Assembly (NCBI RefSeq): GCF_020097835.1
Contig: NZ_CP083666.1
Coordinates: forward strand, 248,001 to 312,000
Length of the DNA stretch: 64,000 nt
Origin: Haloprofundus halobius
GTDB taxonomy: Archaea; Halobacteriota; Halobacteria; Halobacteriales; Haloferacaceae
Direction of reading: 5' to 3'
Shown here: one piece after another, positions 1 through 64,000 of the stretch
How the letters are laid out: each line of letters begins with the position of its first letter
Numbering within the stretch: position 1 is the first letter of the stretch
Notes under the pieces: model-generated
The model's database searches: none
What the model saw: only the letters and a program-made list of their open reading frames with translations
Told to the model about the DNA's origin: nothing
Translations under genes and position numbers: made by a program

Positions 1-826
1 ACGGGAGCGCGCCGACGCGCTCGCCGCGGGCGTCGAGTTCGTCGTCGGGGACGTCCCAGACGACCATGCAGTTGTTCCGAAAGCCAGTGACGACGTGGTT
101 GACGACGCAGCCGATGCGCTTGATACAGCCGTCGTCGAGCAGGCGTTCGACTGCGGCGAGCACGTCGTCGACGTCGGCCCCGAGGGCGTCCGCGATGTCT
201 CCGTAGGGCGTCGCCGACAGCGGGAATCCGCTCTGGATTTCGAGCAGCAGCGCCGCCTCCAGTTCCGAGAGGCCGTCGGTCGACTCCTCGCTGATGCGCG
301 TCGCAGTCACTTCCGTCTCTGTGAGGCTCTCTCGCGCGAACCTGTCGTCGTTGACGACGGGGAACTCCAGGTCGATGTAGTAGTCGGTAAGCATCGGGAG
401 GTTCAGCACCGAACAGCCGGTTCGCTCCTCGATGTCGGCGAGAATCCGGTCGCGCGTCTCCCGCGACCCGGCGGTGACGACGAACCACATGTTCCACTCG
501 TGGTCGCGGCGGTAGTTGTGGTTCACCTGTCGGTAGCCGTTTATCACCTCGGCTATCTCGTCGAACCGGTCTTCCGGCGCTCTCACTGCCGCGAGCGTCG
601 AACTCCCGATGACCGGCGGGTTGAGCACCGCGCCGAACCGCCGAAAGATGCCCTGTTCGCGGAGTCGTTCGACTCGCGATAGCGCCTCGTCCTCCGAGAG
701 ACCGAGTTCGTCGCCGACGACGCGAAACGGCCGCTTGACGACGGGAAACCCGCTCTGGTACTCGTCGACGAGCGCGGCGTCTACGGCGTCGAGGTCGGTG
801 CGCCAACCGGCGTCTACGGGACCCAT
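1..826 (-). CDS. Siroheme decarboxylase-like bidomain protein (AhbA/AhbB, Lrp-like), 3' end outside window
   Basis: The frame opens at an ATG at 826 and runs off the left edge without a stop, so about 275 residues are visible. It holds two similar halves, each with an AsnC/Lrp-like winged helix; the openings YQSGFPVV and IQSGFPLS are a clear internal duplication. The first half carries the signature VNHNYRRDHEWNMWF, typical of AhbA/AhbB siroheme decarboxylases, which remove two acetate carboxyl groups in the siroheme-dependent haem pathway. In other organisms the alpha and beta subunits are separate; here they appear fused. Such proteins are often misnamed Lrp transcription regulators. The family call is firm; catalytic activity is inferred. 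Confidence 0.8.
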   Translation of the reverse strand, partial: MGPVDAGWRTDLDAVDAALVDEYQSGFPVVKRPFRVVGDELGLSEDEALSRVERLREQGIFRRFGAVLNPPVIGSSTLAAVRAPEDRFDEIAEVINGYRQVNHNYRRDHEWNMWFVVTAGSRETRDRILADIEERTGCSVLNLPMLTDYYIDLEFPVVNDDRFARESLTETEVTATRISEESTDGLSELEAALLLEIQSGFPLSATPYGDIADALGADVDDVLAAVERLLDDGCIKRIGCVVNHVVTGFRNNCMVVWDVPDDELDARGERVGALP

Positions 827-916
827 CGCCCGGAGTTAGGAGGGAACGAACCTACCAGTTTCGGACTCCTGCCGCGGCGCGTCCCCGACGGCCGTTCTCG
901 ATTCCGTCGCCCGCGC

Positions 917-1591
917 TCAGTCGCCGCCGAAGCGTCGCGGTTCGCCCGTCTTCCGGGGGGTTTCGGTGGTCGCGCCTGCTTCTGCCGTCTCCGCCGTCTC
1001 CGCCGTCTCCGTCGTCTTCGCCGTCTCCGAAACCTCCGCCACCTCGACCAGCGACGTCGACTCGCCGTCCGGCAGTTCCCGCGCCATCACGACCATCGGA
1101 TTCCCCTCGTTCAACTCGAAGGCGTCGTGGACCGTCTGCCACCCTTCGCGCTCGTACAGCGCTCGTGCGGGGTCGTTGTCGACGCCGGTCGTGAGGACGC
1201 TCGTCTCGTGTGAGAGACCGTCGAGGACGCTGTCGTGGAGGCTCGTTCCGAGGCCGCGGCGGCGGGCGTCCTCGGCGACGGCGAGTTCGACGAACTCGAA
1301 GCAGTTTCGGAGCCACCGTTCGGTCCGTTCCGGTCCGAGTGCGGTCGCGAGTTGGTCGTGGTAGAACTGCCCCGGCGCGGACGTGTAGCCGTAGACGAAG
1401 CCGAGCACCTCGTCGTCCTCGACGGCCGCGAACCCGCGGTATCCCGGATACTCCGCGTGGCGCTCGAACTGCGTCGCCGCCTCCGCCCGACTCCCCCACC
1501 CTCGCTCGGCCTCCCCGTACAGGTCCCAGTACAGTGAGACGGCGGCGTCGAGCGCTGGACTTCGGCGGGAGAGGGGGATGAGGTCTGTCAT
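917..1591 (-). CDS. GNAT family N-acetyltransferase
   Basis: A 224-residue protein with a GNAT fold in residues 1-165. The acetyl-CoA loop is visible as ARRRGLGTSLH, preceded by the strand FVELAVAEDA and followed by the ARALYEREGW helix usual at the end of motif B. The acceptor is unknown. The last 50 residues are a low-complexity TET/AET tail encoded by a 9-nt microsatellite (984-1028), probably disordered. The ATG at 1591 is the natural start because the GNAT core begins right after it. It is divergent from the TrpD2-like gene to its right. Confidence 0.8.
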   Translation of the reverse strand: MTDLIPLSRRSPALDAAVSLYWDLYGEAERGWGSRAEAATQFERHAEYPGYRGFAAVEDDEVLGFVYGYTSAPGQFYHDQLATALGPERTERWLRNCFEFVELAVAEDARRRGLGTSLHDSVLDGLSHETSVLTTGVDNDPARALYEREGWQTVHDAFELNEGNPMVVMARELPDGESTSLVEVAEVSETAKTTETAETAETAEAGATTETPRKTGEPRRFGGD

Positions 1592-1748
1592 CCCGGGACA
1601 GTTCGAAGCCGTGCCACATCAGTCCCTTTCACGCACCGACTGGTATTACACGAAGCCGAGTCAGTTCAACGACCTATCACTCGGTGTGCGAAACGGGTCA
1701 GAGAACGAGAACGGGACGTTTTTGCTCCGGCCGTTCCAAGCCGCGCAC

Positions 1749-2810
1749 ATGACGAACGCGACGCAAGAGTTCGGCGAGTGGCCGCTGAAACGGCTGATGA
1801 CGGAGGTCTGTGGCTCCGGCCACAAGTCGGCGGACGATCTCACCCGCGACCAAGCGCGCGAGGCGATGCAGCGAATCTTCGCGGGCGAACCTGACCCGAC
1901 GACGCTCGGGGCGTTCTGGCTCGCGAACCGCTGGAAACGCAACAACCCCGAGGAACTCGCCGCCTACACCGACGAGATGTGCGCCCGCGTCGAGTACGCC
2001 GAACCCGACGCCGACCCCGTCGACTGCGGCGCGAACTACGACGGAAAGGGCAGAACAGCGATTCTCGGCGTCGCCGCCGGTGTCGTCGCCGCGGCCGCCG
2101 GAACACCCGTCGTCGCGCACTCGGGCGACCGGGTGCCGACCCAGAAACAGGACGCGTACAAACACGTCCTCGACGAACTCGGCGTCCGGACTGGACTCAG
2201 TCCGCGAGAATCGGCCGACATGGTCGACGAGACGGGCTTCGGCTTCTACTACCAGCCGGCGTTCAACCCGGCGGTCCACGACCTGTTCGACCGCCGCGAC
2301 CGGATGGGCGTCCGCACGTTCGTCAACACCGTCGAGACGCTGGCGAACCCCGCCAACGCCGACGTCCACCTCGGGTCGTTCTACCACCTCGCGTTCGCGA
2401 AGAAGGTGACCGACACGTTCGAGGCCAGCGAACACCACGACCTCCACCGCGTCATCATGTTCCAGGGGATGGAGGGGTACGACGACATCCGGCCGGGGTA
2501 CACGAAAGTTGCTGAATGGACCGACGGCGAGTTCACCGACTACGAGATAGAGACGCCGAACTACGGGATGGAGTTCGAGAACGAGGACCTCGAGGTCGGC
2601 GACGTCGCCGCCGACTCCGCGCGCATCACCGAGGACGTCGTCGCCGGCGACCGCGACGACCACTTCGCGGACGCAGTGGCACTGAACGCGGCGTTCCGCA
2701 TCTTCGCCCGCGAGGACGCAGACGACCTCGAAACCGGGTTGGAGATGGCTCGCGAGGCCATTTCCGACGGCAGCGCGGAAGCGGTGCTCGAAGCGCTTCG
2801 GGCGTTCTGA
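1749..2810 (+). CDS. TrpD2-like glycosyl transferase-fold protein (anthranilate phosphoribosyltransferase paralogue)
   Basis: A 353-residue protein with the helical N-terminal domain (GHKSADDLTRDQAREAMQRI) and the alpha/beta domain of the class III nucleoside phosphorylase/TrpD superfamily. The usual PRPP-binding glycine loop GTGGD is replaced by DCGANYDGKGRT, while the following helix and a GDRVPTQKQDAYKHVL segment remain. This loss points away from true tryptophan biosynthesis and toward the TrpD2/YbiB branch. No other trp gene lies nearby. The ATG at 1749 fits the family N-terminus; the frame is open upstream to 1578, but that extension is unlike the family. Function is unknown; real TrpD activity is unlikely. 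Confidence 0.75.
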   Translation: MTNATQEFGEWPLKRLMTEVCGSGHKSADDLTRDQAREAMQRIFAGEPDPTTLGAFWLANRWKRNNPEELAAYTDEMCARVEYAEPDADPVDCGANYDGKGRTAILGVAAGVVAAAAGTPVVAHSGDRVPTQKQDAYKHVLDELGVRTGLSPRESADMVDETGFGFYYQPAFNPAVHDLFDRRDRMGVRTFVNTVETLANPANADVHLGSFYHLAFAKKVTDTFEASEHHDLHRVIMFQGMEGYDDIRPGYTKVAEWTDGEFTDYEIETPNYGMEFENEDLEVGDVAADSARITEDVVAGDRDDHFADAVALNAAFRIFAREDADDLETGLEMAREAISDGSAEAVLEALRAF

Positions 2811-2903
2811 GGCGCGCCGCACGTTTTCGACCGTCGTCCTCTCCGTCACCCCTCGATTGTCGGGACACCACCTGTTTTGTACCGTGCCGCCGCAGGGCCA
2901 GCC

Positions 2904-4169
2904 ATGTCTATCGAGAACCTCTCGCTCACCGAGATTCGACGCGACCTGCATACCTACCCCGAAGCCGGGTGGAAGGAGTTTCGCACGACTACGCTCGTCG
3001 CCGAGGAACTCGACGCCCGCGGCTTCGACCTCCGACTCGGTCCCGACGCCGTGAACGTCGACGGCCGCCTCGGCGTCCCCGCCGCCGACGACCTCGCCGC
3101 GGCCGAGGAGCGCGCCCGTGACCTCGGCGCGCCCGAGGAGTACCTCGACCGCCTCGACGGCGTCTCTGGATTGGTCGCTACAAAGCAGTACGGTGACGGC
3201 TCGGGACCGACCGTCGGCGTCCGCGTCGACATGGACGCCTTGGAGCGACAGGAGGCGACCGACGACGACCACCGCCCCGCCCGCGAGGGGTTCGGCTCGA
3301 AACATCCCGGCGAGATGCACGCCTGCGGCCACGACGGCCACACCGCCATCGGCGTCGGTATCGCCCGCGAGTTGGACGAGAACGGCGGTTTCGACGGGAC
3401 CCTGAGACTGTTCTTCCAACCCGCCGAGGAGGGCGGCCGCGGCGGTAAGCCGATGAGCGAGGCCGACCATTTCTCGGACGTCGACCACATGATTGCCCTG
3501 CACCTCGGACTGGGAGAAGAGACAGGAACCGTCGTCGCAGGCTACGACAACCCGCTGTCGAACGCCAAACTCGACGTGACGTTCCTCGGCGAACCGGCCC
3601 ACGCGGGCGGCGCGCCGAACGAGGGCCGGAACGCGATGCAGGCGCTGGCGGCGGCCGTGCAGAACCTCTACGCCATCCCGCGCCACGCCGACGGCGCGAC
3701 CCGTATCAACGTCGGGCAGGTCCACTCGCCGAACGCACAGAACGTCATCAGCGAGGAGGCGCGTCTCCGCGTCGAAGTGCGCGGCGAGACCGCCGAACTG
3801 AACGAGTACATGCTCGACAAGGCGAACCGAGTAGTCGAACACGCCGCGGCGATGCACGACTGCGAGTTCGAGACGAGTCTGTACGGGAAGACGACGACGT
3901 TCGAGAACGACGCGGAGATGGTCGAGGCGGTGACGGACGCGGCCGAGCGCGTGAATGCGGTCGACGAAATCAAGGACCGAAAACCGTTCGGCGGCAGCGA
4001 GGACGCCTCGTATCTCATCCGCGAGGTACAGCGAAACGGCGGGACGGCGTCGTACGTCGGCATCGGTGCGTCGAACCCGGCGGGCCACCATACCGCCTAC
4101 TTCGACATCGAGGAGGACGCGCTCGACGTCGGCGTCAACGTGACCTGCGAGACGATTCGCGGGCTCTAA
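2904..4169 (+). CDS. M20 family amidohydrolase, AbgA-like
   Basis: A 421-residue M20 peptidase/aminoacylase. Metal ligands are visible: D109 in RVDMDAL, HACGHDGH at 139-146 and the catalytic Glu pair at 175-176 in QPAEEGG. The sequence PAEEGGRGG after the glutamates recalls the p-aminobenzoyl-glutamate hydrolase A branch (AbgA), which cleaves a folate breakdown product, but other N-acyl amino acid substrates are possible. An insert of about 25 residues (56-85) separates the start of the catalytic domain from the rest. It lies 93 nt after the TrpD2-like gene in the same direction and converges on the AstE-like deacylase, 14 nt away. Confidence 0.85.
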   Translation: MSIENLSLTEIRRDLHTYPEAGWKEFRTTTLVAEELDARGFDLRLGPDAVNVDGRLGVPAADDLAAAEERARDLGAPEEYLDRLDGVSGLVATKQYGDGSGPTVGVRVDMDALERQEATDDDHRPAREGFGSKHPGEMHACGHDGHTAIGVGIARELDENGGFDGTLRLFFQPAEEGGRGGKPMSEADHFSDVDHMIALHLGLGEETGTVVAGYDNPLSNAKLDVTFLGEPAHAGGAPNEGRNAMQALAAAVQNLYAIPRHADGATRINVGQVHSPNAQNVISEEARLRVEVRGETAELNEYMLDKANRVVEHAAAMHDCEFETSLYGKTTTFENDAEMVEAVTDAAERVNAVDEIKDRKPFGGSEDASYLIREVQRNGGTASYVGIGASNPAGHHTAYFDIEEDALDVGVNVTCETIRGL

Positions 4170-4183
4170 GCGGCCAGTCTCTG

Positions 4184-5155
4184 TTACTCCACGTCCAGCA
4201 ACGCCACGCCGACGAGTGTTTGTCCGGCCGTCACCGTCGACTCCAGCGCCACCGAGTAGAGGACGCCGTCGCGGTCGGCTTCGACCTCTTGGAGGACTTC
4301 GTACGTCGTCGGGTCGAAGACGCGCCCGAGGTGGTCGCCCGACGAGATCGACTGGCCGAGTTCGACGCCGTCGTCGACCAAAAAGAGCCCTGAATCGGCG
4401 GCCTTCACCCGACCGAGGTGGTTGCGCGCGACGGTGCCGTCCCATTCCTCTCCGCCGCTGTCGCCATCTCCGCCGAGCATCCCCATGTGTTCGAGCACGC
4501 CGACCATTCCTTCCACACCTACTTCGATGGCCGATTCGACCAGTTGCTTGTTGTGCGCGAGTTCCGGCGTGATGGAGGGGATGCCCTCGCGCGTAGCGGC
4601 GACGCGGAGCTTCCCGCCGAAGTTGCGCTCCGACCACTCGGTGTCGGCGTCGTCGCCCGCGGCCTCGGCGAGAAGCAGCTCCGTCCCGAACGCCTCGGCG
4701 AGCGCGCGACACTCCTCGTCACCCTTGAGGTAGACGGTGTGGGTGAGCATGTCCGGGCTTCCGGTGTGCAGGTCGACGATGGCGTCGGCGTCGCCCGCGT
4801 ACTCCCAGAGACGGGCGGCGATACGCTGGTGTAGTGACCCCTCGGCGTCGCCGGGCCAGACGCGGTTCATGTTGGGATTGACCGAGTCGATGACCTCCGG
4901 TGTCGTGTAGGAGATGTGGTCGAAGGTGAGCGGGTCGGCGACGGGGACGACGATTACTCGCCCCGATAGTTCGTCGTGGTCGAGTCGTTCGTGGAGGCGA
5001 CGCAGGACTTCGGTGCCGTTGATCTCGCGGCCGTGCTGGGCGGCCTGGGCGTACAGCGTCGGCCCGTCTTCGTCGCCCTCGTAGGTGTGAACCGTCGTCT
5101 CGACGGGGACGCCCGAGGGGAGTCGCGTGAGCGTGAGTCGCTCTGCGGTGTGCAT
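4184..5155 (-). CDS. Succinylglutamate desuccinylase/aspartoacylase family protein
   Basis: A 323-residue zinc deacylase of the AstE/AspA (M14-like) group. The zinc-site motif HGREINGTE (H41, E44) and the third ligand H130 in IVDLHTG are present, with NPNMNRVWPG between them. The C-terminal 90 residues resemble the biotinyl-like beta domain found in archaeal AstE-type proteins. It should remove an acyl group from an N-acyl amino acid. I start it at the ATG at 5155; an in-frame GTG at 5164 would add MKI. It converges with the M20 hydrolase, another amide-cleaving enzyme, suggesting a shared role in acyl amino acid use, but that is inference. Confidence 0.8.
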   Translation of the reverse strand: MHTAERLTLTRLPSGVPVETTVHTYEGDEDGPTLYAQAAQHGREINGTEVLRRLHERLDHDELSGRVIVVPVADPLTFDHISYTTPEVIDSVNPNMNRVWPGDAEGSLHQRIAARLWEYAGDADAIVDLHTGSPDMLTHTVYLKGDEECRALAEAFGTELLLAEAAGDDADTEWSERNFGGKLRVAATREGIPSITPELAHNKQLVESAIEVGVEGMVGVLEHMGMLGGDGDSGGEEWDGTVARNHLGRVKAADSGLFLVDDGVELGQSISSGDHLGRVFDPTTYEVLQEVEADRDGVLYSVALESTVTAGQTLVGVALLDVE

Positions 5156-5164
5156 GATTTTCAC

Positions 5165-5464
5165 TCGGCGCGAGGGGTGATGTAGCTGGGGGTGACGGAA
5201 CGAGTTCGGAGCTGAGCTGTCTCGTCGGAGCGTGCCGTTCGAGCCGTCTCACGGGGGCGAATTTTTCGCGGGCAGGTCTCTCTCTGCGGGCGATAGCTAC
5301 TAAGATTCATACACGTCGATACGGTGCAGTTCCTACCCGAGACTCGAACGCCCGACGACGGTAGGACGAGTGCACGAGTCGAGAGAGGAGAACACGATGC
5401 ACCCGAGTGAACTTCGAAGCGAGCGACCGACCAGAGAACTCGCGGGACTACAGAGGATGCGACG
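5165..5464. other. Divergent intergenic region, AstE-like / Rieske
   Basis: About 300 bases with no convincing gene. It must hold the promoters of the leftward deacylase and the rightward Rieske gene. A short hairpin, GCGAA/TTCGC around TTT, sits at 5257-5269, and an AT-richer stretch at 5291-5305 could be a TATA element for either strand. Open frames across it are arginine-rich shadows. A 3-codon ATG-CGA-CGG-TGA frame at 5457-5468 overlaps the GTG start of the Rieske gene. Confidence 0.5.
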
Positions 5465-6331
5465 GTGAGTCGCGACGTCGACACCGACGTCTACCCGCCG
5501 CCGACCAAGCGGCGACGGTTCGTCAAAGGTGTCGTCGGCGCCAGCGCGCTCGTCGGACTCGCGGCAATCGGCGAGACGGCGGTCGACCTGACGACGAACC
5601 CGACCGGCGAAGGCGGTGGCGTCACCGAGTACTACGGCATTGACGTGGTCGGCGGTCCGGCACCTCGTGGAATGCCCCAGATACCCGTCGAAATCGACGA
5701 CGAGGGCTATCTTCGGGGTATCTGGCCCCCCGTGGAGACCGCCGGCGGCGGCGCGGAGGCGGCACCGATTGCTCGGACGCAGTTGGGGGGAATCACGTAC
5801 AGTAACGAGTGGTTCCAGTACTGCGGTGTCGAAATCGCCCCGGGTCTCGACCCGACGGCCGACGAGGACAACTACTTCAGATACGCTGAATCCAGTCAGT
5901 ACGAGTGGCAGAATCAGGAGGTGTCGCCGAACGACCGGGTCAACGTCGACGACTTCGAGGACTACGAGACGTGGGGAAACGGAATCGGCCAAGACGGTGT
6001 CGGCAAACCCGCCGTCGCCACTTGGCGGTCGACGAACGTCGAAGACGACGCGGCGGCCGTCATCCCCGTTCAACTCATCAGAAGCGTCCGCGTCGAGCGG
6101 GCGGCGCAGGAGAGCCGGTGGCTCGGAGCGAGCACGCAGGAGGGGTTCATCGCCATCCTCGACAAGTGCACTCACTTCTGCTGCGTCCCCGGTTATAAGA
6201 TTGACCCGGTGAGCGCGCGATACGGGGCCGCGAACGGTATCTACTGTCCGTGTCACCAGTCCGTCTACGATCCGTTCGTCGTCTCGCGGCAGTCGTTCGT
6301 CGCGTTCCCGCGACCCGAGGGGGAGGAGTAG
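5465..6331 (+). CDS. Rieske 2Fe-2S protein, Tat-exported (PetA-like)
   Basis: A 288-residue protein starting at GTG. Residues 15-21 are a twin-arginine motif (KRRRFVKG) followed by a hydrophobic stretch that may serve as a membrane anchor. The Rieske cluster ligands are complete: CTHFCC from residue 235 and CPCHQS from residue 261, both near the C-terminus. It should carry electrons on the outer face of the membrane in a bc-type complex. No cytochrome b gene is in view; the next gene is a small membrane protein 51 nt downstream. A second, similar Rieske gene lies at the far right edge of the window, with CQCHQS instead of CPCHQS. Confidence 0.9.
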   Translation: MSRDVDTDVYPPPTKRRRFVKGVVGASALVGLAAIGETAVDLTTNPTGEGGGVTEYYGIDVVGGPAPRGMPQIPVEIDDEGYLRGIWPPVETAGGGAEAAPIARTQLGGITYSNEWFQYCGVEIAPGLDPTADEDNYFRYAESSQYEWQNQEVSPNDRVNVDDFEDYETWGNGIGQDGVGKPAVATWRSTNVEDDAAAVIPVQLIRSVRVERAAQESRWLGASTQEGFIAILDKCTHFCCVPGYKIDPVSARYGAANGIYCPCHQSVYDPFVVSRQSFVAFPRPEGEE

Positions 6332-6382
6332 CGTGGCGAGCGTCGTGCGCGACGGGGGTCTCCCCCCCGGGGCGGTGAGGGT

Positions 6383-6847
6383 ATGACGGTAACCGACCGG
6401 TCCACGCGCGAACGGTCGACGCGAACCGGCCCCCGCCTCCTCGTCGCTCTCGCCTCGCTCGGTGTCTCCCTCGCGGTCGTCCTCCCCTTTCTCGAACGGG
6501 GAACCGGCGTCTGGGTGTACTACTCCGCGTCGGTGCTGGGACCCATCACTCTCTGCGTCCTCGGGACGCTCATCCTCCTCGTCGTCGTCGTCGGACCGTT
6601 CACTTCGATACGCCCCGACACGGTTGCAGGCGTCGCGCTCGGCGGGAGCGTCGCGATGGCTCTCGTCGCCGGGTTCTGGTCTCTGTCGGTCCGCGACGAG
6701 GTCGTCCTCTCCATCTCACGGCGGGAGCTGTTCGCGTACCACCGCTGGATTCTCCTCGGACTGACGCTCGTCGCTCTCGCGGGAGCAGTCTGGTACGTGG
6801 GAGTTGTGTGGTCCGAAGCGGCGAGAAACCGGTCGCCGACGGAGTAG
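6383..6847 (+). CDS. Four-helix membrane protein next to Rieske gene
   Basis: A 154-residue protein with about four transmembrane helices (roughly 20-40, 50-75, 80-102 and 122-145) and a short basic N-terminus. A conserved-looking AYHRWILLGLTL segment precedes the last helix. I do not recognise a characterised family; small haloarchaeal proteins of this shape are often found beside PetA genes. It lies 51 nt after the Rieske gene on the same strand and is probably cotranscribed, so a role in assembly or anchoring of the electron-transfer complex is possible but unproven. Confidence 0.7.
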   Translation: MTVTDRSTRERSTRTGPRLLVALASLGVSLAVVLPFLERGTGVWVYYSASVLGPITLCVLGTLILLVVVVGPFTSIRPDTVAGVALGGSVAMALVAGFWSLSVRDEVVLSISRRELFAYHRWILLGLTLVALAGAVWYVGVVWSEAARNRSPTE

Positions 6848-6920
6848 CGGGATACGCCTCCCGGGTTCGGGCGACGAGAAGTACCGAACGAGTTTCCTCC
6901 CCTTGGACCACAGCCCGTTC

Positions 6921-7071
6921 ATGAGACGTCCTTCGAGTCGCCGCGACACCCTCCGAGCGGTGTGCTCTCGCTCGGCGTCGCGCTCGCCGGCTGCACCGGC
7001 CGAGGCTCCGCCGACGCGACCGACGAGGGCACGTCAACGGGCTTTTCACCTCCGGAGCCAACGACCCGGAT
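6921..7071 (+). pseudogene. Frameshifted Tat-lipoprotein leader remnant
   Basis: From the ATG at 6921 one frame reads MRRPSSRRDTLRA, a typical twin-arginine start. It then becomes junk, while the next frame from 6962 reads VLSLGVALAGCTGRGSA, a hydrophobic stretch with an AGC lipobox, then a Thr/Ser/Pro-rich linker. Joined by a single frameshift near 6960 these make a standard haloarchaeal lipoprotein signal. The linker has no domain of its own and runs into the cyclophilin start in a third frame. It is best read as a decayed leader or a small broken lipoprotein gene. A sequencing error would account for only one of the two frame changes. Confidence 0.4.
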
Positions 7072-7605
7072 ATGGCCGAACAAGAGAACCCCGACAACCC
7101 GACAGCGGTACTCAAAACCAACCACGGCGACATCACCGTCGAACTGTTCGAGGAGCGCGTCCCGCGCACCGTCGACAACTTCGTCGGCCTCGCGACCGGT
7201 CAGAAGGAGTGGACCGACCCCGAGACGGGCGAGACGAAGGATGGCGAACCGCTCTATCAGGACGTGCTGTTCCACCGTATCATCGAGGGCTTCATGATTC
7301 AGGGTGGCGACCCGACCGGAACCGGCCGCGGCGGGCCCGGCTACCAGTTCGACGACGAGTTCCACGACGAACTCGGCCACGACGGCCCCGGCGTCCTCTC
7401 GATGGCGAACTCCGGTCCGAACACCAACGGCTCGCAGTTCTTCATCACCCTCGACGCCCAACCGCACCTCGACGGCCGCCACTCGGTGTTCGGCAAGGTC
7501 ATCGACGGGATGGACGTCGTCCGCGAGATCGGCTCGGTGCCGACCGGCCGCAACGACAAACCGACCGAGGACGTCGTTCTCGAATCGGTCGCCATCTACC
7601 GATAA
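7072..7605 (+). CDS. Cyclophilin-type peptidyl-prolyl cis-trans isomerase
   Basis: A 177-residue single-domain cyclophilin. Active-site residues are present: FHRII (R69), FMIQGGD, and NTNGSQFFIT at about 107-116, with HSVFGKVIDGMDVV near the end. It catalyses isomerisation of Xaa-Pro bonds in the cytoplasm. The ATG at 7072 gives the usual acidic haloarchaeal N-terminus (MAEQENPDNP). A broken lipoprotein leader lies just upstream, so an ancestor may have been exported; the present protein has no signal. Confidence 0.93.
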   Translation: MAEQENPDNPTAVLKTNHGDITVELFEERVPRTVDNFVGLATGQKEWTDPETGETKDGEPLYQDVLFHRIIEGFMIQGGDPTGTGRGGPGYQFDDEFHDELGHDGPGVLSMANSGPNTNGSQFFITLDAQPHLDGRHSVFGKVIDGMDVVREIGSVPTGRNDKPTEDVVLESVAIYR

Positions 7606-7698
7606 TCGAGGTCCGTCCTCGCCAGTCGCGTACTTCTCACACTTTTCCAGTAATCGCAGCAGTATGGTTGCGCGTCTACATAAATCGTCGTGGAAATT

Positions 7699-7707
7699 CT
7701 TATATAC
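7699..7707 (+). promoter_or_regulatory. TATA box for the DUF5802-type gene
   Basis: The sequence CTTATATAC lies about 30 nt before the ATG at 7735. This is standard haloarchaeal TATA spacing for a transcript with a very short or absent leader, and it supports the 7735 start. Confidence 0.7.
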
Positions 7708-7734
7708 GAGAGTGCCAGATATTCACACGCACAG

Positions 7735-8079
7735 ATGTTCGAACGATTCTCCAGCGGTTACTACCTCGGTGAACTGTACGTCGAACCGCACGACTGCGAC
7801 CGCCCCGCGATTCACCGAGCAGACCACGAGCGGATGAACGAGCAACTGTACCTCACCGGCGAGGGAATCGAACGACTCGACGCGCCGCTCGTGATGAAAC
7901 TCCACACGACGCACTTCCCCGTCCTCGGCGACGACGACGTGCCGACGGGCACGCTCGCGCTCCCCGAATCGATGGCGACCGACGACCTGCCGGACTCCTG
8001 TGAGGTGTTCCTCGCGACCGCAGACCGCGCCTCCGAACTGCTCCGGTACGCCGGCTACGAGGCCCCGACCGGCACCTGA
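7735..8079 (+). CDS. DUF5802-type haloarchaeal protein
   Basis: A 114-residue acidic protein opening MFERFSSGYYLGELYVEP, which I recognise as the haloarchaea-specific DUF5802 family. It has no membrane segment or known catalytic motif. The clear TATA box and nearly leaderless start suggest an expressed single gene. The function is unknown. Confidence 0.8.
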   Translation: MFERFSSGYYLGELYVEPHDCDRPAIHRADHERMNEQLYLTGEGIERLDAPLVMKLHTTHFPVLGDDDVPTGTLALPESMATDDLPDSCEVFLATADRASELLRYAGYEAPTGT

Positions 8080-8130
8080 GTCGCTCGTCGTCCCGGTACG
8101 ACACTCCACTCGCCGTCGACCCCCGCAGTT

Positions 8131-8146
8131 GAAGTCCCCGGACTTC
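8131..8146. promoter_or_regulatory. Perfect hairpin upstream of Vms1-like gene
   Basis: GAAGTC and GACTTC flank CCCG, ending 12 nt before the start codon at 8159. If transcribed it would form a 6-bp stem near the start codon; as DNA it is a symmetrical operator-sized site. Which of the two it is cannot be told from sequence alone. Confidence 0.4.
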
Positions 8147-8158
8147 ACCTCTCGGGGT

Positions 8159-9052
8159 ATGCTCGACGAGTTGCTCGGCCGCGCCGAGTTGAAGCGGCGC
8201 ATCGAGGATCTGGAGGAGGAGAACCACCACCTCGAACGCCGCGCCGCCGCCGAGGAGGAGCGCAGAGCCGACGCCGTCACCGCCAGACAGGAGGCCGAAG
8301 AGCGCGTCAACCGCCTCGAAGACCGCATCGCCGAACTCGACGACCGTGTCGACAGACTGCAGGACGACGAGGATGCGGATCTCGACTTCCGCGGGACGGA
8401 GACGCTTTGCGGCGCTCGTCTCGACGAGATACTCGACCGGCTGGGCTCCGTCCAGACCGGCTCCGAAGGTGCGCTCACCGCGATGGTCGACGGCGACTCG
8501 CTGCCGGAGAGCGTCGAGGCGGCCCTGGGCGAACACGCCTCGCTGATCCGTCGCGCCGCCCCGTGTCTCGTCTACACCGACGACGCTGGCCTCGTGAGCG
8601 CTGCCCTGTCACCGCCGTTGGCTCCCGACGAGTTCTGCGAGTGGGGCGAGTCGTTCCGGGTCGACGAATCGTGGTTCCGGCCGACCGGTCGCTTCGCCTT
8701 CGCCGTCGCCCGCGCGGATCTGTTCGCGCTCGGCGAGTACGACGGCCGCGAGCGGCTCGAAGAGCGGGGGTTCGAGAGCGACGTGAAGGAGAAACACTCG
8801 AAGGGCGGGTTCTCGCAGGCGCGGTTCGAGCGCATCCGCGACGGCCAGATCGCCGACCACGTCGAGAGATGTCGCGAGGCCATCGAGGCGAGCGACGCCG
8901 AGACGACGATTCTCGTCGGCGACCGCGAGGTCGTCAGCGAGCTGCGCGACGCGGTAGACGTGACCGCGACGAGCGACGCGGGCGGGTCGCCCGGGGACGC
9001 GCTGGAGGAGGGCTTCCGCGACTTCTGGGCGACGCGGCTGTATCGGCTCTGA
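8159..9052 (+). CDS. Vms1/Ankzf1-type release factor (VLRF1 domain)
   Basis: A 297-residue protein. Residues 8-70 form a strongly charged coiled coil; the rest matches the eRF1-like fold of the Vms1/VLRF1 group, with the loop KGGFSQARFERIRDGQ at 215-230, whose Gln is the residue family members use to cleave peptidyl-tRNA. In eukaryotes Vms1 frees nascent chains from stalled 60S subunits. Archaeal members are probably ribosome rescue factors too. The C-terminal segment (235-297) is the second alpha/beta lobe. The eukaryotic zinc finger and ankyrin repeats are absent and the coiled coil replaces them. The family call is good; the substrate is inferred. Confidence 0.75.
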   Translation: MLDELLGRAELKRRIEDLEEENHHLERRAAAEEERRADAVTARQEAEERVNRLEDRIAELDDRVDRLQDDEDADLDFRGTETLCGARLDEILDRLGSVQTGSEGALTAMVDGDSLPESVEAALGEHASLIRRAAPCLVYTDDAGLVSAALSPPLAPDEFCEWGESFRVDESWFRPTGRFAFAVARADLFALGEYDGRERLEERGFESDVKEKHSKGGFSQARFERIRDGQIADHVERCREAIEASDAETTILVGDREVVSELRDAVDVTATSDAGGSPGDALEEGFRDFWATRLYRL

Positions 9053-9103
9053 GAGCTGGCGGATCCAACCCACGGTTGCGGCACGTCACACCGCTGGCAA
9101 CCG

Positions 9104-9109
9104 ATTTAT
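9104..9109 (+). promoter_or_regulatory. TATA-like box for DUF1611-epimerase pair
   Basis: TTTATG sits 26-31 nt before the ATG at 9135. The upstream in-frame ATG at 9108 falls inside this element, which argues that 9135 is the true start and the transcript is leaderless. Confidence 0.6.
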
Positions 9110-9134
9110 GCCACCTTACCGCGTGCACTCGGGT

Positions 9135-10178
9135 ATGACCGCCACCGGGACCGAAAGCCGCCGCATCGTCGTTCTCGCACACGAGAAGTTCCCCGACCGC
9201 GCGAAGACCGCGACCGGCGTGATGCGCTACGGAAACGACGAAACCGTCGCTGTCCTCGACCGCGACCGCGCCGGCACGCGCGTCCGCGACCACCGCGCCG
9301 ACCTCCCAGACGCCCCCGTCGTCGCCTCGTTCGAGGACGTGTCGAACCCCGAAACGGTCGACGCGCTGCTCGTCGGTATCGCGCCCATCGGCGGCGGCTT
9401 CGACGAGACGTGGCGACCCGACGTCCGGGCGGCCATCGAGGCCGGGTGCGACGTCGTCGCCGGCCTCCACTACTTCCTCGAAGACGACGAGGAGTTCGCC
9501 GCGCTGGCGGCCGACCACGGCGTCGAACTCGTCGACGTGCGCAAACCCGACCCGAACCTCTCCGTCGCGAAGGGTGTCGCCGACCAAGTTTCTGCGGAGA
9601 TAGTGCTCACCGTCGGCACGGACTGCTCCGTCGGGAAGATGACGGCGACGCTCGAACTCGTCGAGGCCGCTCGCGAGGCGGGTATCGACGCGGCGTTCGT
9701 CCCAACCGGGCAGACGGGAATCATGATCTCGGGGTGGGGCCACCCCGTCGACCGCGTCGTGAGCGACTTCACCGCGGGAGCCGTCGAGGAGATGATTCTC
9801 GAGATCGGCGACGACCACGAGATGCTGTTCGTCGAAGGCCAGGGCAGCATCGTCCACCCCGCCTACTCGGCGGTCACCTGCGGCATCCTCCACGGGTCGA
9901 TGGCCGACAAACTCGTGCTCTGTCACGTCGCCGGCCGCGAGGTGATTCACGGGTACGAGGAGTTCTCCATCCCCCCGCTGTCGGAGTACGTCGACCTCTA
10001 CGAGTCGCTCGGGTCGGCGGTCCACGAGACCGAGGTCGTCGCCGGCGCGCTCAACACCTCGTCGCTCCCGGACGACGAGGCCGAAGCCGCCGTCGAGGCG
10101 TACGCTGACGAACTCGGCGTTCCCGCGAACGACCCGATTCGGTTCGGGTGCGACGACGTGCTGGAGGCGCTTCGGTGA
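9135..10178 (+). CDS. DUF1611 family protein (DgcN-like)
   Basis: A 347-residue protein with a Rossmann-like N-terminal part and a P-loop-like domain marked by GTDCSVGKMT at 161-170. DUF1611 proteins are commonly paired with dipeptide epimerases; the bacterial member DgcN acts as a D-glutamate N-acetyltransferase feeding the racemase DgcA. Here the downstream gene is exactly such an epimerase, and the two overlap by 4 nt (GTGA), so they are translated together. The start at 9135 follows a TATA-like box by about 26 nt. I infer a DgcN-type role; older annotations call the family an NAD-dependent epimerase, which the P-loop does not support. Confidence 0.8.
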   Translation: MTATGTESRRIVVLAHEKFPDRAKTATGVMRYGNDETVAVLDRDRAGTRVRDHRADLPDAPVVASFEDVSNPETVDALLVGIAPIGGGFDETWRPDVRAAIEAGCDVVAGLHYFLEDDEEFAALAADHGVELVDVRKPDPNLSVAKGVADQVSAEIVLTVGTDCSVGKMTATLELVEAAREAGIDAAFVPTGQTGIMISGWGHPVDRVVSDFTAGAVEEMILEIGDDHEMLFVEGQGSIVHPAYSAVTCGILHGSMADKLVLCHVAGREVIHGYEEFSIPPLSEYVDLYESLGSAVHETEVVAGALNTSSLPDDEAEAAVEAYADELGVPANDPIRFGCDDVLEALR

Positions 10179-11218
10179 TTCTCACCGCGGAGTTCGAGCG
10201 AGTCGAACTCACGCTAGAACACCCCTTTACCATCTCCCGTAGCACGCAGGAGACAGCCGAGAACGTCGTCGTGAAAATCACCGACGGCGGCGGGATGACC
10301 GGCGTCGGCGCGGCCGCGCCGTCGCGGCACTACGGCGAGACGGCCGGCACCGTCGAGGCGGTGTTGCCGGACCTGCTCGACGTGGTAGAACGCGTCGGTG
10401 ACCCCCACGCCTTCGACCGCATCGAGCGTCGGATGCGCGAACGTGTCGAACGCAACCCGGCCGCCCGCTGCGCGGTCAGTATCGCCTTACACGACCTCGC
10501 GGCCAAACGACTCGGCGTCCCGCTCTACCGGATGTGGGGCCTCAACGCCGACGACTGCCCGACTTCCTCTTTTACGATTGGTCTCGACACGACCGAACGC
10601 GTCCGCGAGAAGACCGAGGAGGCCGTCGACGCGGGATACGAGGTGCTGAAGATAAAGCTCGGCACCGACCGCGACGAGGAACTCGTCGAAGCGGTCCGCG
10701 ACGCCGCTCCCGAGGCGACGCTCCGTGTCGACGCCAACGAGGCGTGGACGCCTCGCGAGGCTGTCCGGAAAAGCGAGATGCTGGCGGACCACGACGTGGA
10801 GTTCGTCGAACAACCTGTCCCGGCGTCGGACCCCGAGGGGCTCAGCTTCGTCTACGAGCGTAGTGCGCTCCCCGTCGCCGCCGACGAGTCCTGCGTCACG
10901 CTCGCCGACGTGCCGCGCATCGCCGACCGGGCGGATATCGCGAACATCAAACTGATGAAATGCGGTGGGCTGCGCGAGGCGACGCGGATGATTCACACGG
11001 CGAAGGCGCACGGACTGGAGGTGATGCTCGGCTGTATGGTCGAGACGAACGCCGCCATCGCCGCCGCCTGTCACCTCGCGCCGCTTCTCGACTACGCGGA
11101 CCTCGACGGCTCGCTGCTGCTCGAATCGGACCCCTACGCGGGCGTTGACCTCTCGGAGGGAACGATTCGCCTCGGCGAGTCCGGCCATACCGGCACCGGC
11201 GCGCGACTCTCCGAGTAA
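10175..11218 (+). CDS. Dipeptide epimerase / N-acyl-D-glutamate racemase-like (enolase superfamily)
   Basis: A 347-residue member of the muconate/dipeptide epimerase branch. Catalytic lysines lie in VLKIKLG (K159, K161), metal ligands are D186 (RVDAN), E212 (VEQP) and D237 (ADES), and the opposing lysine is in NIKLMKCGG (near 259-262). These enzymes epimerise L-Ala-D/L-Glu or related dipeptides, or N-acetyl-glutamate in DgcA. It starts at a GTG overlapping the stop of the DUF1611 gene, so the two are one translational unit. The precise substrate cannot be set from sequence. Confidence 0.85.
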   Translation: MILTAEFERVELTLEHPFTISRSTQETAENVVVKITDGGGMTGVGAAAPSRHYGETAGTVEAVLPDLLDVVERVGDPHAFDRIERRMRERVERNPAARCAVSIALHDLAAKRLGVPLYRMWGLNADDCPTSSFTIGLDTTERVREKTEEAVDAGYEVLKIKLGTDRDEELVEAVRDAAPEATLRVDANEAWTPREAVRKSEMLADHDVEFVEQPVPASDPEGLSFVYERSALPVAADESCVTLADVPRIADRADIANIKLMKCGGLREATRMIHTAKAHGLEVMLGCMVETNAAIAAACHLAPLLDYADLDGSLLLESDPYAGVDLSEGTIRLGESGHTGTGARLSE

Positions 11219-11230
11219 GTCGTCAGCCGG

Positions 11231-12277
11231 TCACTCCCAGTCTAAGTCCTCGCTCCGATTGACGCTCCGAAGGATGAACGGACCGATGGAGAGCGTCCGC
11301 TTCGCTACGGTCGCGATACGGAGGACGTACGACAGAAGCACCATGAACGGCACTAGTGCGACAGTCACCGCCCCCGAGACGACCCAGACGAGGTTGTCGA
11401 CGCCGAAGGCGAACCCCTGAATCGAACCGGGGTTGTCGACGTACAGAATCATCCCCGTTGCGACGACGAGCGCCGGAATCGACGTGTACAGCATCGTCCG
11501 CGAGAGGTTGATGAGTTCCCACTGGAAGTAGAGCGTCTTGAAGTGCTCGCGGGCGGGGCCGAAGAACTTCAGCGTCTCGGTGAGGTTGTCGAGTCGCTCG
11601 CGCGTCTCCTCGGAGAGTGAGTCGGTGTACTGGTTTCGCAGCCGTCGTCCCTCGTATATCTTCCAGGAGTAGTTGAAGTTCAATGCGGCGAACAAGACGT
11701 CGAACGTCCCGAACTGCTCGCTTTCGAGCTGTTTGGCCACCTCGTCGGCGTTCTCGACGAGGCCGTCGACGTACTCGGAGACGGCGTTTTCGGCGTCCTC
11801 GCTGCTGTTGCCGTCGGTCTCCGCGGACGCTGTCTCCAGTTCCTGTGCGCGGTTGCGGATTCCCTCGATGAGCGCGCGGAGGAACGCCGACGGCTCCGGC
11901 GGCGCGGCGGGCACGTCCAGCACGTCCTCGACGTCCTCGCGGAACTCCATCGCGCCGTCCATCCGGTCGCGCTGGTCGCCGAGCGGTCCGAGTTCCTGCG
12001 AGAGTACGAGTTGGTTGATGGTGACGACGAGCGTCACGCCGGTGATGATAGCGGTGAGAAAGCCCTGAAACGTCGTCTCGATGGGGTCCTTCAGGTTCCA
12101 CGACCCGCGAATCGGCGCGGGGTCGAGGACGCCGAGAACGACGAGCGCTGCGAACACCAGCGTTAGCGGCAACGCCGTGACGAACCAGCGGTTCGCGTCC
12201 ATCAGTAGCCACAGTTTCAGACGACTCTGCCCGACCCGTCCGCGCATCGTGTTGCTTGGCTCGTCGCCGTCGCTCAT
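11231..12277 (-). CDS. Haloarchaeal integral membrane protein, unknown
   Basis: A 348-residue protein with two transmembrane helices near the N-terminus (about 33-52 and 70-92), a long soluble middle region (95-245) rich in acidic residues with coiled-coil character, and two more helices near the C-terminus (about 255-275 and 285-310). I do not recognise a family with known function. It converges with the epimerase gene, only 12 nt between stops, and lies downstream of pspA on the same strand 163 nt away, so it could belong to an envelope-stress unit. Confidence 0.75.
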   Translation of the reverse strand: MSDGDEPSNTMRGRVGQSRLKLWLLMDANRWFVTALPLTLVFAALVVLGVLDPAPIRGSWNLKDPIETTFQGFLTAIITGVTLVVTINQLVLSQELGPLGDQRDRMDGAMEFREDVEDVLDVPAAPPEPSAFLRALIEGIRNRAQELETASAETDGNSSEDAENAVSEYVDGLVENADEVAKQLESEQFGTFDVLFAALNFNYSWKIYEGRRLRNQYTDSLSEETRERLDNLTETLKFFGPAREHFKTLYFQWELINLSRTMLYTSIPALVVATGMILYVDNPGSIQGFAFGVDNLVWVVSGAVTVALVPFMVLLSYVLRIATVAKRTLSIGPFILRSVNRSEDLDWE

Positions 12278-12440
12278 GTTCGTATTACGATCAAGCAGTA
12301 CAAAGGGTTCGCGACAGCGAGTCGGGCAGCGTCGTCGCGGACGCCGGTCGTTGCGGGGTCGGCGTGGGTGAGAGCGGGGTGGGATCGGAGTCGAAGCGAG
12401 GCCGAGTCAGCGTCCGAACCGGACGACGAGCGCCCGTCGG

Positions 12441-13280
12441 CTACTCTGCGCGCGATTCCTCTTCGTTCTCCAACTCTTCGAGGTCGGTCTCGGTCTCTTC
12501 GTTCGTCTCTGACGATTCCAACTCCTCCAGTTGCGCGTCTATCTCCTCGTCGCTCGCGGTGTCGCTCTCGGTCTCGCCCGAGGACTTGCCCATCTCGGCC
12601 TTCAGCGTCTCCAGTTCGCTGTCGACCTCGCCCCCGCTTCGCACCGAGTCGAGTTCGCGGTCGATGGAGTCCTTGTCGGACATCGCGTCGTCGAACGCGC
12701 CCGTCTCCTGCAGTTCGTCCATCGCCGCCGAACGCGCCTCCATCTCGTCGGTGCGCTCCTCGGCGCGCTCGATGGCGCGACCGACGTCCTCCATCTCGTC
12801 GCCGACGCCGGTCATCGCCTCGGAGACGCGGCTCGACGCCTCGGCGGCCTCGTAGCGCGCCTTCATCGTCTCCTTCTTCGTGCGGAACTCCTCGATGCGG
12901 TTCTCCAACTGGTTCTTCTTGTCGACGAGCTCGTCCTGGGTGTTCTGCAGTTGCGCTATCTGCCCCTCCAGTTCCTCGATCTGCGTCATCTTCGACTGCT
13001 TCTTTTCGAGGGCTTTCCGCGCGAGGTCCTCGCGGTCCTGTCGGACGGCCTCGCGCGCCTGGTCGTTGTGCTTCTCGACGTTCTCTTCGAGGCGTCGTTT
13101 CTGGATCTCGAGGCGCTTCTTCTGAGTCGTCAGGTCCGCGATGCCCTGCTTGACGTCCTGGAGTTCGTCGCGCATCTGCTCGTAGGAGTAGTCGAGCGTC
13201 TCGCTCGGGTCCTCCGCGCGGTTGAGGAGGGCGTTGACCTTCGACCGCACGACGTACGACATCCGCGAGAGTATTCCCAT
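12441..13280 (-). CDS. PspA/IM30 (Vipp1) family protein
   Basis: A 279-residue protein made almost wholly of coiled-coil helix. It opens MGILSRMSYVVRSKVNALLN, the amphipathic membrane-binding helix of PspA/Vipp1, followed by the family segment DPSETLDYSYEQMRDEL. The helical hairpin runs to about residue 190 and is followed by an acidic tail. PspA proteins polymerise on stressed membranes as ESCRT-III-like scaffolds. It is divergent from an alpha/beta hydrolase with only 34 nt between the two start codons. Confidence 0.9.
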   Translation of the reverse strand: MGILSRMSYVVRSKVNALLNRAEDPSETLDYSYEQMRDELQDVKQGIADLTTQKKRLEIQKRRLEENVEKHNDQAREAVRQDREDLARKALEKKQSKMTQIEELEGQIAQLQNTQDELVDKKNQLENRIEEFRTKKETMKARYEAAEASSRVSEAMTGVGDEMEDVGRAIERAEERTDEMEARSAAMDELQETGAFDDAMSDKDSIDRELDSVRSGGEVDSELETLKAEMGKSSGETESDTASDEEIDAQLEELESSETNEETETDLEELENEEESRAE

Positions 13281-13314
13281 ACCTCCCCCTTGTGTACGCT
13301 GGCCTTAAAACCTC

Positions 13315-13947
13315 ATGCGAACAAGGGGTCCCGTGACAGGTTCGGAGACCGCGCTGATTCCGGGCGGGAGAGACGTTCGTGGGACGCTCGATGGGAGCGG
13401 CACAGGGACCGAAAACGTCGTCGTCGCGTGCCCACCGCACCCCCAACACCGCGGCCACCGCGGCGACGAACGCCTCGTCGCCGTCGCCGACGCGCTCAAC
13501 GAAGATGGGATCGACTGCCTCCGCTTCGACTACGGCGAGTGGGACGAGGGTCGCGGCGAACTGATCGACGCCCAAAACGCCCTCGACTGGGCCGCCGAGC
13601 GGTACGACTCCGTAGGTGTATTCGGCTTCAGTTTCGGCGGCGCAATCGCACTCCTCGCCGCGGCCGCCGCCCGCGACACCGTCGACCCCGTAGCTGTGAG
13701 CGCGCTCGCTCCGGCCGCCAGACTCCCTGCAGGCCTCGACGCTGCGGCCGCGCTGTACGAGATTCGCGCGCCGGTGCAGGTGGTGTACGCGACGCGCGAT
13801 AAGACGGCCGAGTGGGAACCCGTCGTCGACAGAGCGCGAGAACTGGGGTGTGGGGTTGTGGGAATGGAGGCCGACCATTTCTTTATCGGCCAGTCGGCGA
13901 AGGTGGCCGAGACGGTGAGCGGGTTTCTGACGTCGGAGTTTGAGTGA
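13315..13947 (+). CDS. Alpha/beta hydrolase
   Basis: A 210-residue alpha/beta hydrolase of the dienelactone hydrolase-like kind. The nucleophile elbow is GFSFGG near residue 105, a possible acid follows in YATRDKTAEW, and the final His is in MEADHFFIG. The opening PHPQHRGHRGDERL is the oxyanion-side loop. The substrate is unknown. The start at 13315 leaves 34 nt to the divergent pspA. Confidence 0.8.
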   Translation: MRTRGPVTGSETALIPGGRDVRGTLDGSGTGTENVVVACPPHPQHRGHRGDERLVAVADALNEDGIDCLRFDYGEWDEGRGELIDAQNALDWAAERYDSVGVFGFSFGGAIALLAAAAARDTVDPVAVSALAPAARLPAGLDAAAALYEIRAPVQVVYATRDKTAEWEPVVDRARELGCGVVGMEADHFFIGQSAKVAETVSGFLTSEFE

Positions 13948-14014
13948 GGGTTTTCCTTATAAGTAGGAGGCCCAACAATCGATGGCCGACATTTATTGTG
14001 ACATCTGAGATAAA

Positions 14015-14021
14015 CTTATAA
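14015..14021 (+). promoter_or_regulatory. TATA box for the broken small membrane gene
   Basis: CTTATAA lies 24-30 nt before the ATG at 14045 in an AT-rich stretch. Its spacing is correct for a leaderless transcript, suggesting the gene was expressed until recently or still is. Confidence 0.55.
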
Positions 14022-14044
14022 TTCTATAACTCAATTTACTATGT

Positions 14045-14266
14045 ATGTCTGAATTGGTGAAGTACATCGTCGGGGGACTTTTGATAGCCGCAATGTTGGG
14101 TGCCCTTCGTAGTGCTTCGTCTGCATTGAACGGGAATTTTGAACAAGCATTCACCCCTGGGTGAATAGATTTTGCAGTAGCTTACCCCACTCTAACAGCC
14201 CTCGTACTGGTAGGGGGAACGGTACTTTTCGGTGGCTCCTTCATCGCTGCAGTTGAGAACCTCTAA
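14045..14266 (+). pseudogene. Two-helix small membrane protein interrupted by in-frame TGA
   Basis: The ATG at 14045 opens a 39-residue peptide with a hydrophobic helix (LVKYIVGGLLIAAMLGAL) that stops at TGA 14162-14164. The same frame then continues for 33 codons, IDFAVAYPTLTALVL and onward, forming a second helix and ending at TAA 14264. Reading the TGA as TGG (Trp) gives an intact 73-residue two-helix protein. The stretch is far more AT-rich than its neighbours, which suggests acquisition. It ends 7 nt before the convergent TFS gene. Most likely a nonsense-mutated pseudogene; readthrough is less likely. Confidence 0.6.
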
Positions 14267-14273
14267 CTGAATC

Positions 14274-14597
14274 TCAGTTGTACTCGCGCCACCGGTAGCC
14301 GCACTCCTTACACTTGAAGAAGCGCGTCGGCGGTTCGTCCGCGGAGGCGGTCTGCTTGATGGTGTACCACGCCTCGCCGTGACCGCATTTGTCGCAACTC
14401 ACGTCGTTGGCGGTCGGTTTCCCCTCGAAGTCCGCGCCCTCTTCGGTTTCGATGACCTCGCTGTCGGTCTGCGATTCGGTGGAGACGAACTCGGCGGCGC
14501 GCTCCTCGTCGCGGTCGGCGCTCGCACCGCAGCTCGTACAGACCATCGCGCCGTCCTGATTCACCATCATCGAACCGCAGTCGTCGCAGAACTGCAT
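14274..14597 (-). CDS. tfs: Transcription factor S (TFS, transcript cleavage factor)
   Basis: A 107-residue protein with two zinc ribbons: C4/C7/C20/C23 (RPB9-like) and C68/C71/C96/C99 (TFIIS-like). The acidic pair D87-E88 in SADEPPT is the catalytic tip that TFS inserts into the RNA polymerase funnel to make it cleave backtracked RNA. The ATG at 14597 gives the family-standard MQFCDDCGSMM start. It is the last gene of a leftward run that includes two uncharacterised zinc-binding proteins. Confidence 0.93.
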   Translation of the reverse strand: MQFCDDCGSMMVNQDGAMVCTSCGASADRDEERAAEFVSTESQTDSEVIETEEGADFEGKPTANDVSCDKCGHGEAWYTIKQTASADEPPTRFFKCKECGYRWREYN

Positions 14598-14627
14598 ACG
14601 CCGGCGTACTCGCTCCGGCCCCAAAGG

Positions 14628-15254
14628 TCAGTCGGAGCCGTTTCGGTCCGGCTCGTTTCGACTCGATTCGTCTGGGGTCGCGCTCTCTTGCTCGATACCG
14701 TCGCGTCGGCCGCCCCCGTTCGTGGACGCGTCCGCGACGGCGTGCGCCGCCCGACGACCGCTTGCGGCGCCGCTCTCGTCGTCGACCATCGGGCAGTCTC
14801 GGACCCGAAAGCGCTCGAAGCCGACCGTCTCGACGATGTCGGTTCCCTCGTGTGAACAACCGAACTTCGGCGGCGACTCGAAGTGCGGACAGGTCTGACA
14901 GTAGTGGCGCTTCGAGACGACGTACGTCTCGCCCTCGGCGGCTTCGACGGTGGGAATCTCGTCCGCGTTCGGTGCGTCGAGGGCGACATCGCCCTCGGCG
15001 ACCGCGTCGGCCCACTCGTCGACGACCGACGCGTCGAACGCGCTCGGCTCACTCGCTTCGTCACCGACGGCCGATTCCAGAGAGTCCCACGGGTCCGTGG
15101 CCTCGTCGTCGTACGTTGGCAACTCGGCGAACGGGTCTGACGGAGCGGGGTCAACCTCACGCTGCGCGTCGCGGGGGTGTCGTTCGTCGTCCCACCGGGC
15201 GTCACTGCCGTCTCGGCTGTCCGGTCGAGAGTCGTCGCTGCGGTCCTCAGACAT
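14628..15254 (-). CDS. Acidic zinc-site protein of unknown function
   Basis: A 208-residue, very acidic protein, disordered in the first 95 and last 55 residues. Its core (about 108-155) holds a compact Cys/His cluster: HYCQTCPHF, FGCSHEGT and RVRDCPMV, which looks like a single zinc site. No family with known function is recognised. The start overlaps the end of the upstream coiled-coil gene by 8 nt, and TFS follows 30 nt downstream, so the three are likely cotranscribed. Confidence 0.7.
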   Translation of the reverse strand: MSEDRSDDSRPDSRDGSDARWDDERHPRDAQREVDPAPSDPFAELPTYDDEATDPWDSLESAVGDEASEPSAFDASVVDEWADAVAEGDVALDAPNADEIPTVEAAEGETYVVSKRHYCQTCPHFESPPKFGCSHEGTDIVETVGFERFRVRDCPMVDDESGAASGRRAAHAVADASTNGGGRRDGIEQESATPDESSRNEPDRNGSD

Positions 15255-16056
15255 CGGTATCGGTCAGTCGGGCGGCGTCGGTCTCCGCCTCGGACTCGGT
15301 CTCGGTCGTCAGTGTCGCCGACCCGAACGGCCAACTCGGCGGTCTCACCCCGTCGAACGGCGCGCCGCAGTGCGGGCACGTCGGCGACGAGAGGAGGCCG
15401 AGTTGGACCGTTTCGCCGCAGTCGGCGCAGACGCCCTTGCACACCCCGTTTCGGTGCGCCGCTTCGAGGAACTCGTCGAGCGCGCGTCGGTCCGCCGTCG
15501 CTGACTCCGCTCGCTGTACTCGCCCGCGCAGGTCGACCGTCACCCGCGCGAGCGTCGTCAGCCGTCGCTCCAGCGTCTCGACGCGCTCGAACAGCTCCTC
15601 GGTCGTCTCGGCCTGCCGGTCGAGGTCCTCGTCGACGTCCGTCGAGAGCGCCTCGACCCGTCGTTCCAGCGCCTCGATCTCGGCGCTCGCCCGCGCCGCC
15701 GCGCGTCGAACGTCGGGGTGTTCGTGGTCGCTCGGTGCTTTCGCGTCCGTCTCGCGTTTCACCTGCACGACCCGGCCGCGAACGTCGTCTATCTTCTCGT
15801 CGACGTCCGACTGCACGCCGTCTACCCGGTCGTCGAGCGCGTCGAGTCGCGTCACCAACGCGTCGAGTCTCGACTCGGTCTCCTCGTCGGACCGGTCCGC
15901 CGACTCCCCGCCCCCGTCGGAGACGTCGGCGAACACCTCTGCACTCGGTACGTCGGGTCCCGTATCGGATCGCTCCCGCCCGTCGGGTTGCGACTCGACC
16001 GGTGCCGCCGACTCCCACGCCGACTCGCCGCTCGACTCTGCCCGGTCGTCAGCCAT
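15247..16056 (-). CDS. Coiled-coil protein with C-terminal zinc ribbon
   Basis: A 269-residue protein. Residues 55-190 are heptad-rich coiled coil (SRLDALVTRLDALDDRV and similar). A zinc ribbon follows near 210-235: CADCGETVQLGLL then CPHCGAPF. The rest is acidic tail. The protein could be an oligomeric adaptor that presents a zinc ribbon, but no activity can be assigned. The ATG at 16056 is preferred to a TTG six nt upstream. It sits between the KaiC-like and the 208-residue zinc gene. Confidence 0.7.
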   Translation of the reverse strand: MADDRAESSGESAWESAAPVESQPDGRERSDTGPDVPSAEVFADVSDGGGESADRSDEETESRLDALVTRLDALDDRVDGVQSDVDEKIDDVRGRVVQVKRETDAKAPSDHEHPDVRRAAARASAEIEALERRVEALSTDVDEDLDRQAETTEELFERVETLERRLTTLARVTVDLRGRVQRAESATADRRALDEFLEAAHRNGVCKGVCADCGETVQLGLLSSPTCPHCGAPFDGVRPPSWPFGSATLTTETESEAETDAARLTDTDV

Positions 16057-16095
16057 CTGCAATAGCTCTATTCGTCTCGCATCTTAAATGTTCGC

Positions 16096-16986
16096 TCACC
16101 GTATCTTTCGGACGTCGCTCACGTCGAGTCCCGACTCCGAGATTTCGACCTCGAAGCGGACGATGTTCTCGCCCTCGATGCGCGAGAGCACGCCGCGGAA
16201 CTCCTCGACGACCATCGTCCGGGCGCGCTTCGACCCGCCGGACTCCCACCGAAAGCGGAGCGTCCCGCTGGCGGCGTCGGTCAGGAGTCCCAACTCCCGG
16301 GGATCGAGCGTCTCCTCGTTGACCAGCAGGATGATGAGGCCGCCCCAGTGGTAGGCGGCCTTTCGGAGTCCTTTCATCACCATCGCGATATCGGACCACG
16401 CCATCTCGTCGGAGATCGCGCCGACGAGGTCGGTGATGGAGTCGACGAGAACCAGATTACCCGCGGCGTGCTCGCCGAGATACTCGCCGAGCGCGCTCAA
16501 CACGTTGTCGCGACCGTGCCGCTTCCCCAAATCGCGGATGGTGGACGTCTCGCCGACGTACCACTCCCGCGGGATGGGACTCAACTGGAAGTACTCCGGC
16601 GAGAAGTCGCGGAACCGAATCTCCGAGAGCGCCCCGTCGACGATGTCGTCGGAGAGCGTGTACGCCAACTCCCGACCGAGATACTCCTCGTCGGTCGTAA
16701 ACGAGAGGTAGTGGACCTCGTCGGGAAGCCGCGTGTTGTCGCCGAGCGACCCGTAGTACAACTCGAACAGGTCGGCGTCGGCGTGCGCCAGCGCGTTCAT
16801 CGCCGCGCACGTCTGCAGGAACTCCCGCGCACCCGCTCCGGACTCCCCCGATAGGAGGACGACGTTGCCCGGCGGCGCGCCCCCGCCGATGATGGAGTCG
16901 AAGCGAGAAACGCCGAAGGGGATCTTCTCCATGGCCGCCCGTCGGCGGCCGTCGGGATAGTCGTTACGCCGGACAGTCGACTCCAT
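16096..16986 (-). CDS. KaiC/RAD55-like ATPase-fold protein with altered Walker A (HTR-like)
   Basis: A 296-residue RecA/KaiC-fold protein like the haloarchaeal HTR-like proteins. The opening MEKIPFGVSRFDSIIGGG is the typical KaiC entry. The Walker A position reads GESGAGARE (47-55): the Lys-Ser/Thr pair is Arg-Glu, so normal ATP hydrolysis is doubtful. A Walker B-like strand NLVLVDSITDLV is present. The ATG at 16986 leaves 10 nt after the MptG-like gene; the in-frame ATG at 17013 would overlap it. Possibly a regulatory or signalling RecA fold. Confidence 0.75.
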   Translation of the reverse strand: MESTVRRNDYPDGRRRAAMEKIPFGVSRFDSIIGGGAPPGNVVLLSGESGAGAREFLQTCAAMNALAHADADLFELYYGSLGDNTRLPDEVHYLSFTTDEEYLGRELAYTLSDDIVDGALSEIRFRDFSPEYFQLSPIPREWYVGETSTIRDLGKRHGRDNVLSALGEYLGEHAAGNLVLVDSITDLVGAISDEMAWSDIAMVMKGLRKAAYHWGGLIILLVNEETLDPRELGLLTDAASGTLRFRWESGGSKRARTMVVEEFRGVLSRIEGENIVRFEVEISESGLDVSDVRKIR

Positions 16987-16996
16987 TGACCGTTCG

Positions 16997-17983
16997 TCAC
17001 TCGATTCGCGCACCGGCGCTCCGCGACGCGGAGACGAGCACCTCGCCGTCGATTCCGGCCGACGCCAGCGCCGCCTCGCCGGCTTCCTGCGCAGCGTCGG
17101 CGCGCGTGGCGTCGGTGACGCCGTACACGGCCGGGCCCCACGAAGACTGCCCCGCGCCGTACACCGCTGGCGCGTCGGAAAGGGATGCGACGAGTTCGCC
17201 GACCGGCGGCCGGTAGACGCCGCCCTGCTCGTCGGCGTACCACGCGCCGTTGAGGCGGCCGATTTCGGCGACCGCCTCGCCGAACCGCTCGGGTGCGTCG
17301 GCGGCGACGGCCGGCAACACCTCGCGGACGACCGCTCCCGAGATTCGGTCGGCGAGGGCGGGGTCCGCGCGTTCGACGGCGGCGCGCATGCTCGCGTCCT
17401 CGTCGGCGTCGCTCTTGCCCGGTTCGGCGTCGGGGAGGACGACCAGGAACCGCCAGTCGTCGGGAATCTTGTGCTGGGCGGCCACCGCAGGAACGTTCCA
17501 CTCGCCGTCTGCGGGCCTGTCGGCGGTGAAGCGCGCCGTCGGGTGGCCGGCGTCGAGGACGAATCCTCCGGACTCGAAGGTGGCGACGCCGACGCCGGAG
17601 CGACCGCCGCGGCCCAACGCCGGAGCGTTCTCCCGAACCCTGGGCGCGCGGTCGTACGCCCCGGCGACGCCCGCGAACACCGAAAGCGCCAGTTGCGTCC
17701 CGCTGCCGAGACCCATGTGCCGCGGCAACGACGACTCGACGCGGACGTGTGCGCCCGAGACGCCGAGTAACTCGGTCGCTCGGGTAGCGTATTCGCGAAC
17801 CGTCTCGGCCTGCGCGTCGACCTCGACGTGGAGGTCGACCGTCACCCCGTCGTCGGCCACCACGTCGACGACGAGTTCCGGCGTGTCGAGCGCGACGCCG
17901 AGCGCGCCGTACAACCGCTCGTGGGCGAGGCTCAGATTGCAGAACCCGAAGTGGAGTCGCCCGGAGGCGGTGACGCGCGTCAT
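16997..17983 (-). CDS. mptG: GHMP-family beta-ribofuranosylaminobenzene 5'-phosphate synthase-like (MptG)
   Basis: A 328-residue GHMP-fold protein. The GHMP phosphate loop PRHMGLGSGTQLALS spans 87-101, and RLHFGFCNLS opens the chain as in MptG. In methanogens MptG condenses PRPP with p-aminobenzoate to begin methanopterin synthesis. Haloarchaea use folates, so the pterin made here, if any, is unclear. It is the first gene of a leftward run, with the KaiC-like gene 10 nt downstream. The assignment to the MptG-like family is good; the reaction is inferred. Confidence 0.8.
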   Translation of the reverse strand: MTRVTASGRLHFGFCNLSLAHERLYGALGVALDTPELVVDVVADDGVTVDLHVEVDAQAETVREYATRATELLGVSGAHVRVESSLPRHMGLGSGTQLALSVFAGVAGAYDRAPRVRENAPALGRGGRSGVGVATFESGGFVLDAGHPTARFTADRPADGEWNVPAVAAQHKIPDDWRFLVVLPDAEPGKSDADEDASMRAAVERADPALADRISGAVVREVLPAVAADAPERFGEAVAEIGRLNGAWYADEQGGVYRPPVGELVASLSDAPAVYGAGQSSWGPAVYGVTDATRADAAQEAGEAALASAGIDGEVLVSASRSAGARIE

Positions 17984-18058
17984 TGGGCGTCGTTCGTAAC
18001 GCCGTCGTATCGGGATTTCGACGGTGGCAACGCTGGACGGTGTTTTTGCCCCCTCCGC

Positions 18059-18376
18059 TTACGACGGGAGCGGGCAGAGACTCGCGGTGAACACGGCGAC
18101 TTCGTCGGTGTCGTTTCGCGCGCCGTGGACGACGCCGCGTTCGTGGAGGACGACCCCCGGCGCGTCGATTTTCTCCTCGTCGTCGCCCTGAAGCACGGTC
18201 ACGGTCCCGCGAAGCACGTGAAAGACGTTCGTGCTGTCGGCGTGCTCGTGCGGCGAGAGCTCCGCGCCGGGGCCGAGCGCGAACGCCTTCACCAGCACGT
18301 CGTCGGTGACGACGAGCTCCGCCGTCTCGACTTCTTCCTCCTTCGGGTCGAGGTCTTCGAGTCGGTCGAGTGTCAT
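18059..18376 (-). CDS. Small cupin-domain protein
   Basis: A 105-residue single cupin. Candidate metal ligands are H43 and H45 in SPHEHADSTNVFHVLRG and H84 in ERGVVHGARN, spaced as in cupin motifs 1 and 2. The ligand or substrate is unknown. It lies 75 nt left of the MptG-like gene's start and on the same strand, so it could be the start of that run, though the gap is wide enough for a separate promoter. Confidence 0.8.
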   Translation of the reverse strand: MTLDRLEDLDPKEEEVETAELVVTDDVLVKAFALGPGAELSPHEHADSTNVFHVLRGTVTVLQGDDEEKIDAPGVVLHERGVVHGARNDTDEVAVFTASLCPLPS

Positions 18377-18507
18377 GGCCGTGACGACGATGGCGTGGCG
18401 AATAAGCGTGGCGTCGTTCGCTCACTCTGCTCTCGGCCCCCGGCCCCGGTTCCGACCCTCGACCCTTCGCCCCTGCGCTTACCTCGCTCGCTCCCGTACG
18501 CTCCACG

Positions 18508-18873
18508 ATGGATACAGACCGCGTCCCCGACGGCTGGTACGAGGAGTCCGACCCCGAGTTCATCGACCGCAAGTACGACCCCCGACCGGTCACCGTCTTC
18601 CGGCACGTCGACCACGGCGCGACGCTCGTGGCGATGCCGTCGGAACCGAACACCGAACACGCCGAGACGGACACGTATCGCCTCGCCGTCGCCGACGAAG
18701 AGACCTCGAACTTCGGCGACGTGGAACCGTTCGCGGAGGTCCGCGGCGACGACGAGGCGCTCGACGCCGCCGAGACGTTCGCAGCGGCGTACAACGCCGA
18801 AGGCGGCGGCGATGCAGGTATCGAAGCCGGAAAACGGGCGGTGGCCGACGAGCAGAAGACCGACAGGGAGTAG
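18508..18873 (+). CDS. Acidic haloarchaeal protein, unknown
   Basis: A 121-residue acidic soluble protein opening MDTDRVPDGWYEESDPEFID. It has a few likely beta strands (PVTVFRHV, ATLVAMPS, DTYRLAVADE) and an alpha-helical C-terminus. There is no cysteine, membrane segment or known motif. It converges on the 105-residue gene to its right with a 7-nt gap. The function is unknown. Confidence 0.65.
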   Translation: MDTDRVPDGWYEESDPEFIDRKYDPRPVTVFRHVDHGATLVAMPSEPNTEHAETDTYRLAVADEETSNFGDVEPFAEVRGDDEALDAAETFAAAYNAEGGGDAGIEAGKRAVADEQKTDRE

Positions 18874-18880
18874 AGTTGGT

Positions 18881-19198
18881 TCAGACGAGTTCTTCGGCGA
18901 CGACCGACGCCGACAGCAGTTTCGGGTCGACCGCGAGGTCGGCCTGCCCCTTCGCGAACTCCGGTAGCGACTGCTCGGCGTAGACGACGACGCGAACGTC
19001 GGGATTCAGTTCCTTCGCCAGCGGAATCGCCGTCGCCTCCGCCACGTCGGTGAGGACGACGAGGCCGGCGTCGACGATGCCGGCGTCTTCGAGCGCCGGG
19101 CGGGTGACGATGCCGTCGATACGCGTGAGTTCGACGCCTTCGGCGGCGAGGGCGTCGGCCAGTCCGTTCTCGTCGGGACCGCAGAGTATCGCTTTCAT
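18881..19198 (-). CDS. DUF7126-type protein downstream of guaA
   Basis: A 105-residue Rossmann-like protein opening MKAILCGPDENGLADALAAEG; it looks like one receiver-type or flavodoxin-type alpha/beta domain without the catalytic Asp trio. The type is regularly found behind GMP synthase in haloarchaea. It follows guaA by 49 nt on the same strand and closes the pyrG-guaA run. The function is unknown; a regulator of nucleotide synthesis is a guess. Confidence 0.7.
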   Translation of the reverse strand: MKAILCGPDENGLADALAAEGVELTRIDGIVTRPALEDAGIVDAGLVVLTDVAEATAIPLAKELNPDVRVVVYAEQSLPEFAKGQADLAVDPKLLSASVVAEELV

Positions 19199-19247
19199 AT
19201 AGTGTGTGAGGTTCGGAGGGTTGTGTGAGGGAGGTGCGTTCGTCGGG

Positions 19248-20165
19248 TTACTCGTACTCGATGGTCGCCGGCGGCTTGTGTGTCACGTCGTAGACGACGC
19301 GGGCGACGGTGTCGTTCGTGCCGGTGATCCGGCTCTGGATGCGCTGGAGCGTCTCCCAGTCGAGTTCCTGGGCGCGGGCGGTCATCCCGTCGCGGCTCTC
19401 GACGGAGCGGACGGCGACGATCCAGCCGTGGACGCGGTTGTCCCCCTTCACGCCGGTGCCTTTGCCGACGACGGCGGCGAACGCCTGCCACGGGTCGTAC
19501 GCTTCCAGTTCCTCTTCGACGACGTGACACGCCTCACGGGCCACCTCGACTTTCTCCTGGGTCACCTCGCCGACGACGCGGACGGCGAGACCGGGGCCGG
19601 GGAACGGCATCCGCTCGGCGACGACCGCTTCGAGGTCCAGCGCGCGGGCGACTTCGCGGACCTCGTCCTTGTAGAGGTCGCGGACCGGTTCGACGATGCC
19701 CTCGAAGTCGACGACGTCCGGCAGGCCGCCGACGTTGTGGTGCGACTTGATGCCGCCCTCCGACTCGATGCGGTCGGGGTAGATGGTTCCCTGCACCAGG
19801 TAGTCGGCGTCGGTGTCTCTGGCTTCGCGCTCGAACTCGCGGATGAACTGTTCGCCGATGACCTCGCGCTTGACTTCGGGGTCGACGACGCCCGAGAGCG
19901 CCTCGAAGAACCGCTCGTGGGCGTCGACGACGCGGAGGCTCTCCATGAAGCTGAAGATCTCACGGATACCCTCCGTCTCGCCTTTCCGCATCAGACCGGT
20001 ATCGACGTAGACGGGAGTGAGTTGCTCGCCGATCGCCTCGTACGCGAGCGCGGCGGCGACAGAGGAGTCGACGCCACCCGACAGCGCGATGACAGCGTTG
20101 GCGTCGCCGACTTCCTCGCGAATCTCGGCGACGGCTTCTTGGATGAAGGAGTCGGTGTCGACCAT
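19248..20165 (-). CDS. guaA: GMP synthase, ATP pyrophosphatase subunit (GuaAb)
   Basis: A 305-residue GMP synthetase subunit B. The PP-loop SGGVDSS is at 29-35, and the chain ends with the GMP synthase dimerisation domain ([17 protein letters not shown]). It aminates XMP to GMP using ammonia from a separate glutaminase subunit, which is not in this window. Its ATG overlaps the stop codon of pyrG by one base (TGATG), so translation is coupled. Confidence 0.95.
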
Positions 20166-21811
20166 CAGGCCTGCACCTCCGTGACTTCCTCGGTGCGTTC
20201 GAGAATCGCTTCGACGAGGCCGACGAACGGCGGACTCGCTCTGTCGGGCCGCGAGCGGTACTCGGGGTGGAACTGCGTCCCGATGAAGTACGGCTGGTCG
20301 TCGAGTTCGACGATTTCCATGCGATTACCGGATTTCCCCGAGAACGTCAGCGCACCGGATTCGAGATCCGAGAGGAACTCGGGGTTCACCTCGTAGCGGT
20401 GGCGGTGACGTTCGGTGCAGGTGTCGGCACCGTAGACGCGGTACGCGAGCGTCCCCGTCTCGATCTCCGTCTCGTGCGCGCCGAGGCGCATCGTCCCGCC
20501 CATCTCGTCGAGATCGTACTGCTCGGGGAGGAGGTCGATAACGGGGTGGTCGGTGTCGGGATCCAGTTCCGCCGAGTGAGCGTCTTCCCATCCGAGGACG
20601 TTGCGCGCGTACTCGACGACGGCCATCTGGAAGCCGAGACAGAGGCCGAGGAAGGGAACGTCGTTCTCGCGGGCGTAGCGAATCGCTTCTATCTTCCCCT
20701 CGGTGCCGCGGGAGCCGAACCCGCCGGGGACGACGATGCCGTCGGCGCTCTCGAGGCGCTCTGTGTGGTGGTCGCGCATCTCGTCGGAGTCGACCCAGTG
20801 GACGTTCACCTCGATGCCCGTCTCGATACCGGCGTGTTTCAGCGCCTCTCGGACCGACATGTAGGCGTCTTCGAGGTCGTACTTGCCGACGAGCGCCACG
20901 TCGACGGAGCCCTCGCGGTTGCGCGTCACCAGGTCGCGCCAGCGACTGTCGCGTTCGTCGGGGGGAAGCGCCTCGTCGTCGAGCGAGAGGCGTTCCATCA
21001 CGTACTCGTCGAGGCCTTCCTCCTCGACCATCAGCGGGACGTGGTAGATATCGTCGACGTCGGGGTTCGAGAAGACTGCCTCGGTGGGAACGTCGCAGAA
21101 CAGCGCGATCTTCTCCTTGGTGTCGATGTCGAGGCGGTCCTGGTTGCGCCCGATGAGGATGTCGGGCTGAAGCCCGATGCTTCGGAGCTCCTTGACGCTG
21201 TGCTGGGTGGGTTTGGTCTTCTGCTCGCCGTTCTTCGAGTCGGGGACGAGCGTGACGTGCATGAACAGGATGTCGTCTTCGTCCTCCTCGTGGGCGAACT
21301 GCCGGAGCGCTTCGAGATACGGCATCGACTCGATGTCGCCGACCGTCCCGCCGACTTCGACGAGACAGACGTCGCTGCCCGCGGCGGCCTCGCGGACGCG
21401 CCGCTTGATGTCGTCGGTGATGTGCGGGATTATCTGGACTGTCTTCCCGAGGTAGTCGCCGGCGCGCTCCTTCTCGATGACGTGCTGGTACGTCTTGCCC
21501 GTGGTGACGTTGTGGTCGGAGGTCATGTCGACCCCGAGGAACCGCTCGTAGTTCCCGAGGTCCAAGTCGACCTCGCCGCCGTCTTTCAGCACGTACACCT
21601 CGCCGTGCTGGTACGGGTTCATCGTTCCGGCGTCGACGTTCAGGTACGGGTCGATCTTCACCGCGGTGACGTCGAACCCGGCGTTCGACAGCAAGCGCCC
21701 GGTACTGGCTGCCGTGATTCCTTTGCCGAGTCCGGACATCACACCCCCGGTGACGAAAATGAACTTCCTCCCTAGATTCGGGTTGTAGCCCGTGTCGGGT
21801 TCCGTCGGCAT
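20165..21811 (-). CDS. pyrG: CTP synthase
   Basis: A 548-residue CTP synthase of normal length. The synthetase domain begins [21 protein letters not shown] and the C-terminal glutaminase domain has the nucleophile Cys in [10 protein letters not shown]. It converts UTP to CTP with glutamine. It is first in the run pyrG-guaA-DUF7126, joining the two amidotransferase steps of purine and pyrimidine synthesis. Confidence 0.96.
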
Positions 21812-22036
21812 ACCGACTGTGCGCGAGGCCCGTTGAAGAACGTTTCGTCACGCGCAAACGTTTGCGAGAGGCCCACAAACCCACGCTCCGTGATTGGTAC
21901 TTCAGCTGTCACCTACGCGGGGCCAGACGACGCCTCCGCCCGCCTCGCCGTTGGCGTTCTCTGCGGATTCGACACGAACTATCGTATCCGAATCGGCGGC
22001 AGAAACGTCTATCCGCCTGCCCGTCTATGGACGAAC

Positions 22037-22816
22037 GTGCCGCCGACTCACGACTACCATATTCACTCGACGTACTCGGACGGCAAGTTCCTCTATCGGA
22101 TGCTGCGCGCGGCCGAGGAGGCCGGTCTCGACGCCGTCGGGTTCGCCGACCACTGCAACGCCTCCACCCGCGACGAGGCCCGCCAGCGGACCTACGAACT
22201 CGGCTTCAACCTCGACCAGACGTATCCACGTCGGCGGGCGGCCATCGACTCGCTCCGCGAGCAGTTCGACGTCCGCATCTTCGACGCCGTCGAGATGGAC
22301 TACGACCCGCGCGACGAAGACGACATTCGCGCCTTCCTCGACGACGCCGGGTTCGACTACGCCGTCGGGAGCGTCCACCGCCTCGACGGCACCAACGTCC
22401 ACACCGAAGGTTTCTTCGCGGCGAAATCGGAGGCCGAACAGCAGGCGTACGTCGACAACTACTTCGAGAAACTCGTCTCGCTCGTCGACTCGGAACTGTT
22501 CGAGATCGCCGCCCACGTCGACCTCGTGGAACGAAACCCCGCGCTCCGAGGCTACTCCACCGTCGACCACTACGAACGCGTCGCCGACGCGTTCGCGCGC
22601 TCGCGGACCGTCCCCGAAATCAACGCGGGTCGCGTGCTTCGGGAGTACGGCGAGATTCACCCCGCTCCGCGACTGCTCGAACTGCTGCTCGAACGCGGCG
22701 TCGGCTTCACTCTCGGCACCGACTCGCACCGCCCGCGCGAACTCCGCGAGCGTCTGCCGGTACTCGTAGAGTACTTCCAGGAGTACGACATCGAACCGGT
22801 CCGGCTGTTCGACTGA
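22037..22816 (+). CDS. PHP-domain phosphoesterase (histidinol-phosphatase-like)
   Basis: A 259-residue PHP protein. The first metal motif THDYHIHSTYSDG lies at residues 5-16 (H8, H10), followed by GFADHCNAS and the late motif TLGTDSHRP. The frame is open back to 21833, but the GTG at 22037 puts the PHP motif right at the N-terminus as in relatives. Histidinol phosphatase is possible, but no his genes are near, and PHP enzymes also act on other phosphoesters. Confidence 0.8.
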   Translation: MPPTHDYHIHSTYSDGKFLYRMLRAAEEAGLDAVGFADHCNASTRDEARQRTYELGFNLDQTYPRRRAAIDSLREQFDVRIFDAVEMDYDPRDEDDIRAFLDDAGFDYAVGSVHRLDGTNVHTEGFFAAKSEAEQQAYVDNYFEKLVSLVDSELFEIAAHVDLVERNPALRGYSTVDHYERVADAFARSRTVPEINAGRVLREYGEIHPAPRLLELLLERGVGFTLGTDSHRPRELRERLPVLVEYFQEYDIEPVRLFD

Positions 22817-22819
22817 CGG

Positions 22820-23968
22820 TCACTCGTTCTCTGTCGTCGCCGTCGCGTCGCTCTCGGCGTCCGCGTCCGTCTCGGCGTCGCCGAGGTCGTCGGCGCGCTT
22901 CCCGTCACCTTTCCCGGCCGCCTGAACGTTCTCGTCGGTTCGTTCGACGCCCGGAACCTCCAGAATCAGGTCGGGACCGAACGCGCTCGCGGGGGTCCGA
23001 TAGCCGGTCGGCGTGTCCCCGGCGAGCGTCTTCTCCGCGCAGAGAACGGCCGACTCGGCCGTGAGCGCGTAGACGTGCGGCGTTCGGAGTCGGGAGACGA
23101 CCCGCTCGCCGTTCTCGGAGGTGGCCTCGCCCCAGACGTACACCGTCGCGTCCGCTCGCTCATCGGCACTCGGATCCTCGGCGTAGCGGTCGACCAGTCG
23201 CTTGAGCAGACGCTTCGCCGGTCTCGTCTCGAGCAGCGGTGCGAGATATCGCTGGAGCTCCATCGTCCGCCGCGTCGACTCCGGAAACGTCGCGTACACT
23301 TCGATGTTCGGGATGCCTGTCGTCGTGTACGCCGTCGACACGTCGCCCCACGGGATGGTGACGGCGGTGCGCCACCCCCGACCGAAATCGATTTCGCGCG
23401 TCTTCCACCCGCTCGGTACGTGGCGGAGTTCACCGCCCTCGCGAATCGCGCCGCCCTCGCCGAGCGCCTCGATGGCCGTCTTCAGCGTCCCCATCGACAG
23501 CGATCCCGAGGTGTCGCACCCGAGTGCGAGATGCGTCGCCTCCGGCAGTCGTTCGGCGAGGTGGGCGGCGAGACAGTCGGTCGGCACGACGTCGAAGCCG
23601 ACACCCGGAAGGAGCGTGATTCCTGCGTCCTCGGCCTCGGGACCGCGGCGCTTCAGTCGCTCGAACACCTGAATCTCGCCGGTGATGTCGAGGTAGTTCG
23701 CGCCGACGTCGAGACAGGCCTCGACCATCGGTTCGGCGGTCTTCGAGAACGGTCCCGCGCAGTTCAACACGGTGTGGGCGTCGTCGATGCGGTCCGCGAC
23801 GGTGTCGAGCGAGGCGACGCGGGCGCGGACGCCGAGGTCGTCGGCTTGGTCGGTCACTTTCTCGGCGTCGCGGCCGACGAGAATCGGGTCGAGGCCACGC
23901 TCGACGGCCTTCTCGGCGACGAGCGACCCGGTGTAGCCGTACGAGCCGTAGAGGACGAGTTCGGACAT
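22820..23968 (-). CDS. Saccharopine dehydrogenase-like / trans-acting enoyl reductase family protein
   Basis: A 382-residue oxidoreductase. The NAD(P) loop GSYGYTG begins at residue 8, NCAGPFSKTAEPMVEACL follows, and GVGFDVVPTDCLAAHL is the family signature of trans-acting enoyl reductases and saccharopine dehydrogenase-like proteins. The likely role is reduction of a lipid or isoprenoid double bond, by analogy only. The last 35 residues are an acidic low-complexity tail. It converges on the PHP gene, 3 nt apart. Confidence 0.8.
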   Translation of the reverse strand: MSELVLYGSYGYTGSLVAEKAVERGLDPILVGRDAEKVTDQADDLGVRARVASLDTVADRIDDAHTVLNCAGPFSKTAEPMVEACLDVGANYLDITGEIQVFERLKRRGPEAEDAGITLLPGVGFDVVPTDCLAAHLAERLPEATHLALGCDTSGSLSMGTLKTAIEALGEGGAIREGGELRHVPSGWKTREIDFGRGWRTAVTIPWGDVSTAYTTTGIPNIEVYATFPESTRRTMELQRYLAPLLETRPAKRLLKRLVDRYAEDPSADERADATVYVWGEATSENGERVVSRLRTPHVYALTAESAVLCAEKTLAGDTPTGYRTPASAFGPDLILEVPGVERTDENVQAAGKGDGKRADDLGDAETDADAESDATATTENE

Positions 23969-24086
23969 ACTGTCACGGTACGGTACCCTGACTGTTGGGC
24001 GTTGCGGCATCTCTCCCCCGACGGAGCGAAGCAGACGACTCTGCCGCGACCGGTGACTTTTGGCCTCGTCTCCCCGAACCCGACCC

Positions 24087-24932
24087 ATGGAGTTCCCACG
24101 ACTCGGTCTCGGGACGTACCAGAACAAAGACCTCGACCAGTGCGCGACGAGCGTCGAGACGGCTCTCGACGTCGGCTACCGGCACATCGACACCGCGCAG
24201 GGCTACGACAACGAGGAGGCCGTCGGCGACGGAATCCGCGCGAGCGTAGCGAGTGCAGGCTCGTCAGAGCGGAGCGCTGACGGCGTTTCGGCGGCCGACA
24301 TCGACCGCGACGACCTGTTCGTCGCCACCAAACTCGACACGGACAACCTCGGCTACGACGACGTGATCGAGACGGGTCGCGAGAGCGCCGAGAAGCTTGG
24401 CGTCGACACCATCGACCTGCTGTACGTCCACTGGCCGCTGAACACCTACGACCCCGAGGAGACGCTGCCCGCGCTCGACGAACTCCGCGACGAGGGCGTC
24501 ATCGACCACGTCGGCCTGAGCAACTTCCGGCCCGACCAACTCGACGAGGCGAAAGACCACCTCGACGCGCCGATCTTCGCCCACCAGGTCGAGATGCACC
24601 CGATGCTCCAGCAGGAGGAGCTCCGCGAGTACGCCCGCAAAGACGACCACTGGCTGGTCGCGTACTGCCCCATCGCCCGCAACGATGTCGCCGACGTCTC
24701 CGAGATTCAAGATATCGCGGAGAAGCACGGGTCGACGCCCGCGCAGGTCGCACTCGCGTGGTTGCTCTCGAAAGACGAGGTCGCGCCCATCCCGAAAGCG
24801 ACCGGCGAAGACCACATCCGCCAGAACTTCGAGGCGACGGAACTCGAACTGGACGACGACGACGTTTCGACCATCGACTCGCTCGACCGCGAGGAGCGTA
24901 TCGTCGACTTCGACGACGCGCCGTGGAATTAG
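24087..24932 (+). CDS. Aldo/keto reductase
   Basis: A 281-residue TIM-barrel aldo/keto reductase. The catalytic tetrad is visible: D35 and Y40 (HIDTAQGY), the Lys in VATKLD near 82 and the His in LLYVHWPL. The C-terminal cofactor loop is IPKATGEDHIRQNF. Residues about 52-69 are an inserted Ala/Ser/Glu-rich loop absent in bacterial relatives, encoded by a repeat-like GC-rich stretch. It reduces carbonyls with NADPH; the substrate is unknown. Divergent from the enoyl-reductase-like gene, 118 nt between starts. Confidence 0.88.
   Translation: MEFPRLGLGTYQNKDLDQCATSVETALDVGYRHIDTAQGYDNEEAVGDGIRASVASAGSSERSADGVSAADIDRDDLFVATKLDTDNLGYDDVIETGRESAEKLGVDTIDLLYVHWPLNTYDPEETLPALDELRDEGVIDHVGLSNFRPDQLDEAKDHLDAPIFAHQVEMHPMLQQEELREYARKDDHWLVAYCPIARNDVADVSEIQDIAEKHGSTPAQVALAWLLSKDEVAPIPKATGEDHIRQNFEATELELDDDDVSTIDSLDREERIVDFDDAPWN
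24240..24293 (+). repeat. Repeat-like insert in aldo/keto reductase
   Basis: In-frame insert of about 54 nt with near-repeats GAGCGTAGCGAGTGC and GTCAGAGCGGAGCGC, and an inverted pair CGTCAG/CTGACG at 24261-24281. Low-complexity inserts of this style recur in haloarchaeal ORFs. It adds a polar loop to the protein without breaking the frame. Confidence 0.5.
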
Positions 24933-24958
24933 GTCTGAGCGATCGAGCTAGCTGATTT

Positions 24959-24974
24959 CGGTCGGATTCGACCG
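24959..24974. terminator. Possible hairpin after aldo/keto reductase
   Basis: CGGTCG and CGACCG flank GATT, 27 nt after the TAG of the aldo/keto reductase gene. It could end the transcript, although archaeal termination depends more on T-runs, which are weak here. Confidence 0.35.
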
Positions 24975-25192
24975 TGAAACTACTTTCACCACGGTTGGCT
25001 CGTCCTTATTGCACCAGAAGCCGTCTGAGTAAAACGCGAGCATTCGGTAACGGTCGGTGGTGGGACACCGACGCGGTGCTCGTTCCCCTTGGGAGGATTG
25101 AGCATGTGGAGACAGACGGTTTCACGACAAAGCAGTTTCGACGAAGACGAACCGCACAGGCGCATAGAGAGGGCTCACCGCGGAGGGAGACG

Positions 25193-25450
25193 ATGAGTCG
25201 CGAGACGGCGAGCGTCGAGGCGGACAGCGACGAACCGCCGCCGACACGCGCCCAGACGCGCACCGTCGTCGCGGTCGCGCTCCTGTTCACGCTACTCGGT
25301 GCGACGCTCCCGCGGTTGGCAAGCGGCGACCCGCTCGCCGCGTGGCAGATACTCCTGCTGTCGGTCCTCGGACTCGCCGCGGGCGTCGCGACGCTCGGCG
25401 AGGAACCGATTCGGGCCGCCGCGGACGTGTATCGCGACAGCAGGCGCTAA
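25193..25450 (+). CDS. Small two-helix membrane protein
   Basis: An 85-residue protein with a polar N-terminus and two helices (about 25-42 and 49-66) joined by PRLASGDP. The start at 25193 is the only ATG before the first helix; open frame further upstream is not protein-like. It is convergent with the MFS gene, 27 nt away. The function is unknown. Confidence 0.6.
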   Translation: MSRETASVEADSDEPPPTRAQTRTVVAVALLFTLLGATLPRLASGDPLAAWQILLLSVLGLAAGVATLGEEPIRAAADVYRDSRR

Positions 25451-25477
25451 GGTCGGTCGACGGCCGCCGTGTCGGTG

Positions 25478-26656
25478 TCAGGCGATGGGGCGAACCAGCG
25501 CTCGCATCGCCGCCGCCCCGCCGACGAGCACGATGCCGAACAGCGCAAGCGCCCCGAGCGGCGACGTCGCGTCGGCGACCACTCCGCCGACCACCTCGAA
25601 GGGTACCGCCGCCAGCGAGTAGACCATCGACGCCGCAGAGAGCACCGTGGCGCGCCCGGCGGAGTCGATGCGATCGTTCAGGTACTGGTTGCCGAGCGTG
25701 ATCGACGCGGTGTTGACCGCGCGGGCGACGAAGAACGCCGGGACGGCGAGAATCGGCGCGACCCACAGCGCCGCGAACAGCACGCCGACGACGAACGGCA
25801 CCGCGGCGAACCACCGTCGAATACCGATTCGGCGGCGGAGCCAACCGGTTCGGTAACTCACCGCGGCGGCGACGAGCGTGAAGCCGGCGTAGACGACGCC
25901 GACGGCGGTCTTCGTCGCCGATTCGGGAACGCCCGCCGCGAGCGCGACGTCCTGGGCGACGGGCTGGTCGAAGATGTACGTCATCTGGACGACGCCGAAC
26001 AGCAGCGCGAAGTAGCACACGAACGTCCGCAGCGGCGGTTGTGCGAGGCGGCCGCGAATCACGCGAACCGCCGCGGCGACGGTGAATCTCCCGACGTCCT
26101 CGTCGCCGGTCTCCGGCACCGACAGCAGGACGGGGACGCCGAGCGCCGTCACCGCCGCCGTCGCGAAGAAGGGGAGCCGGAAGTTCTCGTCCGCCAGCGC
26201 GCCGCCGACGGGGGCGGTCAGCGCGCCGACGGCGAGACCGAGGCCCGTCGCGCGACCCTTGACGGCGGCGAACTCCGCGGTCGCGTCCCGCTCGGCGAGC
26301 AGTTCGTAGAGCCAGGCGTCGTCGCTGCCGGTACGAAACGTCTGGCCGACGGCCCACGCGCCGTAGACGACGGCGAACTCGGGGAACGTCGTCGACAGTC
26401 CCATCCCGACGGTCGCGAGCGCGACGACGACGGTCCCCACGAGCATCCCGTTGCGGCGGCCGATGCGGTCGCCGACGTACCCCGTCGGTATCTCGGCGGC
26501 GACGAGTCCGATCCACCAGACCGCGTTGAGCAGACCGACCTCGGCGAATGAGAGCCCCTGCGCCCGGACGAACAGAATCCAGATGGCGGCGGTGAAGCTC
26601 GCGTACGTCGTCGTGACGTAGGCGTAGTACTTCACGTAGAGACTCGGTCGAACCAT
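25478..26656 (-). CDS. MFS permease
   Basis: A 392-residue protein with about 12 transmembrane helices. The MFS signature loop between helices 2 and 3 is GYVGDRIGRRNGM. The substrate cannot be read from sequence; the closest style is the haloarchaeal drug-efflux-like MFS. The ATG at 26656 (MVRPSLYVKYYAY) is chosen because the upstream extension is arginine-rich. It is divergent from the E1 alpha gene, 164 nt between starts. Confidence 0.85.
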   Translation of the reverse strand: MVRPSLYVKYYAYVTTTYASFTAAIWILFVRAQGLSFAEVGLLNAVWWIGLVAAEIPTGYVGDRIGRRNGMLVGTVVVALATVGMGLSTTFPEFAVVYGAWAVGQTFRTGSDDAWLYELLAERDATAEFAAVKGRATGLGLAVGALTAPVGGALADENFRLPFFATAAVTALGVPVLLSVPETGDEDVGRFTVAAAVRVIRGRLAQPPLRTFVCYFALLFGVVQMTYIFDQPVAQDVALAAGVPESATKTAVGVVYAGFTLVAAAVSYRTGWLRRRIGIRRWFAAVPFVVGVLFAALWVAPILAVPAFFVARAVNTASITLGNQYLNDRIDSAGRATVLSAASMVYSLAAVPFEVVGGVVADATSPLGALALFGIVLVGGAAAMRALVRPIA

Positions 26657-26820
26657 CTCTCGACGTGACCGACAGGCGTCAGCCGTTCCAAACTGTCGAT
26701 TCGGAGCCGCCGTCGTCGCCGGCGGCACGAGCGTCGTCCCTCTCTCGTCGACGGTCGTCGCTCGCGCGCCGCAGAGCCGACTTTGAACTAAGTAGCTCCT
26801 CGCTGCACTCCCCCACAGCC

Positions 26821-27912
26821 GTGCCGCGAGAAACTGCCTACGAACACTCGATAGACCACGTGCAGGTGTTGTCCCCCGACGGGAGCGTCGACTCGGAGCT
26901 AGCGCCCGACCTCTCCGAGGACGACCTGCTCGAGATGTACTGGACGATGAAACGCTCGCGGCGACTCGACGAGCGCGCTATCGCCCTGCAGCGACGGGGC
27001 GAACTCGGCACCTACGCGCCCGCCGTCGGACAGGAGGCCGCGCAGGTCGCAAGCGCCCACGCGCTCGCCGACGAGGACTGGATGGTGACCTCGTTCCGCG
27101 AGACGCCCGCCTACCTCGCCCGCGGGACGCCGCCACGGATGCTCCTGTGGTACGCGATGGGGATGGAGGAGGGGTCGGCGACGACGCGCGAGAGTCGGAC
27201 CATGCCGCCGTCGATTCCCGTCGGCTCGCAGGCGCTGCACGGGGCCGGACTCGGGTGGGCCCAGGAGATCGCCGGCGAGGACGCCGCGTCGCTCGTCTAC
27301 TTCGGCGACGGCGCGACCTCGGAGGGCGACGTGTACGAGGCGGCGAACCTCGCGGGCGTCTTCGACGCCCACACCGTCTTCCTCTGCCAGAACAACCACT
27401 ACGCCATCTCGGTTCCACGTGCGCAGCAGACCCGCGCAGAGACGCTGGCGCAGAAAGCTCTCGCCGCCGGTATCGAGGGCGTGCAGGTCGACGGTAACGA
27501 CGCGCTCGGCACGTACGCCGTCGTCCGTGACGCCCTCGCGAGCGCCCGCGACGGCGACCCGGTGTTCGTCGAGGCACTAACCTACCGCCGCTCTTTGCAC
27601 ACCACCTCCGACGACCCCTCTGTCTATCGTCACGAGGAGGAAGAACAGGAGTGGGAGACGCGCGACCCCATCGCTCGCTTCGAGACGTACCTCCGCGACC
27701 GAGAGCTACTGGACGACGACCGCATCTCGGACGTCGAGGCGTCCATCGAGGACGACCTCCGCGGCGAAATCGAGGCCGCGAACGAGGGGCGCGAGGCGGT
27801 CGACGCCGAGGAGATGTTCGACTACGCCTTCGAGACGCCCATCCCCGAGTTGGAGCGCCAGCGCGCCGAGTTCCGCGACGCTGTGTCGGGAGGTGACGGC
27901 GATGGCCGATAG
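26821..27912 (+). CDS. Thiamine-dependent 2-oxoacid dehydrogenase E1 alpha subunit
   Basis: A 363-residue E1 alpha starting at GTG. The ThDP/Mg motif is GDGATSEGD at 162-170, closed by NNHYAIS at 191-197; the phosphorylation-loop region with TYRRSLHTTSDDP follows. It pairs with the E1 beta gene, which overlaps it by 11 nt. No E2 or E3 gene is present, so the heterotetramer must use a remote E2/E3 or act alone. Substrate type (pyruvate, branched-chain or other) cannot be decided. Confidence 0.9.
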   Translation: MPRETAYEHSIDHVQVLSPDGSVDSELAPDLSEDDLLEMYWTMKRSRRLDERAIALQRRGELGTYAPAVGQEAAQVASAHALADEDWMVTSFRETPAYLARGTPPRMLLWYAMGMEEGSATTRESRTMPPSIPVGSQALHGAGLGWAQEIAGEDAASLVYFGDGATSEGDVYEAANLAGVFDAHTVFLCQNNHYAISVPRAQQTRAETLAQKALAAGIEGVQVDGNDALGTYAVVRDALASARDGDPVFVEALTYRRSLHTTSDDPSVYRHEEEEQEWETRDPIARFETYLRDRELLDDDRISDVEASIEDDLRGEIEAANEGREAVDAEEMFDYAFETPIPELERQRAEFRDAVSGGDGDGR

Positions 27913-28870
27913 ACAGCGCCTCGTCGAGGCCGTCCGCAACACGCTGCTCGAGGAGATGGCTCGCGACGACTCCGTCGTCGTCTACGGGCAGGACGTAGGT
28001 CGAAACGGCGGCGTCTTCCGGGCGACGCAGGGCCTCCTCGACGAGTACCCCAATCGGGTGTACGACGCGCCGGTCGCCGAGGCGGGCATCGTCGGTCTCG
28101 GCGTCGGACTCGGCACGTACGGCTTCACGCCCGTCCCCGAGATCGAGTTCTCGGGGTTCATGCACCAGGCGTTCCATCAGCTACAACAGCACGTCGCCCG
28201 CCTCCGCAGTCGAACCCGAGGAGAGATGAACTGCCCGATGACCATCCGCGCGCCCTACGGCGGCGGCATCCGCGCGCTCGAACACCACTCCGAGAGCTTC
28301 GAGGCCGGTTACGCGCACACGCCGGGGCTGAAAGTCGTCGTCCCGTCGACGCCTGCCGACGCGAAGGGTCTCCTCGCGAGTTCCATCCGCGACCCCGACC
28401 CGGTCGTCTTCTTCGAGCCGACCCGACTCTACCGGGCGTTCCGCGGGGAGGTGCCCGAGGGCGACTACACCGTTTCGCTCGGCGAGGCCGACGTGGTGCA
28501 GGCGGGCGACGACGTGACTGTGGTCGCGTGGGGTGCGATGCGTCACCGCGCGCTCGACGCGGCCGAGAACGTCGACGCGAGCGTCGAACTGATCGACCCG
28601 CGCAGCATCGTCCCGTTCGACACCGAGACGGTGTTGGCGTCGGTCCGGAAGACCGGCCGCTGCGTCGTGGTTCACGAAGCGCCTAAGACAGGGGGAATGG
28701 CCGCCGAGATAACAGCCCGCATCAACGACCGGGCGCTCTACTACCTCGAAGCGCCGGTCCAGCGAGTCACCGGTTACGACGTCCCCTATCCGTTGTTCGC
28801 CAGAGAAGACGAGTACGTCCCCGACGAAGACCGGATTCGACGCGGTATCGAGCGGGCGCTGTCGGACTGA
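27902..28870 (+). CDS. Thiamine-dependent 2-oxoacid dehydrogenase E1 beta subunit
   Basis: A 322-residue E1 beta. Recognisable blocks are GQDVGRNGGVFRATQGL, the ThDP-contacting VAEAGIVGLGVGL, and the C-terminal half with VVVHEAPKTGGMAAEI and GYDVPYPLF. The ATG at 27902 overlaps the end of the alpha gene; a GTG at 27893 is also possible. The pair forms an orphan E1. A separate truncated E1 alpha stub lies about 8 kb downstream. Confidence 0.9.
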   Translation: MADRQRLVEAVRNTLLEEMARDDSVVVYGQDVGRNGGVFRATQGLLDEYPNRVYDAPVAEAGIVGLGVGLGTYGFTPVPEIEFSGFMHQAFHQLQQHVARLRSRTRGEMNCPMTIRAPYGGGIRALEHHSESFEAGYAHTPGLKVVVPSTPADAKGLLASSIRDPDPVVFFEPTRLYRAFRGEVPEGDYTVSLGEADVVQAGDDVTVVAWGAMRHRALDAAENVDASVELIDPRSIVPFDTETVLASVRKTGRCVVVHEAPKTGGMAAEITARINDRALYYLEAPVQRVTGYDVPYPLFAREDEYVPDEDRIRRGIERALSD

Positions 28871-28894
28871 ACCGACGCGCGCTCCCGCTCTCTG

Positions 28895-29158
28895 CTACGG
28901 CTCGTCGCTGTTGCGTTCCATGTAGTCGCGCGCCGCCGAGAACGCGGTGTCGAAGTCCGCCGCGTCTTCCGTCAGCGGCGTCCGGTGCGACGCGCCGAGT
29001 TCGCTGCGCGGTACGGCGTAGGCGCTCCAACCGTCGCCTTCGCGGGCACAGACGACGCGTTCGTCGGATCCGAGCCACGAGCGAACGTCGTCGTCGCTCT
29101 CTTCGAGCGTCCATCCGGAGGGCGAGTCCTGGTCGGAGCGGTCGGTGGGGGAGCTCAT
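28895..29158 (-). CDS. Small acidic haloarchaeal protein
   Basis: An 87-residue acidic protein (MSSPTDRSDQDSPSGW start) with a compact middle (WLGSDERVVCAREGDGWSAYAV) and a helical end (FDTAFSAARDYMERN). No motif is recognised. It converges on the E1 beta gene (24 nt) and is divergent from the zinc-ribbon regulator. The start at 29158 is the ATG nearest the conserved-looking core. Confidence 0.6.
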   Translation of the reverse strand: MSSPTDRSDQDSPSGWTLEESDDDVRSWLGSDERVVCAREGDGWSAYAVPRSELGASHRTPLTEDAADFDTAFSAARDYMERNSDEP

Positions 29159-29310
29159 CGCGGGAAGGGTCCGGTTCCAGACGGATAGCTGTTCGCCGCC
29201 TGCGTCAGTAGTCGCTCGGGGACCGCCCGTCGACACGGTCGGCGGGAGGCGCGCCGGAGCGAACGTCAGCAACGAGTTCGAGGGGCGCAACGGTTTTGTC
29301 CCGAGCATCG

Positions 29311-29320
29311 GAACATGTTC
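29311..29320. promoter_or_regulatory. Palindrome at start of zinc-ribbon regulator
   Basis: GAACATGTTC is a perfect 10-bp palindrome ending 2 nt before the ATG at 29323. As the gene encodes a DNA-binding protein, this is a plausible autoregulatory operator that would block initiation. Confidence 0.4.
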
Positions 29321-29322
29321 AC

Positions 29323-30243
29323 ATGAGCCACCCTGCCGGGAGCGAGTCGGTAGCCGCCGAAGCCGACGCCGGTATCGCCCCCGCCGAAGCGTTCGCCCTC
29401 CTCGGCAACGACACGCGAATCGAGATTCTTCAGGCGCTTCTGGACGAAAACGGCTCCGATGAGCCCGTCTCGTTCTCGGAACTGTACGACCGCGTCGACG
29501 TCGACGACACCGCCCACTTCAACTACCACCTGAAGAAGCTCACCGACCACTTCGTCCGCCGGACCGACGAGGGCTACTCGTTCCGCTATCCGGGCTGGAA
29601 AGTCGTTCGCGCCGTCTTCGCCGGCACGTTCACCGACCGCGCGGAGTTGGAGCCGTTCGACGCCGACGGCGACTGCTACGACTGCGGCGGCGACCTGGAG
29701 GCGTGGTACGCCGAGGAGCGACTCACCATCGCCTGTGGCGACTGCGGGACCGTCCACGTCAGCTACCCGTTCCCGCCGGGTGGCCTCGACGACCGAACGC
29801 CCGAGGAACTGCTGCAGGCGTTTCACCACCACGTCCGCCACCACTACTGTCTCGCCGCCGACGGCGTCTGTCCCGAGTGTATGGGGAAGATGGAGACGAC
29901 GCTCTCGCGGGAGACCGAGTACGCCGGACTCGACGTGCAGGTGACCCACGAGTGCCGTCGGTGTCACAATCGGTTGCACTCCGCCGTCGGTCTCAACTTG
30001 CTGGACAACGCCGACGTGATGACGTTCCACGCCGAACGCGGCGTCGACCTGAGTACCCGTCCGTTCTGGACGCTCCCGTGGTGCGTCAGCGACGAGTACA
30101 CGGACGTGGTCTCCTGCGACCCGCTGGAGATTCGTCTCGACATCCCCCGCGGCGACGACTCGATGTGTATCGTCCTCGACGACTCGCTGAACGTCCTGGA
30201 GGTGGACGGCTGTGCGCGGCCGGTCGGCGCGTCGGAGGGGTAA
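29323..30243 (+). CDS. ArsR-like HTH regulator with zinc ribbons (DUF7351-type)
   Basis: A 306-residue protein. Residues 20-85 are a winged helix (FALLGNDTRIEILQALL, then FNYHLKKLTDHFV). Zinc ribbons follow: CYDCGGD with CGDCGTVH, and CPECMGKM with CRRCHNR. The C-terminal half resembles the DUF7351/ArsR-associated domain common in haloarchaea. It should bind DNA and sense a ligand or metal. The palindrome overlapping its start suggests autoregulation. Confidence 0.8.
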   Translation: MSHPAGSESVAAEADAGIAPAEAFALLGNDTRIEILQALLDENGSDEPVSFSELYDRVDVDDTAHFNYHLKKLTDHFVRRTDEGYSFRYPGWKVVRAVFAGTFTDRAELEPFDADGDCYDCGGDLEAWYAEERLTIACGDCGTVHVSYPFPPGGLDDRTPEELLQAFHHHVRHHYCLAADGVCPECMGKMETTLSRETEYAGLDVQVTHECRRCHNRLHSAVGLNLLDNADVMTFHAERGVDLSTRPFWTLPWCVSDEYTDVVSCDPLEIRLDIPRGDDSMCIVLDDSLNVLEVDGCARPVGASEG

Positions 30244-30360
30244 GCGATCCCGGTTCCGACGGTTCGACCCGGTTTGATCCTCTGTGTCCTGTTCACGTAT
30301 CCGAGTCACGACGCGGCCCCAAGCCCAAATAACTACGTACGCGGAGACCATCCGTTCCTT

Positions 30361-30408
30361 ATGGCAGAGTCGCTGAGTACGTCGTTCGTCGCGCTCGAAG
30401 GTGGTTGA
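30361..30408 (+). CDS. Possible 15-codon leader peptide before FNT gene
   Basis: ATG at 30361 opens a 15-residue frame (MAESLSTSFVALEGG) ending at TGA 30406-30408. Its stop overlaps the GTG of the FNT gene at 30401. An AAATAAC element near 30326-30332 is at a suitable distance for a leaderless start at 30361. It could couple translation of the channel to the leader, or simply be chance. Confidence 0.3.
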   Translation: MAESLSTSFVALEGG

Positions 30409-31225
30409 CGCGGTGGCTGAACCCGACGGCGGCGAGACGGCGAGCAGGTTCATCGGCGAGCAGCCTCCAGCACGCGAGATTCTCGAGAAGCAGATCGACG
30501 AGGGGTTACACGAGATAAACCGCGAACTCGACGGACTGTTCCTCTCGGGGCTGTCGGCGGGGCTCGACATCGGCTTCGGACCGCTGTTGATGGCCGTCGT
30601 GCTCACGCTGTCCGCCGGCAGCTACGGCGACCTACCGACCGAACTGCTGCTCGCCAGCGCCTACTCCATCGGCTTCATCTTCGTCGTTCTCGGGCGGTCG
30701 GAGCTGTTCACCGAACACACGACGCTGGCGGTGCTCCCCGTCATCGACGGACGGGCTTCGTGGAGCGACCTCGGACGGCTCTGGTCGGTGATATTCGTGA
30801 GCAACGTGCTCGGCGGACTGGTGTTCGCGGCGTTCGTCGTGATCGCCATTCCGGACCTCGGCGTCGCCACCCCCGAGGCGTTCGTCACCGTCGCGGAGAA
30901 ACTCGTCCACCACAGCGACTCGGGGATGTTCTGGTCGGCCGTCCTCGCCGGCTGGCTGATGGGACTGCTCTCGTGGCTCGTCACCGCCGCGCAGGGCACG
31001 ATAAGTCGCGTTCTCATCGTCTGGCTCGTCACGGCCTCCATCGGCATCCTCCACCTCCCGCACTCCATCGCGGGCAACGTCGAGGTGCTGTTCGGCCTGT
31101 TCATCGCCCCCGAGATAACGTTCGCCGACTACGGCCGGTTCCTGGTCCTCGCGACGCTCGGCAACGCAGTCGGCGGGTCGGTGTTCGTCGCCCTCCTGAA
31201 GTACGGACACGTGAGTCGAGGGTGA
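30401..31225 (+). CDS. Formate/nitrite transporter (FNT) family channel
   Basis: A 274-residue FNT-fold membrane protein with about six helices and a soluble N-terminus (PPAREILEKQIDEGLHEINR). Typical FNT segments are FLSGLSAGLDIGFGPLL and LPHSIAGNVEVLFGLF. The family moves formate, nitrite or other small monocarboxylates; this branch (YfdC-like) has no proven substrate. The start could be GTG at 30401 or GTG at 30413. A 15-codon frame overlaps the former. Confidence 0.8.
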   Translation: MVDAVAEPDGGETASRFIGEQPPAREILEKQIDEGLHEINRELDGLFLSGLSAGLDIGFGPLLMAVVLTLSAGSYGDLPTELLLASAYSIGFIFVVLGRSELFTEHTTLAVLPVIDGRASWSDLGRLWSVIFVSNVLGGLVFAAFVVIAIPDLGVATPEAFVTVAEKLVHHSDSGMFWSAVLAGWLMGLLSWLVTAAQGTISRVLIVWLVTASIGILHLPHSIAGNVEVLFGLFIAPEITFADYGRFLVLATLGNAVGGSVFVALLKYGHVSRG

Positions 31226-31319
31226 CGAAAGCGGCTTCGAGGGGCCGGGCGACGGCTACGGCGTCACCCGGTAAACGTCCGCGGGAACGAGAGCCGAAGC
31301 GTCGGCGGGAACGATAAAC

Positions 31320-31357
31320 GAGACGGGTGGGGCCCACCCGTCTCGGACTGTCAGTCC
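31320..31357. terminator. Two adjacent palindromes between convergent genes
   Basis: At 31320-31344 twelve-base arms, GAGACGGGTGGG and CCCACCCGTCTC, flank a single G. Directly next, 31345-31357, GGACTG and CAGTCC flank a T. They lie between the FNT gene and the convergent amidohydrolase, where a bidirectional terminator is expected. No T-run follows, so a protein-binding or processing role is possible. Confidence 0.5.
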
Positions 31358-31449
31358 GCACCTTGCTTCTAGGGGAACTACCGAAAGAAGGCTCTGGCCT
31401 GATAGTCGAAAGGCGAGAGAAGTGCTCTCGCTCGATATCGGGACCGAGA

Positions 31450-33009
31450 CTATCGCCCGTCGAACACCACGTCGCCGTCGACGACGGTCATTGCCACGTC
31501 GAGGTCGCGAATCGCCGCCGACCGCTCCCACGGCGACTCGTCGAGCACGGTCAAATCGGCGCGCTTGCCGACCTCGACGGTTCCCAGTCGTGTCTCGTCG
31601 AAGCCGGCGTACGCCGCGCCCAGCGTGTATGCTCGCAGCGCCTCGGTCACCCCGAGACGCTGGCTCTCGGCGGGCGCGTTGACCGCCCAGTGAATCCCCA
31701 ACAGCGGGTCCAACGGCATACAGTCGGAGCCGAACGCCAGCGGCGCGCCCACGTCGAGTAACGCGGGATAGCGGTTCGTCTCCGTCCGTCTGTCGTCGAG
31801 TCGCGCCTCGTAGAGACCGCCTTCGTCGGCCCACTTCAGGAAGTTGGGCTGGACGGAGGCGACGACGCCCAGTTCGCCGAACCGCTCGATGGCTTCGTCG
31901 GAGGCCAGTTCGACGTGTTCGACGCGGTGGCGCATCTCGCCCGGGTGCTCCGTCTCAGAATACGCGTCCAGCACGGCGTCGACGGCCTCGTCGCCGATGG
32001 CGTGGGCGGTCACCTGAAAGCCGGCGTCGTCGGCGTGGGCAACGATGTCACCCAGTTCCTCGGGGTCGACGACCCACTGGCCCGTCGCCGACGCGTCGTC
32101 GCTGTACGGCTCGGAGAGTTTGGCGGTCCGGCCGCCGAAACTCCCGTCGGTGTAGCTCTTTATCGCACCCGTCCGAACCATCTCGCTGCCGTGGTTCGTC
32201 CGCAGACCCGCCTCCGTGACGGCGTCGAGGTGATCGGCCCAGTAGTTGATTCGAACCCGGAGCGAGAGGTCGCCCGCGAGGTCCAGCTCCCGGTACACCT
32301 GCGGCGCGCGCGAGTGCCGGACCATGTCGTGGACGCCGGTGGTGCCGAGTTCGTTCGCGCGCTGCTGGGCCGCGGTCAACAGCTCCCGCATCTCCTCGGC
32401 GTCGGGTTCGACCGCCTCGAAGACGGGGTCGACGGCTTCCTCGACGACGACGCCGGTCGGTTCGCCGCCCTCGATGTGGACGTCCGTCTCGGGCATCTCG
32501 TCGCGGCAGCGGTCCAAGGCGACCGAGTTGAGCGAGGCGACGTGCATGTCCTCGCGGAACGCGACGACGGGTCGAGAATCGGATACTGCATCGAGGTCCT
32601 CGCGGGTGAGATACCGCGACTTGTCCCACGTGCTCTCGTCGTAGCCGTAGCCCTGAATCCAGTCGTCAGAACCGACCTCGTCGGCGCGCTCCCGAAGCCG
32701 TTCGATGGCCTCTACGGGGCCCGAGGCACCCGAGAGGTTCGCGTGGACGAGGTAACGCCCCGTCATCGAGAGGTGGACGTGGGCGTCGACGAACCCGGGG
32801 AGGACGACCCGACCGTCGAGATCGACGACCTCGCTCTCGGCCCCGGCGAGGAACTCCACGTCGTACGTCGACCCGAGACGGACGATTTCGCCGTCTCGGA
32901 TGGCGAGTGCCTCGTACGTCTCGTCGGCGTCGCCCTCGGTGTCCCCGTCGGCACCGACGAGGCTGTGGACCTCCGCGTCGACGAGGAGGAGGTCTGCTGC
33001 TTCGGTCAT
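31450..33009 (-). CDS. Amidohydrolase, YtcJ-like
   Basis: A 519-residue metal-dependent amidohydrolase. The beta-sandwich N-terminus is followed by DAHVHLSM (H77, H79); later ligands are in TAHAIGDEA and RVEHVE, and the catalytic Asp in AFGSDCMPLDP. The family (YtcJ/AtzF-like, exoenzyme of amide or formamide-like groups) has broad and mostly unknown substrates. It is divergent from hmgA, 103 nt between starts. Confidence 0.85.
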   Translation of the reverse strand: MTEAADLLLVDAEVHSLVGADGDTEGDADETYEALAIRDGEIVRLGSTYDVEFLAGAESEVVDLDGRVVLPGFVDAHVHLSMTGRYLVHANLSGASGPVEAIERLRERADEVGSDDWIQGYGYDESTWDKSRYLTREDLDAVSDSRPVVAFREDMHVASLNSVALDRCRDEMPETDVHIEGGEPTGVVVEEAVDPVFEAVEPDAEEMRELLTAAQQRANELGTTGVHDMVRHSRAPQVYRELDLAGDLSLRVRINYWADHLDAVTEAGLRTNHGSEMVRTGAIKSYTDGSFGGRTAKLSEPYSDDASATGQWVVDPEELGDIVAHADDAGFQVTAHAIGDEAVDAVLDAYSETEHPGEMRHRVEHVELASDEAIERFGELGVVASVQPNFLKWADEGGLYEARLDDRRTETNRYPALLDVGAPLAFGSDCMPLDPLLGIHWAVNAPAESQRLGVTEALRAYTLGAAYAGFDETRLGTVEVGKRADLTVLDESPWERSAAIRDLDVAMTVVDGDVVFDGR

Positions 33010-33112
33010 GGTGGCTCTGCGGTGGGGGAACGGCAAAATCGTTCGGAAAGCGGCGTTTCGGAGGTGGAGAAAACCGACAGTCCTTAGCGACCGCCGCGAG
33101 GACGTACACGGC

Positions 33113-34324
33113 ATGACCGACGCCGAAGCCCTCGCCGACCGCGTCCGCGACGGCGACCTGCGACTCCACGAACTCGAAGAGCACGCCGACGCCGACACCG
33201 CGACGGCCGCGCGCCGACTCCTCGTCGAGGAGCAGACAGACGCTTCGCTCGACGCCGTCAGCGACTACTCGTTTCCTGCTGAGCAGGCCGATCCGAACAT
33301 CGAGAACATGGTCGGTGCGGCCCAGATTCCGATGGGCGTCGTCGGCCCGGTCACGATAAACGGCGGCGCGCTCTCCGGCGAGCGCTACCTCCCGCTTGCG
33401 ACGACCGAGGGCGCGCTTCTGGCCTCCGTGAATCGCGGCCTCTCGGTCGTCGACGGCGCGGGCGGCGCACGGGCGCGGGTGACGAAATCCGGAATGACTC
33501 GCGCGCCGGTGTTCAGCGTCGCCGACGTGGTCGAAGCCGAGGCGCTCGTCTCGTGGGTCCGTGACAACGAACCGGCGCTGAAGGAGGCAGCCGAGGAGAC
33601 GACGAGTCACGGCGAACTGCTCGACGTGACGCCGTACGTCGTCGGTAACTCCGTCTTCCTGCGCTTCCGCTACGACACGAAGGACGCGATGGGGATGAAC
33701 ATGGCCACCATCGCTACCCAAGCGGCGTGCGACGTGGTCGAAGACGAGACGGCTGCCTCGCTCGTCGCGCTCTCGGGCAACCTCTGCACCGACAAGAAAC
33801 CCGCCGCCATCAACGCCGTCGAAGGCCGTGGGCGAAGCGTCACCGCGGACGTGACGATCCCGCGGGAAGTCGTCGAAGAGCGTCTCCACACGACGCCCGA
33901 GGCCATCGCCGAAATCAACACTCGGAAGAACCTCGTCGGCAGCGCTAAAGCGGGAAGCCTCGGCTTCAACGCTCACGTCGCCAACGTCGTCGCCGCGATG
34001 TTTCTGGCGACCGGACAGGACGCGGCGCAGGTCGTCGAAGGGTCGAACGCCATCACGACTGCGGAAGTGCAGGATGGTGATCTCTACGTCTCCGTCTCCT
34101 TGGCGAGCCTCGAAGTCGGCACCGTCGGCGGCGGGACTAAGTTACCGACGCAGGCGGAAGGACTCGACGTGCTCGACGTCCGCGGCGGCGGCGACCCCGC
34201 GGGTGCGAACGCCGACGCTCTCGCCGAAGCGATCGCCGTGGGGTCGCTCGCGGGCGAACTCTCGCTGCTCGCGGCGCTCGGGTCGCGGCATCTGTCGAGC
34301 GCACACGAGGAACTGGGTCGATAG
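33113..34324 (+). CDS. hmgA: HMG-CoA reductase (class I, NADPH)
   Basis: A 403-residue HMG-CoA reductase, the usual haloarchaeal length. Catalytic elements are E99 in TTEGALLAS, DAMGMNM at 191-197, the Lys in CTDKKPAAIN near 228-229 and the late His in GFNAHVANVV. It makes mevalonate for isoprenoid ether lipids and is the target of mevinolin/statin selection. ATG at 33113 gives the right N-terminus; the frame is open further up but not conserved-like. Confidence 0.96.
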   Translation: MTDAEALADRVRDGDLRLHELEEHADADTATAARRLLVEEQTDASLDAVSDYSFPAEQADPNIENMVGAAQIPMGVVGPVTINGGALSGERYLPLATTEGALLASVNRGLSVVDGAGGARARVTKSGMTRAPVFSVADVVEAEALVSWVRDNEPALKEAAEETTSHGELLDVTPYVVGNSVFLRFRYDTKDAMGMNMATIATQAACDVVEDETAASLVALSGNLCTDKKPAAINAVEGRGRSVTADVTIPREVVEERLHTTPEAIAEINTRKNLVGSAKAGSLGFNAHVANVVAAMFLATGQDAAQVVEGSNAITTAEVQDGDLYVSVSLASLEVGTVGGGTKLPTQAEGLDVLDVRGGGDPAGANADALAEAIAVGSLAGELSLLAALGSRHLSSAHEELGR

Positions 34325-34373
34325 GGCGGACCCACCGAGTCGTCGAACCTATCCTCTGCATCGAACAGAGGTG

Positions 34374-34381
34374 CAATTAAG
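34374..34381 (+). promoter_or_regulatory. TATA-like box for 59-residue membrane protein
   Basis: CAATTAAG lies 24-31 nt before the ATG at 34405, matching a leaderless haloarchaeal promoter and supporting that this very short gene is real. Confidence 0.5.
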
Positions 34382-34404
34382 TTCCGAACGCTCGCAATCG
34401 ACGC

Positions 34405-34584
34405 ATGGCTTCACAACGAGTTGCCGTTCTCGGCGCACTCGACGACATTCGAACCGTTCTCCTCGGGCTCTACTTCGCCGCGGTCGGACTGTTCTGCGCG
34501 CTCGCGTTCGGTGATTTCGGCGTCAGTGCCGGAATTATCTTCTTCGTCGTCGGTGGCGTGCTCGCGTTGGGCACCGAACTCTGA
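34405..34584 (+). CDS. 59-residue two-helix membrane protein
   Basis: A very small gene with good GC3 codon use. The product begins MASQRVAVLGALDDIR and has two hydrophobic helices (about 16-34 and 38-56). The TATA-like element 24-31 nt upstream supports it. It is convergent with the DUF5817-type gene, 14 nt between stops. No family is recognised. Confidence 0.6.
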   Translation: MASQRVAVLGALDDIRTVLLGLYFAAVGLFCALAFGDFGVSAGIIFFVVGGVLALGTEL

Positions 34585-34598
34585 GTGCCCCAGAGCAG

Positions 34599-35129
34599 TC
34601 AGAGCGACCGGTACCGGCCGCCGCTCTCCGACACCTCGCCGCCGAGGGTGAGCTTCTCCAAGATGTCGCGCGCCTTCTCGGCGGGAACGCCGCGCTCTGC
34701 GGCGTAGCTGACGACTTCTTCCTCCGTCGGCCGGTCCTGCTTGCTTACTGCCTCCTCGACGAGTTCGCGCCGCGATTTCGACGAAGACGCGGACGACGAG
34801 GAGGCGTCGCCCGCGGCGGCGACTTCGTCGGCGTCGAGCCCCGAGCGTTCGAGATACTCTCGGTCGGAGATGTGGGCGTCGTCGAGTTGCGTCTCCATCT
34901 CCGAGACCGAGTCGAGAGTCGAGAACGCCTCCGACGCGCCCTGTTTTTCGGCTACTATCGCCGACCGGACCTGCCGGGCGGCGTCGTGGTCTTCGGCGGT
35001 GTACATCTGCCGCAGTTTCTTCGTCTGGTGGCGCTTGCCGCAGCGCGAGCACTGTGCCGACGCCTGCTCGCGTGGATTCTCCAGAATCCAGACGTTCGAA
35101 CAGCCGTTGCAGCCGACGACGGCGTACAT
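34599..35129 (-). CDS. DUF5817-type zinc-ribbon/helical protein
   Basis: A 176-residue protein opening MYAVVGCNGCSNVW, with a second CxxC in CSRCGKRHQTKK, making one zinc ribbon in the first 40 residues. A helical middle and a winged-helix-like C-terminus (RPTEEEVVSYAAERGVPAEK) follow. I recognise it as the haloarchaeal DUF5817 family. It is probably a nucleic-acid-binding protein; the target is unknown. ATG at 35129 is chosen because the ribbon starts there. Confidence 0.75.
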   Translation of the reverse strand: MYAVVGCNGCSNVWILENPREQASAQCSRCGKRHQTKKLRQMYTAEDHDAARQVRSAIVAEKQGASEAFSTLDSVSEMETQLDDAHISDREYLERSGLDADEVAAAGDASSSSASSSKSRRELVEEAVSKQDRPTEEEVVSYAAERGVPAEKARDILEKLTLGGEVSESGGRYRSL

Positions 35130-35264
35130 GTCTCGCTGTGGTCGAGCGACGGGGTTTAATCTACTGCTCCGTCGGTAGCTGTTATCTCCACAGACTGTCG
35201 CCACAACCCGGGAGAAACGCTATACTTCTAGCCGTTGCAGTGTGTCTGTGAGCAGTGACTCTGT

Positions 35265-36065
35265 GTGGGACTGACTAGTACGCTCCGAACGGTCGTCCGC
35301 GTCGCGCGGGACCGGGATATCACGTTTCTCGCCGCGGGATTCGCCTACTACGCGCTCCAATCGTTCATCCCGCTAGTCATTTTCGTATTCGTCTTGGCGA
35401 CGTACGTCGGAGAAGGCCAGGTAGTGATGCAGTTGCTCGACCAGGTGAGCGCATACGTCTCTGAGAGCGGGCGGCAGGTGCTCGAACAGGCCCTGACCAG
35501 TTCCGCGGGCCGTAGAGGGGCGAGTCTCGCCAGCCTCGGCTTTCTCCTCTGGGGCGCGTTGAAGATGTTTCGCGGCCTCTCGAAGGCGTTCGGCGAGGTG
35601 TACGGCAGTTTCCACTCCGTCGGCTTCGTCCGACGGTTGCTCGACGGACTGTTCGTCCTCGGTATCGTCCTCGTCGCCATCGCACTCATGGTCGGCGCGG
35701 GCGTCGTCGTCACGTTCGTGGACCTCTCGATTCCGTATCCGGCGTTCGTGACGACGCTGTCGCTGTTCGTGCTGCTTATCCTCGTCCTCCTGCCGATCTA
35801 CTACATCCTCCCGCCGGTGTCGGTGACGTTCAAACACGTCATCCCCGGCACCGTCGTCACCGCCGGTGGCTGGATTCTCCTCCAACTGGGCTTTCTGTAC
35901 TACGCCCAGAACGCCTCGCAGTACCAAGCGTACGGCGTCCTCGGGGCGGTGCTGCTGTTCGTGACGTGGCTCTATCTCGGCGGTATCCTCGTGCTCCTCG
36001 GCGCGGTGGTCAACGTCGTCATCGAACGTCCGACGCCGTACGCCGAACTCCGCGCGCCTCGCTGA
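35265..36065 (+). CDS. YihY/virulence factor BrkB family membrane protein
   Basis: A 266-residue protein with about six transmembrane helices and the family features DITFLAAGFAYYALQSFIPL near the start and TWLYLGGILVLLGAVVN near the end. The family was once called RNase BN in error; its true role is unknown, perhaps lipid or envelope related. It starts at GTG 35265, with a TATACTT element at 35221-35227. Confidence 0.85.
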   Translation: MGLTSTLRTVVRVARDRDITFLAAGFAYYALQSFIPLVIFVFVLATYVGEGQVVMQLLDQVSAYVSESGRQVLEQALTSSAGRRGASLASLGFLLWGALKMFRGLSKAFGEVYGSFHSVGFVRRLLDGLFVLGIVLVAIALMVGAGVVVTFVDLSIPYPAFVTTLSLFVLLILVLLPIYYILPPVSVTFKHVIPGTVVTAGGWILLQLGFLYYAQNASQYQAYGVLGAVLLFVTWLYLGGILVLLGAVVNVVIERPTPYAELRAPR

Positions 36066-36105
36066 CCCGCGCTAGCTTTATTCGGTCGGCGTGCGCGCAC
36101 TCCAC

Positions 36106-36444
36106 ATGGAACGACTGTCGCTGTCAGACGTAGAGACGACCGAAGCAGTATCCGGCGTTCACCTCGCACAGCTCGCCGCGGGTGAGGAGATGAGCGTCCA
36201 GCACTTCCATATCGCCGCCGGGGCGACGGTACCCGAACACGACCACCCCCACGAGCAGACGGGCTACATCACACAGGGGACGCTGACGTTCGTCGTCGAT
36301 GGGGAGGAGATTCGCGTCACCGAGGGCGACTCCTACGTCATCCCCGGTGGTGAACCGCACGGTGCCGAGAACCGCGGCGACGAACCCGTCCGCGGCGTCG
36401 ACATCTTCAGTCCCCCGCGACTGAACCCCGACTGGCAGGAGTAG
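36106..36444 (+). CDS. Cupin-domain protein
   Basis: A 112-residue single cupin. Motif 1 is PEHDHPHEQTGYITQG (H45, H47, H49, Q51) and motif 2 contains PGGEPHGAEN (H85). These give a complete metal site. The substrate is unknown. A CTTTATTC box at 36076-36083 gives a near-leaderless start at 36106. Confidence 0.82.
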   Translation: MERLSLSDVETTEAVSGVHLAQLAAGEEMSVQHFHIAAGATVPEHDHPHEQTGYITQGTLTFVVDGEEIRVTEGDSYVIPGGEPHGAENRGDEPVRGVDIFSPPRLNPDWQE

Positions 36445-36553
36445 CGGAAACCGCGAACTGGCCGAACGCCTCTCTTGCCCACGTTCGCGTGAATCTCTGA
36501 CAGCGTGAACTAACGTTGATGGTGTGGTTCGTGCTACCACCGAACGCAGAAAC

Positions 36554-36835
36554 ATGTTGTCGAGAAACACACTATCGGAGATGTACACGGAGATGGTGAC
36601 CGCCCGCTACTACGAGGAGCGGTTACAGGAGGAGTATCTGGAGGGAAAGCAGTCGGCGTTCGACATCTCGGCCGGACCGATTCCGGGCGAGCTGCACCTC
36701 GCGGCGGGCCACGAGGCGTCGGCGGCCGGCGTCTGTGCACACCTCCGCGACGACGACACCGTCACGGCACCACACCGACCACACCACGTCGCGATCGCGA
36801 AAGGTGTCGACCTCGGCCGGATTCGGCCGGTCTGA
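36554..36835 (+). pseudogene. Truncated ThDP-dependent dehydrogenase E1 alpha
   Basis: A 93-residue frame matches only the N-terminal quarter of an acetoin/2-oxoacid dehydrogenase E1 alpha: YYEERLQEEYLEGK, then AFDISAGPIPGELHLAAGHE and TVTAPHRPHHVAIAKGVDL. At that point homology stops abruptly and GRIRPV leads to a stop. The ThDP motif and the rest are missing, so it cannot be active. It looks like a deletion remnant of a second E1 operon. Downstream (36836-37032) I see no further coding remains. No E1 beta follows. Confidence 0.75.
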
Positions 36836-37021
36836 CGCCTCGTAAGTCGGCGTCGCCGACTCGTCGTGTTCTTTGCGGTCGCTCGGTCTGCGAACCCGAG
36901 TTCGTTTCGTCCGAAAATCGGCGGTTTACCGGTTCTTGACGTTCTCGAAAATCGGAAACTGTCGAGCGCCCGAAAAATCTATGAGAGCTTTTCGATGGTC
37001 GCCGGTTTCACCGCGCGAGCC

Positions 37022-37048
37022 AGAGAAGTTGTCTACGACAACTTCTCT
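37022..37048. terminator. Long palindrome spanning the icd stop codon
   Basis: Arms AGAGAAGTTGTC and GACAACTTCTCT flank TAC. The icd stop (37033-37035) lies inside it. As RNA this is a 12-bp stem with a 3-nt loop and could stop transcription or protect the 3' end of the icd message. Confidence 0.5.
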
Positions 37049-38292
37049 ATGTTCTCGACGACCGTGTCGGCGAACTCGCTCGTGGCGAGCTTGTTGCCGC
37101 CTTCGATCTGTCGGTGGAGGTCGTAGGTGACGTCGCCCGAGGAGATGGTCTCCTCGACGGCGTCTTTGACCAACTGACCGGCGTCCTTCCAGCCCATGTA
37201 CTCGAGCATCAGGCGGCCGGAGAGGATCATCGCCGTCGGGTTGACCTTGTCCTGACCGGCGTATTTCGGCGCACTGCCGTGGACCGGTTCGGCGAGACAG
37301 CGGGCGGTGCCGAAGTTCGCGCCGGGCGCGATGCCGAGGCCACCGATCTGCGCGCCGGCGGCGTCGGACATGTAGTCGCCGTTGAGGTTCATCGTGGCGA
37401 TGACGTCGTACTGTTCCGTCCGAGTGAGGAGCTGCTGGAGCATGTTGTCGGCGATGCGGTCCTTGACGACGATTTTGTCCTCGGGACGCTCGCCGTCGTA
37501 CTCCTCCCAGAGTTCGTCCTCGGTGATGGTCTGGTCGTACTCTTCCTCTGCGACCTCGTAGCCCCAGTCGCGGAACGCCGCCTCGGTGAACTTCATGATG
37601 TTACCCTTGTGGACGAGCGTCACCGACGGGCGGTCGTTCTCGATGGCGTAGTCGATAGCCTCGCGGACGAGGCGCTTCGAGCCGAACTCCGTGATGGGCT
37701 TGACGCCGATGCCGACGGGACCGTCGTGGATGACGCCCGTGGCGCCCATCTCGTCTTCGACGAACTCCTTGACCTTCTCGACTTCGTCGGTGCCGGCTTC
37801 CCACTCGATGCCGGCGTACACGTCCTCGGTGTTCTCCCGGAACGTGACCATGTCCATCTTCTCGGGGTGTTTGACCGGCGACGGGACGCCGTCGAGGTGG
37901 TAGGTCGGACGGACGTTCGCGTAGAGGTCGAGTTTCTTGCGAAGCGCGACGTTGAGCGAGCGGAAGCCCGACCCGACCGGCGTCGTCAGCGGGCCCTTGA
38001 TGGCGACGTTGAACTCCTTGATGGCGTCGACGGTGTCGTCGGGGAGGTTCTCGTCGTACTTCTCACGGGCGGACTCACCGGCGTAGACGCGCATCCAGGA
38101 GATGGAGCGGCCCGTCGCGTCGGCGGCGGCGTCGAGTACTTTCTGTGCGGCCGGACCGACGTCGGTTCCGATGCCGTCTCCGTGGATGATGGGAATGATG
38201 GGGTTCTCCGGAACGGTGAGTTCGCCGGATTCCTCGTCGGCGACGGTGATCTTCTGGCCCTCCTCGGGGACCTCGACCTGATCGTAGCTCAT
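37033..38292 (-). CDS. icd: Isocitrate dehydrogenase (NADP-type)
   Basis: A 419-residue isocitrate dehydrogenase. The substrate-binding block is TPVGSGFRSLNVALRKKLDLYANVRP, NIMKFTEAAFRDWGYE follows, and the metal site lies in DVIATMNLNGDYMSDA. Length and N-terminus (MSYDQVEVPEEGQ) match haloarchaeal Icd. A TATA-like CCTTTTACG (38318-38326) precedes the start by about 30 nt, and a perfect palindrome lies farther upstream. The stop codon sits within another palindrome. Confidence 0.96.
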   Translation of the reverse strand: MSYDQVEVPEEGQKITVADEESGELTVPENPIIPIIHGDGIGTDVGPAAQKVLDAAADATGRSISWMRVYAGESAREKYDENLPDDTVDAIKEFNVAIKGPLTTPVGSGFRSLNVALRKKLDLYANVRPTYHLDGVPSPVKHPEKMDMVTFRENTEDVYAGIEWEAGTDEVEKVKEFVEDEMGATGVIHDGPVGIGVKPITEFGSKRLVREAIDYAIENDRPSVTLVHKGNIMKFTEAAFRDWGYEVAEEEYDQTITEDELWEEYDGERPEDKIVVKDRIADNMLQQLLTRTEQYDVIATMNLNGDYMSDAAGAQIGGLGIAPGANFGTARCLAEPVHGSAPKYAGQDKVNPTAMILSGRLMLEYMGWKDAGQLVKDAVEETISSGDVTYDLHRQIEGGNKLATSEFADTVVENIEKLS

Positions 38293-38708
38293 GAACAACG
38301 GTGAGTTTCCGAGGCAGCGTAAAAGGCCTGCCGTTCTGCAGTTCCCACGGCAAAATTTTGCCGAATCTAGCGACGATAACACACGACACGAAGCATCGCT
38401 CGCCGTCGACGAGAGGCGACTGTACCGGATGCGCTCCGAGAGAGTGTCCGGTCGAGTGGCGTGTCAAGTCTGACGTTTCGCGTGAACGGTACTGTATCGC
38501 AGAGCCTCCGAAATTCCGACCGATCGAAGCGTGACGAGCTAAGCGCTGAATAACTATTCTACCGCTTTCGGTAGCTATCTCGCCGGGAACGCACGGTTCG
38601 GCTCGGGCGATGTGGTAGTACCGAGGTTCGGATAGCCACTACTGTGCAATTTTTGCTCTCCATCAGGCAACGAATTAAAGCCTCTCGGGAGCCTCTCGTA
38701 ACGTGCCT
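38293..38708. other. Intergenic region between icd and channel gene
   Basis: About 415 bases without a credible gene. It contains the icd promoter (TATA-like 38318-38326 on the minus strand), the palindrome at 38349-38362, a CTACCG/CGGTAG hairpin with CTTT loop at 38559-38574, and the promoter for the rightward gene. Short open frames have unusual, arginine-rich composition and are rejected. Confidence 0.55.
38349..38362. promoter_or_regulatory. Palindromic operator-like site upstream of icd
   Basis: GGCAAAATTTTGCC is a perfect 14-bp palindrome, 57-70 nt before the icd start codon and upstream of its TATA-like box. The position suits an activator or TFB-accessory site. No regulator gene is adjacent. 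Confidence 0.5.
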
Positions 38709-39503
38709 ATGTCCACAACAGACATCGATGCACGCACCGACACCGAACACGCGACGAACGCTGCGTTCGTCCCACTATTCGTCGTCTTACAGCTCGGTAT
38801 CCCGGAGTTCCTCCAGGACACCGTCTCGTCGATACTCGCATTCATTCCGCGGTTAATCGGCGCGCTCGTTATCCTCCTCATCGGATGGGTCATCGGGCGC
38901 GTCGTTGCACGTGTCGTCCGCGAGGTCGTCGATAGGACCGAAATCGACAGTATGGCGTTGCGAACGCCCGTCGGCCGCGCGCTCGGCGGAACCGAGCAGG
39001 CCGTCTCCAGTACGTTCGGGAAACTTGCAGCGTACTACATCTACCTGCTCGCCATCCTCGCAGCGGCGAACGCGCTCGCCATCACGCTGCTCTCGCAGTG
39101 GATAAACACGGCAGTCTCGTACCTGCCAGCGTTCCTCGCGGGTCTCCTGATAATCGTCCTCGGATTCATCGTCGCGGACTTCATCGCTCGCGTCGTCCAA
39201 CAGAGTTCGACCGCGTCGGAGACGCGCTACTCGGGAGTGGTCGCCGACGGCGTCCGGCTGTTCCTCTACTTCAGCGTGCTCGTCATCGGTCTCGACACGA
39301 TGGGGTTCAGCGTCCGCGTGCTCTACATCGTCGCGCAGGCAGTCGCCTACGGTCTTGGTGCGGCCATCGCCATCGGCCTCGGTCTCGCCCTCGGCTTCGG
39401 CGCACGTGGGTGGGTCGCCGAGAACATCGACAACTGGGCTGGCCGCGCCAGTCAGGGCTCCCCGAGCTTCAGCGACAGCACAGTAAGTTCCGACGACGAC
39501 TGA
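38709..39503 (+). CDS. Mechanosensitive-channel-like membrane protein (TM-helix repeat)
   Basis: A 264-residue protein with four or five helices and repeated MscS-like helix segments (IPRLIGALVILLIGWVIGR, then AFLAGLLIIVLGFIVADF and AYGLGAAIAIGLGLALGFG). It matches the CmpX-like membrane-tension group but lacks the large MscS beta domain. ATG at 38709 is preferred to GTG at 38703. It ends with a hairpin and T-run terminator. Confidence 0.82.
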   Translation: MSTTDIDARTDTEHATNAAFVPLFVVLQLGIPEFLQDTVSSILAFIPRLIGALVILLIGWVIGRVVARVVREVVDRTEIDSMALRTPVGRALGGTEQAVSSTFGKLAAYYIYLLAILAAANALAITLLSQWINTAVSYLPAFLAGLLIIVLGFIVADFIARVVQQSSTASETRYSGVVADGVRLFLYFSVLVIGLDTMGFSVRVLYIVAQAVAYGLGAAIAIGLGLALGFGARGWVAENIDNWAGRASQGSPSFSDSTVSSDDD

Positions 39504-39525
39504 GCAGCCCGCTGCGATCTTTTTT
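39504..39525 (+). terminator. Hairpin plus T-run after channel gene
   Basis: Right after the TGA (39501-39503), GCAGC/GCTGC around CC is followed within 5 nt by a T6 run. This is a convincing terminator, matching the T-rich signal used by archaeal RNA polymerase. Confidence 0.6.
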
Positions 39526-39592
39526 GGCACCCGTCGACTACCTGCCTCGCCGGATAGCCCGTCCTTTTACCGTCTCGACGAGAGTCGCCGCC

Positions 39593-40441
39593 ATGCACGT
39601 CATCGTACACGGCGGCGCGGGCGGGACGCCCGACGAACCCGAACCGCGACAGGCGACGCTCGACGACGCAGCCGAGACCGGCGTAGCGCAGTCTGACCCT
39701 CTCTCGGCCGTCGAGGAAGCAGTGAAGATTCTGGAGTCGAGCGAGCGCTTCAACGCCGGTGTCGGCGGTGCAGTCCAGTCAGACGGCGTCGTTCGAACCG
39801 ACGCAGGCGTGATGACGAGCGACCGCGAGGCGGGCGCAGTCGCGAGCATGTCGGGCGTCGAGCACGCCGTCTCGGTCGCGCGGGTGGTCATGGAGGAGAC
39901 GCCGCACGTCTTCGTCGTCGGCGAGCACGCCGTCGACCTCGCCGACGACTACGGCGTCGAGACGGGCGTCGACCTGTTCACCGAGAAGAGCCGCGAGCGC
40001 TGGGAGGACAGCGACGCGCCCGACGGGTCGCCGCGCGAACACCTGCAGTGGATCCGAGAGCGATTCGGCGGCCACGATACGGTCGGCGCCGTCGCGGGCG
40101 ACGGCGAGACGTTCGCCGCCGCCACGTCGACAGGCGGGCGCTGGTTCGCGCTCGCCGGACGGGTCGGTGACGTCCCCCAGATCGGCTCTGGGTTCTACTG
40201 TGCGCCCGCCGGGGGCGCGAGCGCCACCGGTGCGGGCGAGGACATCGCGAGAGCGACGCTCTCGCGTCGGGCGGTTCGCCATCTCGAATCGGGGTTGAGC
40301 GCACAGGCCGCCGCCGACCGAACGATGGCGGAGTTCGCCGAACTCACCGGCTCGGACGCGGGCGTCATCGTCCTCGACGGCGACGGTGCCGGAAGCGCGT
40401 TCAACACCGACGGGATGCAGACGAGCGTCGCTCGTCGCTGA
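39593..40441 (+). CDS. Isoaspartyl peptidase / L-asparaginase type 2 (Ntn hydrolase)
   Basis: A 282-residue Ntn hydrolase of the EcAIII/taspase class. The N-terminus HVIVHGGAGG and the nucleophile in HDTVGAVAGDG (T163) are the family marks; autocleavage before T163 should yield alpha and beta subunits of about 162 and 120 residues. The enzyme hydrolyses beta-aspartyl dipeptides and asparagine. Confidence 0.9.
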   Translation: MHVIVHGGAGGTPDEPEPRQATLDDAAETGVAQSDPLSAVEEAVKILESSERFNAGVGGAVQSDGVVRTDAGVMTSDREAGAVASMSGVEHAVSVARVVMEETPHVFVVGEHAVDLADDYGVETGVDLFTEKSRERWEDSDAPDGSPREHLQWIRERFGGHDTVGAVAGDGETFAAATSTGGRWFALAGRVGDVPQIGSGFYCAPAGGASATGAGEDIARATLSRRAVRHLESGLSAQAAADRTMAEFAELTGSDAGVIVLDGDGAGSAFNTDGMQTSVARR

Positions 40442-40530
40442 TCGGGCGACAGTCCCGGCGCTACCGCTCGGGGCGGGGTTCGTGATAAAGAAAAGAGAGC
40501 TCCGAATCGGTGATTCGGGTACTCGTCGCT

Positions 40531-42000
40531 TCAGGTGTCGGTGCTGTTGCCGTCGTCGCTGGAGTTGCCACCGTCATCGGAGTTACCGGAAGCGCTGTCG
40601 GTGACGCTCACGGGCACCGTGTAGGTGCTCTTCGAGGTAGAGACGATGTGCTGCGGCGAGTCTGTCCGTTCGATGGCGGTCTGGCTCGGGCCGCGGACTT
40701 CGAGTTCTACCTGCTGGGTCTCGCCGGGTTCGAGCACGACCAGTTCGCTCGTCGGTGCACCGAGACCGGCCCGGTAGGAGACGCTGTCAGCGACCGTCTC
40801 GTTCGTCGGGTTGAGCACCGTCACGGTGACGTTGTACGTCTCGTCGGCCGAGATCTCGGACGGCCCTTCGACACCGGTGACGGCGAGGCTATCCCAGTTC
40901 GAGGAGACGCGAACCGACGTCTCGCCGGTCGTCATCTCGTCGACTTCGACGGTCCCGACGTCGACGCGGTCGACGACGACGACGTCGTCGCCGGAGTCGT
41001 CACCGATCTGCCGGGCATCGTCGGGGAGTCGGTCGACTGCCTCCTGAGCCCGCTCCTCGGAGACGTTCGACTCGTCGATCGTCGAGCGGATACGCTCGCT
41101 GGAGTCAGCGAGTTCCTGGGACTCCTCTTCGGTCACTTCACCGTCTTCGACTATCTCGCGGACGTTCGCGAGCTCCGTCTTCAGTTGTACGTACTGTTCG
41201 TCGGTGAACCGGTCGCGGTTCTCGTCGATGGCCGTCTCCGCTCGGTCGATGGCCTCCAAGGCCTCATCGGTGTCCTCGTCGAGCGAGAAGCTCTCCGTTC
41301 CCTCCACGTCGTCGAACGCCGACGGCGTCGGCGTCGACTGCTGGAGCGTCTGGATCGTCAGCGTGCTGACTTCCATCTCGTCGACGTTGACCTCGCGGAC
41401 GAGAACCGTCGTCCCGTTGGAGTCGCTCTCGCCGGCCATCGAGTCGTTCTCGCTGTCCGCCGAGTCGTTCTCGGACTCCGACATCGACTCGCTCTCGCTG
41501 GTCTCGGAGTCGTTCTCGGTCTCGGAGTCGCCTTCGGAGGCACCGTCACCCGAGAGCAGACCGGTCTGGTCGTCCTCGACGTTCACTTCGTCGACCGAGA
41601 GCGTGTCGACGTGAAGCGTCCCGACGACGATGCTGTCGACGCTCTCGTTCGAACTGAGGTAGCCGCGCGCTTCGGCCTCGTTGACGTCGTCGTCTTGGAC
41701 TTCGATCTCCTCGACGGTGACGCCGCTGACCTCGATACTGTCGAGGGACGCGTCTTCGAAGACGCCCTTCTCGACGGTGCCGCGGTCACCGAGTTCCGCC
41801 TCGTCGACCACCAATCGTTCGACTGTCACGTCCTCGACGGTCCCGTCGTCGACCTGTAGCTCACTCACCGATACGTCGGTGAACGTTACCTTGTCGTCTG
41901 CCGTCGTCGCCGCACCGCCCATCGCGGGTTGAACGCCTGCAGTCACCAGCAGAAGTGCAGTCACTAACGCGACGGCCGACCGTATGGTTGTGGAACTCAC
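40531..42000 (-). CDS. Secreted repeat-containing surface protein, unknown
   Basis: A 489-residue protein with a Sec signal (VALVTALLLVTAGVQPAMG). Residues 38-145 are a ladder of short beta repeats (VSVSELQVDDG, VTVERLVVDEAEL, VTVEEIEVQDDD, LHVDTLSVDEV), suggestive of a beta-helix. A Ser/Asp/Glu-rich linker (155-200) with several NxS/T sequons follows, then a helical region (240-335) and two Ig-like strands-rich segments (350-465). No transmembrane C-tail or PGF motif is seen. It may be a secreted or loosely attached adhesin. The TATA-like TTTATTATCG (42021-42030) precedes the start. Confidence 0.65.
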   Translation of the reverse strand: MSSTTIRSAVALVTALLLVTAGVQPAMGGAATTADDKVTFTDVSVSELQVDDGTVEDVTVERLVVDEAELGDRGTVEKGVFEDASLDSIEVSGVTVEEIEVQDDDVNEAEARGYLSSNESVDSIVVGTLHVDTLSVDEVNVEDDQTGLLSGDGASEGDSETENDSETSESESMSESENDSADSENDSMAGESDSNGTTVLVREVNVDEMEVSTLTIQTLQQSTPTPSAFDDVEGTESFSLDEDTDEALEAIDRAETAIDENRDRFTDEQYVQLKTELANVREIVEDGEVTEEESQELADSSERIRSTIDESNVSEERAQEAVDRLPDDARQIGDDSGDDVVVVDRVDVGTVEVDEMTTGETSVRVSSNWDSLAVTGVEGPSEISADETYNVTVTVLNPTNETVADSVSYRAGLGAPTSELVVLEPGETQQVELEVRGPSQTAIERTDSPQHIVSTSKSTYTVPVSVTDSASGNSDDGGNSSDDGNSTDT

Positions 42001-42020
42001 GCTTTCAACGACTGCAGATT

Positions 42021-42030
42021 CGATAATAAA
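42021..42030 (-). promoter_or_regulatory. TATA box for secreted repeat protein
   Basis: On the minus strand TTTATTATCG lies 21-30 nt before the ATG at 42000, a typical leaderless promoter position. Confidence 0.6.
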
Positions 42031-42279
42031 CCAGAGCGGCTGTTTTCACCCCACATGCGGAGCTTATCTCGAGTATCTGTCACCGCTACGTCCCTGGGTT
42101 TTCGGTGAAAAGCTCTAATTACTTTCCGATATTTGATGGTTTTGACGCCGTCCGATACACCCGAGCCTCTCCGAGTCGGGTCGCGCCGCCGCATTCTCTC
42201 TCCGTGTCGCCTCGTCGCCTCACCCCGCCGCTCCGCCGTCCCGCAACCTCTTTGCTTCGGTCGGTCAAAGCCCCCGGGT

Positions 42280-43170
42280 ATGAGCATCGGACATCTCGAC
42301 GACGAGACGGTCGACAAGTACCGTGAAGCGGGCGACATCCTCCGAACCGTGTTGGACGAATCCGCGGAGATGGTCGAACCCGGCGTCACGCACCTCGAAG
42401 TCGCCGAGTACGCCGAATCACGCATCGCCGAACACGACGCGGGCTGTGCGTTCCCGGTCAACATCAGCGTCGACGAGGAGGCGTCGCATGCGACGCCCGC
42501 CCGCGACGACGACACCGAGTTCGGCGAGGAGATGGTCTGTCTCGACATCGGCGTCCACGTCGACGGCTACATCGCCGACGCCGCCGTCACCGTCGACCTG
42601 ACAGGGAACCCCGAACTCGTCGAGGCCTCCGAGGAGGCGCTCGACGCCGCCCTCGACGCCGTCGAACCCGGCGCAGAGACGGGCGCTATCGGCGCGGAGA
42701 TAGAGGACGTCATCCGCGGCTACGGCTACACGCCGATTCTGAATCTCTCGGGCCACGGCGTCGAACAGTGGGACGCCCACACGGGGCCGAACATCCCGAA
42801 CCGCGGTGCGGAGCGCGGCGTCGAACTCCGAGTCGGCGACGTGGTGGCCATCGAACCGTTCGCCACCGACGGGAGCGGGAAGGTGACCGAGGGCGCGAAA
42901 ACGGAGATATACAGCCTCGAAAACGACCGGTCGGTCCGCAACCGGCAGGCAAGGCAGGTACTCGAGGAAGTGAAAGAGAGGTACCGCACGCTTCCCTTCG
43001 CCGCGCGGTGGCTCGATGTCCCCCGCGCGGAGATGGCGATTCGACGCCTCGAACAGGACCGCGTCCTCCACGGCTACCCGGTGCTGAAGGAGGAGGACGG
43101 CCGTCTCGTCAGCCAGGCCGAACACACCGTCATCGTCACCGAAGACGGCTGCGAGATCACGACGAACTGA
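42280..43170 (+). CDS. map: Methionine aminopeptidase, type II (archaeal)
   Basis: A 296-residue type II MetAP. Dimetal ligands are D89 and D100 in LDIGVHVDGYIADAAVTV, His in LSGHGVEQWDAH, Glu in VAIEPFAT and Glu in QAEHTVIV. The type II insert with helices lies after residue 190. It removes N-terminal Met from new proteins. ATG at 42280 gives the standard start. Confidence 0.95.
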   Translation: MSIGHLDDETVDKYREAGDILRTVLDESAEMVEPGVTHLEVAEYAESRIAEHDAGCAFPVNISVDEEASHATPARDDDTEFGEEMVCLDIGVHVDGYIADAAVTVDLTGNPELVEASEEALDAALDAVEPGAETGAIGAEIEDVIRGYGYTPILNLSGHGVEQWDAHTGPNIPNRGAERGVELRVGDVVAIEPFATDGSGKVTEGAKTEIYSLENDRSVRNRQARQVLEEVKERYRTLPFAARWLDVPRAEMAIRRLEQDRVLHGYPVLKEEDGRLVSQAEHTVIVTEDGCEITTN

Positions 43171-43328
43171 GTCGACGCGCGTAGAAATCAGAGGTTTCTT
43201 CGCTCGCAGAACGGTTCAACTGGCTCGAAGATTCCGACTCTCGCGGACACGGAGCGACCGCTCGGGGCAGGCGCCCGCGGAATAACGGGGGGTATCGGCC
43301 CGCTTCGAGTCGTCCGGCGGAGAACCGC

Positions 43329-43799
43329 TTACGCCTCGACGGCGTCCAGCAGTTCGTCGTAGTCGGGCTCGTTCTCGGGGCTGTCGGCCTCCCACGCGTA
43401 GTCGACCTCACCGTCGTCGTCGACGACGTACACCGCGCGATTCGCGACGCCGTGGAGGCCCAACTCCTCGACGTCGATCTCGAGACCGTACGACTGAATC
43501 GTCTCTCGGCTCATGTTGCTGACGAGCGAAAAGGAGAGGTCGTACTCCTCACGGAACGCGTTCAGCGTGAACGGCGAATCCGCGCTCAGCCCGTACACCG
43601 GCGCGCCGGCCGCCTCGAACTCGTCGATGTGTTCCTCGAACGAGGTCATCTCGCTCGTACACGGGGGCGTGAACGCCCCGGGGAAGAACGCGAGCACGAG
43701 CGGTCCGTCGCCGACCCGCTCCGAGAGCGAGAACTCCTCGACGTCGCCGTTTGCTACCTTGTTCGTGAACTCGGGCGCGTCGTCGCCTACCGAGACCAT
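43329..43799 (-). CDS. Peroxiredoxin (AhpE/BCP-like)
   Basis: A 156-residue thioredoxin-fold peroxidase. The peroxidatic Cys is C47 in AFTPPCTSEM. No second cysteine occurs in the chain, so it is a 1-Cys enzyme of the AhpE kind reduced by an external thiol. It removes hydrogen peroxide or organic hydroperoxides. Confidence 0.9.
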   Translation of the reverse strand: MVSVGDDAPEFTNKVANGDVEEFSLSERVGDGPLVLAFFPGAFTPPCTSEMTSFEEHIDEFEAAGAPVYGLSADSPFTLNAFREEYDLSFSLVSNMSRETIQSYGLEIDVEELGLHGVANRAVYVVDDDGEVDYAWEADSPENEPDYDELLDAVEA

Positions 43800-43986
43800 G
43801 TCCCCAGATTGTGGAGGGGCGCGGATAAACTGCTCAAACGGCCTCAGGTTCGCCGCGAGCGTGAGGCCTATACTCGTCGAACCGTCGGCCGAGCGTCTCG
43901 GCTCCGCGTGCCGACTCGACTGTCGACGACGCCGGCGAATCGCCGTCGCACACGCGGGACGGTCGTCACCGAAAAATGGCCGCCGA

Positions 43987-44184
43987 CTACGCGTTGTTCA
44001 TCCGCTGTGTCGTCTCCGTCCCGCAGATGCCGCAGACCGAGATGCGGTACGGTTCGCGCGAGAACTCCGCGTTCTCCCGCTTCTTGCTCTCGGTTCGGAT
44101 TTCGACACGGACGCTGTGGGTCGTCTCCCTCCCGCAGCGGTCACACGCCTCTGTCACCCCGTCGGGTCCGGGTTTTGTCGCCAT
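43987..44184 (-). CDS. DUF7835-type small zinc-ribbon protein
   Basis: A 65-residue protein with two CxxC pairs: CDRCGRETTH and CGICGTETTQ, a single zinc ribbon. I recognise it as the haloarchaeal DUF7835 family. It is probably a nucleic-acid- or protein-binding small zinc protein, the sort abundant in haloarchaea. The ATG at 44184 (MATKPGPDGVTEACDRC) is the family start. Confidence 0.7.
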   Translation of the reverse strand: MATKPGPDGVTEACDRCGRETTHSVRVEIRTESKKRENAEFSREPYRISVCGICGTETTQRMNNA

Positions 44185-44477
44185 TTCAGGCAACAGTATG
44201 GGCGATTTACGAATAAAGACACACCTCCGTTCCGCCGATTTTCGACCGTTCATCGCAAGACGGCGCCGGTATCACCCCCTGTCGGGAGACAGACTGTTCA
44301 AACGGTTTATCGGAGTAAGCTAACTGATAAACACCCGAAGCGAGTGTCGAGACCGGGAACTGTCGGACAATATTGCCCGTTTAGTCGAGAGTCCGCCGCC
44401 GTTGGACCGCGCATCCGCGAACCGCCCGCGCGGACACGGTGAGATACGCCTAAGCGACTGGCGGCTCTGCGTGTGCC

Positions 44478-45044
<567 letters not shown>

Positions 45045-45151
45045 GCGCTGCTCGGCAGTATCCGACTCCCACGACACACCTCGTGCCGAGTGAATCGTCG
45101 GCCGACAGTCACTCCAAAGCCTCTTTCAGCGGCGGTATCCTACGACGACCG

Positions 45152-46084
45152 ATGGACCGGCAGGCAGTCGTCAGGCGCGTCGGGGTGGTCGTCCTCGTGG
45201 CTAACCTCGCGCTCGCCGCGGCGAAGGGAGCGGTGTGGTACTCCACCGGGAGCCTCGCCGTCGGGTCCGAAGCGGTCAACAGCCTCTCGGACGCCGTCTA
45301 CAGCTTCGTCGTCCTCGCCGGTCTCTACATCACGACGCAACCGCCGGACCTCGACCACCCCCACGGGCACGAACGAATCGAACCGTTCGTCTCGCTGTTC
45401 GTCGCCGTCGGCATCTTCGCGGCCGGTGGTGCGGTGCTGTGGCAAGCCGCCCAGTCGGTACTGACGGGCAGCTACGGCGGCGCCGTCGGTCTCACCGCCG
45501 TCGGCATCCTCGTCGCCAGCGCCGTCGTGAAGTACGTGCTCTACCGGTACTGCCTCCGCGTCGGCGAGACGCAGAACTCGCCCGCGCTCGTCGCCGCCGC
45601 CCTCGACAACCGAAACGACATCCTCACCGCGACTGCGGCGCTCGTGGGGGTACTCGGTACGCGGGTCGGCGTCCCGATTCTCGACCCCGTCGCCGCCGCC
45701 GTGGTCTCCGTGGGCATCGGCTACACCGGCTACGAGATCGTCCGCGACAACGTCGACTACCTCGTCGGCCGCGCGCCGCCGGAGGATCTCCGCGCCGAAA
45801 TCGTTCGCCGGGCGCTCTCGCACGAAGACGTCCGCGGCGCACACGACGTCGTCGCCCACTACGTCGGCCCCGAGATAGACGTGAGCCTCCACATCGAGGT
45901 CGAAGGCGACATGACCGTCCGCGAGGCCCACGACATCGAGACGGCTATCGTCACGTCGATTCGCGAGCTATCTGAGGTCGACGACGTGTTCGTCCACGTC
46001 GACCCGAAGGAACTCGGCGAGTGGAAGGAAGACAGCGAGACCGACCGGTTGGCCGGGTGGACGCGTACCGACGGGCGACGGTGA
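45152..46084 (+). CDS. Cation diffusion facilitator (CDF) transporter
   Basis: A 310-residue CDF protein with about six helices. The metal site shows in NSLSDAVYSF and DLDHPHGHERIEPF, and a second pair in AAALDNRNDI. The cytoplasmic domain (215-300) has HDVVAHYVGPEIDVSLHIEV. It should export a divalent metal such as Zn, Mn, Co or Fe. The ATG at 45152 is chosen. Confidence 0.9.
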   Translation: MDRQAVVRRVGVVVLVANLALAAAKGAVWYSTGSLAVGSEAVNSLSDAVYSFVVLAGLYITTQPPDLDHPHGHERIEPFVSLFVAVGIFAAGGAVLWQAAQSVLTGSYGGAVGLTAVGILVASAVVKYVLYRYCLRVGETQNSPALVAAALDNRNDILTATAALVGVLGTRVGVPILDPVAAAVVSVGIGYTGYEIVRDNVDYLVGRAPPEDLRAEIVRRALSHEDVRGAHDVVAHYVGPEIDVSLHIEVEGDMTVREAHDIETAIVTSIRELSEVDDVFVHVDPKELGEWKEDSETDRLAGWTRTDGRR

Positions 46085-46147
46085 GTTCGGGAAGCCGCCG
46101 ATACCGCCGAGTCGTCGACGCTGTCGCGGACGACGTTCTCGCGGCGG

Positions 46148-46744
46148 TCAGACCGCCTCGGCGACGACGAGTCGGACCCATCCGAGTTTCGGAATGCCGG
46201 CGTTCGCCTTCCCTCGAACCCACTCGGTGCGGACGGGGTCGGTGCGGCCGACGGCCTGGTCGTAGTGGGCGTTGCCGTCGCCTTTCGTGACGTATCCGGC
46301 GTGCGTAGCGGGGCAGTTGGCCAGTTCCGAACAGTCGTCGACGCCGGACGGAATCGCCGAACGGTCGGCGCGGCCGTACCAGTCTTCGCCCTCCTCGACC
46401 CAGAAGTGTGCCCGGTGGAGCGTCGGCGCTCCGGTTCCGTCGGGGTCGACGAAGACGACGACGTCGCCCGGTTCGCCGAAACGTTCGTGAGCGCTCGCTT
46501 CGGCTTCGTGGACCGTCATCACACCGTCGGGGCCGGCGGTTCCATCGTCGTAACGGTCGACGGCCGTGACGAAGACGAGGTCACCCCTGTCGAGGTTCGG
46601 TTGCATGCTCCCGCTCTCGACGGCCACCATCGGCGGCCAGACGCCCGCGACGGCGAACAGCGCCGCGCCGACGAGTCCGAGTGCGGCGAGCGTCCCGAAG
46701 AACTCGCGCGCGACGGACCCGCCCCCCGAACTCGCTCCTGACAC
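46148..46744 (-). CDS. Signal peptidase I, archaeal Ser/His type
   Basis: A 198-residue type I signal peptidase. One N-terminal helix is followed by the nucleophile S46 in VESGSMQPN and the general-base His at H110 in TLHRAHF, in place of the bacterial lysine. The acidic box is KGDGNAHYDQ. It cleaves Sec signal peptides on the outer face. It starts at GTG 46744. A paralogue lies 60 nt upstream, probably from tandem duplication. Confidence 0.88.
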   Translation of the reverse strand: MSGASSGGGSVAREFFGTLAALGLVGAALFAVAGVWPPMVAVESGSMQPNLDRGDLVFVTAVDRYDDGTAGPDGVMTVHEAEASAHERFGEPGDVVVFVDPDGTGAPTLHRAHFWVEEGEDWYGRADRSAIPSGVDDCSELANCPATHAGYVTKGDGNAHYDQAVGRTDPVRTEWVRGKANAGIPKLGWVRLVVAEAV

Positions 46745-46804
46745 ACCCGTCGTACCACGGGTAGCGTACTGTAGATTGTGGTGGGCCGACGCCGCACCCG
46801 CTGG

Positions 46805-47398
46805 TCAGGGACAGCTGACGTCGTCGAGCGTCGCCGACCCTTCGGCGACGAGGCGGAGCCACCCGAGACACGGAATCCGAACGCCGGCTTTCGCGCGGAC
46901 CCACTCCTCCTTGACGACGGGCGCGATACCTTTCGCCTGGTCGTAGACGCCGTTGGCGTCGCCCATCGTCACGTAGCCGTCGTGTGGGGCCGGACAGTTT
47001 CGGAGGTCGTCACAGCTGTCGACGTCTGCGGGGAGATACGACTGGTTCGCCCGCTCGTACCAGTTCTCGCCGGCTTCGACGCGGACGTGCGCGCGGTGGA
47101 TTATCGGCGTTCCGCGGTTCGGCGCGTTGTAGATTATCACGTCGCCGTCGCCGACGAAGCGCCGGTACTCGCCGTCGTCGTCGGCCGTCACGACCCCGGC
47201 GGCGTCGGCACTCGTTCCCGAAAACCGGTCGGTGGCGGTGATGACGACCATGTCGCCTCTCTGCATGTGCGGGTCCATGCTCCCGCTCTCGATGGCAACC
47301 ATCGGGGGCCAGACGCCGCTCACCAGTACGAGGAGGAGAAACACCGCCGTGACGACGGCGGCGGGTCGGAGGACGTCGTAGAGGAGGGAGCGACTCAT
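46805..47398 (-). CDS. Signal peptidase I, archaeal Ser/His type (paralogue)
   Basis: A 197-residue signal peptidase related to its neighbour. The nucleophile is S40 in IESGSMDPH, the base H101 in IIHRAHV, and the acidic box MGDANGVYDQ. Unlike its neighbour it has an extra MQRGD-VVITATD segment and a unique C-terminus ending SATLDDVSCP. Both copies keep the catalytic residues, so both are likely active, perhaps on different substrates. Confidence 0.88.
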   Translation of the reverse strand: MSRSLLYDVLRPAAVVTAVFLLLVLVSGVWPPMVAIESGSMDPHMQRGDMVVITATDRFSGTSADAAGVVTADDDGEYRRFVGDGDVIIYNAPNRGTPIIHRAHVRVEAGENWYERANQSYLPADVDSCDDLRNCPAPHDGYVTMGDANGVYDQAKGIAPVVKEEWVRAKAGVRIPCLGWLRLVAEGSATLDDVSCP

Positions 47399-47542
47399 CC
47401 AGTTAGGGGAACAGGTCGGGGAGTAAGAGCGTTGCGGGACGCGGAGTCGGGTTTCCGTCTCTCGTCGTCCGGGCTCTTCCGAACCCGAGCGCTGAGTATT
47501 GGAGACTCGGATTCCGATCCAGTACGTGCGTCTCGCTCGCGC

Positions 47543-48307
47543 TCACGAACCGGGACAGCCGAGTTGGTACTGCGTCTCGTAAACCGCCGACGGGACCGAG
47601 ACGTCCACCGACTCTCCGTACTCGGTGTACCGCGTTGTGAGGTCGGCGGTGGCGGTCGCGCCCCGCCGCGAGAGCTCCAGGTGGAGCGCGAACTCGACGG
47701 GTCGATTCGTTTCGGGGTCTATCCAGAGCCGCGCCGTCGCGTTGTCGAACGAGCCGCCGTCCAGTTCGGCGCTTCCCGTCCGACGACGGTCCGCCAGCGA
47801 CTGGACGGTGTCGTCGCTCGGGTGGGCGACGACGAGGACGGTCCGCTCGCCGTCGACGGTTCGGTTCCCGCGCCAGTAGACGTTCGAGTGCTCGAACAGT
47901 TCGATTTGGCGGTGAAGCGGCGTCGCGGTCGCCCACGGTTCCGACTGCGAGACGTTCTCGACGGCGTATCCCTCCCACGGCTCCGGACACTCCTGATAGG
48001 ATTTGTACTCGGTGACGTAGGAGTCGAGTGTCTCGTCCGCTACTTCCGACGTCGCGCGCATCCGTTTTGCGGTGAGGTCGACTGCACCGGAGCCGTCGGC
48101 GGTCACGGTTCGAGACCGCCCGCCGTCCGACGCGGAGACACGAATATCCGTGTCGAAACGGTACGTCTCGACGCTCGAGACCGTGCTGTTCACCTCCTCG
48201 ACGGCCGCAACCGCGCGGTCGTCGCTCGGCGGCGGACTGTCGAACGGGAGCGCGCTACAACCTGTGAGGAGGGCAGCGAGGCAGACGACGAGGACCAATC
48301 GACGCAT
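47543..48307 (-). CDS. Exported lipoprotein, unknown
   Basis: A 254-residue lipoprotein: a short signal ends in LLTGC with C17 as the lipid site. The rest is mostly beta (RFDTDIRVSASDGG, TARLWIDPETNRPVEFALHLELSR), with several NxS/T sequons, like LolA/LppX-type folds. It lies upstream of the two signal peptidases in the same direction with a 144-nt gap. No specific function is recognised. Confidence 0.7.
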   Translation of the reverse strand: MRRLVLVVCLAALLTGCSALPFDSPPPSDDRAVAAVEEVNSTVSSVETYRFDTDIRVSASDGGRSRTVTADGSGAVDLTAKRMRATSEVADETLDSYVTEYKSYQECPEPWEGYAVENVSQSEPWATATPLHRQIELFEHSNVYWRGNRTVDGERTVLVVAHPSDDTVQSLADRRRTGSAELDGGSFDNATARLWIDPETNRPVEFALHLELSRRGATATADLTTRYTEYGESVDVSVPSAVYETQYQLGCPGS

Positions 48308-48405
48308 ACGAAATCACTCCTGCGTCTCCACAAATGTATTTTGCTACTGACGTACCGGCGACGGAAGCTAATCGCGCAAGTCGTCGCGGCAAGTCGTCGC
48401 GCCAG

Positions 48406-49656
48406 TCACACCGGCTCTGCGAACGCGTACACCGTCTGGTGACCGGTCACCTCGACCTCGAAGAAATCGCCGGGTTCGACGCCGCGTTCCGACGCATTTT
48501 GGACGATAATCTGTCGGTACGCGCCGTCGCGGCACTTCACCGAGTCGCCGACGCCCTCCTCGACGACCAGCACCTCCTGCCGGGTCCCGACCATCGCCTC
48601 GTACGCCCCGCCAACGATGTCCATCTTCAGTTCGGACATCGCCTTCGAGCGCTCCTTCTTGACGGTGCCGCCGAGGCCCTTCATCTCCGCGGCGTCGGTG
48701 CCGGGGCGCTTCGAGAAGCGGGTGATGTTCACCTTCTCGGGGCGAATCTCTCTGAACAAGGCCATGCTCTGGGCGTGGTCGTGGTCGGTCTCGGTGGGGA
48801 AGCCGACGATGAAATCCGTCGAGAGCGTCCAGTAGTCGAGTCTCTCGTCGAACGTCTCGACGATGTCGAGGAACTTGTCGACGCGGTGTTGGCGGCGCAT
48901 ATCCTCCAGCACGTCGTCGCTGCCCGACTGGACGGGGAGGTGGATGAAGTTGTACAGTTTCTCGTTTGTCGCGAAGACCTCGGCGAGTTCCTCGCGGATG
49001 CCGTGGACGCCGCCGGGGTTCGCCATTCCCACCCGAACCCTGAACTCGCCCTCGATGTCGCAGATGCGGTCCAGTAGCTCCGGAAGCTTTCGGTCGCCGG
49101 TGTCCCAGCCGTAGACGCCCGTATCCTGGCCCGTCACCCGGATCTCCTTCGCGCCGGCGTGGACGAGCGCACGGGCCTTCTCCACGTTCTCCTCCACGGG
49201 CGGCGAGTCGATGCGCCCGGTGGCGAACTTCGTGATGCAGTACGAGCAGTTCGACATACAGCCGCGGGCGATGGGCAGAATCCCCACTTGGCCGTCGAGG
49301 ACGGGTTGGGTATCGGGCGTGACGGTCGGACACTCGCCGTTCATCGCCGCGTTCGGCACGTCGTCCCAGTGGAGCACCTCGGCGTCGATGCCGGCCTCGC
49401 GGAACTCGTCGCCCTGCGCGAGCGCCATACAGCCGGTGATGATGAGGTCGGCCGTTTCTTTCTCTAACTCCTGGGCCCGGCGAATCATGTTGCGTTCGGT
49501 CTTCTCGACGACCGTGCAGGTGTTGAGGATGGCCACGTCGGCCTCCTCGGGTCCGTCGGCGGGGTGGTGGCCGCCGTCGCGCAGCGCCTGCTCGATGTGG
49601 CGGCTCTCACCCCGATTCGACGTGCAACCGTAGGTTTCGATGTGATACCGGGCCAT
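48406..49656 (-). CDS. tRNA t6A37 methylthiotransferase (archaeal MtaB-like)
   Basis: A 416-residue radical SAM methylthiotransferase. The N-terminal cluster cysteines are C11, C47 and C76, and the radical SAM cluster is C133/C137/C140 in RGCMSNCSYC. A TRAM domain closes the chain (TRQEVLVVEEG through FFEVEVTGH). It converts t6A to ms2t6A at position 37 of ANN-decoding tRNAs. The start at 49656 is the ATG right before the MiaB fold. Confidence 0.92.
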   Translation of the reverse strand: MARYHIETYGCTSNRGESRHIEQALRDGGHHPADGPEEADVAILNTCTVVEKTERNMIRRAQELEKETADLIITGCMALAQGDEFREAGIDAEVLHWDDVPNAAMNGECPTVTPDTQPVLDGQVGILPIARGCMSNCSYCITKFATGRIDSPPVEENVEKARALVHAGAKEIRVTGQDTGVYGWDTGDRKLPELLDRICDIEGEFRVRVGMANPGGVHGIREELAEVFATNEKLYNFIHLPVQSGSDDVLEDMRRQHRVDKFLDIVETFDERLDYWTLSTDFIVGFPTETDHDHAQSMALFREIRPEKVNITRFSKRPGTDAAEMKGLGGTVKKERSKAMSELKMDIVGGAYEAMVGTRQEVLVVEEGVGDSVKCRDGAYRQIIVQNASERGVEPGDFFEVEVTGHQTVYAFAEPV

Positions 49657-49760
49657 TCGCTCGTTCGGTGGTATCGGGCCTGCGGGCAAAAGCGCGACGA
49701 TTGGGGGCGGTTCGTCGGTCGTCTCGTCCACTGCTTTCGGCTCACTCGTGTTCTTCCGAA

Positions 49761-49767
49761 AATATAT
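49761..49767 (+). promoter_or_regulatory. TATA box for PQQ-repeat lipoprotein
   Basis: AATATAT sits 26-32 nt before the ATG at 49793, a clean leaderless promoter. It supports that start over others upstream. Confidence 0.65.
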
Positions 49768-49792
49768 CACGCGTCCGGACGCAGGGTGGGTG

Positions 49793-50992
49793 ATGCCCTC
49801 CAGACGACAGTTTCTCGCCGGCGTCGGTGCGACCGGAGCGCTCGGCGTGGCCGGTTGCCTCGCGACGGAGAGCCGCGACTCGACGACCGGCGCAGCGGCA
49901 CAGACCGACGAAGACGCACGAACGGACTGGCCGCGACCTGCCTTCGACCGCGGGTGGACGAGTTACAACCCCGACCCGGTCGGCCCGCGCTCGAATCCCA
50001 CGGTGCAGTGGTCGACCGAACTGGCGGGTCTTCCGACCGGTCGCCCCGTCGTCGCGGACGGAACCGTATTCGTGCCCTGCTCGGACACGCTTCTCGCACT
50101 CGACGCGGAGTCGGGCGAGGAACGCTGGCAGGCGGGCGACGAGGACGACCGCTACCTGCGCTCGCCGTCCGTCCACGACGGGACCGTCTACGCCGCGACC
50201 GGCGGCGGGCGGGCGTTCGCCCTCGACGCGGAGACCGGCGAGGAGCGGTGGACCTTCGAAACGGACCGAAACGCCCTCTCGACGCCGACGCTCGGCTACG
50301 GCGGGCGAACGCTCTACGTCGGCGACGATCACGGAACCGTCTACGCGCTCGCCGCCGAGACTGGCGAGGAGGAGTGGCGACGCGACGTCTTCGGTCCCGT
50401 CACTCGCCTCGTCGCCGACGGGCCCGCGTTAATCGTCGGCACCGAGGGCGGCGAGGTGTACCTGCTCGATGCGTACGGAGAGCGGGGCTACTGGCGGACA
50501 AAACTCGGCGGCGCGGTGCAAGCGCTCGCCGTCAAAAACCAAGACGTGTTCGCGGGCGGGTTCGGCGGCCCGCTCGCCCGCCTCCAATCCGGCGCGTTCG
50601 CCGGCACGCCGCGCTGGCAGAGCGACGCCGTCACCGCCCACAGTTCGCTCGTAGTTACGGACGACGCCGTCTACGGTACCGACGGTTCGGGGCTCGCGGC
50701 CGTCGACGCGCGATCGGGCGAGACGCGCTGGACGGCGGGCGACGACTACTTCTCGGGACCCGCCGCCGCCGGCGACACCGTCTACGTCGGCGGAGACGGT
50801 CGCGTGGACGCCTACGCGCTCGACGGCGGCGTCGGCGTCGACGACGTCCGGTTCGGCGCGAAGCGGTGGTCTGCCGACGTCGAAGGTGGTGTTCAGGAGG
50901 GGCTCGCCGTCGCCGACGGTGCGGTCTTCGCGCTGACGACTACCGAGGATGCGTCGCGGGCGTGCGCCATCGAAGAACGGAACGACGACTGA
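49793..50992 (+). CDS. PQQ-binding-like beta-propeller lipoprotein (Tat)
   Basis: A 399-residue protein with a Tat lipoprotein signal: SRRQFLAG at the start and the lipid Cys C22 in LGVAGC. The body is repeats of the PQQ propeller kind (ALDAESGEERW, ALDAETGEERW, ALAAETGEEEW, AVDARSGETRW), about seven blades. Such proteins are exported and may be structural or quinoprotein-like, but the true enzymatic residues are not seen. A TATA box precedes the start. Confidence 0.85.
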   Translation: MPSRRQFLAGVGATGALGVAGCLATESRDSTTGAAAQTDEDARTDWPRPAFDRGWTSYNPDPVGPRSNPTVQWSTELAGLPTGRPVVADGTVFVPCSDTLLALDAESGEERWQAGDEDDRYLRSPSVHDGTVYAATGGGRAFALDAETGEERWTFETDRNALSTPTLGYGGRTLYVGDDHGTVYALAAETGEEEWRRDVFGPVTRLVADGPALIVGTEGGEVYLLDAYGERGYWRTKLGGAVQALAVKNQDVFAGGFGGPLARLQSGAFAGTPRWQSDAVTAHSSLVVTDDAVYGTDGSGLAAVDARSGETRWTAGDDYFSGPAAAGDTVYVGGDGRVDAYALDGGVGVDDVRFGAKRWSADVEGGVQEGLAVADGAVFALTTTEDASRACAIEERNDD

Positions 50993-51016
50993 GAGCGGGA
51001 CCGGACGGTACCTGGG

Positions 51017-53275
51017 TCAGTCGTCCGAGCGGAACCCGAACAACCGCTCGCGCAGCGACCGCTTGCTTGGACGCTCCGCCAACAGCACCGAACACTCCAC
51101 CTCGTCGATGATGTCGTAGACGAGCGAACCGGTCAGCAACCGCGAGAGCAGGCCCCGCTCCGTCGCACCGATGATGACCATCGACATCTCCGCGGAGTGG
51201 CGGCCGATCGCGCCCTCGACGTCGCCGGAAGCGTCGACGCGAATCTCGGCGTCTCCTAAGTCCCGCTCTTCGGCCCACTCACGGAGGAACGTCTCACCCG
51301 ATTCGCGCTCGTCCTCGCCGTCGACGACGTAGAGCAGCGACACGTCCGACCCGCGGTCGAGGAGGACGCGCGCGACCTCCGCGCTGAGGTCGGAGTCGCC
51401 GCCGCCCGCCGTCGGAACGAGTACGTCGGAGGGGTCGAACCCCTCGTCTTTCAGCACGAGGAAGTCACACGGCAGGTTCCCGGCGAGTTCGTCGAACGTC
51501 CCTTCGACGCGGCCGGCCGACCAGAACGGCGAGCCGCCCCAGCCCATGACGACGAGGTCCGCGCGGTGATCGCGGGCGGCGTCGAACACCTCCTCGACGG
51601 AGCGGTGCGAGACGATGGTCCGCGTCTCGACCGGCGCGCCGAACGTCTCGGCGTCCTCGCGGGCGGCCGCCAGTAACCTCTCGGACTCGGCGTCTATCTG
51701 TTGAATCCGTTCGGCCCCGGCCGCCAGCGGCACCTGGTCGGGGACGGTGACGACGTGGACGGCCTCGACGGTCCCGCCGCGCGCCGTCGCCATCAGGCTC
51801 GCCAACTCGATGAGGTGCTTTTCGGTGCGGGGATTGGCGAGCGGCACCATCACGCGGTAGTCGCCACCATCGGGTTGGACGGTACTTGCAGCGGACACCG
51901 CGGCGTCGGGCATCCGTTCGGAGCGCGAGAGCACGTACTGGCTGAGTAGACCGCCGCTCTCGACGTTCTCGCGGGCGTAGACGAAGTACCAGACGACGGC
52001 GGCGACGACGAACATCGCCGAGAGCGCGATTTCGATGTCGTCCATGAACGCGACGAGCCCGAGCGACAGCAACGCACCGGCTATCGGCGTTACCGGGTAG
52101 AACGGCACGCGGAACTCGGGGTCGTAGTCGACGGCCTCGGACTCGCGGAAGACGATGAGCGCGACGTTCATCAGCGCGTAGACGATGAGGTGCAGCACGC
52201 TCGCCGCCTTCGCCAGTACTGCCAAATCCTGTCCGAGTGCCGCGATGAAGACGATGATGACGGCCCCCGTCACGAGAATCGAGCGGTACGGCGTCGCGAA
52301 CTGCGGATGAATCTCGTTGAGCCAGTTCGTGACGATCTTCTCGCGACCCATCGCGAAGTTGATGCGCGCCGACGCGAGAATCGAGGCGTTCGCCGACGAC
52401 GCCGTCGCCAACAGCGCCCCGAGCGTCATCACCGTCGCCGCCGAACCCGCGATGCCGCCGGGGAACGCGACTTCCGCCGCCTGCGCGACCGGTGCGTCCT
52501 GACTGAGGTCCGGCCACGGGACGACGCCGAGCATCACCGTCACCAGGATGGCGTAGACGACGGTGACGAGCGCGACGCTGCCGATGATGGCGATTGGGAG
52601 GTTTCGACCCGGATTTTTGAGTTCCTCGGCGACGGTCGCGATCTTCGCGTAGCCCAGAAAGGAGACGAAGACGAGCGCGGTTCCGGGGAGGATGGCTCCG
52701 AAGCCGAACGGCGCGAGTCCGTCCTCACCGACGAGCGTCGCGTAGTCGAACGACGTCCACCCCGCGACGGCGAACGCGCCGAGAATCGCGAGGAGAAGCA
52801 AGACGATGACGGTCTGGATGCCGCCGGTCTCCTTCGCGCCGATGTAGTTGACGCCGACGAAGATGAGACCTGCGAGGAGCGCGCCGACCTGTATCGGCGA
52901 GAGGAACAGTACTCCCGGTAAGCCGACGAGTTCGGCGAGATACTGTCCGAAACCGATACAGTAGAACGCGGAGGCGAACGCGAGGCCGACCCAGTCGCCG
53001 AGGCCCGCGATGGAGCCGAACAGCGGCCCGAGCGCGCGGTTGACGTAGTAATACCCGCCGCCGGCTTTCGGCATCGCCGTCCCGAGTTCCGACACCGACA
53101 GCGCGTTCACCATCGCGATGAGTCCGCCGACGACGAACGAGACGACGACGATGGGGCCGGCCTCCTGGGCGGCGACGCCCGGCAGGACGAAGATACCCGC
53201 GCCGATCATCGTCCCGATGCCGATGGTCATCGCCGACAGCAGTCCGAGGTCTTTCGCGAGTTCCTCGTCAGCCAT
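51017..53275 (-). CDS. APC amino-acid permease fused to two UspA domains
   Basis: A 752-residue fusion. Residues 1-440 are an APC transporter (IGIGTMIGAGIFVLPG in helix 1; GGGYYYVNRALGP). Two UspA-like domains follow: about 470-610 (YRVMVPLANPRTEK, LVVMGWGG) and 615-740 (DVLVPTAGGG, MVIIGATERGLLSRLLTGS). The second keeps the ATP-type GxxxGxxxxxLxGS loop; the first seems degenerate. The tail may sense nucleotide to control uptake. Its 371-nt upstream region contains a palindrome, and an Lrp-RCK_C gene lies on the other side. Confidence 0.9.
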   Translation of the reverse strand: MADEELAKDLGLLSAMTIGIGTMIGAGIFVLPGVAAQEAGPIVVVSFVVGGLIAMVNALSVSELGTAMPKAGGGYYYVNRALGPLFGSIAGLGDWVGLAFASAFYCIGFGQYLAELVGLPGVLFLSPIQVGALLAGLIFVGVNYIGAKETGGIQTVIVLLLLAILGAFAVAGWTSFDYATLVGEDGLAPFGFGAILPGTALVFVSFLGYAKIATVAEELKNPGRNLPIAIIGSVALVTVVYAILVTVMLGVVPWPDLSQDAPVAQAAEVAFPGGIAGSAATVMTLGALLATASSANASILASARINFAMGREKIVTNWLNEIHPQFATPYRSILVTGAVIIVFIAALGQDLAVLAKAASVLHLIVYALMNVALIVFRESEAVDYDPEFRVPFYPVTPIAGALLSLGLVAFMDDIEIALSAMFVVAAVVWYFVYARENVESGGLLSQYVLSRSERMPDAAVSAASTVQPDGGDYRVMVPLANPRTEKHLIELASLMATARGGTVEAVHVVTVPDQVPLAAGAERIQQIDAESERLLAAAREDAETFGAPVETRTIVSHRSVEEVFDAARDHRADLVVMGWGGSPFWSAGRVEGTFDELAGNLPCDFLVLKDEGFDPSDVLVPTAGGGDSDLSAEVARVLLDRGSDVSLLYVVDGEDERESGETFLREWAEERDLGDAEIRVDASGDVEGAIGRHSAEMSMVIIGATERGLLSRLLTGSLVYDIIDEVECSVLLAERPSKRSLRERLFGFRSDD

Positions 53276-53646
53276 CGCGTTCCTCCGTCAGTCCGCCCGT
53301 CGGCCGTCCCCCGCGTCGAACGTCGCTCGCTCGTCGGCGTCTCGCTCTGGGGTCGTTCACCTCCGTCACGCGCCGTCCGTGCGACCCTTCGACGCCCGCT
53401 CCACCCTCCGCTCTCGGCTCCTCGGTTCGAACTCTCATATTCGAGCGTACTGAATGCGGAACCATAACTCAATCGAGTTAAATCTGTTCAGCGCAAAATC
53501 GTCACTTATACGCTCTGAGCTTCGCACAATTTATCGATCGCCGGGCCGCTTCACGTCCGTCGAGTAGTGTCACCACTCCGTGAACACTTCGTCCGGAGCA
53601 GGGAGAACGTCCTCGACACCGTCGGTACCGAGCGCCGGAATCCGAA
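53276..53646. other. Regulatory region upstream of APC-Usp permease
   Basis: About 370 bases without a credible gene. It contains the promoter of the leftward permease, including the TAACTC/GAGTTA palindrome at 53465-53480, and AT-rich elements at 53455-53535. A 65-residue minus-strand frame starting near the palindrome is arginine-rich and overlaps the permease start, so I do not call it. The leader is long, about 190 nt if transcription starts near the palindrome. Confidence 0.5.
53465..53480. promoter_or_regulatory. Lrp-sized palindrome in permease promoter
   Basis: TAACTC and GAGTTA flank AATC, a 16-bp symmetrical site about 190 nt before the permease start and 167 nt from the Lrp-RCK_C gene's end. 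It is the natural candidate operator for that regulator. Confidence 0.4.
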
Positions 53647-54402
53647 CTACTCGACGTTTCGGAGTGCAGCGAGCGTCTCGTCGGGGACGTCGCCGCGGGA
53701 GAAGAGCGTCACTTTGTCACCCGCTCGCAGAACGGTGTCTCCGCGGGGCGTCACGACGCTCTCGCCGCGGTCGACCGAGATGACGAGCGTGTCCTCACCG
53801 AGCAATCCCCGGTCGCCCGCCTCCGACAGCGTCAGCCCGTCGATGGGTGCGCCCTCGCCGATGGTCGCTTCGACGATCTCGGAACCACCGGTGAGACTGA
53901 CGAAGTCCGAGAAGGTTCCTCGACGTTCGTCCTCCCTCTCCGGGGCGTACGGCGCGTACGGGAGGTACGAATCCGCCTGCACGAGGTCCTCGTCTTCTAT
54001 TTCGATGCCGAGACTGGAGAGCGCCCGCGCGACGCGCCGCAGGTCGGCGATATCCTCGCCGACCGCGAGAACGTGGAGGTTCCGCCGGCCGGTCATCAAC
54101 TCTCTGACGTGGACGACGCCCGGCACCGTCCGAACCTTCGCGGCGACGGACTCCCGTTCGGCGACGGGCGCGTTGCAGAGATAGAGATTCGTCAGTCGCC
54201 CGTCTGCCCGCTCGAAGTCGACGTGCGCGTGGTAGCCTCTGATGACGCCGGCGTCCTCCAGTCGACCGATGCGGTTGCGAACCGTCCCGGCGGAGACGCC
54301 CAACCCCTCGGCGATGGACGGCGCGGAGGTGTTGCGCGCGTCCGCCATCAGCGCGTGGATGACTCGGCGGTCGACCTCGTCGAGTTGGTACTCCTCGCTC
54401 AT
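53647..54402 (-). CDS. Lrp/AsnC regulator with C-terminal RCK_C domain (Trh-type)
   Basis: A 251-residue fusion. The N-terminal HTH is DRRVIHALMADARNTSAPSI...GTVRNRIGRLED; an Lrp ligand domain (about 60-145) follows; the C-terminal 80 residues are a RCK_C/TrkA-C domain (IVEATIGEGAPIDGLTLSEA, then TPRGDTVLRAGDKVTLFSRG). In haloarchaea such fusions are called transporter-associated HTH proteins and typically sit near transporters, here the APC-Usp permease. It lies 2 nt after deoC. Confidence 0.88.
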   Translation of the reverse strand: MSEEYQLDEVDRRVIHALMADARNTSAPSIAEGLGVSAGTVRNRIGRLEDAGVIRGYHAHVDFERADGRLTNLYLCNAPVAERESVAAKVRTVPGVVHVRELMTGRRNLHVLAVGEDIADLRRVARALSSLGIEIEDEDLVQADSYLPYAPYAPEREDERRGTFSDFVSLTGGSEIVEATIGEGAPIDGLTLSEAGDRGLLGEDTLVISVDRGESVVTPRGDTVLRAGDKVTLFSRGDVPDETLAALRNVE

Positions 54403-54404
54403 CG

Positions 54405-55040
54405 TCACTCCGGCGCGCCGTGGACGATTTCGACGCCGCTCGACGCGCCGATTCGCTCCGCGCCCGCCTCGAACATCGTCACCGCCTCCTCGTAACTGCC
54501 GACGCCGCCGCTGGCTTTGACGGGGAGGTACTCGGCCATCAGTTGGACGTCTTCGACCGTCGCGCCGCCATCGACGAAGCCGGTCGAGGTCTTCACGAAC
54601 GCGGCGTCGGCCTCCCTCGCCGCCTCGCAGGCGCGGTGTTTCTCCTCGTCGGTCAGAAGCGCCGTCTCGAGGATGACCTTCACCGGAATCGGGACTGCGG
54701 CGACGACTTCGGCGATATCGGCTTCGACGGCCTCGTCCTCGCCCGCCTTCAGGCGGCCGACGTTGATGACCATGTCCAGTTCGTCCGCGCCGCGGTCCCA
54801 CGCGTCGACGGCCTCGGCGCGTTTGGCCTCTGTCGAGTGTTGACCGTGCGGGAACCCGACGACCGTCGCGAGCGTCACGTCCGGCGCGTACTCGGCCGCT
54901 TCGGCGACGTAACACGGCGGGATGCAGACGTTCATGCCGTACTCGGCGGCCTCGTCGAGAACGCGCTCGACGTCGTCGAGCGTCGTCTCCGGGCCGAGAA
55001 CGGTGTGGTCGATGCGGGCGGCGAGTTCGCTGCGCTCCAT
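54405..55040 (-). CDS. deoC: Deoxyribose-phosphate aldolase
   Basis: A 211-residue DeoC. The Schiff-base Lys is K150 in [10 protein letters not shown], with K175 in LPVKASGGV; the substrate Asp is D89 in [11 protein letters not shown]. It splits deoxyribose 5-phosphate into glyceraldehyde 3-phosphate and acetaldehyde in nucleoside breakdown. It is the first gene of a leftward pair with the Lrp-RCK_C regulator. Confidence 0.95.
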
Positions 55041-55137
55041 GGCAGCCCCACGGTGCGGGGTGTTAAAATCCCGCCGGAGGCCGCCGCGTCGTCTCCGTTC
55101 GGTAAGGCTTTCACCGCGGCCCGACACTCCTCGCCTC

Positions 55138-55944
55138 ATGCAGGTGTTGCCCGAGGGGTTCGCGCTGCCGCCGCTGCCGTACCTCCTCGCGCTCGTCGTC
55201 GGGCTCTCTGCCGTCAGTTACGTGCTGTACCGCCGCGGACCCGAACTCACCGACCGCCACGTGCTCGCGCTCGCGCCGTGGATGGTCACCGGGTCTGCGC
55301 TCCACGTCGCCTACGCGCTCGGAGTACTTCCTCCGGTACTCGAACCGCTGATGGGGACGCCGTCGGTGTACCTCTCCGTCGCCGTCGTCGCCGGCGGCGT
55401 CTGGGTCGTCGCCGACTCGGTGAACTGGCCAGTTCCGTCGGCGCTCGCGGCCACGGGCGTCGTCGCGGCGATTCCCGCCGTCGGTCTTCCGGTGGCGTCG
55501 GCGCTCTCGTCGGGGTCGTTCCGCCCGTTCTGGTCGACCGTCGCGTTCGTCGTCTCCGTCGTTCTCGGCGCGGCGGCGTGGGCCGCGCTGAGAGCCGTGC
55601 GTCCGGAGACGGCCGTCACCCGGTGGGCCGGTGCGCTCGCGGTGTTCGGCCACACCCTCGACGGCGTCTCGACGGCCGTCGGTCTCGACGTGCTCCCGTT
55701 CGGCGAACGGACGCCGCTGTCCCGACTCATCTTCGAGTTCGCCGCCGAACTGCCGACGGCCGACCTTATCGGGTCGGGGTGGCTGTTCGTCGCGGTGAAA
55801 CTGCTTCTCGCCGGCGTCGTCGTCACGCTCATGGCCGAGTACGTCCACGAGGAACCGAGTGAAGGCTTTCTGCTGCTGGCGCTCGTCGCGGCCGTCGGGT
55901 TAGGGCCGGGCGTCCACAACCTCATCCTCTTCGCCGTCGCCTGA
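55138..55944 (+). CDS. DUF63 family membrane protein
   Basis: A 268-residue archaeal membrane protein with about seven helices. The family motif is [15 protein letters not shown], near residue 175, and [21 protein letters not shown] follows. DUF63 proteins occur in most Euryarchaeota without known function. It is divergent from deoC, 97 nt between starts. Confidence 0.85.
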
Positions 55945-56030
55945 CTCGTTTCTCCCGCTTCGCTGTCGCCCGACTCGCTGCGACCACCGCGTCGGGTGGC
56001 TTTTTCTCGCCCGCGTCCGAGGTTCGTCTC

Positions 56031-56897
56031 ATGCCCTGCGTCATCTGCGCCGGCCACGTCAACTGGGACGTGACGCTCCGCGTCGACCGCCTCCCGGAAC
56101 CGGACGGCGAAGCGGCCATCGAGGCACAGTCCGGCGCGGGCGGCGGCAGCGCCGCGAACGTCGCCAGCGGCCTCGCCGGCCTCGACATCGACGCGGACAT
56201 CTTCGGGAGCGTCGGCTTCGACGACCACGGCGCGGACGTCGAAGCCGAACTCGCCGACACGGGCGTCGACTGCGAGACGCTGGTGCGGACCGACGGCCCC
56301 ACGGCGGTGAAATATCTCGTCGTCGCCGCCGACGGGCGGGTGATGGTGCTCGGCCGCGACGGCGTCAACGAAGCGTTTTCCGCTTCCGACCTCCCGCCGA
56401 AGCGACTCGCCGGGGCGGACCACCTCCACCTGACGAGTCATGACCCGGAGACGGCCGCGACGCTCGTCGAGCGGGCGCACGCGGAGGACGTTCCGGTCAG
56501 TTTCGACCCGGGGCGTCGCGTCGGCGACAGAGGGTTCGAGGGCGCGCTCGACGGGGCCGACGTGGTGTTCCTCAACGACCGCGAGGCGGCGGCGGCGCTC
56601 GACGCCGACCTCTCGCCGGACGACCGGACGCTCGTGTTGAAACACGGGCCGCGCGGCGCGGAGGTCCGAACACCCACCGAGACGTACACACATCCGGGGT
56701 TCGCCGTCGACACCGTCGACACGACCGGCGCGGGCGACGCCTTCGCCGCCGGATTTCTCGCGAGTCGCCTCGACGGCGACGGCTACGACCGAGCGCTCGC
56801 CGTCGCCAACGCCTGCGGTGCGCTCGCAGCGTCGTCGCTCGGCGCACGAACCTCGCTCGGCTGGGACGCCGTCGACCGACTGCTCGCCGACGACTGA
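56031..56897 (+). CDS. PfkB family sugar kinase
   Basis: A 288-residue ribokinase-like kinase. The PfkB signature 1 region is SGAGGGSAANVASGLAGL and signature 2 is DTTGAGDAF at 230-238 with catalytic D236. Haloarchaeal nucleoside breakdown uses a PfkB kinase acting on ribose 1-phosphate or similar, and deoC and udp lie within 3 kb, so that role is plausible; other sugars cannot be excluded. Confidence 0.85.
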   Translation: MPCVICAGHVNWDVTLRVDRLPEPDGEAAIEAQSGAGGGSAANVASGLAGLDIDADIFGSVGFDDHGADVEAELADTGVDCETLVRTDGPTAVKYLVVAADGRVMVLGRDGVNEAFSASDLPPKRLAGADHLHLTSHDPETAATLVERAHAEDVPVSFDPGRRVGDRGFEGALDGADVVFLNDREAAAALDADLSPDDRTLVLKHGPRGAEVRTPTETYTHPGFAVDTVDTTGAGDAFAAGFLASRLDGDGYDRALAVANACGALAASSLGARTSLGWDAVDRLLADD

Positions 56898-56972
56898 ACG
56901 CTCCGCCGAAACAATCACCACCCGATACATTCTCCCGCACGTTTATGCGACTGCGCGAATTTTTCGGGGACG

Positions 56973-57485
56973 ATGTACGTCGACATCGTCCTCGACGTCG
57001 CCGCGACGCCGCGCGCCGCGTCGGCGATTCGCCTCGTACTGGGCGCGTTGGCGGGTCTCGTCGCGGCCGTCGCCATGGGCGTCCCCATGGGCCGACAGGA
57101 GGGCGGGTTCACGCCCGCCTACGTCGCCGCGTCGGTCCTGCGCCGAACGGCCCCGGACGCGGTGAGCTTTCGCGACGCCAGCGTCGTCCACCACGGGACA
57201 GGGATGCTCGCGGGCGTCCTCTACGCCGCCGTGCTGACGTTCGGCGAGAACGTCGTTCCCGCGATGGTCCCGGTCGGCGGCGTCGACCTGCTGTCGCATC
57301 TGGCGGCGGTGGCTCTCGTCGTCTCGTTCATCTACGTCTTCTTCGCGCATTTCGTCCTCCCGCGCGCCGGCGGCGGCATCTACGAGGAACAGTCGACGGC
57401 GGTGCGCGGCCAGTGGCTCCGTTCGTCGCTCGTCTTCGGTGCGGCGCTGGCCGTCGTCGCACCGGTGCTTTTCGCCTTCGCGTGA
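56973..57485 (+). CDS. Haloarchaeal membrane protein, unknown
   Basis: A 170-residue protein with four helices (about 22-42, 73-93, 102-128, 148-168) and a conserved-looking RDASVVHHGTGMLAGVLY segment. No function recognised. It is convergent with the deoxyribosyltransferase-like gene, 3 nt apart. Confidence 0.7.
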   Translation: MYVDIVLDVAATPRAASAIRLVLGALAGLVAAVAMGVPMGRQEGGFTPAYVAASVLRRTAPDAVSFRDASVVHHGTGMLAGVLYAAVLTFGENVVPAMVPVGGVDLLSHLAAVALVVSFIYVFFAHFVLPRAGGGIYEEQSTAVRGQWLRSSLVFGAALAVVAPVLFAFA

Positions 57486-57488
57486 GGC

Positions 57489-58010
57489 TCACTCCTCGGG
57501 CGGGAACGGCAAACTCCCGTCGCCCTCGCGGCGCATCACGTCGCGGGCGAACAGCCGAATCCCGTCGACGAGGTCCGCCTCGTCGTCGTACGACCGAACC
57601 GTCGCGTCCCACCGGTCGGCGACGGCGCGGATCATCGCACTTCTGACGCCCGCCTCGTGGACGAACAGCACCCGCTCGTGCGCGTGGTCGGACATGTCCT
57701 CTAGCACCGCCCCGACTTCGATACCCACGCCGAGGTTCTGCCCGTCGCCGGGGACGACGAAGACGACGGCGTTGCTGGCGCGGGCGAAGCGCAGCGACTG
57801 TGTCCCGGCGTCCATCTCGTCTAAGTCGATGTCCGCGTCGGTGGCGAGGAACGCGTTGAATCCAACTTCCCTGAGGTCGTCGCGCAGGCGTTCGAGGAAG
57901 GCGAACATCTCGCTGTCCTCGCCGCGGTGGGCCTTGTACGGCCCCATCAGGTAGACGAGAAAGCGCCGGTATTTCGTCGGCGAGAGGGTGTCGAGGAGGC
58001 GGTCGCGCAT
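57489..58010 (-). CDS. DUF7509-type protein, nucleoside deoxyribosyltransferase-like fold
   Basis: A 173-residue Rossmann-like protein. It opens RRFLVYLMGPYKAHRGE, similar to the LxGPxF motif of nucleoside 2-deoxyribosyltransferases, and has SNAVVFVVPGDGQNLGVGIEVGAVLE, where family enzymes place the catalytic Glu of GtxxEiG. I recognise the haloarchaeal DUF7509 type. The surrounding deoC, PfkB, HTH and udp genes make a nucleoside-related role plausible; a signalling TIR-like use is the alternative. Start at 58010. Confidence 0.6.
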   Translation of the reverse strand: MRDRLLDTLSPTKYRRFLVYLMGPYKAHRGEDSEMFAFLERLRDDLREVGFNAFLATDADIDLDEMDAGTQSLRFARASNAVVFVVPGDGQNLGVGIEVGAVLEDMSDHAHERVLFVHEAGVRSAMIRAVADRWDATVRSYDDEADLVDGIRLFARDVMRREGDGSLPFPPEE

Positions 58011-58118
58011 CTTTGAAGAGTGGTTCTCGGGGACGTGGTATAAAAATAGCGGCTGTTTCAGGATACGTTGACTCAAGAAGTGTTATGGTGTACGGTGTGT
58101 AAACTGCAAATAGCAACC

Positions 58119-58139
58119 TGCCAACTCAGTACGTTGGCA
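58119..58139. promoter_or_regulatory. Inverted repeat upstream of HTH regulator
   Basis: TGCCAAC and GTTGGCA are separated by 7 nt, 22-42 nt before the ATG at 58161. The size and spacing suit a dimeric winged-helix operator, possibly for the regulator itself. Confidence 0.5.
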
Positions 58140-58160
58140 TGCTGGCGGTCTAAGGTCATC

Positions 58161-58532
58161 ATGTCCAAAGCCGAACACCCCAACATCCCCGAACTCCCCG
58201 AGGACGGCGTCCTCACGCTGAGCGAGTACCTCGCGATGCAGCGCGCCATCGGCGAGGAGACGCGCTACCGCGTGCTCGCCGAACTGCTGCGTGAGGGCGA
58301 ACTGAGCGCGAGCGAGTTGGCCGAGAGCCTCGACAGCCCCTCGAACCGCCTGCACTACCATCTCGACAAACTCGTCGACGTGGGGCTGGTGGCCAACCGA
58401 AAGCGCCGCGAGCGCGGAACAGACGGCCTCTACTCGTACTACGTCGCAACGGCGCTCGGCGAGGCCATCATGACTCACGGCGTGAGCGAACTCATCGCCG
58501 AGGAGCGCGAGTTGCTGCAGCGGTACGGCTGA
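58161..58532 (+). CDS. ArsR-like winged-helix regulator
   Basis: A 123-residue protein: a winged helix spans residues 25-100 (RAIGEETRYRVLAELLREGELSASELAESLDSP, then RLHYHLDKLVDVGLV). A helix at the C-terminus may dimerise it. It lies 51 nt upstream of udp, so it may control nucleoside use. A perfect inverted repeat upstream is its likely operator. Confidence 0.82.
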   Translation: MSKAEHPNIPELPEDGVLTLSEYLAMQRAIGEETRYRVLAELLREGELSASELAESLDSPSNRLHYHLDKLVDVGLVANRKRRERGTDGLYSYYVATALGEAIMTHGVSELIAEERELLQRYG

Positions 58533-58583
58533 GTAAGCAACTGGGACCAATCAGTTTTTCCCGATTACCCGTGACCCTCGGAT

Positions 58584-59315
58584 ATGGCAAAACAGCCGCA
58601 CCTGCTCGTCGAGGAGGGAGACGTACACGACATCGCGCTCGTACCCGGCGACCCGGGGCGCGTCGACAGAATCGCAACGCAGTGCGAGAACGTCGAGGAG
58701 GTCTCGCAGAACCGCGAGTACAAGATCGTCAACGCCGAGTACGAGGGCGTTCCGCTCACTATCTGTTCGACCGGCATCGGCTGTCCCTCCGCCGCCATCG
58801 CCGTCGAGGAACTCTCGCGCGTCGGCGTCGACACGGTGATCCGCGTCGGTACCATCGGCGCGCTGCAGGAGCACGTCGAAATCGGCGACATGATCGTCGC
58901 GACGGGCGCGGCCAAGGAGGAGGGAACCTCGAAACGCTATGAGTCGGCGGTGTACCCCGCGGTGCCGGACTACGAGATTCTGACGGCGCTCGTCGACTCC
59001 GCCGAGGAAAACGGCGAAGACGTCCACGTCGGCCCCATCGTCTCCGACGACGCGTTCTACAACGAGTCCGACGAGTACGTCGAGGAGTGGAACGCGGCGA
59101 ACCTGCTCGCCATCGAGATGGAGGCGGCCACCGTCTTCTCGCTCGCCCGCCGCAAGGGAATGCGCGCCGGTGCCATCTGTACTGTCGACGGTAACCTCGT
59201 GAAAGGCACACAGAAAGGTGCCGACTCCGACGAGGAACTGCCGGAGAAGGCGAAGAACAACGTCGAGCGGGCTATCGGTCTCACGCTCGATGCAGTCGTT
59301 TCGCTGTACGCGTGA
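58584..59315 (+). CDS. udp: Uridine phosphorylase-type nucleoside phosphorylase
   Basis: A 243-residue nucleoside phosphorylase-I family member. The phosphate loop PGDPGRVDRIA is at 21-31, VIRVGTIGALQ follows, and the base/ribose-contact block is LLAIEMEAATVFSLA. It splits nucleosides with phosphate to base and ribose 1-phosphate. Uridine is the likely substrate by family, but purine phosphorylase activity is possible. It lies directly after the ArsR-like gene. Confidence 0.9.
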   Translation: MAKQPHLLVEEGDVHDIALVPGDPGRVDRIATQCENVEEVSQNREYKIVNAEYEGVPLTICSTGIGCPSAAIAVEELSRVGVDTVIRVGTIGALQEHVEIGDMIVATGAAKEEGTSKRYESAVYPAVPDYEILTALVDSAEENGEDVHVGPIVSDDAFYNESDEYVEEWNAANLLAIEMEAATVFSLARRKGMRAGAICTVDGNLVKGTQKGADSDEELPEKAKNNVERAIGLTLDAVVSLYA

Positions 59316-59429
59316 CTCCCGGTACCTGCGACCTCGAATCGCGTCCCGAAACGACGGTGGCCGACGCCTGAGGATGCTCGACCGGGGTCGACCGAACTGG
59401 GAACTGAGAACGCAGCGATCTGCCCTTCG

Positions 59430-60605
59430 TCAGGGTTCGACCGAACGGTCGTGGAGTACGCTGTCGGCGATGTCTTCCGCTCCTTCGCCGCCGAGTGCGG
59501 ATGCCGCCAACAGGTGGCCGCCGAGCGCGGCGGGGCTGATGACCGTGTCCGCGCCCGCTCGCTTCAGTTTCGGGATGTTCCGACGCTGGGCGGCGGCCGC
59601 GACGATGGTCACGTCGGGGTTCATCTGCCGGGCGGTGAGAATCGCCAGCGCGTCCTGGGCGTCGTCGTTCGTCGCGACGACGACGGCGCGCGCGTCGGCG
59701 ACGCCCGCTTTGGCAAGCGGTTCCTCGTCGCTCGGGTCGGCGGTGAGGACGGGGATGTCCCGCTCTGTGAGTTCCTGTGCGCGGGCGGGGTCGGGTGTCA
59801 CGACGAGGAACTCGGTTCTTTCCTGCAGTTCTTCGATAATCGGTTCAGTCAGGTCCCCGTAGCCGAGAACGAGAACGTGGTCTTCGAGGAGTGAGAGCTG
59901 TGTGTCTGTCATGCGTCCGAGCGCTCTGGCGAATCGAGCTTCGATGGCCGGCGTCAAAAGCGCCCCGAGGGCGACGGCGAAACTCGCCGTTCCGGTGAGA
60001 AGCACCGAGACGACGAACAGTTTCCCGGCCTGACTCGCCGGGGTCACGTCGCCGTACCCGACGGTGCTGGCGGTGACGAGCGTGAAGTAGAACGCGTCGA
60101 CGAGGGTGTCGACGCTGCCGAACTCGTCTCGGAGGGCGTACGTGCCGACCGTGCCGTACAGTTGCGCGAGGGCGATAGCCGCCAGCGCCGCCTGCTGCGT
60201 CGTCGTCAACTCGGTGGGCTTTTCGAAATGCCGGTAGTTCGCCAGCACCACGAACAGCGCCAGAAGCGAGAGGACGACGAGCGGGTACGCGAGCGGGCTC
60301 GACTGTAACAGCCCCTGTGCGGCCGAGAGCGGGAGCAGGAGAACCGCGGTGTACCACCCGATTCGGCGGCCGTTGCGGAGCGCGAACACGCTCGTCAACA
60401 GGAGAAAGCCGGTGAACGCGCCGGTGAACGCGGCCGCCTGTTGGACGAACGCCGGGACGTACGCCGCGAGCGGGCCGTCGATTCTCGGCACGTCGAGACC
60501 GAGGATGCCGAACCCGGCGACGCCGGTGATAATCGACAGCATCGCCGCCGCGAACGTGAGCGCGACGGCGAGTCGCGCCCCGAGTCGCTCCCGATTCACC
60601 TCCAT
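59430..60605 (-). CDS. Potassium channel with RCK (TrkA-N) domain
   Basis: A 391-residue protein. About six helices (residues 10-220) include the pore with TVGYGD at 181-186. A cytoplasmic RCK/TrkA-N domain follows from HVLVLGYGDLTE (245 on) to the C-terminus. It is a ligand-gated K+ channel of the MthK-like kind with extra helices before the pore. It is divergent from the two membrane RCK_C genes, with 137 nt between starts. Confidence 0.9.
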   Translation of the reverse strand: MEVNRERLGARLAVALTFAAAMLSIITGVAGFGILGLDVPRIDGPLAAYVPAFVQQAAAFTGAFTGFLLLTSVFALRNGRRIGWYTAVLLLPLSAAQGLLQSSPLAYPLVVLSLLALFVVLANYRHFEKPTELTTTQQAALAAIALAQLYGTVGTYALRDEFGSVDTLVDAFYFTLVTASTVGYGDVTPASQAGKLFVVSVLLTGTASFAVALGALLTPAIEARFARALGRMTDTQLSLLEDHVLVLGYGDLTEPIIEELQERTEFLVVTPDPARAQELTERDIPVLTADPSDEEPLAKAGVADARAVVVATNDDAQDALAILTARQMNPDVTIVAAAAQRRNIPKLKRAGADTVISPAALGGHLLAASALGGEGAEDIADSVLHDRSVEP

Positions 60606-60742
60606 ACCACCGCTTTCGTCGGCAACGACACATAAATTCGCCCGAAGTGCGCTTGAGCCCAGATGGTCTCCCATCGACGTGGTGGGTCACTACTGAGGTG
60701 CTGGTTCGGTAGAGGTTTATCCCGGCCGCTTGTGCCGACGCT

Positions 60743-61993
60743 ATGGAGCAGTCGATACCGGTCGAGGTGCTGCGTGGCCTCTATCTCGGCGTTCTCACGG
60801 GAATCATCCCCGCGCTCGTCTCCGCGGGCCTCGGCTTCGTCTTCAAGTACTTCACGGGCGTCTCCATTCCCGGGTTCGGTGTCGTCGTGCTCGCGCTCGG
60901 TATCGCGGGCGCGAACGGCGGCCTGCTGGCGCTGACCGACGATAGCCTCACCGAGGGGCAGCACGGTGTCGCGCTTACCATCGCCATCCTCGTCGTGCTG
61001 ATGCTGTCGCTGTACGCGCACGCGCAGGGGGACAAACTCGGCAGCACGCTCCCGAAGCGAATCACGTTCAAGTCGCTCCGCGAGCGGACGCTCTCGGGCG
61101 ACGTGGTCGAACTCGTCGGCGGCCGCCGCCGGGTGACGGTGACCGTCGCGGGCGAGGTCGACGACATCGAGGGGTACCCGCCGCTTTCGCCTGCGCTCCG
61201 CACGGAACTCGGAAACGACGAGTGGGAGTTCCCGGCTGACGTCCCCGTCTCGGAACTCGAAACCCGTCTCGCCGAACGGCTGCGGACCGACTTCGACCTC
61301 GCGGAGGTGACGGTGACGCTCGACGAGAACGCCCGCGCGACGCTCGCGGCCGCCCCGCCGGTGGGCGGCCTCTCCAAGCGCCTCTCGCCGGGGCAGCGCG
61401 CCGTCTCCGTCCAGACGCTCGTCCCGACGGGCGTCGCCCGGGGGGAGTCGGTGACGCTTCGGACACCCGACCGGAGCGTCGACGGGACAGTCGTCGCAGT
61501 GAGAGCCGCCGACTCGGCGTCGACAGGTCCGGCGACGACGCCGAACGCTGCGGACGACGAGGCTGAAGCGAACGCAGACGACGAGGGCGAGGTGGAACCG
61601 ACCGTCGCCCCGGCCGCCCCTGTCGCCGTGGGCGGAGAGGGCCGACTCACCGTCGCCGTCGACCGCCCGGACGCCGAGGCGCTACTCTCGGTGGACGCCC
61701 CGCAGGTGGTCGTCCGCTCGCGCGGAACGCGCCGCGAGTTCGAGTTGACGACGCTGCTGCGCCGCGCCGGACGGCGCGTCCAGCGACTGACGGTCCGCAC
61801 CGACGGCTCACTCGACGGGACGACGCTCGGCGAGGCGAGCGTCCGCGACGCCTACGACGTAGCCGTCCTCGCGGTCCGCCGCGACCGGTGGCGGTTCGCT
61901 CCTCGCGGCGACACGCAACTGGCGGCGGGCGACGAACTGTTCGTCGTCGGGACGCCCGCGGCGCTCTCGGCGTTCACGGAGGTGGCCACGTGA
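60743..61993 (+). CDS. Membrane protein with RCK_C (TrkA-C) domain, first of pair
   Basis: A 416-residue protein. Three helices lie at about 12-33, 44-63 and 73-92; then two RCK_C-like segments with an acidic/Pro-rich linker (about 258-295) between them. The final segment is a clear TrkA-C domain: VLAVRRDRWRFAPRGD, then AAGDELFVVGTPAAL. No channel pore is present. It overlaps the next gene by 4 nt (GTGA). The pair probably regulates K+ or another ion transport with the divergent channel. Confidence 0.8.
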   Translation: MEQSIPVEVLRGLYLGVLTGIIPALVSAGLGFVFKYFTGVSIPGFGVVVLALGIAGANGGLLALTDDSLTEGQHGVALTIAILVVLMLSLYAHAQGDKLGSTLPKRITFKSLRERTLSGDVVELVGGRRRVTVTVAGEVDDIEGYPPLSPALRTELGNDEWEFPADVPVSELETRLAERLRTDFDLAEVTVTLDENARATLAAAPPVGGLSKRLSPGQRAVSVQTLVPTGVARGESVTLRTPDRSVDGTVVAVRAADSASTGPATTPNAADDEAEANADDEGEVEPTVAPAAPVAVGGEGRLTVAVDRPDAEALLSVDAPQVVVRSRGTRREFELTTLLRRAGRRVQRLTVRTDGSLDGTTLGEASVRDAYDVAVLAVRRDRWRFAPRGDTQLAAGDELFVVGTPAALSAFTEVAT

Positions 61994-63195
61994 CGGGCGT
62001 CACCGCGTCGCCGTCCTCCGTGCTGGCGACGCTGCAAAGCGGTGGGGACAATCTCGTCGGCGACGCGCTCTACATTGTCGCGTTCGCGCTCACCGCCACC
62101 GTCGTCGCCGCCGCCGGGGCGTTCGGCTACCGCTGGTACTTTCGGGAGCGACCGCCGCGGGGACTCACCGTCCTGCTCGGGCTGTCGGCCGTGGTGCTCT
62201 ACCTCAACACAGCCAAACTGAGCGACTTCGCCGCCGGCGGGAACGGCGGCGACGACCTCTTTCTCGTGGGGAACGTGCTGTTCAACCTCGGCGCGCTCGC
62301 CGCCGCCACCGTCGGCGCGCCCGTCGGCGCGCAACTCGGCGACGCGCTCGCGACGAACGCGTTCGCGTTCTCGGGCGTCCGCGAACTCGAAGACGAGGTG
62401 AGCCGCGTCGTCCGCTCGGTCGGCCGCGTCATCTCGGTGACGCTCCCCGAGGAGATCGAGGACATGGCCGAGTACGACCCGGTCGCCGACACGACGAAGG
62501 AGACACTCGCCGGGAAGACGCTCCTGTTCCCCCGACGGCTCACGGTCGCGGAACTCCGCGAACGACTCGTCGCGCGCCTCCGCGAGGACTACGGCGTCGG
62601 CCACGTCGACGTCGACCTGACCGAAGCGGGCGAAGTCGAGTATCTCGCGCTCGGCAGTCGCCTCGCCGGTATCGGGCCGACGCTCGCGCCCGGCGGCGTC
62701 GCCATCGCGGTCCGTGGCGACCCCTCGTTCGACGCGAGTCCGGGTGACACCGTGCAGGTGTGGCGCTCCGGTGACGGGGAGGGACCGAACCGAGTGCTGA
62801 CCGGCGAACTTCGCGCGACGGCCGACGACGTGGCGACGCTCGCTATCGACGAGGCGGAGGTCGACCGACTCGACGCCGAGCGCTCGTATCGCCTCGTCAC
62901 GCTTCCGGTCGACCCCGCGGCCGACCGCCAGTTCGCGGCGCTGCTCCGGACCGCCGAGGAGACGATGGGCGTCGTCACTGTCGCCGAGACGGACTCCGGG
63001 TCGCACGCGACGGTCGGCGACCTCGCGACGACCGTCGTCGCCGTCCGCTCGACGACCGGGTCGGTGGAGGCCATCCCGCCGCGGTCGCGGCCGCTCGAAA
63101 CGGGCGACACGCTCTACGTTATCGCGCGTCCGGACGAACTGCGCCGCCTCGAACGCACTATCGGGACGGCGACCGACGTGGCGAGCGACGACTGA
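61990..63195 (+). CDS. Membrane protein with RCK_C (TrkA-C) domain, second of pair
   Basis: A 401-residue protein with the same design as its upstream partner: three N-terminal helices (about 20-45, 55-72, 90-115) then two TrkA-C-like parts, the last ending SRPLETGDTLYVIARPDEL. It starts at GTG 61990 within the stop of the previous gene. The two are distant paralogues, so a heteromer is likely. No pore or NAD-binding loop is seen. Confidence 0.8.
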   Translation: MTGVTASPSSVLATLQSGGDNLVGDALYIVAFALTATVVAAAGAFGYRWYFRERPPRGLTVLLGLSAVVLYLNTAKLSDFAAGGNGGDDLFLVGNVLFNLGALAAATVGAPVGAQLGDALATNAFAFSGVRELEDEVSRVVRSVGRVISVTLPEEIEDMAEYDPVADTTKETLAGKTLLFPRRLTVAELRERLVARLREDYGVGHVDVDLTEAGEVEYLALGSRLAGIGPTLAPGGVAIAVRGDPSFDASPGDTVQVWRSGDGEGPNRVLTGELRATADDVATLAIDEAEVDRLDAERSYRLVTLPVDPAADRQFAALLRTAEETMGVVTVAETDSGSHATVGDLATTVVAVRSTTGSVEAIPPRSRPLETGDTLYVIARPDELRRLERTIGTATDVASDD

Positions 63196-63273
63196 GCGGC
63201 CGACCGGGCGACGTGGGTTTTGTGCTCCGGGAACCCCGCAACCCTCATGTGGTCCGCGCGGCGAGTGGTGCGC

Positions 63274-63546
63274 ATGCAGTGGAAGCTCTTTGCGGACCTC
63301 GCGGAGACGGCCGGGGGTCGGACCGTCTCGGTCGACGCCGACTGTGAGACGGTCGGCGACGCACTCGACGCGCTGCTCTCGGCGCGTCCGGCGCTCGAAG
63401 CGCGCGTCCTCGACGACGACGGGGAGGTGCGCGACCACATCAACGTCCTCCGAAACGGCGAGAACGTGTCTACGAGCGAGGGTCTCGACACGCCCGTCGC
63501 CGACGGCGACGAACTCGCGCTGTTCCCGCCGGTCAGCGGCGGCTGA
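63274..63546 (+). CDS. samp1: Small archaeal modifier protein SAMP1 (ubiquitin-like)
   Basis: A 90-residue beta-grasp protein opening MQWKLFADLAETAGG and ending LALFPPVSGG; the terminal Gly-Gly is used for adenylation by UbaA and attachment to lysines or for sulphur transfer. The match to Haloferax SAMP1 is close in length and ends. In Haloferax it forms conjugates and is needed for molybdenum cofactor enzymes. The gene follows the RCK_C pair by 78 nt. Confidence 0.93.
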   Translation: MQWKLFADLAETAGGRTVSVDADCETVGDALDALLSARPALEARVLDDDGEVRDHINVLRNGENVSTSEGLDTPVADGDELALFPPVSGG

Positions 63547-63749
63547 GGTTTATTAACGAACACGGGGCCAACTCGCGACGTGACCTGACGACGGTCGCGA
63601 GGGAGTCGAGGCGGGTGTGCGGCGCACTCTCTCGAGAGCGCGCCGCCTGTTCGCCGCTCGAAGCCACTACGTCGAGAACAGAGGAGAGAGTCGAGAACGG
63701 AGACGAGTGGGAAACGGAGGAGAGAACCGAGAGCGTCGGCGTCCGGTCG

Positions 63750-64000
63750 TTACTCGGGCCGCGGGCGGGCGACGAACAGCGTCTCGACGACGCTGAACGG
63801 GTCGTACACCGACTGGTGACACTGACAGTACACCGCGTCCGCGCCGCCGAACGTCGCGGACGACCCGGTCGTCTTGTAGCCGGGGACACAACAGAAGTGC
63901 GTGCACTTGTTGAGCCAAGCGATGACGCCCTGAGAGGTACTCGCCTGTAGCCACTGGTTGTTCTGTGCGGCCTCTTCGATGCGCGTACTCCGGATCATCT
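63750..64000 (-). CDS. Rieske 2Fe-2S protein (PetA-like), 5' end outside window
   Basis: The C-terminal 83 or so residues of a Rieske protein run off the right edge. The cluster ligands are CTHFCC and CQCHQSVYDPF. It shares most of its length with the Rieske protein at 5465-6331 (IRSTRIEEAA against IRSVRVERAA), so the two are paralogues. The stop TAA is at 63750-63752. The N-terminus and any Tat signal are not visible. Confidence 0.88.
   Translation of the reverse strand, partial: MIRSTRIEEAAQNNQWLQASTSQGVIAWLNKCTHFCCVPGYKTTGSSATFGGADAVYCQCHQSVYDPFSVVETLFVARPRPE

What the first reader, a model, noticed from the sequence alone, without database searches (positions are those of the whole stretch)
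14045..14266. Small two-helix membrane gene cut by TGA where Trp is expected
The frame from 14045 is open except for TGA at 14162. Changing that one codon to TGG gives an intact 73-residue protein with two helices, a good TATA box and a normal stop 7 nt before TFS. The stretch is much more AT-rich than its surroundings, so it may be an acquired gene now decaying. UGA readthrough would be novel but less likely.
Basis: seen in the sequence. Interest (0 to 1): 0.6.

Follow-up and report, generated by a model that had tools for sequence, protein, structure and literature searches.

The report
Mobile-element membrane gene freshly broken
A salt-loving archaeon carries a small two-helix membrane-protein gene, probably left by a mobile DNA element, that its close relative keeps intact but that here has one premature stop codon replacing the family's invariant tryptophan, most likely an ordinary recent loss-of-function mutation rather than a new way of reading the genetic code.

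Summary
ORF 14045-14266 is open except for TGA at 14162-14164. A congeneric genome (G001) has the intact 73-codon ortholog at the same place, between the same hydrolase and TFS genes, with TGG at that codon. All seven further homologs checked also have TGG there, so Trp40 is ancestral. Codons after the TGA differ from G001 by 12 synonymous and 1 amino-acid change, so the C-terminal half was selected until very recently. Under neutrality for the whole lineage about 21 changes would be expected.

No support for recoding was found: TGA is the commonest terminator of conserved window genes and terminates the G001 ortholog itself; tRNA-Trp has anticodon CCA; no UCA-anticodon tRNA or tRNA-Sec above cut-off was found; there is no unusual RNA structure around the TGA and no ATG/GTG/TTG restart after it.

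The gene belongs to a rare haloarchaeal family that lies beside tyrosine integrases or their remnants in four other genomes. In one (G019) it ends a 5.4-kb element integrated in the 3' end of the same TFS gene.

Best reading: an acquired mobile-element gene, long under selection, hit very recently by a TGG-to-TGA nonsense mutation. Sequencing error and UGA readthrough remain untested.

The parts
14045..14266 (+). Small two-transmembrane protein gene (73 codons if codon 40 were Trp), interrupted by TGA
14162..14164 (+). In-frame TGA at codon 40; TGG in G001 and in all seven other homologs whose codon was read
14016..14021 (+). TATA-like TTATAA about 26 nt before the ATG; probable leaderless promoter (inferred)
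   Evidence: sequence
13948..14273 (.). Low-G+C insert between hydrolase and TFS; absent in G004 (1-bp gap) and replaced by an unrelated small ORF in G003
13315..13947 (+). Upstream neighbour: alpha/beta-hydrolase / dienelactone-hydrolase-like gene, ends in TGA
14274..14597 (-). Downstream convergent neighbour: TFS (TFIIS-like zinc ribbon); in G019 the 3' end of this gene is the integration site of an element

Best explanation
The gene encodes a member of a small two-helix membrane protein family of haloarchaea that is linked to tyrosine-integrase mobile elements. It came into the hydrolase/TFS gap with such an element (inferred) and was kept under purifying selection in the common history of G000 and G001 (shown by dN/dS). 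In the lineage of the sequenced strain a single transition changed the invariant Trp40 codon TGG to TGA (shown by comparison). Translation should stop after 39 residues, leaving the first helix and losing the loop motif and the second helix (inferred), so the gene is a very young pseudogene, possibly polymorphic in the species.
For: TGG in the syntenic G001 ortholog and at the matching codon of homologs in G019, G203, G217, G302, G413, G455 and L030. Codons before the TGA: 11 synonymous and 4 non-synonymous differences; after it: 12 and 1; dN/dS 0.055 overall. The neutral fraction of the branch is at most about 0.23 under a simple Poisson model with equal branches. TGA ends 17 of 28 conserved window genes and also ends the G001 ortholog. 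tRNA-Trp anticodon is CCA. No UCA-anticodon tRNA and no tRNA-Sec above cut-off. No other well-conserved gene of the window (at least 85% identical over its length) is interrupted. A further family member, in G401, is a clear multi-lesion pseudogene beside an integrase.
Against: Apart from the one codon nothing has decayed, which is also what functional readthrough or a base-calling error would give. Only one genome of the species is available, so neither the base nor its frequency in the species can be checked. The dating assumes equal branch lengths and a simple substitution model.
Confidence: 0.68

Rival explanations
1. The TGA is a sequencing or assembly error, or a mutation fixed in the laboratory stock; the natural gene is intact.
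For: The reading frame is otherwise perfect and under selection; a single-base difference explains everything.
Against: The assembly is good (5 contigs, 99.7% complete) and no other well-conserved gene in the window is broken. TGG to TGA is a common kind of real mutation.
Confidence: 0.15
2. The 39-residue product is a functional one-helix protein, so the TGA is tolerated or adaptive.
For: Start codon, TATA-like box and first helix are intact.
Against: No homolog found is naturally short; the most conserved motif (P-G/W-W-I-D-F-A) and the second helix are lost.
Confidence: 0.08
3. UGA at codon 40 is read through (as Trp by near-cognate tRNA-Trp, or otherwise), giving full-length protein at some level.
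For: Coding constraint continues past the TGA (12 synonymous to 1 non-synonymous difference), and the residue lost is Trp, a usual product of UGA misreading (general knowledge).
Against: The G001 copy uses TGG, so the constraint can predate the TGA. No UCA tRNA, tRNA-Sec or unusual RNA structure was found. UGA is the main stop in conserved window genes. A 2021 review lists readthrough in archaea only for selenocysteine and pyrrolysine (PMC8211752).
Confidence: 0.05

Closest known systems
Recent nonsense pseudogenes (single in-frame stop, frame otherwise conserved)
   Same: One derived stop; orthologs intact; substitutions elsewhere still show purifying selection
   Different: The gene is a short integrase-associated membrane gene without a Pfam or PHROG family, with an invariant Trp at the mutated codon
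Haloarchaeal tyrosine-integrase integrative elements (reviewed in PMC8371274)
   Same: Homologs lie beside integrase genes or fragments and at tRNA-Ile or protein-gene 3' ends
   Different: In the window neither an integrase nor a duplicated att site remains; a TFS 3'-end site is not among the coding-gene examples in the section read
Archaeal stop-codon recoding (selenocysteine at UGA, pyrrolysine at UAG; PMC8211752)
   Same: In-frame stop with conserved coding sequence on both sides
   Different: Related genes encode Trp (TGG), not Cys/Sec; no tRNA-Sec above cut-off, no structured element found

Membership tests
Two-helix integrase-associated membrane protein family (found here; no Pfam or PHROG model matches) | Full-length sequence similarity including the P-(G/W)-W-(I/T)-(D/S) loop motif and two hydrophobic helices | tested here: met
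   38-95% identity to seven homologs if TGA is read as Trp; no Pfam or PHROG match
Remnant of a tyrosine-integrase integrative element | Tyrosine integrase or its remnant, and duplicated att site, next to the gene | tested here: not met
   Integrase sequence found next to the G019, G203, G217 and G401 homologs, but none in the window or in G001's 20-kb region; no duplicated TFS end in the G001 gap
Remnant of a tyrosine-integrase integrative element | Empty site in relatives, at a known integration site of related elements | tested here: met
   G004 has no insert; in G019 an element with a homologous gene is integrated at the TFS 3' end
Nonsense pseudogene | Derived premature stop with intact orthologs | tested here: met
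Nonsense pseudogene | Relaxed constraint after inactivation | tested here: inconclusive
   No excess of amino-acid changes or indels; implies very recent inactivation or none
Selenoprotein gene | tRNA-Sec in the genome and Cys or Sec at the site in relatives | tested here: not met
   No tRNA-Sec above cut-off; relatives have Trp
UGA=Trp reassigned code or suppressor tRNA | tRNA with UCA anticodon; UGA absent as terminator | tested here: not met
   tRNA-Trp is CCA; none of the other tRNAs with a readable anticodon has UCA (two odd tRNA-like genes unread); UGA ends 17 of 28 conserved window genes
UGA readthrough gene | Product extending beyond the UGA | not testable with these tools
   Needs ribosome profiling or proteomics

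The most novel reading that the evidence does not exclude
UGA at codon 40 is decoded as Trp at a useful or regulated level, making this a natural UGA-to-Trp readthrough gene in a haloarchaeon, of a kind not reported in the archaeal recoding review consulted, with the switch acting on a mobile-element-derived membrane protein.
Probability: 0.04. Interest if true: 0.8.

Novelty: new member of a known kind. Interest (0 to 1): 0.25.

Why it matters
The broken gene itself is ordinary. It points to an unnamed family of small haloarchaeal membrane proteins that recurs next to integrases in mobile elements, and to the 3' end of the TFS gene as an integration site at which the element supplies the last codons of a transcription factor. 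The TGG/TGA pair between two species of one genus would also make a clean natural reporter for measuring UGA leakiness in haloarchaea.

Tried and rejected
Selenocysteine: no tRNA-Sec above cut-off, relatives have Trp. Suppressor tRNA: tRNA-Trp was located through its 5' end (an earlier 3'-end pattern missed it) and its anticodon is CCA. Restart after the stop: no in-frame ATG, GTG or TTG. RNA structure at the TGA: no more stable than shuffles. A second family member flagged with an internal TGA (G401) looked like recurrence, but its stop is at the Gly codon before Trp, Trp is changed and the N-terminus is lost, so it is an ordinary pseudogene. Apparent stops in other window genes against G001 came from low-identity, probably wrong-frame ORFs, or lay at the extreme C-terminus. 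No relatives in plasmids, phages or viral contigs. The fold model is too weak for a fold search.

Full report
What is there. The frame 14045-14266 translates as described, with one internal TGA at 14162-14164 and TAA at 14264-14266. The gene lies between a hydrolase gene (+, ends 13947) and the convergent TFS gene (-, stop at 14274), in a 326-bp segment that is the most A+T-rich of its length in the window (45.1% against 66.7% G+C). The window is bases 248001-312000 of the main contig of a genome of 3.95 Mb, 99.7% complete. The haloarchaeal assignment is an inference from its relatives (e.g. Natronolimnohabitans) and its gene content.

The stop is derived. A second species of the genus (G001) has the same gene in the same place, and there the gene is open for 73 codons with TGG at codon 40. 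Homologs in G019, G203, G217, G302, G413, G455 and Natronolimnohabitans sp. A-GB9 (L030) all have TGG at the matching codon. Trp40 is one of ten invariant columns in the eight-row alignment (the window row has Trp there only because TGA was read as Trp). Since TGG is the only Trp codon, the window copy needs one G-to-A change.

The stop is recent, or not effective. Between G000 and G001 the part before the TGA differs by 11 synonymous and 4 non-synonymous changes, the part after it by 12 and 1; dN/dS is 0.055 over the ORF. The synonymous distance (0.58) is near or above that of the neighbours (hydrolase 0.50, PspA-like 0.28, TFS 0.20), as expected for a gene inherited since the species split. 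If the gene had been unconstrained along the whole G000 branch, about 21 amino-acid changes would be expected after the TGA and 46 in the ORF; 1 and 5 are seen on both branches together. This caps the neutral fraction near 0.23 (Poisson, equal branches assumed). The selection signal past the TGA does not by itself argue for readthrough, because it can predate the stop.

Decoding. Of 28 conserved window genes, 17 end in TGA, and so does the G001 ortholog of this very gene. tRNA-Trp is a 101-nt-intron gene with anticodon CCA. None of the other tRNAs whose anticodon could be read has UCA, and no tRNA-Sec reaches the family cut-off. RNA around the TGA folds no better than shuffled sequence. There is no ATG, GTG or TTG restart after the TGA. 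The 2021 review of archaeal recoding consulted gives only selenocysteine and pyrrolysine as demonstrated archaeal stop-codon readthrough (PMC8211752). Readthrough is thus unsupported, though only experiments can exclude it.

Origin. G004 lacks the insert: its hydrolase and TFS stop codons are 1 bp apart. G003 has an unrelated 60-codon hydrophobic ORF in the same gap. The family is rare: eight of 391 related genomes, G000 and G001 included, gave a match, two of them weak. In G019 the homolog is the last gene of a 5.4-kb element. The native last 13 codons of TFS lie at L048 4861-4908, displaced from the rest of the gene, followed by a tyrosine integrase (5151-6326; PF00589 E 1.4e-9, phrog_1 E 5e-16) and a gene with a weak, sub-threshold match to a Rep family. 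The homolog follows at 9865-10080, then a TFS gene whose last codons differ in sequence but encode a similar peptide. This is the layout that site-specific integration into the TFS 3' end would leave. In G203 and G217 the homolog follows an integrase C-terminal fragment and is followed by tRNA-Ile(GAT). In G401 a decayed copy lies about 340 bp before an intact integrase gene. I infer that the window gene is what remains of an element integrated at the same TFS site; no integrase or duplicated TFS end is left to prove it.

Verdict. An acquired, mobile-element-linked small membrane gene, long selected, with a very recent or strain-specific nonsense mutation. The protein's own function was not established. 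My best guess from two membrane helices and a place next to an integrase and att site is a membrane role for the element in its host, such as maintenance or exclusion of competing elements; this is speculation.

Noticed in passing
L048 4861-10598 (G019:C1): A 5.4-kb integrase-bearing element lies in the 3' end of the TFS gene; the element replaces the last 13 codons of TFS and leaves the native end 5.4 kb away. TFS is not among the coding-gene att sites named in the review section read.
   Followed up: partly
L045 7744-7926 (G003): An unrelated small hydrophobic ORF (MNLQFNYPEGIVILLGIGLSVSASYLLPAMEYSGS...) occupies the same hydrolase/TFS gap, suggesting an insertion hot spot.
   Followed up: partly
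L106 130-204 (G000:C1:327030-327103, -): An extra tRNA-Gly-like gene about 1 kb from tRNA-Gly(GCC) with a 6- or 8-nt anticodon loop; ARAGORN cannot assign an anticodon.
   Followed up: partly
L105 143-240 (G000:C1:676542-676639, +): tRNA-like gene above the Rfam tRNA cut-off that ARAGORN does not call, perhaps intron-containing.
   Followed up: partly
window 14099-14131 and 14231-14260: Two runs of 11 and 10 codons of the ORF are identical in DNA to G001 although 28 of 73 codons differ overall (both runs together: 0.2% of permutations); unexplained.
   Followed up: partly
L114 1468-1620 (G401): Independent decayed family member (stop at the Gly codon before Trp, Trp changed, N-terminus lost) near an intact integrase.
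   Followed up: yes
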